NCBI GenBank assembly: GCA_947472795.1
Contig: CANJBL010000022.1
Span: 1 to 34,598, forward strand
Reading direction: 5' to 3'
Source: Fidelibacterota bacterium
GTDB lineage: Bacteria; Pseudomonadota; Alphaproteobacteria; Rhodospirillales; Rhodospirillaceae
DNA: 34,598 nt
Under the pieces are notes generated by a model that did no database searches, was not told where the DNA came from, and worked only from the letters and a program-made list of their open reading frames with translations. The position numbers and the translations under genes are program-made. Position 1 is the first letter of the stretch. Every line of letters starts with the position of its first letter. This document shows positions 1-34,598 of this stretch, one piece after another.

Positions 1-198
1 AAATCTTCTATACATTGAAGGAGGCGAAGATCGTGATCGAAAACTGGCGGCGACATTACAATACGATCCGTCCGCATTCATCGTTGGGGTACCGTCCTCC
101 GGCACCCGAGGCCATCGTCTGGCCAACGGCAATACCGGTGGATCAAACCCGTGCTCTAAACTAACATTCCAATCGGACCACTCAGTGGGGGCCGGTCA
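1..198 (+). mobile_element. Right end of an IS3-family insertion sequence
   Basis: The window opens inside an insertion sequence. It holds the last codons of an orfB-type DDE transposase (3-164) followed by a short non-coding tail. The tail ends in GGGGGCCGGTCA at 187-198; its reverse complement starts TGACCGGCCCCC, the TG...CA terminus expected for IS3-family ends. A short dyad CCACT-C-AGTGG lies at 178-188 within the presumed right inverted repeat. The left end is outside the window, so the target-site duplication cannot be checked. The exact boundary at 198 is inferred from the TCA terminus and from the start of an unrelated gene at 199. Confidence 0.75.
3..164 (+). CDS. IS3-family transposase OrfB, C-terminal fragment
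   Basis: This open frame runs in from the left edge and ends in TAA at 162-164. The translated end contains W-R-R-H-Y-N-T-I-R-P-H-S-S-L-G-Y-R-P-P, the well-known C-terminal signature of IS3-family (IS407-like subgroup) integrase-core transposases, where the last catalytic Glu lies shortly upstream. The enzyme would carry out copy-out/paste-in transposition together with OrfA. Only about 53 residues are visible, so whether the full gene is intact is unknown. Confidence 0.88.
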   Translation: MFYTLKEAKIVIENWRRHYNTIRPHSSLGYRPPAPEAIVWPTAIPVDQTRALN

Positions 199-1599
199 AT
201 GGCGCGCAGCCTTGAGAGCAAGAACTGTATATCTCGATTGACGATTTCGACCGCCGGGTTTGTGCTCGCGTTCGGCCTCGTTGCCGCACCTATGGTCGTG
301 CGTGCGGGCGTAAGCGCGCAGGAAGCTGAAGCTCTTAAAAGCACTCTGACACCGATGGGCGCAGTCCGCGCCGGCAACACTGATGGAACCATCCCGGCGT
401 GGATGGGTGGTGTTAGTGCGGGTCAAGGGCCTTACGTGCCGGGCGCCATACGGCCCGATCTTTTTGCAGCCGACAAGCCGTTGTTTTCCATTACCGGCAC
501 CAATCTCAATCAGTACGCTGATAAACTTCCCGAAGGTGCAAAAGCGCTCTTCGCGAAATTCCCAGACTACCGCATGGACATTTATCCCACGCGACGCAGT
601 GCAGCCGCGCCACAAAGCGTCTATGACGCGATCGGGGTGAATGCCGTCCGGGCTCATGCGTCAAAAAGCGGAATTGCGAACGGGGTGGAAGGCGCCGTCG
701 GCGGCATTCCCTTTCCAATTCCCAGGGACGGCTTTGAGGTAATGTGGAATCACCTCCTGGCGTTCTGGGGGCCGTCGCGCGAAACGCATCTCAGCACCTA
801 TGTCGTCTCAACAGCGGGCCAGATCGACCTCACGTCAGCTTACCGCGAAGTGGCCGATTTTCCGTATTACTACCCTGGCGCGACTCCGAATTCCTTTGGC
901 CGTTATTATTTCAAGACCCGTCATATCGAAGACGCGCCCGCTTCTAAAGCGGGTGAAGGTTATCTCGCCTGGCAGCCCATCGACATCGACCGCGATAAAT
1001 TCGCCGCCTGGCGTTATGTGCCTGGCGAAGGACGCGCTCGTCGGGGGCCATCGCTTTCCTATGATACGCCTGACCCCAGTGCGTCCGGTTTCCAGACACT
1101 CGATGAGTATTATCTCTTCTTTGGTGGGCTCGATCGCTATGACTGGAAACTGCTCGAGAAGCGCGAGATGTACGTGCCCTACAACAACAATCGACTTTAT
1201 ACTTTACCTATAAGCGATGTGTTGGCCCCGGGTCATACCAAGCCCGATGCGCTGCGATACGAATTACACCGTGTCTGGGTCGTGGAAGGCACATTGGCCA
1301 AAGGCAAATCGCACATCGTTCCGCGCCGCCGTATATATATCGATGAGGACACATGGTTTGCCGTCTATAGCGACAGCTGGGACGAAGAGGGGCGGTTATG
1401 GAAATTCGGTCATGGCACAATGTATGTGATGCAAGACGTGCCCGCCGTCATCCTGGGAAGTCAGTTCATCTATGATCTGGTTCTGGGAGGGTATGTCTAT
1501 GGTTTCGCTTTTAATGGCGATCCGCTGCAATACAAAGTAACCGCGCCGCACCCAGCCTCGATGCTGACGCCGGAAGCGTTGGCCTCACAGGGCCGCTAA
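199..1599 (+). CDS. DUF1329 family exported protein
   Basis: A 466-residue protein of the DUF1329 family, whose members are exported envelope proteins with a LolA/LolB-like fold and no settled biochemical role. A Sec-type signal peptide covers roughly residues 10-36, ending near VVRA-GVS. The family hallmark L-T-P-M-G-A-V-R-A-G-N-x-D-G-T-I-P-A-W follows directly (about residues 50-68), and the conserved Y-x-x-K-H/R-I-E-D-A-P and W-R-Y-V-P-G-E-G-R motifs lie in the middle. The ATG is the first three bases after the IS3 end. The only Shine-Dalgarno-like sequence is the G-run at 187-191, inside the IS. The native start and promoter may therefore have been lost, although the signal peptide looks complete. 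It converges with the anti-sigma gene with no spacer. Family assignment is firm; the start is less so. Confidence 0.88.
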   Translation: MARSLESKNCISRLTISTAGFVLAFGLVAAPMVVRAGVSAQEAEALKSTLTPMGAVRAGNTDGTIPAWMGGVSAGQGPYVPGAIRPDLFAADKPLFSITGTNLNQYADKLPEGAKALFAKFPDYRMDIYPTRRSAAAPQSVYDAIGVNAVRAHASKSGIANGVEGAVGGIPFPIPRDGFEVMWNHLLAFWGPSRETHLSTYVVSTAGQIDLTSAYREVADFPYYYPGATPNSFGRYYFKTRHIEDAPASKAGEGYLAWQPIDIDRDKFAAWRYVPGEGRARRGPSLSYDTPDPSASGFQTLDEYYLFFGGLDRYDWKLLEKREMYVPYNNNRLYTLPISDVLAPGHTKPDALRYELHRVWVVEGTLAKGKSHIVPRRRIYIDEDTWFAVYSDSWDEEGRLWKFGHGTMYVMQDVPAVILGSQFIYDLVLGGYVYGFAFNGDPLQYKVTAPHPASMLTPEALASQGR

Positions 1600-2358
1600 T
1601 CAGGTAAGTCCGGCGTAGGCAAGACTCGCCAGGCGCAACATCTCGGCCGCCGACATTTCGCCCACCATCACGGTGGCGAGTACATCATCCTGCCATAGGC
1701 AAATGCGTGTATCGCCTTGTTTCAGCATCTCGAAGCGTGGCGTGCCCGGCGAGGGCTTGAGATAGACCGTAAAAACACGCTTGTCGTTATTGCGATAGTC
1801 GAGCTTCACGGCCTTGCCACCCGGCTGGTTCTCATAAACCTGTACGCCGATGAGTTGGTAGCCCATCTTGGTAAGGTCGGGCGTCTTCACTGGCATATCA
1901 AGCGCCGTGCTGACGATGCTGGCCGTGCTTTCTCCACCGATCACCGGCGGAGGCGCGGGCAATGTATTGGTATGTGCGGCGACGGCTTCCGCTACGATTG
2001 TTTCATGGTTGCTGATCTCACCCGTGCGATAGAGAGTCCAGCCCGCGACCGCTAACGCTACGCACGCGGCAGCTGCTATGGCCCATTGACGGATATTGGA
2101 GTTGGCGGCCACCAATAGCGACTTAGCTTTAGGGCCGGCGGCGATCAACGCGACCCAGTCGGCGGGTAGGGATTCGTCCACCAACGGCCCGTAAACCTCG
2201 TGCAGTTGCGACTTATCGGAATTATATGCGGCAACCTTTTTGGCTAACACCGTATCGCGTTGCAGAGCTGCCGCAACCTTGGCGGCGCGCGGCGCATCCA
2301 GCTCACCATCGATAAAGGCGTGCAGTTCTTCGTCTGTCGGTGTCGGATATTCGGTCAT
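1600..2358 (-). CDS. Anti-sigma factor, membrane-anchored, partner of the adjacent ECF sigma factor
   Basis: A 252-residue protein with a cytosolic N-terminal helical segment (E-E-L-H-A-F-I-D-G-E-L-D, about residues 10-21) typical of anti-sigma factors, one transmembrane helix at about residues 90-109 and a periplasmic C-terminal domain. It has no Cys in the N-terminal part, so the zinc-binding His/Cys (ZAS) motif is absent. Its ATG overlaps the stop of the sigma gene (ATGA, 2355-2358), so the two are translationally coupled. By family logic it binds the ECF sigma factor at the inner membrane and releases it on an envelope signal. The signal is unknown. Its stop codon directly abuts the stop of the convergent DUF1329 gene. 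Confidence 0.85.
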   Translation of the reverse strand: MTEYPTPTDEELHAFIDGELDAPRAAKVAAALQRDTVLAKKVAAYNSDKSQLHEVYGPLVDESLPADWVALIAAGPKAKSLLVAANSNIRQWAIAAAACVALAVAGWTLYRTGEISNHETIVAEAVAAHTNTLPAPPPVIGGESTASIVSTALDMPVKTPDLTKMGYQLIGVQVYENQPGGKAVKLDYRNNDKRVFTVYLKPSPGTPRFEMLKQGDTRICLWQDDVLATVMVGEMSAAEMLRLASLAYAGLT

Positions 2359-2891
2359 GCGCTTTTATCCGACAATGGCCTCTGGGGCCCTTGGGTGGGC
2401 GCTTCGAGGGCAAAACGTAAGCGCTCGCGGGCCCGGGCAAGACGCGACATCACTGTGCCTAAGGGGACGGCCAGTTCCTCGGCCACTTCCTTATAATTCA
2501 GCCCTTCCAAACCCACGAGCAGTAGAATCTGCCGATGCTCTAAGCTCAACGTCGACATGGCGCGGTGAAGGTCCAGTGCTGCTGCTGTGTCGCGCGCGGG
2601 TGCGACTGCCATAAGGCTATTTTCAACGTCAGCTAGTTCCACAGTGCCACCTTGCCGGCGTTTGCGGCGAAGTTCGTCGATATGGAGATTATGCAGAATG
2701 GAGCGCAGCCATCCACCGATGCGCTGGAGATGTTCCAGCTTTGCCGATTGGCGAAGCGCGCGTTCAATACAATCCTGCACCAAATCATCCGCAGCTGCCT
2801 TATTACCAATCAATACCTGCGCATAGCGGCGAAGCGCCGGAAGTTGAGCCGTTAAGGCCTTGGCGAAATCGTCTTCTCGGCGCGCCGTCAC
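2355..2891 (-). CDS. ECF-subfamily RNA polymerase sigma factor
   Basis: A 178-residue sigma-70 family protein with only regions 2 and 4, the ECF layout. Region 2 includes A-A-D-D-L-V-Q-D-C-I-E-R-A-L (about residues 33-46). Region 4 includes L-S-L-E-H-R-Q-I-L-L-L-V followed by the helix-turn-helix Y-K-E-V-A-E-E-L-A-V-P-L-G-T-V-M-S-R-L-A-R-A-R (about residues 118-160). The start is GTG at 2891, preceded by a GGGGG run about five bases upstream; an ATG at 2896 is out of frame. It overlaps its cognate anti-sigma gene by four bases. It would direct RNA polymerase to envelope-stress or nutrient-responsive promoters. The targets cannot be read from the window, and self-activation is usual for such pairs. 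Confidence 0.92.
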   Translation of the reverse strand: MTARREDDFAKALTAQLPALRRYAQVLIGNKAAADDLVQDCIERALRQSAKLEHLQRIGGWLRSILHNLHIDELRRKRRQGGTVELADVENSLMAVAPARDTAAALDLHRAMSTLSLEHRQILLLVGLEGLNYKEVAEELAVPLGTVMSRLARARERLRFALEAPTQGPQRPLSDKSA

Positions 2892-3428
2892 GTCATCCCC
2901 CGCCTTCAGTCACCGCGCAGCGCTTTTTGCGGTTCTTCGCGATCATCATTCCAGCGCTCGCGACAGTCAAATACCTGAGATTTGACCAACCGAATGCTGG
3001 CGATGATGAAGCGGGGCGCGAAAGCCTTCCCGGAATTCAGCAGATTACCCGATCTGGGTCATCCGCCTCGAAACCTCTCCGCTCTCTCCGAATATCTATC
3101 CCAAAGACGTCGCCACGCTCTGGTTTATTCCATGCGATACGGCGGTTTTTACGTCCGTAATAGTTAATGGCGTGGATTTCCCTGAAGTGACTAAGGGTTA
3201 ATAAGCGGCCATTCATTTCCCTAACTTTCGCCGCAAAATTTTTTGTTTCGAGGGAATATTGAGGCCTGTGCCGGCGTCTTAGGGGCGATCGGTCAGGAAT
3301 TGGGACGGGCCGGTCTGGGACCTTCGCTTGGCGCACGGTCATACACCAGAGGGGTGGCCGAACCACGCGTCGAAGCCCGCCGACACTAGTCACTTTCCAA
3401 TTTTACTTATGAAAAGCGGAGGTTCGAG
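2892..3428. other. 537-bp region without a convincing gene, between divergent genes
   Basis: The gap lies between the ECF sigma gene (minus) and a secreted-protein gene (plus), so it must hold both promoters. Short open frames exist here but none shows a ribosome-binding site, signal peptide or recognisable motif. The right part has A/T-rich patches (around 3160-3260) suited to promoters. The plus-strand gene has a GGAGG-like site at 3418-3424. I see no tRNA, known riboswitch core or strong terminator. The long leader upstream of 3429 could be an untranslated region. Confidence 0.5.
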
Positions 3429-4415
3429 ATGCGTCTTACTCCTCGTATGCTGTTCCTGGCTGGCGCCGCACTGGTTTCGGTGGGTGTCGTGGCCGACACC
3501 ATTCCAACGATCAAAATCCCCGATAGCTATTTTCTCGGTCAATCGCCAACTGCAAAAAATAAGCCCGCTTCAGCGGGCTTGGAAACCGCCGCTGCTGTGA
3601 ATGGCTCGCTCTACGCTGTTATCGCACCGACATATAACGGTGCGGGTGGGGCAAGCTCCTATATCCGCCTTTTCAACGGCGGCAGTGCTGCCGCGAACTT
3701 CAGTGTCACCGTCATCGGCTCTCCCTCGGGCACGACACTGGGCACAGCGAATATTTCTATCCCGGTCCGCGCGTCCATCCAGTACGCGCTAAACGGCACG
3801 AGCCCGCCGGGCATCCTGCAGCTTGCCAACGCAGCGGCGCTTCCTACCGGCGATACTGGTTACTCGCTCTACGTTCAGAGCACCGAGCCCACGGCAGGCT
3901 ATGCGCATGTGGTCTATAACTCGGTGAATACCTTCTTCGAGAACGTCAGCATTTGTTCGAACCTCCTCAATCAATCAGTGAAGTCAGTGGTCAACAGCGC
4001 CGTGCTGACCAACATCCACACGTCACTGTTCGCCAGCAATTATCCAGCTACGGTGACCATCCACAATTACTGGAATGCTCAAATCTCCTATCGTGCGACC
4101 GTGGTTGATGCGGCGACCGGTACAATTAAGGGGCAGTTCAATATTCCAATTGCCGCGAACGCTTCGTATTCGGCGCCGTGGAGCTTCTTCGAGCAGTCGG
4201 TGGGCTGGACACCTACCGCCGCCGAATTGCATGCCAATCTCGTCATAACAGATCCGGCAGGGGTTGCTCCTGCGGTCGTTCTCGGACAGACCATCACCAA
4301 TTCCAATTTTGCTGGTGGTCCTGCAGCCGTGAACATGTCCACGGTTTGTGCCGTGAATGCAGCGGTTGTCGCCAGCAGTGGTGGCGGCAGCGGCGGCGGC
4401 GGCATCAGCTACTAA
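3429..4415 (+). CDS. Secreted protein of unknown function with Gly-rich tail
   Basis: A 328-residue protein I cannot assign to a named family. A Sec signal peptide covers residues 1-22 (hydrophobic L-F-L-A-G-A-A-L-V-S-V-G-V-V-A). The rest is rich in Ser, Thr, Asn, Ala and Val with alternating hydrophobic residues, suggesting beta-sandwich or adhesin-like structure. Two Cys occur in the mature part (S-I-C-S-N and S-T-V-C-A-V) and may form a disulphide. The C-terminus is a flexible Ser/Gly tract (about residues 315-327). The start follows AGCGGAGG about eight bases upstream. The reading frame near residues 42-50 crosses a perfect hairpin that reads as a terminator on the other strand. Location outside the inner membrane is the only safe functional statement. 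Confidence 0.8.
   Translation: MRLTPRMLFLAGAALVSVGVVADTIPTIKIPDSYFLGQSPTAKNKPASAGLETAAAVNGSLYAVIAPTYNGAGGASSYIRLFNGGSAAANFSVTVIGSPSGTTLGTANISIPVRASIQYALNGTSPPGILQLANAAALPTGDTGYSLYVQSTEPTAGYAHVVYNSVNTFFENVSICSNLLNQSVKSVVNSAVLTNIHTSLFASNYPATVTIHNYWNAQISYRATVVDAATGTIKGQFNIPIAANASYSAPWSFFEQSVGWTPTAAELHANLVITDPAGVAPAVVLGQTITNSNFAGGPAAVNMSTVCAVNAAVVASSGGGSGGGGISY
3554..3580 (-). terminator. Intrinsic terminator facing the minus strand, inside a plus-strand gene
   Basis: The stem AAGCCCGC (3561-3568), loop TTCA and stem GCGGGCTT (3573-3580) are perfectly complementary. On the minus strand the hairpin is followed by ATTTTTT (complement of 3554-3560), the classic U-tract. It therefore reads as a Rho-independent terminator for transcripts running leftward, antisense to the secreted-protein gene. 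It also encodes in-frame residues of that gene, K-N-K-P-A-S-A-G-L. Confidence 0.6.
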
Positions 4416-4497
4416 AGGAACAGCGCGCGAGATCATGCCATGCCGCGGGAACGTTGAATCAACTCCCGAGCGACGGACCTAGCGGATGGGTATGGGT

Positions 4498-4529
4498 GAC
4501 CCCGGAGGCTCGAAGAGCCGTCCGGGGTC
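4498..4529. terminator. Strong hairpin between convergent genes, possible bidirectional terminator
   Basis: The outer arms GACCCCGGA (4498-4506) and TCCGGGGTC (4521-4529) pair perfectly, and inner arms GGCTC and GAGCC pair across a GAA loop, with one unpaired G. It lies in the 211-bp gap between the end of the secreted-protein gene (4415) and the end of the b561 gene (4627, minus), where a shared terminator is expected. There is no long T-tract on either side, so termination strength is uncertain. Confidence 0.5.
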
Positions 4530-4626
4530 TGCCCTTCACATGGATCGCCCGCATGGGATCGCCAGAGAACAATCCTTGAAACAAATGCAAAACACCCGCG
4601 AACGTCATGCACGGGAAGGCGCTCTG

Positions 4627-5193
4627 TTACAGCACATCTCGCGGCGATTTCTGACCGATCTGAGGCAGCATACGCCTCAGGATGGCATCTTTGAGGATAA
4701 AGTGATGGTAGAGGGCGGCGCCCACGTGGGCGACCAGCAGCGCGTAGAGCAGATATTGTCCGTTGTCGTGCAAAGTCTGGAAGCGATGAGACAGCCGCAA
4801 TCCCAGAGGCACGATGCGCGGCAAGTCGAACAAGCCATAGACGGTAATGTCTCGGCCTCGGGCGGCAAGACCCACATAGCCCGTGATAGGCAATGCAAAC
4901 AGCGTTACATAAAGCAGACCATGGGTCGCCGCTGCAGCGACTCTTTGGCTTCGAGGGGTGCCTATCGGCAAGGCCGGGGCCGGATGGAACAGGCGCCAAA
5001 TCAAGCGGAAAGCCGCCAGCAGGACGATGCTAACGCCAATGGATTGATGAATGGCCAACGCTTGCTGCGTAGCCTCCGCATCGTCGGCATCACCTACGAT
5101 CAGGCCGAAAACTACGGTAACAGCAATGAGCAATGCAATGGCCCAGTGGAGAAAAATCGCCACAGGTCCAAACTTTTCCGGCGCCGATTGCAT
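4627..5193 (-). CDS. Cytochrome b561 family inner-membrane protein
   Basis: A 188-residue protein with four hydrophobic helices and the His residues expected for two b-type haems: F-L-H-W-A-I near the start (helix 1), A-I-H-Q-S-I-G (helix 2), A-A-T-H-G-L-L-Y (helix 3) and V-A-H-V-G-A-A-L-Y-H-H-F (helix 4). This is the pattern of the bacterial cytochrome b561 family (YodB/CybB-like), which moves electrons between quinol and a periplasmic or membrane partner. I take ATG 5193 as the start because it has GGAGGGG about ten bases upstream and the first helix follows directly; a longer frame to 5349 would add an uncharged leader with no family match. It is divergent from the cytochrome operon, with only 49 bases between the two start codons, which ties it to that system. 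Confidence 0.9.
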   Translation of the reverse strand: MQSAPEKFGPVAIFLHWAIALLIAVTVVFGLIVGDADDAEATQQALAIHQSIGVSIVLLAAFRLIWRLFHPAPALPIGTPRSQRVAAAATHGLLYVTLFALPITGYVGLAARGRDITVYGLFDLPRIVPLGLRLSHRFQTLHDNGQYLLYALLVAHVGAALYHHFILKDAILRRMLPQIGQKSPRDVL

Positions 5194-5242
5194 GGTACAG
5201 TACCCCTCCGTTGGGTCAGACGATAATCCTGGAGGGAAGAAA
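5194..5242. promoter_or_regulatory. 49-bp divergent gap between the b561 gene and the cytochrome operon
   Basis: The start codons of the b561 gene (5193, minus) and the haem-protein gene (5243, plus) are separated by 49 bases. These contain both ribosome-binding sites (GGAGGGG reading leftward, TGGAGGG reading rightward) and a GATAAT at 5222-5227. There is too little room for two full sigma-70 promoters, so at least one promoter must lie inside the opposite gene. I see no convincing -35 element. Confidence 0.4.
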
Positions 5243-6190
5243 GTGTCATCAATAATTTCTTGGAAACTTGCGCTCAGCTCGGCCGCTGCCGGCATGTTGC
5301 TCTGTTCATCGCAAGCCTTTGCCGTCGATTGGGCGAAGGTGCCGGCCACGGATATCGCGCTGTTCTATCCAGCGCAGATCTCCATGGAGAAACTGGTGAC
5401 GAAAGGCCGCCATAGCGGCGGATCCAAGTTCCTTGCGGGTAAGAACTGCTTCGCTTGTCACGGCAATATCGATGAGCGCTCCATCGGCGGTTTGATGGTT
5501 GACGATCCGGACAACGAACCGAAGCCTATTGTCGGGAAACCCTCCTTCGTAAACGTGAAAGTCAAAGTCGCTCACGACACCGACAAGGTTTACATCAACC
5601 TCGATTTTGATCCCGGTAAGCAGCCTAACTCCATGATGGACAAGGAGTTCGAGACCAAAGTGGCGCTGATGATCGACGATGGTGCTGTACCCGAGGTGGG
5701 TCGCGCGGGATGTTATGCAGTCTGCCACGACAATCTCAACAGCATGCCGAGTGCACGCGAAGAGACGACCAAATATGTTTCGGCATCGCGTGTGGTCATG
5801 TCGCCCATGGGCGGATCAGAGATCAAGCCGCAGGCTGATATCGACAAGCTGCACGCCGCGGGCGGATTCATTGAATACTGGCAGGCGCGCTTGAAGCCCG
5901 GCGCAAAGGCTGTCCCTGTAGATGGCTGGATTCTGGAGAAGCGCACCGAGAACAAGACCCCTGCCGTTGCAACTGACGCTACGCAAAATGGGACGGCTTG
6001 GTCCGTGACATTCAGCCGCAAACTCAAAGGCGCCGGCGAGAACCACAAAGATATCGTTCCCGGTAAGATCTACAACGTCGGATTCTCAATTCACGCGGGC
6101 TACACGCAGCAGCGCTTCCACTATGTCTCGTTGGAACGCACGCTGGTGCTTGACGAAGGCAAAGCCGACTTCGTCGCCGCCAAGCAATAG
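5243..6190 (+). CDS. Periplasmic c-type cytochrome with ethylbenzene-dehydrogenase-like haem domain
   Basis: A 315-residue exported protein. GTG 5243 is chosen because GGAGG (5231-5235) is well placed and the signal peptide begins there (about residues 1-27, ending C-S-S-Q-A-F-A). A CXXCH haem c site (N-C-F-A-C-H-G) follows at about residue 68. A second site reads G-C-Y-A-V-C-H-D, with three residues between the Cys. The stretch from about residue 90 to the end resembles the haem-binding gamma-subunit domain of ethylbenzene and DMSO-type dehydrogenases, including D-G-W and the late H-Y-V-S region. The likely role is periplasmic electron carriage between the inner-membrane b561 and the downstream MtrA-type cytochrome, inferred from the operon. 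The gap to the next gene is only 12 bases. Domain assignment is from recall and moderately sure. Confidence 0.82.
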   Translation: MSSIISWKLALSSAAAGMLLCSSQAFAVDWAKVPATDIALFYPAQISMEKLVTKGRHSGGSKFLAGKNCFACHGNIDERSIGGLMVDDPDNEPKPIVGKPSFVNVKVKVAHDTDKVYINLDFDPGKQPNSMMDKEFETKVALMIDDGAVPEVGRAGCYAVCHDNLNSMPSAREETTKYVSASRVVMSPMGGSEIKPQADIDKLHAAGGFIEYWQARLKPGAKAVPVDGWILEKRTENKTPAVATDATQNGTAWSVTFSRKLKGAGENHKDIVPGKIYNVGFSIHAGYTQQRFHYVSLERTLVLDEGKADFVAAKQ

Positions 6191-6202
6191 CGATGGAGTA
6201 AT

Positions 6203-7147
6203 ATGCAGGGCCGTCTTTTTTGGTACGTACTGACGGCCCTGTGCTTGGTGTCTTTGGCGCCAAGCCCCTCGGCGCGCGCGGCCGATATTCCCGCGCGCGG
6301 CATTCTGGGCGATGCCAGTGCACCGCAAGCCTGTACGAAGTGTCACGACGAGCCAGCGCTTTCCAGCATTTTTCATACCGCTCACATGGTAAAGGCCGAT
6401 CCGCGTACGCGCGTTGAAACGGAGGGCTGCCAAAACTGCCATGGCGACAGCAGTGGCCACGCAGCCATCATGCGACCCAATCAGGTGCGCCCGGCGCCAG
6501 GACGCGTTTTTAAGGGCCCGCAAGCGTCGCCGGTGGATGTGCAGAATGAAGCCTGTGTGAGTTGTCACCAGGGCGGACCTACCATGCACTGGCCTGGAAG
6601 CGCCCACGCGGCCTCCGACATAGCCTGCACCAGCTGCCATCAGTCTCACGCTGTACGTGACCCGGTTTTGGTGAAAGTCAGCCAACCTGTAATTTGTTTT
6701 ACCTGTCACGCGGATCGCCGGGCCGATGCGCTGAAGCCGTCTCACCATCCAGTTCTGGAAGGTCGCATGGCGTGCTCCGACTGCCACAATCCTCACGGCA
6801 CTGTTGGCCCAAGCCTGCTTAAGGCCGGCACGGTCAATGATACCTGTCTCACATGTCACGATGAGAAGCGCGGGCCCTTTTTATGGGAGCACGCGCCCGT
6901 TCAAGAACAGTGCACCATTTGCCATACGCCCCATGGCAGCGTTCAGCAGACGTTGCTGAAGCAGCGCGTACCCTATCTGTGCCAGGATTGCCACGACAGC
7001 TCGCAGCACAATAGCCAACCCTTCAGCGGCACCAATCTGCCGGGCAGTGTTCTGCCGTCGCGTCAGCTCGTGCAGCGTGCTTGCCTCAACTGTCATAGCG
7101 AGATTCATGGGTCCAACCACCCGGGTGGCGTGAGGTTCACCCGATGA
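6203..7147 (+). CDS. mtrA: Decahaem c-type cytochrome, MtrA/DmsE family
   Basis: A 314-residue protein with a Sec signal peptide (residues 1-26) and exactly ten CXXCH sites: CTKCH, CQNCH, CVSCH, CTSCH, CFTCH, CSDCH, CLTCH, CTICH, CQDCH and CLNCH. The first begins at residue 44 and the last lies about 20 residues from the C-terminus. Length and haem number match MtrA/DmsE/MtoA, which sit inside an outer-membrane barrel and carry electrons through it. Extra His residues between the haem sites supply distal ligands. It has no long N-terminal extension like that of PioA. It is preceded by GGAG at 6194-6197 and its TGA overlaps the ATG of the barrel gene (ATGA, 7144-7147), a coupling expected for a one-to-one complex. 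Direction of electron flow cannot be read from sequence. Confidence 0.95.
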   Translation: MQGRLFWYVLTALCLVSLAPSPSARAADIPARGILGDASAPQACTKCHDEPALSSIFHTAHMVKADPRTRVETEGCQNCHGDSSGHAAIMRPNQVRPAPGRVFKGPQASPVDVQNEACVSCHQGGPTMHWPGSAHAASDIACTSCHQSHAVRDPVLVKVSQPVICFTCHADRRADALKPSHHPVLEGRMACSDCHNPHGTVGPSLLKAGTVNDTCLTCHDEKRGPFLWEHAPVQEQCTICHTPHGSVQQTLLKQRVPYLCQDCHDSSQHNSQPFSGTNLPGSVLPSRQLVQRACLNCHSEIHGSNHPGGVRFTR

Positions 7148-9417
7148 AACGCTTCCGCGCCTCCCTGTTGTTTGCCCCGCTACTGTTTGCTGGCTCGGCG
7201 CTTTTGCCATTTGCGCCTTCCGCGCATGCCGCTGCGGACGACAATCCCTTCGCCTTCGGTGCTGCCGCGCCAACACCCGAGCCGCCGCCTTTATTCTTGA
7301 ATTCTGCGGAGGCGGGCGTTGGCTATTTGAGCCACGATTCCTACTTCTTCGGGCGCTATGGTGGGGTAACAGGACAGGGACCGTTTGCACTGTTCAAGAG
7401 TACTCTTAACGGTGGCGATGATTGGGACAAGGGCCGCCGTTTCTGGAATGCTGATGCCGCCGTTTATGGCTTCGACACAGTGTCGATTTACATCCGTGGT
7501 GGTCAGCGAGGAGCGTGGAAGGCTTCGGGCTTTTTCGATTCTTTCACGAGGTCCTATACGGAGTCCGCCCGCACGCCTTTCGATGGTGTTGGTACTGGCT
7601 CGCTGACGTTACCCACCAATTGGCAAGGGGCTGCAAATTCTGCGCAATTCTCGCGGCTGATTCAGGATTTGAAGCCGCTCGCTCTGAAAGTCGATTGGAA
7701 AACCGTGGGTGGCGACCTCGTTATGAATCCGTATGACGGTTACGAAGTGCGTCTCGGCTTCTCCTACCGCAATCGCCAGGGCATACGCGGTCAGAGTTTG
7801 CCTTTTGGGCAGGAATCGCTATTTGCGGTTGGCGTCTTCTTCCCGCAGCCTGTCGATTATGACACGCGACAAGCCAGTGCATCCGTTGCTTACACCGGCA
7901 AACAATTGCAGTGGTCGCTCGGTTATACCGCTTCGCTGTTCAGCAGTGCTGTGGACTCCGTCCAAGTTCCCAATCCATTCTCCCGTTCCCTAGGTGCTCC
8001 ATGGCCTGCTGGGGCGTTCGCCGGGTATCCCTTTGCCATTGCACAGTATGGACTACCGCCGGATACCAGCTCCCACCAAGTCCTCGCCACCGGAGCTTAT
8101 AGCCTGCTGCCCAAGACGCGCATGACCTTGCGCGTCTCCTATATGATCCAAAGCCAGAACGATCCGTTTCTGCCCTATACATCCTCGCCGCAGCTGGTGG
8201 CGCGCACGCCGCTGCCGCGAACGTCTTTGGATGGCAAGGTTCACAAGACCCACATCGCAGTCGGCCTAACGTCGCGCGAGTGGAAGGATATTGATATCGC
8301 CGCAAGTTACAGCTTCGACAGCCGGCAGAATCTTACGCCCATGGATGTATATAGCTATGTTGCGAACGAGGCGCAGGATCAGGTGGTGCCGCTGGTGGCC
8401 GGCAATAGCCGTTATATCCGCCTCAGTTTGCCGCATAGCTTTACGTTTCATCAAGCCAAGGCGGAAGCCGGGTACCGCATCCTACCGCGCACGCGTCTTT
8501 CGCTGACATATACCGGCGACTTCCAGCACCGCAGCGATCAGGAAGTCGCACGCACGCAAGAGCAAACCATCAAAGCCAAGGCCCTTACTACCTTTGCCAC
8601 CGGCTCCGCCTGGATCTCCACCAGCTATGCGGCGCGCGACGGCTCGCATTACGACGTGGCGCTGCCGTGGGTACTGAGTCACCTGCCGGCCTACCTGAAC
8701 GCCGCGCCGCAAAACGCTTCTATCGAGCAGCCGCTCCTGCGCAAATACAATCTGGCTGATCGCCGCAGAACGGAAACCAAGGGCGGCGCCACCTATGACA
8801 TTACGCCCGCCGCGGCGGTGAATATCTCTGGCGGCTTTGCCCACGATGATTATCTGCATTCGCTCATGGGCTTGCGTACATCCAGGACTATAATGTTCGA
8901 CACCGACGTGTCCTATGTCGTGAACAAGGATGTCTCCGCTTCAGCTTTCTACAGTTTTCAGCAGATCCATGCAGATCAGAACGGCTATTTGATCTTCGAC
9001 ACCACCAATGGCAATCCTGCGCGAGCCTGGAGCGGTCAGAACAAAGACACAATTCATACAGCGGGAACCAAACTCACTTGGCAGGCTTCGCCCAAGGTGA
9101 AATTCGATAGTTCCTACACGCTGTCCGATGGCACCAACCGTATCCGCATTCAATCTAATCCTGTGAGGATAGACAGCACTTCGGCGCCGCTTCCGGGCGC
9201 GCGCGATATCACGCACGCAGCATCGCTTGCGGGCGAATATGCATTCCGCGCCAATACGTCGCTGCGCCTGGGCTACGCCCTCGAGCGTCACATTAGCCGC
9301 GATTGGCAATATGCGGGTCTCGGTACAGCTCCCGTGTCTCAAATCCTGGGTTCCGGGATCGAGCCACCGCGTTATACGGCTCACGTGATCTGGGCCACAA
9401 CCCGCTATCAATTCTGA
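7144..9417 (+). CDS. mtrB: MtrB/PioB-type outer-membrane beta-barrel
   Basis: A 757-residue protein with a signal peptide ending near A-H-A-A-A (about residue 30), then long runs of alternating aromatic and polar residues typical of a large beta-barrel, finishing in Y-Q-F, an aromatic C-terminal signature for BAM insertion. The N-terminal G-Y-L-S-H-D-S-Y-F-F-G-R-Y-G-G region matches the MtrB/PioB family, whose barrel of about 26 strands sheathes the MtrA cytochrome. There is no Cys in the protein, so the N-terminal CXXC found in Shewanella MtrB is missing; this is known to vary in the family. It is translationally coupled to the decahaem gene, which supports a 1:1 conduit. Confidence 0.93.
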   Translation: MKRFRASLLFAPLLFAGSALLPFAPSAHAAADDNPFAFGAAAPTPEPPPLFLNSAEAGVGYLSHDSYFFGRYGGVTGQGPFALFKSTLNGGDDWDKGRRFWNADAAVYGFDTVSIYIRGGQRGAWKASGFFDSFTRSYTESARTPFDGVGTGSLTLPTNWQGAANSAQFSRLIQDLKPLALKVDWKTVGGDLVMNPYDGYEVRLGFSYRNRQGIRGQSLPFGQESLFAVGVFFPQPVDYDTRQASASVAYTGKQLQWSLGYTASLFSSAVDSVQVPNPFSRSLGAPWPAGAFAGYPFAIAQYGLPPDTSSHQVLATGAYSLLPKTRMTLRVSYMIQSQNDPFLPYTSSPQLVARTPLPRTSLDGKVHKTHIAVGLTSREWKDIDIAASYSFDSRQNLTPMDVYSYVANEAQDQVVPLVAGNSRYIRLSLPHSFTFHQAKAEAGYRILPRTRLSLTYTGDFQHRSDQEVARTQEQTIKAKALTTFATGSAWISTSYAARDGSHYDVALPWVLSHLPAYLNAAPQNASIEQPLLRKYNLADRRRTETKGGATYDITPAAAVNISGGFAHDDYLHSLMGLRTSRTIMFDTDVSYVVNKDVSASAFYSFQQIHADQNGYLIFDTTNGNPARAWSGQNKDTIHTAGTKLTWQASPKVKFDSSYTLSDGTNRIRIQSNPVRIDSTSAPLPGARDITHAASLAGEYAFRANTSLRLGYALERHISRDWQYAGLGTAPVSQILGSGIEPPRYTAHVIWATTRYQF

Positions 9418-9439
9418 TGAGCCTCTAACGGCAAAGAGA

Positions 9440-11047
9440 TTGCCCATGCTGCCGACCAAACAGCCTTTTGAACGCATCGCTCTCAATCGCGTGACGTTCG
9501 GTGCCCGGCCAGAGGATATAGATGCCGTGCGCCGCATGGGTTGGCAGGCCTGGGTCGCCGATCAACTGGCGCCGCCACTCGACGATGAGCCTGCGATTCT
9601 GGAACGTATCGCGCCGCAGACCATGCGGATTAAATACGCCGTACAGTTGCCGGCAGGCGATTCACCGGGTTGGCCGGCAATCGATGAACGCCGCAAGTTC
9701 AACTATTGGCGTACCGATATCACTTCCATTTGGAGGATGGTGGTGCGCACGGAATATGATATCGCGCCCAACGAGCGCGCGCGTATCCAAACAGAACTTG
9801 GCGCTGCCACCTGGATCCGTAACGCCCACGCCGATTACCAAGTGCGTGAGTTCACGACGGATTTCTGGAATTCGCATTTCAACGTCGGTCGCCAGGAAGA
9901 CGTCTATGCTTCGGCGGCGTTGGCTGTTTACGATCGCCAGGTCGTCCGACCGAATGTTTTTGGCAACTTCCGCGTTTTTCTGGAAGCCGTGGCGACGAGT
10001 GCCGCCATGCTGCGTTACCTGAATAACGCCGAAAGCGGTGCTACGGCTCCCACCGAGAATTATGTGCGTGAGCTTTTAGAGTTGCATACTCTCGGAGCTC
10101 CCGCCTATTTCGGCGTTGGGGTAACGGCTCCTGGCACTGTGAACGTTGCTGGCGCGACGGTAGCTACTGGTTTCACGGATGCCGATATCGTTCAGGCCGC
10201 GCGTGCTTTTTCGGGATGGACGATCGAACACGGCCAGGCGAGCGCCAATGGTCCGTTGCCTTTCACGGGCAAGTTTATCTTCAATCCCGTGCAGCACAAT
10301 TCGGCGGCCAACATGTTCATGGGGGTGGATCTCTCGCGTTTGCAGGGGATGGCGCAGGGCCGTAAGATTCTTGACATCGTTGCCGCGCATCCAGCCACGG
10401 CAAATTTTGTTTGCGGCAAGCTGTGCCGGCGCATCTACGGCGATCACCCGCCATCCGCGGCCTTTAACCGCGCTCTCGCCGCATGGACCGAACACCACGA
10501 CAAGTCAGACCAACTCAAACGGGTGGTCTCGGCCATTCTGCTGGGTGAAGATATTGGCGCTGGCCCTGTGGTGAAGGTCCGCAGGCCTTATGAACGCATG
10601 ATGGCGCTCTTCCGCACCACTGGCACCATCGTCAACGCCTATGACGGTGCGGCGGACTCCCTGCAATCGGTAGGCGACGGCGCCTATGCATGGCCCACGC
10701 CGGAAGGAAGACCGGACCGCAATGCTGATCAGCTATCCGCGGCTGCGAACTTACGCTTCTGGAATCTGATGTTTCAAACGCTCGATCATCCGGCTTTCCA
10801 GACCAGCTTTGCGAGCCAGACTCCGCGTGAACTCGCCGCAAATCCGGAGGGCATCGTCGCGTATTGGGTGGAGCGTATGGTGGGCGCGCAGTTGCGCCCG
10901 GAAGGTATGCAAGCCCTCGTCAGCGATGCCTTGGCGCCGATCGGTATCATCGCTGCGTATCGCTCGGGCGGTATCCTCAACATCGAAGGTGCCTCGCGAC
11001 GTTTGGCGGTGCTGATAGCGACCTCGCCAGAATTTGCGTTGCGATAA
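9440..11047 (+). CDS. DUF1800 family protein
   Basis: A 535-residue protein with the DUF1800 signatures: L-N-R-V-T-F-G-A-R-P near the start, E-N-Y-V-R-E-L-L-E-L-H-T-L-G-A about one-third in, F-S-G-W-T-I and the later L-C-R-R-I-Y. Function is unknown; DUF1800 genes very commonly sit directly upstream of a DUF1501 gene, as here, and the pair is thought to act in the envelope. No cleavable signal peptide is obvious. ATG 9440 and in-frame ATG 9446 are both possible; the purine-rich AAAGAG (9433-9438) is better spaced for 9446. It follows the barrel gene by 22 bases on the same strand, so it is most likely part of the conduit operon. It carries no CXXCH. Confidence 0.9.
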   Translation: MPMLPTKQPFERIALNRVTFGARPEDIDAVRRMGWQAWVADQLAPPLDDEPAILERIAPQTMRIKYAVQLPAGDSPGWPAIDERRKFNYWRTDITSIWRMVVRTEYDIAPNERARIQTELGAATWIRNAHADYQVREFTTDFWNSHFNVGRQEDVYASAALAVYDRQVVRPNVFGNFRVFLEAVATSAAMLRYLNNAESGATAPTENYVRELLELHTLGAPAYFGVGVTAPGTVNVAGATVATGFTDADIVQAARAFSGWTIEHGQASANGPLPFTGKFIFNPVQHNSAANMFMGVDLSRLQGMAQGRKILDIVAAHPATANFVCGKLCRRIYGDHPPSAAFNRALAAWTEHHDKSDQLKRVVSAILLGEDIGAGPVVKVRRPYERMMALFRTTGTIVNAYDGAADSLQSVGDGAYAWPTPEGRPDRNADQLSAAANLRFWNLMFQTLDHPAFQTSFASQTPRELAANPEGIVAYWVERMVGAQLRPEGMQALVSDALAPIGIIAAYRSGGILNIEGASRRLAVLIATSPEFALR

Positions 11048-11059
11048 GGAGTTGGTGTT

Positions 11060-12343
11060 ATGAAACTATCTCGTCGCGCACTTATCGCCTCCGCTTTGAC
11101 CGCCGGTGCCGGCGGCGCGGCTTTCACCGCGTTGTCGCCCTCGTTACGCGTGGCATTCAATGCCGCGAAAACGCACGGCGCTACGACCCACTCTCGCGAT
11201 ATTCTCGTCGTGGTCTTCTTGCGCTTCGGCAGCGATGGTCTTCAGATGGTCGCGCCTGCCGAAGATGGCGACTATCAGGACAATCGGCCAACTATTGCCG
11301 TGAGAAGTTCCGGCGATAACCCGGGTATCCATATCGGGGCCCTGGACAGAGTGCCGTTCTTTTTCTCGCCCCATATCCCCGAACTGAAACCGCTCTATGA
11401 CGCGGGGCACCTCGCAGTGGTTCATGCCGTCGGCTTGCCGACCCATACGCGCAGCCACTTCGAGAGCCAGGATATGATGGAACGAGGTGTCACTGAAAAC
11501 ACAGGCCCTTTGAACGGAGGGTGGGTGGCACGTCATCTTATGGCGCACGACCTCGGCCTCGCTCCCCTGGCTGCCATTGCCAGCGCAGCCGATGTGCAGG
11601 CGTCCTTGCGCGGATATGGAGGTGCGGTCGCTATTCCCGATGTCACGCAATTCAATGTCACGGGCGGCGATTTCAATTTGAATGTCATCGAAGCTTTGAA
11701 TAAAGGCAGCGAGCCCCACGCCGCCGGCGTACGCGCCACCATTGGGATGATCCGCTCCGTGCGCGAAAGCCTAAAACACATCACCGAGGGCTATACGACG
11801 TCACAAGACTACCCGACGGGTGAGTTCGCCACTTCAATGCGCTCGATCGCAAATCTGGTGAAGATGGATACAGGCATGGAAGTGGCGACGGTCGATTTCA
11901 GCGGCTGGGACCATCACTATAAGATGAACACATACTTTCCTGGGCATGCGCAGCAGCTTTCCAAGACATTGGCGGCTTTCTGGGAAGACATGAAGGACTA
12001 TCAACACCGCCTCACCGTTGTGACGATGACTGAGTTCGGACGCCGTTTGCAGGAAAACACGGCGGGAGGCACGGATCATGGTGCTGGGTCGTTCATGTTT
12101 GTGCTTGGGGGTGCTGTGAACGGAGGCAAGATCTATGGCCGCTGGCCGGGTCTCAAGCCGAACCAACTACGCGAGGGCGATCTTGCTATCACGACAGACC
12201 TGCGTCAGGTTTTGCAGGAAGTCCTCGTGAAGCGCCGGCAAGAGTCCAACTTACATGCGGTCTTTCCTAGTTTGGGCTACGAACCTCTTGGCATGCTCAA
12301 TGGTCTCTCATCAGCCGAGTCTCTCAGTCTCCCTCGTACATAA
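11060..12343 (+). CDS. DUF1501 family protein with Tat-like signal
   Basis: A 427-residue DUF1501 protein. The N-terminus L-S-R-R-A-L-I-A-S-A-L-T-A-G-A resembles a twin-arginine signal, as is usual in the family, so the mature protein is probably periplasmic or exported. Typical motifs are R-F-G-S-D-G-L near residue 55, H-F-E-S-Q-D about residue 135, D-F-S-G-W-D-H-H about residue 280 and T-E-F-G-R-R with G-T-D-H-G-A-G about residues 320-340. These His/Asp clusters recall the alkaline-phosphatase/sulfatase superfamily metal site, though activity is unproven. AAGGAG (11046-11051) precedes the ATG and overlaps the DUF1800 stop. It is the last gene of the operon; no terminator was seen after it. 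Confidence 0.9.
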   Translation: MKLSRRALIASALTAGAGGAAFTALSPSLRVAFNAAKTHGATTHSRDILVVVFLRFGSDGLQMVAPAEDGDYQDNRPTIAVRSSGDNPGIHIGALDRVPFFFSPHIPELKPLYDAGHLAVVHAVGLPTHTRSHFESQDMMERGVTENTGPLNGGWVARHLMAHDLGLAPLAAIASAADVQASLRGYGGAVAIPDVTQFNVTGGDFNLNVIEALNKGSEPHAAGVRATIGMIRSVRESLKHITEGYTTSQDYPTGEFATSMRSIANLVKMDTGMEVATVDFSGWDHHYKMNTYFPGHAQQLSKTLAAFWEDMKDYQHRLTVVTMTEFGRRLQENTAGGTDHGAGSFMFVLGGAVNGGKIYGRWPGLKPNQLREGDLAITTDLRQVLQEVLVKRRQESNLHAVFPSLGYEPLGMLNGLSSAESLSLPRT

Positions 12344-12464
12344 ATGGCCTCCGTCTGTGTCTGATCACGGACATTTTACCTCAAAATAGGAAACGGCGGT
12401 TTTAAGTCCCTCTGGATCAAACGTTCTACGGTTGTGAATTCGCGAGGATTTGCGAGGAAGACCG

Positions 12465-12480
12465 TGGCACGGGCTTTGGT
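12465..12480 (+). promoter_or_regulatory. Possible sigma-54 promoter, imperfect -12 element
   Basis: TGGCACG at 12465-12471 is a perfect sigma-54 -24 element. At the right spacing the -12 region reads TTTGGT instead of TTGCW, so GC is replaced by GG. It lies 40 bp upstream of the REC-EAL start and gives a predicted transcript start near 12491, at the edge of a hairpin. The same promoter-then-hairpin arrangement, with a perfect promoter, precedes the PEP-CTERM gene at 22954. A sigma-70 -10-like TATACT at 12489-12494 has no matching -35. Confidence 0.4.
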
Positions 12481-12492
12481 TTCGGTTCTATA

Positions 12493-12508
12493 CTACTCGT
12501 GCGAGTAG
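12493..12508 (+). repeat. Perfect inverted repeat just upstream of the REC-EAL ribosome-binding site
   Basis: CTACTCG-TG-CGAGTAG is a perfect dyad (12493-12508). As RNA it forms a six-pair stem with a GUGC loop, directly followed by the strong AGGAGGA ribosome-binding site (12509-12515). It may be an operator or a 5-prime mRNA hairpin that affects translation or stability of the phosphodiesterase. Confidence 0.55.
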
Positions 12509-12520
12509 AGGAGGAAGCCA

Positions 12521-13747
12521 ATGGCGTCAAATTCCAACGTGCCGCCTTTCCAAGCCATGATCCTGGAAGATCATGACTTTCAGCGGAAAATTGGCGCACA
12601 TGTATTGAAAACCTGTGGTGCTGCCGAGGTTCTGGAAGCCGCCAATGGCAGCGACGCGATCGCGCTTCTGGATGCCCGCCAGAATCCTCTCGATATCATG
12701 GTCTGCGACCTGAATATGCCCGGTATGGATGGGCTGGAATTCCTGCGCCACATCGGCCTGCGCCAGAATTCTGTGTCGGTCATTCTGGCCAGTGGCATGG
12801 AAGCCTCCATCCTTCGGGCCGCCGAAATGATGGCCCGCAGCTATGGCGTGCGCATTATTGGCGCTGTGGAAAAGCCGCTCTCGGAAGGCAAGTTGATGCC
12901 GCTGGTCCTGCGGCATTTCAGCCAGCATCTGGTATCCCCGCGCAAGCAAGTGGCGGCCATGCCCGTCGCGGAGATTAAGAACGGCATCGCTCGTGGTGAA
13001 TTTGAACCCTTCTTCCAGCCCAAAGTGGATATGCACACCTGCAAGCTCGCGGGTGTGGAGGCGCTTATGCGCTGGCGCCATCCGAAAGCCGGCATGATCC
13101 AACCGGGAGCCTTCATCCCGGTCATGGAGGCCAACGGGATGATCAATGACGTCACTTTCGTCCTGGTGGAGAAGTCCTTACAAGCGGCGCGCGACTGGCG
13201 CGATCAGGGATATCCCATCACCGTGGCAATCAATTTGTCCGTGGACTCCCTGCGCGACACGACCCTGCCTGATCGCTTGATGCGAATGGTCACAGCCGCG
13301 GGGCTCGCCCCCGACAGCTTAACCGTGGAAGTCACGGAAACAGTGGCTATGACGGATCTTGGGCATTCACTGGAGACCTTGGCGCGGTTGCGCATGAAAG
13401 GCTTCGGACTTTCAATCGACGACTACGGCACCGGCTTCTCGTCCATGCAGCAGCTGACTCGTGTGCCGTTCAGCGAACTTAAGATCGACCAGGTCTTCGT
13501 CACGGGCTCCAGTAAACAAGACATCCTGCAAGCTCTATTGACTGCAAGCGTCAGCATGACCAAGCGCTTAAAGCTGAAGAGTGTCGCGGAAGGCGTCGAA
13601 ACAGAACAGGATTGGCAAAGCGTGAGTCGGGTCGGCTGCGATGTGGCGCAAGGCTATTTCATAGGGCGGCCAATGCCGCGGGACGAGCTCATCGGCTGGT
13701 ACCGCGACTGGATGGGTGCCCACAACAATGTAGCTGCATCGGAGTAA
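12521..13747 (+). CDS. Response regulator with EAL domain, cyclic-di-GMP phosphodiesterase
   Basis: A 408-residue, two-domain protein. The receiver domain (about residues 10-135) has acidic E16-D17, the phospho-acceptor Asp63 in C-D-L-N-M-P-G-M-D-G, and Lys118 in E-K-P. The EAL domain (about 150-395) keeps the residues of active enzymes: E180-A-L-x-R-W, I-N-L-S, V-T-E-T, D-D-Y-G-T-G-F-S-S, E-L-K-I-D, A-E-G-V-E-T and Q-G-Y-F-I-G-R-P. It should hydrolyse cyclic-di-GMP to pGpG under control of phosphorylation, like RocR or PvrR of Pseudomonas. The start has a very strong AGGAGGA site. An Hpt gene follows 33 bases downstream and is its likely phosphodonor. No histidine kinase is in the window. 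Confidence 0.95.
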   Translation: MASNSNVPPFQAMILEDHDFQRKIGAHVLKTCGAAEVLEAANGSDAIALLDARQNPLDIMVCDLNMPGMDGLEFLRHIGLRQNSVSVILASGMEASILRAAEMMARSYGVRIIGAVEKPLSEGKLMPLVLRHFSQHLVSPRKQVAAMPVAEIKNGIARGEFEPFFQPKVDMHTCKLAGVEALMRWRHPKAGMIQPGAFIPVMEANGMINDVTFVLVEKSLQAARDWRDQGYPITVAINLSVDSLRDTTLPDRLMRMVTAAGLAPDSLTVEVTETVAMTDLGHSLETLARLRMKGFGLSIDDYGTGFSSMQQLTRVPFSELKIDQVFVTGSSKQDILQALLTASVSMTKRLKLKSVAEGVETEQDWQSVSRVGCDVAQGYFIGRPMPRDELIGWYRDWMGAHNNVAASE

Positions 13748-13780
13748 GGCCGTCGTATCGACCACGAATGAGGTGAAGCC

Positions 13781-14164
13781 ATGATTGCTGCAGATCCGTT
13801 AACGCGGCCGGATTTTGACTACGAGGCTCTGAAGGAAATTTTCGGCAACAACTCGGACGCTCTGCGAAAAGCCTTGCGCCGATTTGATGAGTCCTTGGTA
13901 AGCGATCTCGCTGATTTGAAACGGGCACTTCAAGCGCACGACGTACTGCAAACGGAATTGATTGCTCACCGCTTAAAGGGCGCCGCAATGGTCGCCGGTG
14001 CGAATGCCTTGGCGGATGCATCGCAGACCTTGGAGGTCGCTGCGCGCAATGCAAGCAATCCCGATTGGTCGGCACTTTCAGACCTAATGCACCATGTCAC
14101 GCGCGCGACGGATGCACTCGCCGTGTTGATTCGCGAAAAGCGCGACACACCGCTCTTAAATTGA
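13781..14164 (+). CDS. Stand-alone Hpt phosphotransfer protein
   Basis: A 127-residue all-helical protein with the Hpt core L-I-A-H63-R-L-K-G-A-A, where His63 is the phosphorylated residue, flanked by helices typical of the four-helix bundle. Such proteins relay phosphate between a hybrid histidine kinase and a response regulator in the cytosol. The gene lies 33 bases after the REC-EAL gene on the same strand, with a ribosome-binding site at AGGTGAAG (13770-13777), so a shared transcript is likely. The partner kinase must be encoded elsewhere. Confidence 0.9.
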   Translation: MIAADPLTRPDFDYEALKEIFGNNSDALRKALRRFDESLVSDLADLKRALQAHDVLQTELIAHRLKGAAMVAGANALADASQTLEVAARNASNPDWSALSDLMHHVTRATDALAVLIREKRDTPLLN

Positions 14165-14229
14165 CGTCATGGACCAAAATAGGCCGCTGCACCGTTTTAT
14201 CCAGCAGGAACGGCAATACGAGGTCCGTC

Positions 14230-14622
14230 ATGAGCGTATCAAAAATCTATAAGAATATAGCTTTGTCTCTAATCGCACTCGCCGTGCCGGAGACGGCCTA
14301 TGCCTTGAGCGCTATTAGCGCCCGATATGATGGGCAGTACACCGCTCAGACTCAGGTCGCATCGAGCGTCAGTGCCGGAGCAACGTGTGGCGAATTTGCG
14401 ATGCCCCCTATAACTATCACAAAAGGGATGATTAGTGCGGCGCGGACGGAGCAACCTGCGGGGCGTGGGTTCATCACCGAAGAGGGCTTCGTGGAAGCGT
14501 CGTTTACATCGCCAACTGGCGGCAAAATCGACGTAAGCGGACGTTATGAGAACGGCGAGATCGTGGCGGGCGCTTTGGACAATACGTCTGGCTGTGCATG
14601 GATCGTGCACTTGCGCCAATAG
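14230..14622 (+). CDS. Small exported protein, function unknown
   Basis: A 130-residue protein that I do not recognise. ATG 14230 is chosen because GAGGT lies just upstream and a signal peptide follows at once (I-A-L-S-L-I-A-L-A-V-P-E-T-A-Y-A, cleavage near residue 26). The mature part has two Cys (A-T-C-G-E and S-G-C-A-W) that could form a disulphide, and a pattern I-D-V-S-G-R-Y-E-N-G-E-I reminiscent of small beta-barrel periplasmic domains. Similar short proteins with a Y-D-G-x-Y pattern after the signal are seen in Alphaproteobacteria without known role. Its stop lies within a 22-bp tandem duplication. Confidence 0.75.
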   Translation: MSVSKIYKNIALSLIALAVPETAYALSAISARYDGQYTAQTQVASSVSAGATCGEFAMPPITITKGMISAARTEQPAGRGFITEEGFVEASFTSPTGGKIDVSGRYENGEIVAGALDNTSGCAWIVHLRQ

Positions 14623-14659
14623 TTAGCGTGCGATGACCCAATAGTTAGCGTGCGATGAC
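14616..14659. repeat. Perfect 22-bp tandem duplication at converging gene ends
   Basis: Bases 14616-14637 and 14638-14659 are identical, beginning CCAATAGTTAGCG and ending GATGAC. The first copy contains the stop codon TAG of the plus-strand gene (14620-14622). The second contains the last codons and stop (complement of TTA, 14645-14647) of the minus-strand PH-domain gene. The first copy also carries the same last codons and stop, so neither protein is altered. Confidence 0.95.
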
Positions 14660-15109
14660 AGCGTTGCGAAAGGCGAGCGGCCTTGCAATCATGTGCATGG
14701 GTTCCAGCCCTGAACCCGTTCCATGAACCGTGATATCGCCGAAGTCGAAGATGCGACCAAGGATAGACTGATCCACATCTATGCTTTCGACCTTGTCCAT
14801 ATTCATTTCAATGGTCTGACGGCGGATAAAGCCGTGTTTCAGGATAACGCGTCTATCCGTCACGGCTACCTCCGTCGTGAAGCGTTTGAACCAACCTTTC
14901 ACAAAGAATGCCAGCGCGAGAAAAAACATTAAGCCAGCAGCGCCAGCTGCGAAACCTGAGCTGTCATCATCGCCCGTTGTTGCTTGCGCAATTCCGGCGC
15001 CAATAGCTGCCACAAGAAATGCAATGGCTGGCAGATAAACCAGCCAGTGAATTGATCCTCGATAGCCCACCGTCTCACCGGGCTGCAGGACCTTTTGCAC
15101 GTAGCTCAT
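14645..15109 (-). CDS. Bacterial PH-domain membrane protein
   Basis: A 154-residue protein with two transmembrane helices (about residues 23-44 and 55-72) followed by a cytosolic bacterial pleckstrin-homology domain (bPH2, formerly DUF304). The domain is marked by V-T-D-R-R-V-I-L-K-H-G-F-I-R-R-Q-T-I-E-M and D-V-D-Q-S-I-L-G-R-I-F-D-F-G-D-I-T-V-H-G-T-G. The biochemical role of these proteins is unknown; they are thought to be membrane-associated scaffolds or stress proteins. It is convergent with the gene ending at 14622. The next minus-strand gene upstream is 60 bases away, and the two may be co-transcribed. Confidence 0.9.
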   Translation of the reverse strand: MSYVQKVLQPGETVGYRGSIHWLVYLPAIAFLVAAIGAGIAQATTGDDDSSGFAAGAAGLMFFLALAFFVKGWFKRFTTEVAVTDRRVILKHGFIRRQTIEMNMDKVESIDVDQSILGRIFDFGDITVHGTGSGLEPMHMIARPLAFRNAVIAR

Positions 15110-15169
15110 GCCTGTTCTCCAAAAAGCCGCTTATCACCGGCACCGTGAGACATAACGTTCCAGCAAAAG

Positions 15170-15649
15170 CTATGGCCCCGGATTGTTTGACGGAGCCGGT
15201 GACGCAGGAGGTGCCGCAACGGCCGGAGGTGCCCCATCGGGCGGTGCATCGGTGGCAGGTGTGCGGTCGAATTGGATATTCGGCCCCAAACCGGGTAAAT
15301 CGTCGCGCGGCTGAGCAGGCATGCCTGGAATCATGCGCCCGCTCACTTGCCCCAATCCCACCATGGAATAAAGGGGGCACGTCGGTTTGGTCTCGCCTTC
15401 CTTCGCGCGCCGGGCAACATGGTTGATGACTTTCTCTGTGCCGGTGAAGTAGGTGCACTTCATCATCGCAAGGCCGTTGGCGGGCGCATCGACCTGCTCG
15501 CTGGGTGCGATCAGAATGCCATAGCCGTTGTTGTGGGCAGCAATGCCTGCCAGCACTAATCCGAAAGCTAGACCCAGGCCTATTTTGCGAATGAGCCGTT
15601 TGGTCATTTCTTCCGGTGTGTGGCGCGGGGTCCAGCCGGTAGCGGTCAC
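15170..15649 (-). CDS. Membrane-anchored or exported protein with Pro/Ala-rich tail
   Basis: A 159-residue protein of unknown function. GTG 15649 has GGAGGAG six bases upstream and is preferred; an in-frame ATG at the M-T-K-R residue is the alternative. Residues 20-40 form one hydrophobic segment (I-G-L-G-L-A-F-G-L-V-L-A-G-I-A) that is either a signal anchor or a signal peptide. The middle has two Cys (M-K-C-T-Y-F-T-G and P-T-C-P-L) in a region resembling small exported proteins with a K-C-x-Y-F-T-G motif. The last 40 residues are low-complexity Pro/Ala. It sits between the porin gene and the PH-domain gene, all on the minus strand. Confidence 0.72.
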   Translation of the reverse strand: MTATGWTPRHTPEEMTKRLIRKIGLGLAFGLVLAGIAAHNNGYGILIAPSEQVDAPANGLAMMKCTYFTGTEKVINHVARRAKEGETKPTCPLYSMVGLGQVSGRMIPGMPAQPRDDLPGLGPNIQFDRTPATDAPPDGAPPAVAAPPASPAPSNNPGP

Positions 15650-15672
15650 GCGGTCTCCTCCCTGGCAAGAAT

Positions 15673-17028
15673 TCAGGGTTCGAAGTTGTACTTGAGTTTC
15701 ACCTGGCCATAAATCGCATTCGTACGAGTGATGCCAAAAGCCGGACCAGGCATGAAAAATCCGCCGTAAAACTCAATTTCAAGCCCCTGACGATCGCGGT
15801 TGCCGTAAGCAACGTCGACGGCATTGCCGGCATTCCGGGCGACGCCCACCGGCTGTCTGTTCAGACGCGCTGCCACCCAGCCGCCCTTGGCGTCGTCGAG
15901 AACGTAGTGATGCACCAGTAGATCCAACGAGCTTTGCTCGTTTGGCCGAAAGCCAGTTGCGAGCGTCGCGACGGCCAAATTGGAAAGATCCGCATCCAAA
16001 GCTTCGCCATAGTATTTAAAGCGCGCGACGCCGCCAAAATCTCCGCGATATTCCTGCAAACCTGTTGCACGGTAGCGATGATCAACGCCGTCGCCCGGCG
16101 TACCATCGCCGGAGCCCCGGGCGTAGCTGGCGGCGACGTAAGGCTGCCACTTACTTTGGGTGAACCTATAAAGCGCGCCGGTATCATACGCGTAAGCTTT
16201 CAGATCCTCGCGCAATGTGTGTCCGCGTAGAATCGAAACATCCGCCCAATAGGAAGCCACGCCATCGGGCAATGTACCGCGCAGGCGCGGGCCGAAATAT
16301 GTCTGGTCGGAAATCCCCGGCACGTTCACCAGGTTCTGCGCAATAATGAACCCGCCGACGCGCAGCGCCGGGGTGAAATTATGCTCATACGTTGCGATGT
16401 AGTTGACGCTGTGATGCTCGTCGTGGAATCGGAAGAAGTTGTTGGGCACCCAGTCGCGCGTGGCTACCACCACCTGGGTAAAGTCGGTTGGCGTACGGTA
16501 CTGCAGCTGAATGGCATCATTCTTGTGGTCCGAACTGGCAAAGAGCCAGTTGCGGTAGTCGGTCATACGCGTGAGTCCCACGATCGCGACAGCGCCCGGT
16601 AAAGGTTCCCAACGGGCATAGATCTCACCGGGTTCTAACTCCATCCTGTATTCTTCGGGAGCCCCGGTATGGCGCACAATGGTTTCGCGCTTTAACCGCA
16701 TCGTTATCAGAAAGCGGAAATTTCCGGGATCGTCATAGAGCAGAAGCGGCTGCAGTATCGGCCGTACTGTCCAGATGTCGTCAGGCTGAACCGAGTTGAA
16801 ATCACGCTCCAGCTGCAAGCGGCTTTCAAAGTGGGTCACAAGACCCATGGACCATTTATCATTGATGATGAAAGGTGCCGCCGGCGGCGCATCGGGCGGC
16901 AGCGGCGGCGGTGGTCCAGCCGGTTCGCCTGCAAATACAGACGTCGGTGAGCCTATGGCCAACAGCACATTGAGCACGGCCGCCAGGACATGCCGGCGTG
17001 CACGCATCTGATGCGAAAAGAAGATCAT
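15673..17028 (-). CDS. Alginate-export-like outer-membrane porin
   Basis: A 451-residue protein with a signal peptide (about residues 8-33, ending S-V-F-A-G), a Pro-rich linker (P-P-P-P-L-P-P-D-A-P-P-A-A-P) and then alternating hydrophobic strands of a beta-barrel. The barrel pattern and the stretch R-L-Q-L-E-R-D-F through F-G-P-R-L-R-G resemble the alginate_exp (AlgE-like) family of 18-stranded porins that pass anionic polysaccharides or small solutes. The substrate is not inferable here, since no alginate biosynthesis genes are present. The C-terminus ends Y-N-F-E-P, with an aromatic two residues before the end. The start may be ATG 17028 or ATG 17007; neither has a strong ribosome-binding site. 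Confidence 0.78.
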   Translation of the reverse strand: MIFFSHQMRARRHVLAAVLNVLLAIGSPTSVFAGEPAGPPPPLPPDAPPAAPFIINDKWSMGLVTHFESRLQLERDFNSVQPDDIWTVRPILQPLLLYDDPGNFRFLITMRLKRETIVRHTGAPEEYRMELEPGEIYARWEPLPGAVAIVGLTRMTDYRNWLFASSDHKNDAIQLQYRTPTDFTQVVVATRDWVPNNFFRFHDEHHSVNYIATYEHNFTPALRVGGFIIAQNLVNVPGISDQTYFGPRLRGTLPDGVASYWADVSILRGHTLREDLKAYAYDTGALYRFTQSKWQPYVAASYARGSGDGTPGDGVDHRYRATGLQEYRGDFGGVARFKYYGEALDADLSNLAVATLATGFRPNEQSSLDLLVHHYVLDDAKGGWVAARLNRQPVGVARNAGNAVDVAYGNRDRQGLEIEFYGGFFMPGPAFGITRTNAIYGQVKLKYNFEP

Positions 17029-17295
17029 CCCCGAAGACGGCTGAAGTAGATTTAAGCCTAATCTGAAGAGACCATAGGGCGAGCAGGGAGTAATCCAAAG
17101 CAGAAATATGCTTTTATCCCAAGAACTTGTGGCTCAATTTCATCAGCCTAGCATCATGTTGACGGTGGGCCGGGCGAGACCTCTAATGAAAGACCGCCGT
17201 GAATTTCAAATCTCCGTACCCAGCTATGTCGGGTCAGTTCGATGCTCTAGTCTTGTTGATGGGAAGCTCCACGCGGAGCCTTAAGGGAGAATGCC

Positions 17296-17988
17296 ATGCG
17301 TCGAATGCCAATTCTGAAAATCCTTTGGCTCGCACTGCTCGTGACGAGCGCCGTGTTTACAGCCGGGAGCTTCGCGCCGAGCGTTCGCGCCGATGAAGAT
17401 GATCCCGTAAAGGCAGAGTTGGAAAAGGCTGCCAATGCCGCTGCTGTGGCCAAGGCAGGGGACCTTCTGCGCAATCCCCAGTCACCTGTTATCGGCAATA
17501 CCAAGGCCGATACAACCATCGTCATTTTCACGGATTATCAGTGTCCTTACTGCAAGGCGGCGGAGCCGCGCGTCTTGCAACTCACCAAGGACGATCCCGG
17601 CGTGAAGGTCGTGATCAAGGAATTCCCAATTCTTGGACCTGCATCCGTCGTGGCGACCAAGGCTGCGCTCGCCGCTGTGAAACAGGGCAAGTATGAAGCC
17701 TTTCATAATGCATTGATGGCCTTCCGCGGCACGTTGACGGAGGACGTGATCTTTTCGACGGCGAAGACTGTGGGTTTAGATGTGGAACGGCTGAAGAAGG
17801 ATATGATCACGCCCGAGATTACCGATCAGATTATCGACAACTACAATCTCGCCCGTGCCATGAAAATATCGGTGACGCCCGGCTATATGGTGAATAGCCA
17901 CGTCCTGTCAGGCGTCTCCGCCAAGACTATGACGTCGCAGATCAACTTCCCTCGGGAAGTAGCCGCGGCGCGCGCTGCCGGCAAATAG
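17296..17988 (+). CDS. DsbA-like periplasmic thiol-disulphide oxidoreductase
   Basis: A 230-residue exported protein with a signal peptide (residues 1-32) and a thioredoxin-fold domain of the DsbA/Com1 type. The active site is C83-P-Y-C86 in F-T-D-Y-Q-C-P-Y-C. The cis-Pro loop reads S-V-T-P-G-Y-M-V-N, where family members usually have T-P-x-F. A helical N-terminal stretch (about residues 36-60) could mediate dimerisation, as in ScsC or BdbD-like proteins. It would oxidise or isomerise disulphides in the periplasm, possibly relevant to the Cys-rich exported proteins nearby. GGGAG lies five bases before the ATG. It is monocistronic and followed by a hairpin terminator. Confidence 0.9.
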   Translation: MRRMPILKILWLALLVTSAVFTAGSFAPSVRADEDDPVKAELEKAANAAAVAKAGDLLRNPQSPVIGNTKADTTIVIFTDYQCPYCKAAEPRVLQLTKDDPGVKVVIKEFPILGPASVVATKAALAAVKQGKYEAFHNALMAFRGTLTEDVIFSTAKTVGLDVERLKKDMITPEITDQIIDNYNLARAMKISVTPGYMVNSHVLSGVSAKTMTSQINFPREVAAARAAGK

Positions 17989-18009
17989 ACACTATTCAAT
18001 TATTCAAAG

Positions 18010-18039
18010 TACGGCGGCCCTTGGCTCGGGGCCGCCGTA
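18010..18039. terminator. Hairpin terminator between converging genes
   Basis: The arms TACGGCGGCCC (18010-18020) and GGGCCGCCGTA (18029-18039) form a perfect 11-bp stem with an eight-base loop. It sits between the DsbA-like gene end (17988) and the lipoprotein gene end (18071, minus). Only short T-runs flank it, a CTTTGAAT on the minus strand, so it is probably a bidirectional terminator of moderate strength. Confidence 0.7.
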
Positions 18040-18070
18040 TGAATACAGCATAAGCAGATTGTGCGCGCTT

Positions 18071-18316
18071 CTAGTACCGGCGGTACCAGCCGTTGCACGA
18101 GTCGTCGAAGCTACGGGCGCACCACATGCGGTGCTCGCGGAGCGCCATGCGGCGATCAAAAGCCCGATCTGAATAGTGATCGTGCCACCAACGCTGATGG
18201 GAATCATCAAAGGTTACGTCATAATAAGTGTCGTCGTAATAGCCAGATCCGCCGCCACACGCGGCGAGGGATAACAGGCTGCAAGCGGCGAAAACGGCAA
18301 GGCCAATGCGTTTCAT
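18071..18316 (-). CDS. Small lipoprotein, Asp/Tyr/His-rich
   Basis: An 81-residue protein with a lipoprotein signal ending in the lipobox L-A-A-C (Cys about residue 19), followed by G-G-G-S-G. The mature part is rich in Tyr, Asp, His, Trp and Arg (Y-Y-D-D-T-Y-Y-D, W-W-H-D-H-Y) with two further Cys near the C-terminus. No family is recognised. ATG 18316 is preferred over ATG 18328 because GGAGAG lies just upstream and the charged M-K-R start fits a lipoprotein signal. A short dyad GGGGA-TAAG-TCCCC (18329-18342) lies in the leader. Confidence 0.75.
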   Translation of the reverse strand: MKRIGLAVFAACSLLSLAACGGGSGYYDDTYYDVTFDDSHQRWWHDHYSDRAFDRRMALREHRMWCARSFDDSCNGWYRRY

Positions 18317-18390
18317 AAATCTCTCCATGGGGATAAGTCCCCTTACAGAGCAAAACGCATCATTTTCAGCTTAGTTCCGGCACATATCCG

Positions 18391-19152
18391 TTAGGGCGCC
18401 TTGGCAGCGCCCAATAGCTCTTCTTTGAGGAATTTAACCGTACGGGAGAGGCCGTCCACACCGTTTTTGTTGTTCATATTGGTGCCAAAGCCGTGGGCTT
18501 CGCCGGGATAGGTCACCAATTCCACGCGCCCTCCCTGGGCTTTCGCGTCGCGCGCCAATTCTTCACCGGCTTCGACGGGTATGATTTGATCGGCGGTGCC
18601 ATGCAGGATCAAAAGCGGCGGATAATGCCGAACGACGTTCTTCAAGGGCCATGGCTCGGTTCCGTAATAGACGACAGCGGCACTGATTTTAGGGTCCAAA
18701 ACGACGGCGCCGGCGGCAAGGATGCCGCCGTTGGAAAAGCCTACCAAAGCAATTTTGCCGTTGGACTGCTTCTGCCTCAGAATGTTGTCGGCGACGTCGT
18801 CGATCAACCGCGCCCAAGACTCATATCGGTCTTCAAATTCGCCATTTCTGCCTTCTTCGTCGGCCCGGCTGTAGTAATAGACGATGTAAGCATCAATGCC
18901 TGCGCTCGCCAAAGTAGCGGCATAGTGATTGTAGTCGGCAATGCGCTTGCCTGAAATGCCGCCGGCACCATGTAGCATCAAAGCGGTAGGGCGCGGGGCC
19001 TCGCCGGGGGCGTGAAAATGAATCACGCGCACCTCTCGTTCCCTGGCCGGAATTTTCATTTCCGTGCCTTGAACGTCCACGTCTGCCTTCGCGTCAGGCG
19101 CGAAAAATGCTAGCGGCAAAAGCGCAGCGATACAGATGATCAGTTGCTTCAT
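18391..19152 (-). CDS. Dienelactone-hydrolase-like exported alpha/beta hydrolase
   Basis: A 253-residue protein with a signal peptide (residues 1-23, ending D-A-K-A) and an alpha/beta-hydrolase fold of the dienelactone hydrolase family. The catalytic elements are the nucleophile elbow G-F-S-N-G-G (Ser about residue 140), the acid in H-G-T-A-D-Q-I-I-P and the His in G-E-A-H-G-F. The oxyanion region is L-M-L-H-G-A-G-G. A Ser nucleophile replaces the Cys of classical dienelactone hydrolase, so a general esterase or peptidase-like activity in the periplasm is more likely. ATG 19152 is chosen because the signal peptide starts there; a longer frame to 19257 adds 35 unlikely residues. Confidence 0.85.
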   Translation of the reverse strand: MKQLIICIAALLPLAFFAPDAKADVDVQGTEMKIPAREREVRVIHFHAPGEAPRPTALMLHGAGGISGKRIADYNHYAATLASAGIDAYIVYYYSRADEEGRNGEFEDRYESWARLIDDVADNILRQKQSNGKIALVGFSNGGILAAGAVVLDPKISAAVVYYGTEPWPLKNVVRHYPPLLILHGTADQIIPVEAGEELARDAKAQGGRVELVTYPGEAHGFGTNMNNKNGVDGLSRTVKFLKEELLGAAKAP

Positions 19153-19517
19153 GGAAAGCCCCGCTGCTTTTGAATGAACGGCTAATTCTATGTCTTCTGC
19201 CGTCGTTCTCACAGCCCAAGGTTCGTCGGCCCCCCTCCTTAGCCGCTTGCAGTGCACAAAAAGCCGACTTTCAAAGGAAAGCCCCTTTTCTTGTGTCGAA
19301 TACGTTGACGGCGTTCCCGACTTCGAGAAGACTTATCTCCAAGTGGGGCTACTTCTCGTTGAACTCAATCCAAACCTTGAGCGTTTAAGGTGGCGAGAAG
19401 AATGCGGACGGCCGGGAGGGCGGGACGCTGAAGTTTCCAACACAGCTCTGGAAGAGGAGAGCGCATCTCCTGAGCCACGACGTATGGCCGCAGTTTGCCG
19501 CGGCCATTATCTTTGTC

Positions 19518-21062
19518 TTGCTGGCTATTGTGATTCTTGCCACTTATCGGGACTACGGCATCGGCTGGGATGGCCGCGTCCAAAGCATCTATGGCCGCAA
19601 GATGCTCGACTACTACCTCAGCGTTTTCCGCGATCAATCTGTCTTCTGGTACTCGGACTTACGTTTTTACGGTGGGTTCTTCGATCTTATTGCGGCAGCG
19701 GCCGACAGATTTTCTCCTTTCGGGGAATACGAAACACGGCACCTGTTGGGTGGAGCCCTGCTCCTCATAGGTCTGTTTGGAGCGTGGCGTCTCACACGTC
19801 TTCTCGCAGGCGCGCGCGCGGCGCTCATTGCTCTCGTGCTATTGGTATCGACGCCGTTGCTTTTTGGCCATGCCTTTATAAATCCAAAAGACAGCCCCTT
19901 TGCATGGCTATTGGTGTGGGTGCTGTATTTCTCTTGTCAGGTCATTGCTCGCGGTGGGTCGCTGGTGACGTATGTGGGGCTCGCCATTACCCTTGGCCTT
20001 GCGCTCGGCACGAAAGTGATGGCCGTGGGCTATATCGTTTACCTCGTCGCCATTCTCGTTTTTGGCGCGGCTATAGCGTGGTGGTGTGGAAAGCGAGGGC
20101 AGGCCTGGGTGCGCACGCGTACCCTAACGCCGGTGCTGCTCATGGTCGCGCCTTGGGCTTTCCTGATCATGACCTTTTTCTGGCCGTGGGCGGTGCAACG
20201 GCCTGACGCTTTTGTTGGATCCATCGCTGAGTTCCTGAGATTTCCGCACAGGGTTCCGGTGTTATGGGATGGCGAGACGATGACGTCCACTCAGCCGCCC
20301 GCGCTGTATCTGCCAATGATGTTGCTGCTGCAATTGCCGGAGATCGTCCTCGCTGGCCTCTTACTGGCACTGACATTTGCGGCCCTGCACATGCGCGGGC
20401 AAACTCTGTCCGTCTTTAGCCGTGTGCGCACACTCCAATTCCTGCTCATTGCCGCGGCGGCGTTTGCTCCGGTAGCAGCGTTCATGGTGTTGCGGCCCAC
20501 CGTGTATAACGGTATGCGGCAATACTTGTTTATCGTGCCGCCTTTGGTCATTTTGGCAGCGGTTGGTTTCGATATTGCGCTGACGCATGCGGCGCGGTGG
20601 CGAGCCGAAGCCGTGATTGGCCTAGCGCTGATATTGGGTTTGGCGGCAAGTCGCGAGACCCTGCTGATGGCGAGCATCCATCCTTACGAATATATTGCTT
20701 TCAATTCTCTTGATGGGGATCTCGCCAACGTTGGTCGTAAGTTCGAGTTGGATTATTGGGGTACGTCGCTGGGCGAGGCGGGGCAAGCCCTGACTCGGAT
20801 TTTGGCCAAGGGCCACTTCGCCACTGTGCCAAAGGTCTATGTCTGCGGCGACAACATATCTGCCGACTATTTCATGCCTGACACAGTTGAGTTCACTGAC
20901 AAGATCGACACAGCGGATTTCGTTATGGCCCCGCTTGTGGCAGTCTGCCAAAACGTGCTGCGCCGCCCAGCTCGTACCGTCGTGGAGATCAAGCGCGACG
21001 GCGCAATTCTCAGTCGCGTTTTGGATGTGCGCCCCAGTCAGGCGGCGGCGTCGCTCCGCTGA
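19518..21062 (+). CDS. GT-C fold membrane glycosyltransferase (GT39/PMT-like), start uncertain
   Basis: At least 514 residues with about ten transmembrane helices. The first extracytoplasmic loop carries G-I-G-W-D-G and later N-P-K-D-S-P-F, matching the acidic catalytic loops of GT39/PMT and ArnT-like enzymes that use polyprenyl-phosphate sugars. TTG 19518 is the first possible start in frame, yet it cuts the first helix in half: the frame stays open upstream to a TAA at 19386 and encodes W-K-R-R-A-H-L-L-S-H-D-V-W-P-Q-F-A-A-A-I-I-F-V-L before it, a natural start of such a protein. An ATG at 19402 would reach it after one frameshift before 19428. The gene therefore either uses a non-standard start or carries a frameshift (see findings). 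It would glycosylate lipid or protein in the periplasm. Confidence 0.8.
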   Translation: MLAIVILATYRDYGIGWDGRVQSIYGRKMLDYYLSVFRDQSVFWYSDLRFYGGFFDLIAAAADRFSPFGEYETRHLLGGALLLIGLFGAWRLTRLLAGARAALIALVLLVSTPLLFGHAFINPKDSPFAWLLVWVLYFSCQVIARGGSLVTYVGLAITLGLALGTKVMAVGYIVYLVAILVFGAAIAWWCGKRGQAWVRTRTLTPVLLMVAPWAFLIMTFFWPWAVQRPDAFVGSIAEFLRFPHRVPVLWDGETMTSTQPPALYLPMMLLLQLPEIVLAGLLLALTFAALHMRGQTLSVFSRVRTLQFLLIAAAAFAPVAAFMVLRPTVYNGMRQYLFIVPPLVILAAVGFDIALTHAARWRAEAVIGLALILGLAASRETLLMASIHPYEYIAFNSLDGDLANVGRKFELDYWGTSLGEAGQALTRILAKGHFATVPKVYVCGDNISADYFMPDTVEFTDKIDTADFVMAPLVAVCQNVLRRPARTVVEIKRDGAILSRVLDVRPSQAAASLR

Positions 21063-21151
21063 TTTCTGTACGTAGCTCTGCGCCTAAATTCGTCACGTGG
21101 TTTTGTCATGTCGCGCATGCTAGCCTCTCACAGCCTTTTTGGGGGGCTGCC

Positions 21152-21391
21152 ATGAGCGACTATATTTGCCTGATCTTCGGGCGGGACGACGCAGTCCTCG
21201 CCGTCCACTCTTTCGCGCAGCCAGATCTCAACGAAGCTATTCGCAACGCCGTGGCATTGACATTGTGCGTCAGGGATACGCGCGGATTTCAGCTCTGGTC
21301 CGGCGGTAAAATCGTTTCGTCGCAGTTATCGAAGGGCGGAACTTCTTGGACGGATGCCGTGCCGGAACTGGCTGAGCCCCTCACGATCTGA
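21152..21391 (+). CDS. Small cytosolic protein, function unknown
   Basis: A 79-residue protein without signal peptide or membrane helix. The sequence has an alternating pattern at the start (Y-I-C-L-I-F-G-R-D-D-A-V-L-A-V) and a helix (L-N-E-A-I-R-N-A-V-A-L-T-L), which may be a small alpha/beta fold. A G-run (21141-21146) lies six bases before the ATG. It stands alone 90 bases after the glycosyltransferase gene. I do not recognise a family. Confidence 0.6.
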   Translation: MSDYICLIFGRDDAVLAVHSFAQPDLNEAIRNAVALTLCVRDTRGFQLWSGGKIVSSQLSKGGTSWTDAVPELAEPLTI

Positions 21392-21504
21392 ATTGCGGCT
21401 TGATGAGACGGTATGCGCAGCGAGCCAGTTACATATCCCTGCCGTAGGAACTAAGACCTGCGAGCCGTCTTTATGCCTATAGACCTGACGTGGAGACTTT
21501 GGAT

Positions 21505-21591
21505 TTAGACTCTCCAGATCACGAGCGCCAGAAAAACCAAGTCGGCGGTAACAACAACAGCGCCAAGGGTGAAGGAGAGGAGAAGGGCCAT
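21505..21591 (-). CDS. Candidate 28-residue single-helix membrane peptide
   Basis: Reading the minus strand from ATG 21591 gives a short peptide beginning M-A-L-L-L-S-F-T-L-G-A-V-V-V and ending L-V-I-W-R-V with TAA at 21505. Almost the whole length is one hydrophobic helix, the layout of known small membrane peptides. AGGA lies about nine bases upstream. The frame is open for another 40 codons upstream (with residues such as S-F-R-N-P-R just before the Met), so this could instead be the remnant C-terminus of a larger membrane protein. No homologue is recalled. Confidence 0.25.
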   Translation of the reverse strand: MALLLSFTLGAVVVTADLVFLALVIWRV

Positions 21592-21735
21592 GCGGGGGTT
21601 CCTGAACGACAGACTGCTCTCAAAACAAAACGGCAATGCGGCACTAAGGTTCCCAATAGTTGCAAGACACGGTTTGGTCACAAGGAGTAGGGCTTGATCC
21701 AGGGGCGAAATATACCAATTTCATTGCCATAATTT

Positions 21736-21761
21736 AGGTCCCTCCAGGACCTCCAGGAGGT
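21736..21761 (+). promoter_or_regulatory. Overlapping hairpins that include the lipoprotein ribosome-binding site
   Basis: Two hairpins share bases and exclude each other. Hairpin A pairs AGGTCC (21736-21741) with GGACCT (21747-21752) across CTCCA. Hairpin B pairs ACCTC (21749-21753) with GAGGT (21757-21761) across CAG and buries the Shine-Dalgarno GGAGG that serves ATG 21768. Hairpin A leaves the site free. A 9-bp tandem repeat of CCTCCAGGA (21741-21758) builds this. Confidence 0.4.
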
Positions 21762-21767
21762 GCTGTG

Positions 21768-22145
21768 ATGCGTAAAATTTTATCCCTTTTAGCGAGTGTC
21801 GTGATGCTGGCTGGATGCGCCGGCAATACTCAGTACGCTTTTCAGGATCCTGCACCCGGCGAGCCCGAAGCACGCATTCCTTTTGTGCATCTCGGCGGTT
21901 TGTATAACTGGCATGCCGACAATGATCGACTGCTCTACGTCGAGGGCCGTGATCGTCAGTGGTATCGCGTCAATCTCTTCGGCCCTTGCATCGGCTTAGA
22001 ATTCGCGAGCGGGCTCCGGTTGATTCCGAGCGACAGCGCCGGGACATTCGACCGCTTCGGTTCCATTGCTATTCGCGACCAACGCTGCAAAGTGGAATCC
22101 GTAAAGAAAGTAGCGCAACCCGTGTTGACGCATCGCGATACCTAA
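21768..22145 (+). CDS. DUF6491-like lipoprotein
   Basis: A 125-residue protein with a lipoprotein signal (M-R-K-I-L-S-L-L-A-S-V-V-M-L-A-G-C, lipobox Cys at residue 17). The mature part reads I-P-F-V-x-L-G-G-L-Y-N-W-x-A-D-N-D-R-L-L-Y-V-E, then W-Y-R-V-N-L-F-G-P-C and I-R-D-Q-R-C, which match the small DUF6491 family of proteobacterial lipoproteins with two conserved Cys. Its role is unknown. ATG 21768 is preferred to GTG 21765 for its spacing from AGGAGG (21755-21760). That site can be sequestered by a local hairpin. Confidence 0.8.
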   Translation: MRKILSLLASVVMLAGCAGNTQYAFQDPAPGEPEARIPFVHLGGLYNWHADNDRLLYVEGRDRQWYRVNLFGPCIGLEFASGLRLIPSDSAGTFDRFGSIAIRDQRCKVESVKKVAQPVLTHRDT

Positions 22146-22183
22146 CGGCGTAAAAACTTCTCCGCTGTGCGCGCACCGATCAG

Positions 22184-22213
22184 AGCCATCTCCGTATCAT
22201 TTAGGAGATGGCT
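22184..22213 (+). terminator. Probable terminator after the DUF6491-like gene
   Basis: AGCCATCTCC (22184-22193) pairs perfectly with GGAGATGGCT (22204-22213) across a ten-base loop, followed by TTCTGATTTTAG. It lies 38 bases after the lipoprotein stop. The T-rich tail is interrupted, so efficiency is uncertain. Confidence 0.6.
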
Positions 22214-22336
22214 TTCTGATTTTAGAGGACGCCCTTTTCGTCAGGCGAGTCCTGCAGAAAGCGCAACTGGAACAAGCCCGCTCAAGATCGCGTTTGATTT
22301 GCGAGGGTGGGCGGAGCATTGGAGCAGGAGAAGAAA

Positions 22337-22516
22337 ATGAAACGCGTTATTAGCAGTGTTGTGTTAGCTACTGTCGTTGCGGCGTCGCTTGCCGCCTGTA
22401 CTTATCACCGAACTGTTATCGAGCATCCGGTGGCGGCTGCCCCGGCGCCGTCCACTACGACAGTGATCGTTCCAGAGAGAGACAGGCAGCCTGACGTCGT
22501 GGTGGTGCCGAACTAA
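22337..22516 (+). CDS. Very small lipoprotein
   Basis: A 59-residue protein with a lipoprotein signal (M-K-R-V-I-S-S-V-V-L-A-T-V-V-A-A-S-L-A-A-C, lipobox Cys at residue 21). The short mature part is Pro/Ala/Val-rich (H-P-V-A-A-A-P-A-P, then V-I-V-P-E-R and P-D-V-V-V-V-P-N). It would be anchored in the inner or outer membrane. AGGAG lies just before the ATG at 22337. A clear terminator follows. Similar entericidin-sized lipoproteins are common; no function can be assigned. Confidence 0.72.
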   Translation: MKRVISSVVLATVVAASLAACTYHRTVIEHPVAAAPAPSTTTVIVPERDRQPDVVVVPN

Positions 22517-22533
22517 ACCCCACATTATCTCTT

Positions 22534-22572
22534 TGTGAAACGGCCTTCTCTCGATGGGAAGGCCGTTTTCAC
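22534..22572 (+). terminator. Intrinsic terminator after the small lipoprotein gene
   Basis: AAACGGCCTTC (22538-22548) pairs with GAAGGCCGTTT (22558-22568) across TCTCGATGG, and outer bases GTG and CAC extend the stem imperfectly. The 3-prime arm ends in TTTT. It lies 18 bases after the stop at 22516. The symmetric A-run on the left makes it potentially bidirectional. Confidence 0.8.
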
Positions 22573-22624
22573 ATGGAAGAGAAAGCGGTCGGCGTTCATA
22601 TTAGGTCTCGCAAAAAAGTCCCTC

Positions 22625-22765
22625 ATGATGGCGAGAATGGCGCAGCGATCCAAGAAATCGAACGGAGATAAATCCGGTCTCTGGCTTCTCCCTCTCTTTC
22701 TCCTGATGGTTTTGATTCTGAGCGCCGTGCTCGTCATCAATCATCTTCACCCCGTCGCGCAGTAA
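22625..22765 (+). CDS. Small single-helix membrane protein (candidate)
   Basis: A frame of 46 codons with a basic N-terminus (R-M-A-Q-R-S-K-K-S-N-G-D-K) followed by one strongly hydrophobic helix (L-W-L-L-P-L-F-L-L-M-V-L-I-L-S-A-V-L-V-I) and the tail N-H-L-H-P-V-A-Q. That is the topology of a small inner-membrane protein with N-in orientation. Starts at ATG 22625, 22628 and 22637 are all in frame and none has a good ribosome-binding site. The open frame extends upstream into the terminator hairpin, where it is unlikely to be coding. Confidence 0.45.
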   Translation: MMARMAQRSKKSNGDKSGLWLLPLFLLMVLILSAVLVINHLHPVAQ

Positions 22766-22953
22766 TCCACTTTTGCAAACGAGCCGCCCGGCGCATGGAA
22801 TGTCCTGATTAGGTCGCTTCAATTGCGATCCATTTTCAATTTGCGGCCCACGACGCCGGCGCTTGTTAAATATACCGAACACCTGACGGGCTTCTTTACA
22901 GAGAATTTGTGCGCCAACCACTCAATCGCCGGGATATCCGTATTTACCGCATG

Positions 22954-22969
22954 TGGCACGGCTCTTGCT
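22954..22969 (+). promoter_or_regulatory. Sigma-54 promoter of the PEP-CTERM gene
   Basis: TGGCACG-GCTC-TTGCT matches the sigma-54 consensus TGGCACG-N4-TTGCW at every conserved position, with the GG (22955-22956) and GC (22967-22968) doublets at the required spacing. Predicted transcription starts near 22980, 42 bases before the PEP-CTERM start codon. Sigma-54 promoters upstream of PEP-CTERM genes are an established theme, linked to the PrsK/PrsR two-component system. The required enhancer-binding activator is not in this window. Confidence 0.85.
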
Positions 22970-22979
22970 GAAAGGAACT

Positions 22980-22999
22980 CGAGACCATTGGTGGTCTCG
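22980..22999 (+). repeat. Hairpin at the predicted 5-prime end of the PEP-CTERM transcript
   Basis: CGAGACCA (22980-22987), loop TTGG and TGGTCTCG (22992-22999) form a perfect eight-pair stem. It begins at the base where the sigma-54 promoter should start transcription, so the mRNA would open with this hairpin, about 20 bases ahead of the GGAG ribosome-binding site. A 5-prime stem of this kind can stabilise mRNA. It lacks a T-tract and is not a terminator. Confidence 0.65.
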
Positions 23000-23021
23000 C
23001 CCCTAGCAACGGAGTCCTTCT

Positions 23022-23669
23022 ATGTCCCTGAGTCTCTTCCAACGCTTCGGCAAGACCATAAAGCAGACCGCCATGGTCCTCGGCGTGCTTTGTGCGTCCG
23101 CCGCCGCGCCGTCAATCGCAGATGCTGCTCCGATCGGCAATGCGTCCTTTGGTATCGGTGGTGCTTTCACTCTTCCGTCGGGTGCTAATCTCGGCAACAC
23201 AAATTCCCTCTTCATCAGCAATGGCGGCATGATTATTGTCACCGCTGGGGATACGATGGATTTGGCGGGCCTGGTTAACCTCGGTATGAGCGGCACTCTG
23301 CAAGACTTGCCGGATATCGCGGGTTTTACCCCCATCAATGGCTTTATCAGCATTGGCGGTGGCGCGGTTTCCGTCGATCTTTCGTCTCTGACCGTCATCA
23401 GCCAAACCGGCCCTGTGCCTGGCTACATCAACCTCGCGGGCGATGCCGTCATCCATGCGCCGGGCTATGATCCAACCTCTGGCACGCTGACCTTCACGGG
23501 CACGTCTTCCGACAACAGCACCTTCACGCTGGCTGTGACGACATCCGCGTCCTCTTCCGGCGTTCCCGAGCCGATGTCTCTGGCACTCCTGGGCCTGGGC
23601 CTGGGCCTGCTTGCTCTATTTGCCGTCGCCCGTCGTCGTGAAGCCTTTGCGGCATTCCCAACGGCGTAA
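23022..23669 (+). CDS. PEP-CTERM sorting-domain protein
   Basis: A 215-residue exported protein. An N-terminal signal peptide (about residues 12-36, ending I-A-D-A-A) precedes a mature domain rich in Gly, Ser, Thr and Asn with alternating hydrophobics, probably beta-sandwich. The C-terminus has the PEP-CTERM sorting signal: V-P-E-P (about residues 181-184), a hydrophobic helix L-A-L-L-G-L-G-L-G-L-L-A-L-F-A-V and a basic A-R-R-R. Exosortase (EpsH/XrtA type) cleaves such proteins at the inner membrane and delivers them to the surface or biofilm matrix; no exosortase is in the window. A sigma-54 promoter and strong terminator bracket it, so it is a single-gene unit. Confidence 0.92.
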   Translation: MSLSLFQRFGKTIKQTAMVLGVLCASAAAPSIADAAPIGNASFGIGGAFTLPSGANLGNTNSLFISNGGMIIVTAGDTMDLAGLVNLGMSGTLQDLPDIAGFTPINGFISIGGGAVSVDLSSLTVISQTGPVPGYINLAGDAVIHAPGYDPTSGTLTFTGTSSDNSTFTLAVTTSASSSGVPEPMSLALLGLGLGLLALFAVARRREAFAAFPTA

Positions 23670-23706
23670 CCTAAGAAATTTCCTGTAACTGTGTGATTGC
23701 TGCGTC

Positions 23707-23739
23707 GGTCGTGCCTTTTCGGAGGCACGACCTTTTTTT
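23707..23739 (+). terminator. Strong intrinsic terminator after the PEP-CTERM gene
   Basis: GGTCGTGCC (23707-23715) pairs perfectly with GGCACGACC (23724-23732) across an eight-base loop, followed at once by seven T (23733-23739). This is a textbook Rho-independent terminator, 37 bases after the stop. Confidence 0.95.
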
Positions 23740-23744
23740 GGAAT

Positions 23745-24587
23745 TTATACGCCGAGCTTTTCAGCGAGATCGTTCAAATCCGTGGCAACAATATCTACCG
23801 GGATTTTAGGAAAAGAAGCGCCGGGATTGCCAGGCCCATGCTCATTCGGGCGGTCTAGGGTCCCCGTCTTAAGACCCAATTTGGAAGCGGCTTGGATGTC
23901 GCCGGTGTGCGAAGCGGCGCAGATCATCATACATTCCGAGGGTAGCAAACCAAACGCCTCAACGGCGGACAAATAGACACGCGGTTTAGGCTTGTAGTCC
24001 TGGGCGATCTCAGCGCCGAGAATGGCATCAAAACGGATTTTATTGCGCCTGGCGATGTCCATCATGAGCGAAACATTGCCGTTGGAGCATGGCGCCACTA
24101 ACAGTTTATCTGAAAGCCGGCCCATGCCCGATGTAAGGTCAGGCCATCCATCCAGACGATGCCAGACGTGATTGAGATTTTGAGCGACCTCTTCTGGCAA
24201 TGGCTTCGCGCCATATTTCGGAAGGAGTGCATCGAGAATCGTCCGATGCAGCAGGTCTAACTGTACAAAGGGAATGCGGCCCGAGCGAACCTCTTCCATG
24301 GCGGGGTCGTAACCAGACCGCCAAGCGCTTGCAAAGGCGAGCCAGTCGAGATTGTAGCCTCGCGGCTTGAGGATCAATTCAGTTTCACGTGCAACACTGG
24401 TGCGCCAGTCGACACAGGTGCCAAATACATCGAATAACAAAGCCTTCACACCAAATGTGATGCTACCAGGAATGTTCTGCGCGCGAGCTGGATCAACGAT
24501 GAGTACGTCAGCGGCTGTTGGGTCGGCCGCAATCAAAGTGATCGCGGTTTGCAGGATGCTACGACGTGCAACGGGTTCCATGGCCAT
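23745..24587 (-). CDS. Haloacid dehalogenase type II-like hydrolase with N-terminal extension
   Basis: A 280-residue HAD-superfamily protein. The core, from about residue 46, has motif I L-L-F-D-V-F-G-T (nucleophile Asp about residue 53), motif II C-S-N-G-N, the Lys region K-P-K-P-R-V-Y and motif III C-A-A-S-H-T-G-D-I-Q-A-A, close to L-2-haloacid dehalogenases. The leader of about 45 residues (V-A-R-R-S-I-L-Q-T-A-I-T-L-I-A-A-D) is unusual for this cytosolic family and contains an Arg pair before a partly hydrophobic stretch. It may be a weak Tat signal, though the H-region holds an Asp. Several motif positions differ from active dehalogenases, so substrate is uncertain. ATG 24587 and 24581 are both possible. 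Confidence 0.87.
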   Translation of the reverse strand: MAMEPVARRSILQTAITLIAADPTAADVLIVDPARAQNIPGSITFGVKALLFDVFGTCVDWRTSVARETELILKPRGYNLDWLAFASAWRSGYDPAMEEVRSGRIPFVQLDLLHRTILDALLPKYGAKPLPEEVAQNLNHVWHRLDGWPDLTSGMGRLSDKLLVAPCSNGNVSLMMDIARRNKIRFDAILGAEIAQDYKPKPRVYLSAVEAFGLLPSECMMICAASHTGDIQAASKLGLKTGTLDRPNEHGPGNPGASFPKIPVDIVATDLNDLAEKLGV

Positions 24588-24646
24588 ATCCGCTCACCAG
24601 AGAACTCATACTCGCATAAAAGCGGCGACCGCCCCATCGCGAAAGA

Positions 24647-25069
24647 TCATTGATTCACGGCGTTGCGTTTCACGCTGCTGATGTGCGGAGACTTGGCGAT
24701 GTTCTTGGTGTTGAGCGCGCGCGCTACGCTTCCAATCAGTTGGTCTCGGGTCACCGGCTTAAAGAGCGTTTCAAAAGCACCTACGTCCCGCGCAGCCATC
24801 ACGTCAGCATCATGACCCAAGGGGCTCCCGGCGGTCAGCACGATGGCGATGGCCTGCCCACGTTCGCGGACGGCACGCACCAAGTCTAACCCGCTCACAT
24901 CGGCAAGGACCATATCGGTGATCACGAGATCAAACGGTTCAGTCCGGATGGCATCTAGCGCCAGGATGCTGTCATGCACGACTGTGACGTCATATCCTCC
25001 CGAACGTAGAAGGAGGGCGTACACGTTGGCGATAAAGGCTTGGTCTTCGACGAGGAGGATCTTGGCCAT
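24647..25069 (-). CDS. Single-domain response regulator
   Basis: A 140-residue CheY-like receiver with no output domain. Acidic pocket E8-D9, phospho-acceptor Asp52 in I-T-D-M-V-L, the Thr in V-L-T-A-G-S and Lys in L-F-K-P-V-T are all present, so phosphorylation is expected. A tail of about 20 residues (T-K-N-I-A-K-S-P-H) extends past the last helix. Such proteins act in phosphorelays or by binding partner proteins. No kinase is adjacent; the Hpt protein at 13781 is a candidate partner in principle. No good ribosome-binding site is seen before the ATG. It is divergent from the XRE gene. Confidence 0.92.
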   Translation of the reverse strand: MAKILLVEDQAFIANVYALLLRSGGYDVTVVHDSILALDAIRTEPFDLVITDMVLADVSGLDLVRAVRERGQAIAIVLTAGSPLGHDADVMAARDVGAFETLFKPVTRDQLIGSVARALNTKNIAKSPHISSVKRNAVNQ

Positions 25070-25231
25070 GGCTTAAAGTGCGGCGTGTTGTGAGAAATAA
25101 GATGCTACGTACGGGGCCGGACCCTACACCCAAGGTTCGCCGATCTCTATTAATCATTGCCAGTTCCCGCCATCGCGCCGCACGCATGGTGAGAAAATGT
25201 CAATAATTCTGACGCGCAAGGCCGGTTTTTC

Positions 25232-25309
25232 TGCGCTTTCTTACAAACACAGCGCAAGAAATCATAAAAAGAGCCACTATTGCGCGTGCGCAAAACTGGC
25301 CCACAGTTT
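25232..25309. promoter_or_regulatory. Cluster of three dyads upstream of the XRE regulator
   Basis: Three inverted repeats lie 45-125 bp upstream of ATG 25355: TGCGCT (25232-25237) with AGCGCA (25251-25256), N13 spacer; TTGCGC-GT-GCGCAA (25280-25293), perfect; and AAACTG-GCCCA-CAGTTT (25293-25309), perfect. They sit in the shared region between divergent regulator genes. XRE proteins bind such dyads as dimers and often repress themselves, so these are candidate operators. Confidence 0.5.
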
Positions 25310-25354
25310 GCACTTCCACAAGGTATCCAGATTTGACGTTCAGTGAGGATATCC

Positions 25355-25858
25355 ATGGAAATCGCGCGCAGCGATGCAGATCTAAAATACCCGCCCCTGA
25401 CCCGTTCGCCCCGCGGGCGGCTGGCCACCGGCGAACCTAATCCGGTCGATGTTCATGTGGGCGCGCGTGTACGTATGCGTCGCATGTGGCTCGGCATTAC
25501 CCAAGAGAAGCTTGGAGAGGCCATCGGTCTCACGTTCCAGCAGGTGCAGAAATATGAACGCGGGGCAAACCGTATCGGCGCCAGCCGGCTCTGGGACATT
25601 GCCCAGGTGTTAGGCTGTCCCATGTCGTTCTTCTTCGAAGAAATGGAAGAGGATACGGCCAAGTCCAGCCCGCGGAATCTTGACGGTGCGACAAGCGATT
25701 TGCATGCCAATGGCGATCTGGGCAAGGAACGCCAAGCCCTGGAATTGATGCGGGCCTTCTATCGCATCCCGGACTATTCCGTGCGCAACCGGATCTGCGA
25801 TCTGGCCAAGTCGCTTGCCGTGCCGAGCGGGGACGGCTCGGCCCCCGATCACCATTAA
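25355..25858 (+). CDS. XRE-family helix-turn-helix transcriptional regulator
   Basis: A 167-residue protein with a lambda-repressor-like HTH at about residues 30-90: V-G-A-R-V-R-M-R-R, then T-Q-E-K-L-G-E-A-I-G-L-T-F-Q-Q-V-Q-K-Y-E-R-G-A-N-R-I-G-A-S-R-L. This is the standard form of a small XRE family widespread in Alphaproteobacteria. The C-terminal part (L-M-R-A-F-Y-R-I-P-D-Y-S-V-R) is helical and may dimerise. ATG 25355 has GAGG about eight bases upstream; the frame is open to 25343. The dyad TTGCGC-GT-GCGCAA lies upstream. Targets are unknown. Confidence 0.9.
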   Translation: MEIARSDADLKYPPLTRSPRGRLATGEPNPVDVHVGARVRMRRMWLGITQEKLGEAIGLTFQQVQKYERGANRIGASRLWDIAQVLGCPMSFFFEEMEEDTAKSSPRNLDGATSDLHANGDLGKERQALELMRAFYRIPDYSVRNRICDLAKSLAVPSGDGSAPDHH

Positions 25859-26078
25859 GGATTCCATCTTTTTCGAGCCCTCCGGAAGGAGAGGCTATAG
25901 TGGGGGGCGGTCGCGTAGGACGCCTCAACCGGGCGCTGAAACGTTAAAATGGCATTGTAACGGCAGTTACCTCTTTCCGGTGCCTTGAGCACACCGCCCG
26001 GTGCGCTTTAGGCTCCGTGAACACATCGGGCATCCGCTTTTATGCTAGTTCTCATACATACTTAGTGTGGGGGCTGAC

Positions 26079-27977
26079 ATGACGGACCAACAGGAAGGGC
26101 GCGACCTTGGCATGAACCGGCCAATCGCGCGGCGCGATTTCATCAGTGGCGTAGCGGTGGGTGCGTCGGCTCTGGCGATGCCCGGCCTTGCAGAAGGCGC
26201 ATCGGCGCCGTCAGCTGGAACAAGCCCGCCCGAAGCCGCCAGCTATCCGCCACTACGAGCTGGCTTGCGCGGCCAGCATCCGGGGTCTTTCGAATCAGCG
26301 CACGCGGCTCGCGATGGGCAATTCAATGGACCGCTCAATATAGATGACGAGACCGGCGAGACTTACGACCTCGTAGTGGTTGGCGGCGGCATTTCGGGTT
26401 TGAGTGCCGCGTACTTCTTCCGCGAGGCGCTCGGCGAGAACAAGAAGGTCCTGGTCCTCGACAATCACGATGATTTCGGCGGTCATGCCAAGCGCAACGA
26501 GTTTCGCTACAACGGGAAAACGTATCTCGGTTATGGCGGCACGATGAGCATCGAAACGCCATACCCCTACAGCTATACCGCTAAGTCCCTCATGACCGAG
26601 CTTGGCATCACCGTCGAGGGCTACTTTCCCAAGCACCAGAACAACAAGCTCTACGAGGGCCTCTCGCGCGGCATGTTCTTCGACAAGGAGAACTTCGGAA
26701 AAGACAAGCTCGTCGCTGGGATGGGGCAAAAGCCCTGGGACAAGTTCCTTGCGGAATGCCCGCTCAGTGATCCTGTGCGCGCCGATCTGATGCGCCTCTA
26801 TACGCAGAAGGTCGATTACATGCCCGACCTTGATCCTGTAGCGAAGGCCGCGGCGCTGAAAAAGATCAGCTACAAGGATTTTCTCCTCAAGCACGTCAAG
26901 ATTACGCCGGAAGCCATGCCGTTCTTCAACGGCACGTCTTTCCGCAACAACATGCGCGTGGATACCTGCCCAGCTTTCACGGCGGCGGGTCTGCGCGGCG
27001 CCGGGTTTGCGGGCATGAAGATCGATGGCGAAGCGCCGTTTCAGTCTGAGTACGAAGCGCACTTCCCGGACGGCAACGCCACCATCGCGCGTTTGCTCGT
27101 GAACCGCCTGGTTCCGGCAGCGTGGACCGGGCAAATGGACATGAACTCCATCGTCACGGCGCCATTGGATTACAGCAAGCTCGACGTGGCCAGTAATCCG
27201 GTGCGCGTCCGGTTGAGCAGTATCGTTGTTCGCGCCCAGCACGACGGCGATCCACGTTCAAGTCGCCAGGTGAGCGTGATGTATATGAAGGATGGCAAGG
27301 TCCACCGCGTGCGCGGTGGCAACGTCATCATGGCCTGCTTCAACAACATCATCCGTTTCATTGTTCCGGATCTGCCCGAGAAGCAGAAGACCGCGCTGGC
27401 TTATGCCTCGAAAGTGCCGATGCAATATACAAATGTGCTTGTCCGCAATTGGCAGGCCTTCAAGAAGCTCGGCGTTTCATCCGTGAGCTCGCCCAACGGC
27501 TATCACACTGGTATGAACCTCGATAATCCCATTTCATTGGGCAGCTACGCTTTCGCGAGTTCTCCGGATGACCCGATCGTTGTGCATATGACGCGCAATC
27601 CCAATGCGCCCGGGTTGCCACGTAAGGAACAGCATCGCCGTGGCCGCATCGACATGCTTTCCACGCCCTTCGAGAAGTCCGAACTGGAGATCCGCCGTCA
27701 GATGGCGCGTGCGCTCGGCACCGGCGGGTTCGACCCGGCCAAGGACATCCTTGCCATCACTGTAAACCGGTGGCCGCACGGTTATGCGTACACATATGAT
27801 ACAATCGGCGATCCTGACTTCCAGGAACGCGAACGGCCACACGTTGTGGGGCGCCAGGCGTTCGGGCGCATTGCCATCGCCAATGCGGATGCGGGCGCGG
27901 CGGCTTTCACAAATGAAGCCATCGATCAGGCACACCGGGCCGTCCACGATTGTCTTTATAGCCGTGGATATTTGTAA
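26079..27977 (+). CDS. Tat-exported FAD amine oxidase, spermidine-dehydrogenase-like
   Basis: A 632-residue flavoprotein. The twin-arginine signal I-A-R-R-D-F-I-S-G-V-A-V-G-A-S-A-L-A (about residues 16-33) implies export folded with cofactor. The FAD-binding Rossmann motif V-V-V-G-G-G-I-S-G-L-S-A-A is at about residues 100-112, followed by V-L-V-L-D-N-H-D-D-F-G-G-H-A-K-R-N-E. This layout and length fit periplasmic spermidine dehydrogenase (SpdH-type), which cleaves spermidine with transfer of electrons to a respiratory acceptor; the substrate call is from recall and not certain. GGGGG lies six bases before ATG 26079. The gene stands alone, with a dyad GTAAC-GGCA-GTTAC (25957-25970) upstream. 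Confidence 0.8.
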   Translation: MTDQQEGRDLGMNRPIARRDFISGVAVGASALAMPGLAEGASAPSAGTSPPEAASYPPLRAGLRGQHPGSFESAHAARDGQFNGPLNIDDETGETYDLVVVGGGISGLSAAYFFREALGENKKVLVLDNHDDFGGHAKRNEFRYNGKTYLGYGGTMSIETPYPYSYTAKSLMTELGITVEGYFPKHQNNKLYEGLSRGMFFDKENFGKDKLVAGMGQKPWDKFLAECPLSDPVRADLMRLYTQKVDYMPDLDPVAKAAALKKISYKDFLLKHVKITPEAMPFFNGTSFRNNMRVDTCPAFTAAGLRGAGFAGMKIDGEAPFQSEYEAHFPDGNATIARLLVNRLVPAAWTGQMDMNSIVTAPLDYSKLDVASNPVRVRLSSIVVRAQHDGDPRSSRQVSVMYMKDGKVHRVRGGNVIMACFNNIIRFIVPDLPEKQKTALAYASKVPMQYTNVLVRNWQAFKKLGVSSVSSPNGYHTGMNLDNPISLGSYAFASSPDDPIVVHMTRNPNAPGLPRKEQHRRGRIDMLSTPFEKSELEIRRQMARALGTGGFDPAKDILAITVNRWPHGYAYTYDTIGDPDFQERERPHVVGRQAFGRIAIANADAGAAAFTNEAIDQAHRAVHDCLYSRGYL

Positions 27978-28090
27978 AACTGCAAAAGCCGCATCGGCTA
28001 GAGGGTCTTCCGAGAGTGCCTTCTACGGTTTACAAGGGAGTGCCGCAACGGGTGCTCGCCGATAGACACAGCAGCAGCATGTTACGGTAT

Positions 28091-28107
28091 GGTGACATTA
28101 AGTCACC
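28091..28107 (+). promoter_or_regulatory. Perfect dyad upstream of the TonB-dependent receptor gene
   Basis: GGTGAC-ATTAA-GTCACC is a perfect inverted repeat with a five-base AT-rich spacer, 155 bp before ATG 28262. It does not resemble a Fur box. It is a plausible binding site for a dimeric regulator in the 284-bp gap that must hold the receptor promoter. Confidence 0.4.
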
Positions 28108-28261
28108 AGGCCCGCTTTGCTAGGATCCTACCGCAATTTCATGCGTTCGCGAACGATGCTTGGTCAGGGGGCAAAGCTGAAATATTGGCGATTGCTCAAG
28201 AGAGATGCTGCAGCTTCGTAGGGGGCTGCAAGGTTAAGGCGTTTATTATTCGGGGGAACTT

Positions 28262-31168
28262 ATGAGATTCAAGTCAAGCACGAGCAGCATAGCAATTCTT
28301 ACCGCACTCGCCGTATCTGCGGGTTCGGCGACGGCAGCGCAGCAAACAGCCGCGACTGAGCCGCAAGGTGCCGATGTTGAAACCATTACGGTTACTGGCT
28401 CTCGCATTCAAATTCAGGGTTATGAAGCACCTACTCCGGTGACGGTCGTCGATCTCGCCGCGCTCGAACGTGATGGCAAGCCAGACCTTGGTGACGCTAT
28501 CCGGCAGTTACCGTCTTTCGGTGCGTCTTCGTCACCCAGCAACAGCGTTCGCAGCACCTACATTTCGGACGGCTCGGCCGGTCTGAACGTCGTCTCGCTC
28601 AGAAATCTTGGCCAGCGCCGTACACTCGTGCTGTTCGACGGTCAGCGCGTCGTTGACGCTAACCTCGCCAACGGCGGTGTCGACTTGAGCACGATCCCGT
28701 CAACCCTGGTCGAGCGCGTGGACGTTGTGACAGGTGGTGCCTCGGCAGCCTGGGGCTCCAACGCGGTGGCTGGTGTCGTCAACATCGTCATCAATAAGAA
28801 GCTGGATGGCCTCAAGATCAACGTCGAAGCTGGCAACAACTTCGATCTGCATCGCCAGCAATACAAGATCGAGGCTGCTTACGGCACCGGCTTTGCCAGC
28901 GATCGCGGCCATGTCGTTGTGGCCGCCAGCTACCTCGACTCGCCTGACACGTACTTTAACGACTACGTTCCCAACAACAGGCAGACGCGCCTGGTGAACA
29001 ACCCGGCCTGGACCGCCACAAACGGACAGCCCAAACTAATTCGTGCAGACTATGTCGGATTTAACAACGCTACACCCGGCGGCATCATCACCGGTGGACC
29101 GTTGAAGGGTACCTACTTCGTGGGCCCCAACGCTACGCCGCTGACCTTCAATTACGGAAATATCACGGGTAACTGGACCAACAATGGCACACCGAACACG
29201 GGGCTGAGCCAGCACACCTTTGGCGTCATCGCCAACCCAGTTTGGACCGGAACCGCATTTGGTCACGCCAGTTATGACGTCACCGATGATATTACCGCGT
29301 CGGTTCAGCTGAACTACGGCCGCATCGATACGATCGGGAATACCTGGTCGTCCGTTTACGCAGGAACGCTGACGATTAACAACGACAACCCATTCATCCC
29401 GGCATCGGTTCTGTCGCAGATGAATGCACTCGGCATCACCAGCTTCCCGTTCGGCTCGACCATGACGGGTGACGTGAGCGGCAATGGCGGCAGCATCCGC
29501 GCTGAAGCCAAAAACATTGGTATGCCGGTCGTCGAACTCAGACATCAGCTGTATCGCGGCGTCCTCAGCCTTGATGGAAAAGCGACCTTGTTCGACAGAG
29601 CTTGGACTTGGAACTCCTACTATCAACACGGCGAATCTCGCGGTTTCAACAATCTCATCAACAATCCCTTTGGAACGGCTGTCAGAAATGCAGTTGATGC
29701 CGTGCGCGTCACATCGGCAAACGTCGGCAACTCGGGCCTGACGATCGGCAGTATCGCATGTCGTTCGACGTTGACCGCGCCTACCAACGGGTGCGTGCCC
29801 TGGGATCCATTCGGCACGGGCAAGGATGGTTCGGCTGCGTCCGCCTACATCAATGGTCTTGCGCGTTCCGGCGCTGACTACTTCCACGACAAGAGCCAAA
29901 TGGATACAGGCGCCGCGTCGGCTTCGGGTTCATTGCCGTTCGGTCTGCCGGCAGGCGATATCTCGGCCGCTCTCGGTGTGGAATATCGCGTGGAAATCGG
30001 TGCCATCAGAGCCTCGGCAGCGGCAAACGCCGGCGGTTTCCCGCAGGGCGGCAATACCAAAAATTTCTACGGCAAATACAACACCAAGGAAGGTTTCGTC
30101 GAATTCAACGTTCCGCTTCTGAAAGATCAGGTCGTTCGGTCTTTAGATGTCGACGTTGCGGGCCGCGTGACCGACTACTCCGTCAGCGGCACCGTGGAAA
30201 CCTACAAGATCGGCTTGCTAAGCCAGGTGAACGATATGATTCGCGCACGCGCATCATATTCGCGCGATATTCGTGCACCTGACCTGTATGCCTTGTTCAC
30301 AACGGGCCAGCCCATCGCCAATAGCGCGACGGACCCGCGACGCAACCAGTCCGTTAACATTTTCGCGATCACCCAGGGCAACGGGAATTTGCAGCCCGAG
30401 ATCGGTAAGACGTTGACGGCTGGCCTTGTTCTGACTCCGCAAGATTTGGTTCCCGGTCTGAGAATCTCCGCGGACTGGTGGCAGATCAAGATGACCAACG
30501 TCATCACCACGACAAACCTTTCAACGACAGTTGCTCAGTGCGTCGCCGGCGTGCAGTCTTTCTGTAACAACCTCGTCTATGGCGGTCCGCCCGACTCTAT
30601 CGGCCCGACTCTCTCGGCCATCCTTCTGCAGCCGACGAACGCCGCTTTGCAGCGGACGTCTGGTTTCGACATGCAGAGCGATTACCGCACACCGTTCCTA
30701 GCCGGCGATATCAACTTCCACTTCGTTGGCACCTACATGTATGAGGACTTGCAGAACGCCCTGGGTGTGACTTACGACGCTGCGGGAGCCATCAGCGAAG
30801 GCCGGCGTACCAGCGTTCCGAAGTTTAAAGGTACGCTGTCGGCGACATATTCTCAGGACAAGTGGGACGCAACGGCGCAAGCCCGCATTGTCGGCAAAGC
30901 CAAGCTGAACAACGCGTGGGTCAGCGGCGTCGACGTGGACAAGAACGAAGTTGCCGCCATTGTTTACATGGATCTGCGCGGCTCCTATCAGGTGAACGAA
31001 AACTTCCAGCTGTATGCAGCGATGGATAACGCGCTGGATAAAGCACCGCCGGTTATCGCGGCATCCAACTCGGGTGGCGGTTCTTATCTGTGGTATGCGC
31101 CGACCAGAGACGCCTTGTACGACGTCTTTGGACGCACATGGCGTATGGGCCTTCGCGCCAGATTTTAA
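28262..31168 (+). CDS. TonB-dependent outer-membrane receptor
   Basis: A 968-residue receptor. Signal peptide residues 1-25 (ending A-T-A-A), TonB-box-like V-E-T-I-T-V-T-G-S-R-I at about 39-49, plug domain (about 55-175) with L-R-N-L-G-Q-R-R-T-L-V-L-F-D-G-Q-R-V and V-D-V-V-T-G-G-A-S-A-A-W-G-S-N-A-V-A-G-V-V-N-I, then the 22-strand barrel ending in W-R-M-G-L-R-A-R-F with the terminal Phe used for BAM insertion. The plug type is that of large receptors common in Caulobacterales, Sphingomonadales and relatives, many of which import plant-derived or amino-compound substrates rather than siderophores. Ligand is unknown. GGGGG precedes the ATG. A strong terminator follows. The amine-oxidase gene upstream may share its substrate, but this is only proximity. 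Confidence 0.96.
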   Translation: MRFKSSTSSIAILTALAVSAGSATAAQQTAATEPQGADVETITVTGSRIQIQGYEAPTPVTVVDLAALERDGKPDLGDAIRQLPSFGASSSPSNSVRSTYISDGSAGLNVVSLRNLGQRRTLVLFDGQRVVDANLANGGVDLSTIPSTLVERVDVVTGGASAAWGSNAVAGVVNIVINKKLDGLKINVEAGNNFDLHRQQYKIEAAYGTGFASDRGHVVVAASYLDSPDTYFNDYVPNNRQTRLVNNPAWTATNGQPKLIRADYVGFNNATPGGIITGGPLKGTYFVGPNATPLTFNYGNITGNWTNNGTPNTGLSQHTFGVIANPVWTGTAFGHASYDVTDDITASVQLNYGRIDTIGNTWSSVYAGTLTINNDNPFIPASVLSQMNALGITSFPFGSTMTGDVSGNGGSIRAEAKNIGMPVVELRHQLYRGVLSLDGKATLFDRAWTWNSYYQHGESRGFNNLINNPFGTAVRNAVDAVRVTSANVGNSGLTIGSIACRSTLTAPTNGCVPWDPFGTGKDGSAASAYINGLARSGADYFHDKSQMDTGAASASGSLPFGLPAGDISAALGVEYRVEIGAIRASAAANAGGFPQGGNTKNFYGKYNTKEGFVEFNVPLLKDQVVRSLDVDVAGRVTDYSVSGTVETYKIGLLSQVNDMIRARASYSRDIRAPDLYALFTTGQPIANSATDPRRNQSVNIFAITQGNGNLQPEIGKTLTAGLVLTPQDLVPGLRISADWWQIKMTNVITTTNLSTTVAQCVAGVQSFCNNLVYGGPPDSIGPTLSAILLQPTNAALQRTSGFDMQSDYRTPFLAGDINFHFVGTYMYEDLQNALGVTYDAAGAISEGRRTSVPKFKGTLSATYSQDKWDATAQARIVGKAKLNNAWVSGVDVDKNEVAAIVYMDLRGSYQVNENFQLYAAMDNALDKAPPVIAASNSGGGSYLWYAPTRDALYDVFGRTWRMGLRARF

Positions 31169-31218
31169 GGCAGAGGGCGCTGGATACCGCGCCATACTGC
31201 AGATAACGACGTGATAAG

Positions 31219-31259
31219 AACCGGCCGTCTTGGAATTCCAAGGCGGCCGGTTTGCTTTT
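31219..31259 (+). terminator. Intrinsic terminator after the TonB-dependent receptor gene
   Basis: AACCGGCCG-T-CTTGGAA (31219-31235) pairs with TTCCAAG-G-CGGCCGGTT (31236-31252), with one T-G wobble, and is followed by TGCTTTT. The stem is long and GC-rich at the base. It lies 51 bases after the receptor stop. Confidence 0.85.
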
Positions 31260-31407
31260 GGATCTGCCAGGGCAGGGAGCAGCCGGGCTGCCGGCGGAAA
31301 CCATAGGGGTTTCTGGTTTGTAACGGGCCATATGGGTGCGTTTCTTGATGCTGGCGGAGGATATGCTAGTAGAGACGACAACCATTTTTATTCCATTCCT
31401 GGACCCG

Positions 31408-32055
31408 ATGTTCCGCACTGCCGCAATCCTTCTCCTTACGTTTGGTCCTGGCCTTGTCTATGCGGCCCAGGACACTGGTGACCAGCCGCTGAGGCCGGCG
31501 CCCGACCCGCTGTCGGAGGAATCCCGAGCTATCAATGGCCTGTTATCCGGTATGGCAACAGTTACGACGCGCTTCGCCGATGCCAACGCAAATCTTTGCG
31601 AAAAGGGAAATCTCATCTGTCACGTGACGCTCACCATACGGGACGTGAGCACAATCGGTATTGAGCCTACAAACGAGGGAATGTCCCTCACGGTGCCATT
31701 GCTGAAATATGTGAAGAATGACGACGAGCTCGCCTTCATCCTAGCTCACGAACAGGCACACCGGCTTCTGCATCACGTCGACAGGGCGATGACCCACGAG
31801 GCAGAGGTGGCAGCCGATTGCCTCGGCACCTTTCTTGCTGCCCGCGCGGGTTATGATCCCATAAAAGGGGCCGACACCATCCGCCGTGTGGCGCAGGGGC
31901 AGAGCAGGGAAGAGCATGTCTTCGCGGCGTCCGGCAACTTTGGCACCAAGCTCAAGTGGGAAGAGCGCATGCAAACCATCCGCAAAGCGGCCGATGCCGC
32001 TAAAGCGGGCGCGGAGCCGGCGATCATGAACCAAACTTGCGGTGTAAGCCTGTGA
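31408..32055 (+). CDS. M48-type zinc metalloprotease, exported
   Basis: A 215-residue protein with a signal peptide (M-F-R-T-A-A-I-L-L-L-T-F-G-P-G-L-V-Y-A) and a small metalloprotease domain. The zinc site is H-E-Q-A-H in A-F-I-L-A-H-E-Q-A-H-R-L-L, with the third ligand Glu in E-A-E-V-A-A-D about 20 residues later, as in the M48 family (BepA/LoiP-like). It is probably periplasmic, acting on misfolded envelope proteins. ATG 31408 is preferred because the signal peptide starts there; frames to 31363 (GGAGG too close) and 31336 add leader residues unlike a signal. The stop overlaps the start of the glycosyltransferase gene, so the two are co-translated. Confidence 0.85.
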   Translation: MFRTAAILLLTFGPGLVYAAQDTGDQPLRPAPDPLSEESRAINGLLSGMATVTTRFADANANLCEKGNLICHVTLTIRDVSTIGIEPTNEGMSLTVPLLKYVKNDDELAFILAHEQAHRLLHHVDRAMTHEAEVAADCLGTFLAARAGYDPIKGADTIRRVAQGQSREEHVFAASGNFGTKLKWEERMQTIRKAADAAKAGAEPAIMNQTCGVSL

Positions 32056-34352
32056 GCCAAGACCACCGGCCCGACCCTGAAAGGATGGTTCGGGAAGGAC
32101 TTGCGCATCACCAACGGGGCGCACTCGCCGAGGCGCGAAAGAGCTATCAAGCGGCCCTAGAGTCGGACCCGGCGCATTTCGATGCGCAACACTTGCTGGG
32201 GGTGCTGGCTTTACAAGCTGGCAATCCTGCCGAGGCTGCCGAGCTTATCGCCGCGGCGCTGCAGACGCGCGCAGCTTTGCCGTTTGCTGCCGATGCTCAC
32301 GTGAATCACGGTAGTGCGCTAAAAGCTCTTGGCCGCCTTGATGAGGCCATACAAGCCTATGATCGGGCCATAATCTGCCGTCCGCACCATGCTATCGCGT
32401 ATTTCAATCGCGCCAACGTTCTGCGCGATCTCGGGCGCCAAGATGACGCTATTACAGGCTTCCAACACGTGCTTACTCTCAAGCCCGACGACGGTGATGC
32501 TCACTTCAATCTTGGACTGGCCCAAGTGGATGTGGGGCAGTTTTCTGCTGCGGTCGTCAGTTTCGAAAACGCTCTCCGCCATAACATTCGTAGCGCCGAA
32601 ATATATGAAGCTTACGGCCGCGTTCTTCGTACGCTAGGGCGCTTAGAAGAAGCTTTGGCAAGCTTCGAGGCCCTGGCTCTGTTGAGGCCAGGAAGCGCTG
32701 GCTCGTATGGCAATCGCGGCGTAGTTCTCGCGGATCTTGGTCGCGAGCGAGAGGCTCTTGCCGACTACAATCGCGCCATTGCCCTCGATCCACGCGATGC
32801 TTCTTTCTATAGCAATCGCGGGCAGGTGTTGCGCAACGCGGGCGACCTGGAGGCGGCTGCCGCGGATTTTGCCCTAGCTTCTACGCTTAATCCCAAATCG
32901 GTCAAAGCGCTTTACAATCTCGGCACGCTCCTCAGTAGATTGAAGCGCTACTCCGCCGCCTGTGAAGCTTTCGCAAGCGCCGCGGCTCTTGATCCAAACT
33001 ATCCATTTCTTTTGGGAACCTGGCTGCATACAAGAATGATGCTGTGCGATTGGCGCAATTTTTCCGCTGACCTCGATATATTGTGCCGCAAAATCGAAAA
33101 CGGCGAATCAACTGCCCCGACATTCGCGCTCTGCGCCATGACGGACTCGCTCACATTGCAGCGTAAGGCCGCCGACATTTGGGTGGAAACACATCCATTG
33201 CTCTCAGGTCCACCGCTGGCTGCGCCATTAAAAAGCGCCAAAATACGTGTTGGTTATTTCTCTAGCGACTTCTATATGCACCCGGTGATGCAGCTTGCTG
33301 CCGGACTCTTTGAAACGCACGATCGCTCCCGCTTCGAGATCATTGCCTTTTCCTATGGCCAAAAGGTCAATGATCCCATGCGTCATCGCCTCGAGGCTGC
33401 ATTTGATCGCTTCATTGATGTAAGTCACCGCAGCGATAGCGATATCGCTGAAAGTGCGCGGGCGGCTGATCTCGATATCGCCGTTGACCTCGTTGGCTAT
33501 ACCGGCGGTGCCAGGCCGGGAATATTTGCACATCGCGCCGCGCCGGTTCAGGTGAGCTATCTCGGCTATCCTGCGACGATGGGCGCGTCTTTCATGGACT
33601 ATCTCGTTGCGGACGAGGTCGTCATCCCCGCACCTGCGCGGCCTTTCTTTTCTGAAAAGATCATATGGTTGCCGACCTATCAAGTGAATGATCGAAAGCC
33701 AGATATATCGAAATTGGATTTTGATCGTGAAAGCCTGGGACTACCGCCGAACGGGTTTGTTTTTGCCTGCTTCAATAATCCCTTCAAGATTACGCCGGAT
33801 ATTTTCGCAGCGTGGATGCGCATTTTGCGCGCTACACCGGGCAGTGTGCTTTTCATATCCGCCGAAGAAGTGGTATCCGTAAATCTCCGACGTGAGGCAA
33901 GCGAGCACGGCGTGGATCCGGCGCGTATTATTGTCGGGAAGAAAGTGCCCACCCTGGAATACTGGGCGCGCCTGCGGGCGGCTGATCTCTTTCTTGATAC
34001 CTTCCCGTTCAACGCTCACTCTACGGCGAGCGACTGTCTCTGGGCGGGGTTGCCGGTATTGACGCTGAAGGGAGAGAGTTATGCGTCGCGCGTGGGCGCA
34101 AGTTTGCTGACGGCAATAGGCCTGCCGGAATTGATAGCGGTCGATTTAGCTGACTATGAGGCTAAAGCGGCCGCTCTTGCCAAAGATCCTCATGGACTAG
34201 CGGAGTTGAAGCGGAGGGCGCTATCTGCTCGGTCGACCGCGCAGCTCTTTGATACTTCAGATTTCACAAAACATATTGAAGAGGCCTTTGTGCTCATAAC
34301 GAAGCGCTCTCGCGCCGGAAAGGCGCCTGATCATATATCTGTGGGCCGATAG
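32052..34352 (+). CDS. TPR protein with GT41 (SPINDLY/OGT-type) glycosyltransferase domain
   Basis: A protein of 766 residues. About nine tetratricopeptide repeats fill residues 10-315 (for example A-L-A-E-A-R-K-S-Y-Q-A-A-L, L-D-E-A-I-Q-A-Y-D-R-A-I, and R-E-A-L-A-D-Y-N-R-A-I-A-L-D-P). The C-terminal half (about 375-745) is the GT41 catalytic region, with R-V-G-Y-F-S-S-D-F-Y-M-H, D-I-A-V-D-L-V-G-Y-T-G-G-A-R-P, Q-V-S-Y-L-G-Y-P-A-T-M-G and L-D-T-F-P-F-N-A-H-S-T-A-S-D. It resembles eukaryotic O-GlcNAc and O-fucose transferases, so it should glycosylate cytosolic proteins such as flagellins or adhesins, with the TPRs choosing substrates. GTG 32052 overlaps the protease stop and is preferred; TTG 32037 is the other option. 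Confidence 0.92.
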   Translation: MSQDHRPDPERMVREGLAHHQRGALAEARKSYQAALESDPAHFDAQHLLGVLALQAGNPAEAAELIAAALQTRAALPFAADAHVNHGSALKALGRLDEAIQAYDRAIICRPHHAIAYFNRANVLRDLGRQDDAITGFQHVLTLKPDDGDAHFNLGLAQVDVGQFSAAVVSFENALRHNIRSAEIYEAYGRVLRTLGRLEEALASFEALALLRPGSAGSYGNRGVVLADLGREREALADYNRAIALDPRDASFYSNRGQVLRNAGDLEAAAADFALASTLNPKSVKALYNLGTLLSRLKRYSAACEAFASAAALDPNYPFLLGTWLHTRMMLCDWRNFSADLDILCRKIENGESTAPTFALCAMTDSLTLQRKAADIWVETHPLLSGPPLAAPLKSAKIRVGYFSSDFYMHPVMQLAAGLFETHDRSRFEIIAFSYGQKVNDPMRHRLEAAFDRFIDVSHRSDSDIAESARAADLDIAVDLVGYTGGARPGIFAHRAAPVQVSYLGYPATMGASFMDYLVADEVVIPAPARPFFSEKIIWLPTYQVNDRKPDISKLDFDRESLGLPPNGFVFACFNNPFKITPDIFAAWMRILRATPGSVLFISAEEVVSVNLRREASEHGVDPARIIVGKKVPTLEYWARLRAADLFLDTFPFNAHSTASDCLWAGLPVLTLKGESYASRVGASLLTAIGLPELIAVDLADYEAKAAALAKDPHGLAELKRRALSARSTAQLFDTSDFTKHIEEAFVLITKRSRAGKAPDHISVGR

Positions 34353-34419
34353 CTAAGGGCGCTTAATGTCATTCACCGGCACGCGCCAGAGTAGACCCGC
34401 CCGCCCGCTTGTGAGCCAA

Positions 34420-34448
34420 ATCGCACCGAATCCGCATCGCACCGAATC
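34420..34448. repeat. Short direct repeat next to the IS end
   Basis: ATCGCACCGAATC occurs at 34420-34432 and again at 34436-34448, a 16-bp period, ending five bases before the TGTC presumed to be the IS terminus. It may be part of the target sequence or of the element edge. Confidence 0.7.
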
Positions 34449-34512
34449 GCCGTGTCAACGCCGGAGACAAAATGCATCGGTACGCCGGAGTAAAGATGCA
34501 TCAGTGAGGCTG

Positions 34513-34544
34513 GCAGGAAGGCCCCCCGCGGGGGGCCTTCCTGC
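34513..34544 (-). terminator. Very strong hairpin just after the IS gene end
   Basis: GCAGGAAGGCCCCCC (34513-34527) pairs perfectly with GGGGGGCCTTCCTGC (34530-34544), a stem of at least 14 pairs. It lies nine bases beyond the stop of the partial minus-strand gene, toward the IS end. T-runs are short (GTTTCG on the right). It probably ends transcription of the IS gene and shields the element from outside read-through. Confidence 0.75.
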
Positions 34545-34553
34545 GTTTCGCGA

Positions 34554-34598
34554 TCAGGTTTGGCTGGCGTCGTCGGGGGCGTTACGGGAGCGCCGCTT
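34554..34598 (-). CDS. C-terminal end of a gene, probably the IS21 helper istB
   Basis: The minus strand is open from the window edge to TGA (complement of 34554-34556), giving K-R-R-S-R-N-A-P-D-D-A-S-Q-T. Only 14 residues are visible, too few to identify by sequence. The call as IstB, the AAA+ ATPase helper of IS21, rests on its position next to the IS end and on the charged, low-complexity tail. Confidence 0.35.
   Translation of the reverse strand, partial: KRRSRNAPDDASQT

Follow-up and report, generated by a model that had tools for sequence, protein, structure and literature searches.

Porin-cytochrome conduits and the DUF1800-DUF1501 pair

The extracellular DMSO reductase system DmsEFAB combines a DmsE-type decahaem cytochrome with an MtrB-type outer-membrane barrel and has further genes beside these two. 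Conduits without an extracellular multihaem part are, according to the available text of PMC6344600, represented by PioAB(C) and MtoAB(-CymA), and excerpts of PMC6933298 describe for Telmatospirillum an alphaproteobacterial DmsE-type MtrA together with MtrB, where MtrC was not found and a di-haem c-552 was proposed as the outer partner. The proteins DUF1800 and DUF1501 appear in a different context, their genes being co-located with bacterial chitin synthases and a Tat motif being present on DUF1501, as related in the accessible portion of PMC5122149. A system that unites MtrB with DUF1800 and DUF1501 was not found in the literature searched, in agreement with the original prediction for the locus that we describe here. 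Its MtrAB conduit is of a known type, and our results point to DUF1800 and DUF1501 as an undescribed accessory part of it, which would tie two uncharacterised families to a concrete system with a testable and clean phylogenetic pattern. We lean towards reading the locus as an MtrC-less MtrAB conduit with a dedicated, non-redox, Tat-exported accessory pair, and weigh this below against other explanations.

A conserved gene block around an MtrC-less MtrAB conduit

The locus lies within a stretch of 34,598 nucleotides that was analysed as a whole (the window), and its ORF coordinates and its matches to Pfam and NCBIfam profiles, all above the curated cut-offs, agree with the gene content, order and spacings as first described. 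At its centre, a DmsE/MtrA-family decahaem c-type cytochrome (6203..7147, plus strand; TIGR03508, 291 bits with a cut-off of 192.2; 10 CxxCH motifs) and an MtrB/PioB-family outer-membrane beta-barrel (7144..9417, plus strand; TIGR03509, 344.6 bits with a cut-off of 240.05; PF11854, 375.9 bits with a cut-off of 23) form the two family-defined halves of a conduit. They are preceded by an EB_dh-type haem protein (5243..6190, plus strand), the ethylbenzene-dehydrogenase-like nature of which is borne out by its match to PF09459 (110.7 bits, cut-off 33.3), and followed by a DUF1800 protein (9440..11047, plus strand; PF08811, 303.3 bits, cut-off 26.1) and a DUF1501 protein (11060..12343, plus strand; PF07394, 107.7 bits, cut-off 27). 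A cytochrome b561-type membrane protein (4627..5193, minus strand; PF01292, 94 bits, cut-off 30.1) is encoded divergently, 49 nt from the EB_dh-type gene, and the further gaps are 12 nt from EB_dh to MtrA, -4 nt from MtrA to MtrB, 22 nt from MtrB to DUF1800 and 12 nt from DUF1800 to DUF1501. Comparison with homologues makes the ATG at 9446 a more likely start of DUF1800 than the TTG at 9440, and the gap between MtrB and DUF1800 would then be 28 nt.

Two features of the original description had to be revised. The conduit and the DUF pair are not fused but separate neighbouring genes, and the conserved block begins further upstream than had been assumed, at a secreted protein without any Pfam or NCBIfam match (orf3429; 3429..4415, plus strand). 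This gene is present in all 20 relative loci with enough upstream sequence, being cut by the contig end in one of them. These genomes have several copies of its family, which is found also in genomes without mtr genes. A weak terminator-like hairpin directly 3' of DUF1501 (12353..12372, plus strand) is not significant alone because the terminator scan of the region returned 10 such sites where 8.6 were expected by shuffling, and promoter and terminator scans of the region did no better overall than on shuffled sequence.

Apart from MtrA, none of the window ORFs of at least 60 codons has three or more CxxCH motifs, so that there is no MtrC-like cytochrome in the window; together with the family matches, this upholds the view of an MtrAB-type conduit without MtrC nearby. 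NapC/CymA (PF03264) gave 0 matches in the window's genome, which is 96.9% complete, and neither a HiPIP (pioC-type) family nor a molybdopterin DmsA or iron-sulphur DmsB subunit was detected among the 22 window ORFs scanned. Where NapC or CymA is usual beside MtrAB, with NapC found in two sister-family loci, the EB_dh-type gene is a constant neighbour in this bacterial family (20/20 loci). Its product has one CxxCH and one CxxxCH motif as candidate c-haem sites, with C69/C72/H73 and C157/C161/H162 invariant in 13 of 13 aligned sequences, and searches against PDB profiles returned 2ivf_C, the gamma subunit of ethylbenzene dehydrogenase (E 2.1e-6), and 7b04_C, nitrite oxidoreductase C (E 6.5e-5). 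It is likely a periplasmic electron shuttle to MtrA. The divergent b561, an optional candidate for the inner-membrane quinol dehydrogenase, occurs in 12 of the 21 loci with sufficient upstream sequence (the window and 11 of 20 relative loci), and the complete path from quinone to the outside that had been proposed is thus only partly supported, with the haem protein in place but b561 not general.

The direction of electron flow bears on all readings of the locus. A PioAB/MtoAB-style oxidation of Fe(II) or a similar donor outside the cell, feeding an oxygen-respiring chain, is compatible with any of them and may be entertained tentatively, though we would not expect it. The lack of MtrC in the window, the lack of a CymA/NapC match in the genome and the presence of a haem-copper oxidase would all suit such a chain, but no HiPIP family is found among the window ORFs scanned, and there is no sign of Calvin-cycle autotrophy because no RuBisCO large subunit was found in the genome at about 97% completeness.

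DUF1800 and DUF1501 are linked to one MtrB subfamily

In all 24 distinct loci with an MtrB of this subfamily (the window, 20 loci from the genome search and three more from genome contigs), DUF1800 and then DUF1501 lie directly 3' of mtrB and on the same strand, and a recount of order and strand agrees in 21 of 21. The linked block is carried by a group of bacteria known without cultivation, among them several from lakes. By profile search, neither family was found near other MtrBs in any of the 52 loci fetched for comparison, some of which are contig ends (e.g., L058 and L115); further MtrB-like matches (weak, fragmentary, some longer) lie outside this set, as does L060, in which no MtrB was found by profile. 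The profile searches are more sensitive than the class-wide MtrB search, which used one protein as query and scored at most two candidates per genome. The proposed link of DUF1800 and DUF1501 to mtrAB is therefore real, conserved and clade-specific, with fixed placement throughout the subfamily and no random placement seen. Spacing is equally tight, at -4 to 41 nt between mtrB and DUF1800 in 19 of 20 relative loci (the twentieth value, 2123 in L038, is artificial because the mtrB frame is split there) and -1 to 11 nt between DUF1800 and DUF1501 in 19 of 20 (73 nt in L047, perhaps from a miscalled start), and the gap value of L063 is a consequence of reversed gene order.

The same separation is seen in phylogenies, where the DUF-linked MtrBs (23 of 62 rows) and the mtr-linked DUF1800s (24 of 42 rows) each form one side of a branch with an SH-aLRT of 100. 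The MtrB tree covers all linked loci but L059 (23 of 24) and, from 37 of the 52 comparison loci, 39 rows that have no DUFs, after removal of rows with fewer than 400 matched residues, including L055. This last protein is a further MtrB from the same genus as the window. Over 23 loci, the MtrB and DUF1800 trees have 15 of 20 splits in common with a mirror-tree r of 0.845, an agreement that is expected from shared descent in related genomes and says nothing of contact. Among 24 chosen genomes, the mtr-type DUF1800 is absent from all ten that lack this MtrB, seven of which keep a solo DUF1800, with DUF1501 seen beside it in four; two of the four genomes that belong to the window's genus but lack this MtrB are less than 90% complete. 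The DUF1800 profile was built mostly from mtr-linked sequences and favours a score gap between the types, so the DUF1800 tree is the better test.

These patterns also bear on the idea that the two genes are ordinary passengers, i.e., an ancestral DUF1800-DUF1501 pair that landed behind mtrAB and is co-transcribed while doing its usual, unrelated job. Solo pairs in the same genomes fit this view, and the pair does not need the conduit because the window's genome has three such pairs away from mtr genes; it also joins different operons, given its co-location with bacterial chitin synthase genes in the consulted part of PMC5122149. Regional synteny is partly conserved, and plain vertical inheritance may explain part of the order because the upstream DUF1329 and ECF pair is likewise kept in 10 to 12 of the 23 relative loci, and in G009 the same RR-EAL gene lies downstream of the block as in the window. 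Nevertheless, the block from orf3429 to DUF1501 occurs without upstream ECF/DUF1329 genes within 10 kb in G009 and in the second G017 copy, and such blocks with other surroundings speak against plain synteny as the sole cause. The gene that follows DUF1501 in the window recurs downstream in no more than 3 of 23 relative loci, and the pair is kept in all 24 loci despite MtrB identities to the window down to about 46-49%. Taken with the absence of the mtr-type DUF1800 from all ten chosen relatives without this MtrB, this makes mere passengers unlikely. A chance neighbourhood is ruled out because the linkage is conserved in 23 further loci (24/24 versus 0/52).

DUF1501 carries a twin-arginine signal and DUF1800 has none

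DUF1501 has a twin-arginine signal, both arginines of which (R5 and R6) are unchanged in all 23 aligned sequences, and its predicted fold is like that of hydrolases and transferases of the alkaline phosphatase superfamily, in a model of only moderate confidence (pLDDT 65.9) whose best Foldseek match, at E 1.1e-3, falls just short of 0.001. D339, H340, G341, S132 and H133 are invariant across the 23 aligned sequences and may correspond to catalytic residues of that superfamily. No signal peptide is detected in DUF1800, with hardly room for one in 11 of 24 loci, and this protein is likely a passenger or partner of DUF1501.

Alternatively, the pair would stand in for MtrC or DmsAB as the terminal module that faces the substrate. 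DUF1501 would then hold a metal or ester substrate at the surface, where electrons would be delivered or withdrawn through the conduit. The pair is encoded directly 3' of mtrB, at the site of a nine-haem ORF in L116, L117 and L118, and the modularity of parts attached to MtrAB is discussed in the text available of PMC8805035. DUF1501 itself would contribute the export motif, the superfamily-like fold and the invariant D339/H340/G341 (23/23). However, neither protein has a CxxCH motif or, in 23 aligned sequences each, a conserved cysteine, and DUF1800 by itself lacks an export signal. We also know of no member of the alkaline phosphatase superfamily that is a redox enzyme, and such a module seems quite improbable. 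We give equally little credence to a Tat-exported complex of DUF1501 and DUF1800 as obligate subunits of a new MtrC-less conduit class, acting as a non-haem metal-binding cap or processing unit; with such a cap, MtrAB would exchange electrons with a dissolved partner (e.g., humic or organophosphate-bound) in lake water. The original suggestion that the pair replaces MtrC as an electron-carrying surface part is not supported, given the absence of CxxCH and conserved cysteines, and the fold of DUF1501 and the signal-less DUF1800 also speak against it.

For the dedicated accessory pair that we favour, we infer that DUF1501 would fold in the cytoplasm and carry the signal-less DUF1800 along, presumably as a complex, both leaving via Tat. 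Beyond the inner membrane, the pair would serve the conduit, most likely by helping to assemble it or by modifying the envelope or surface around it, with a chemistry of the alkaline phosphatase superfamily type or as a binding-only relic of such. Electrons would pass in one or the other direction along a chain that links the quinone pool (via b561 if present), the di-haem EB_dh protein, MtrA enclosed by the MtrB barrel and an outer partner, either dissolved or bound to a surface. If the pair is needed, extracellular electron transfer here has a component that is missed by cytochrome-only surveys.

Comparison with described systems

The EB_dh-MtrA-MtrB core is also found in sister family f22 (L216 and L228), preceded there by NapC, and an EB_dh-MtrA-MtrB-b561 arrangement in G804 of the same phylum (L130), but none of these has DUF1800 or DUF1501; at least in the sister family, the core thus exists without the pair. 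Conversely, the chitin synthase loci share the same DUF1800-DUF1501 pair but have no electron conduit attached. The Telmatospirillum locus resembles ours as an MtrAB without MtrC, although the term DUF is absent from the available text of that paper (PMC6933298). Unlike DmsEFAB, the window has no molybdopterin or iron-sulphur subunit among the ORFs scanned. With Shewanella MtrCAB, it shares adjacent genes for an MtrA-family decahaem cytochrome and an MtrB-family barrel, yet it differs in that neither MtrC nor any further multihaem cytochrome accompanies MtrA in the window, NapC/CymA has no match in its genome and DUF1800-DUF1501 lie downstream of mtrB. Like PioAB(C) and MtoAB(-CymA), finally, the conduit has no extracellular multihaem part, but an EB_dh haem protein (with b561 in 12/21 loci) is found here instead of HiPIP or CymA/MtoD, and the DUF pair is attached to it.

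Operon structure and genomic context

The window, part of a 3.2 Mb genome in 51 contigs (96.9% complete), carries at positions 4627-12343 a divergent cytochrome b561 gene together with genes for an EB_dh-family haem protein, a DmsE/MtrA-family decahaem cytochrome, an MtrB/PioB barrel, DUF1800 and DUF1501, and re-reading of the genes and their family matches confirmed this gene set as originally predicted. The spacings reported for these genes proved exact on recount, though homologues suggest an alternative DUF1800 start (ATG at 9446). The block is headed by orf3429 (3429-4415), a secreted protein whose family is matched as many as 15 times in single genomes of the window's bacterial family, mtr-free genomes included. 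Upstream of the block, the minus strand encodes an ECF sigma factor and an anti-sigma-like partner, the latter with a weak zf-HC2 match (1600-2891), and the plus strand carries a DUF1329 gene (199-1599). Elsewhere in the window, inspection by eye identified a small Hpt-like ORF following a response-regulator EAL phosphodiesterase (RR-EAL; 12521-14164) and a PEP-CTERM-like C-terminal sorting signal on a small secreted protein without Pfam match (23022-23669).

The window MtrB is the single PF11854 match in its genome, and DUF1800 and DUF1501 have four matches each, arranged as four neighbouring pairs. No ORF with at least three CxxCH motifs was found near the other three pairs in the stretches of 18-19 kb searched; the pair on contig C5 is adjoined by an ORF with one CxxCH. 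Pairs apart from mtr genes also occur in several genomes (L061, L062, L063, G009:C2, G001:C32 and G011:C19); three genomes carry two DUF1800 genes ca. 3 kb apart, and the gene order is reversed at L063.

Conservation within the MtrB subfamily

PF11854 matched in 24 of 99 genomes, the window's own counted. We searched the neighbourhoods of relatives with window proteins and profiles and assembled 24 distinct subfamily loci, comprising the window, 20 loci from the profile search of genomes, and L145, L151 and L153. A scan of named genomes gave 22 loci, 19 of them on contigs that, to judge by length, were in the set before; Baikal and Erken appear among the sample names, and by kinship these contigs belong to the same family as the window. 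At all 24 loci, mtrB is followed directly by DUF1800 and next by DUF1501 on the same strand (21/21 on recount), though a contig end truncates the DUF1501 gene at L039. Among the 23 relative loci, MtrB, DUF1800 and DUF1501 were each found 23 times, MtrA 21 times, EB_dh and orf3429 20 times each and b561 11 times as a raw count; because three of these loci start within genes (two in mtrB, one in mtrA), this amounts to 21/21 for MtrA, 20/20 for EB_dh and orf3429, and 11/20 for b561. Of the genes further out, the ECF sigma factor was found in 12, the anti-sigma gene in 10, DUF1329 in 11 and the downstream RR-EAL gene in 3 of the 23. One mtrB copy (L038; G013:C145:5557-7791) contains one in-frame TAG, either through misassembly or because the gene is broken.

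The orf3429-DUF1501 block also occurs in differing surroundings. ECF and DUF1329 genes are absent within 10 kb upstream of it at L139 in genome G009, where RR-EAL still lies downstream, and at L156. The latter is the second of two whole-block copies (L155 and L156) in G017, a 76% complete MAG; their upstream surroundings differ and they match piecewise at 64-72% DNA identity, and G017 could be a mixed MAG.

Single origin and joint absence

The 24 mtr-linked DUF1800s are separated from 18 DUF1800s encoded away from mtr genes by a branch with SH-aLRT support of 100, and the same support separates 23 DUF-linked MtrBs from 39 others. Across 23 shared loci, 15 of 20 splits agree between the MtrB and DUF1800 trees, and patristic distances correlate at 0.845 (maximum among 2000 permutations, 0.289), though much of this agreement would be expected from descent alone among related genomes. 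In all 14 of 24 chosen genomes that have this MtrB subfamily, a DUF1800 of at least 872 bits adjoins MtrB, whereas the other ten (four from the window's genus) have none above 777 bits and three of them no match at all, with a profile built mostly from mtr-linked sequences and thus favouring such a gap. Seven solo DUF1800s from these ten genomes fall outside the mtr-linked clade.

MtrB searches, each counting the window genome, gave 44 matches in 317 genomes of the order, 5 in 385 of the class and 46 in 398 of the phylum, 10 of the latter under the family cut-off. From part of all search matches we fetched 52 loci with other MtrBs, some of them short contig ends: 38 (L052, L055, L057, L058 and L101-L134) and 14 (L216-L229). 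Profile searches of these neighbourhoods found DUF1800 or DUF1501 at none of the 52, against 24/24 subfamily loci, so that the proposed link of the pair to mtrAB holds clade-wide in the loci examined. In the pair's stead, 18 of the 38 loci have an ORF of at least 600 codons with at least eight CxxCH motifs near mtrAB. The further proposal that the pair replaces MtrC is unsupported.

Proposed electron path

The EB_dh protein contains CxxCH and CxxxCH motifs whose four cysteines and two histidines are invariant in 13/13 aligned sequences, other lineages included, making two c-haem sites likely. Against solved structures, its profile matched the gamma subunit of ethylbenzene dehydrogenase at E 2.1e-6 and subunit C of nitrite oxidoreductase at E 6.5e-5, both electron-relay subunits. 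Of the 52 other loci, six (L052, L130, L216, L219, L226 and L228) likewise have EB_dh immediately upstream of MtrA; L130 adds a b561 gene, and L216 and L228, from a sister family, show the order NapC-EB_dh-MtrA-MtrB. With no match to NapC in the window genome, b561 is a candidate quinone-side partner there, though 9 of 20 relatives lack it at this locus. The window genome encodes a haem-copper oxidase, and no match to the RuBisCO large subunit was found in it.

Comparison with known systems

MtrB, DUF1800 and DUF1501 were not found together in the open-licence PMC papers searched. In PMC10654088, ethylbenzene dehydrogenase alongside MtrA/MtrB refers to archaeal FoxC and not to an Mtr cluster. 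Other studies describe porin-cytochrome systems in lakes (PMC6344600, PMC5615132), the main-text portions of the latter making no mention of DUF1501, term DUF1501 uncharacterised (PMC4452313), and place DUF1800 and DUF1501, the latter with a Tat motif, beside bacterial chitin synthases (PMC5122149). On balance, we lean towards the operon representing a new MtrAB conduit variant with DUF1800/DUF1501 as a dedicated non-redox module. MtrAB without MtrC is described in Telmatospirillum (PMC6933298), and MtrAB has been treated as a core that receives additional parts (PMC8805035).
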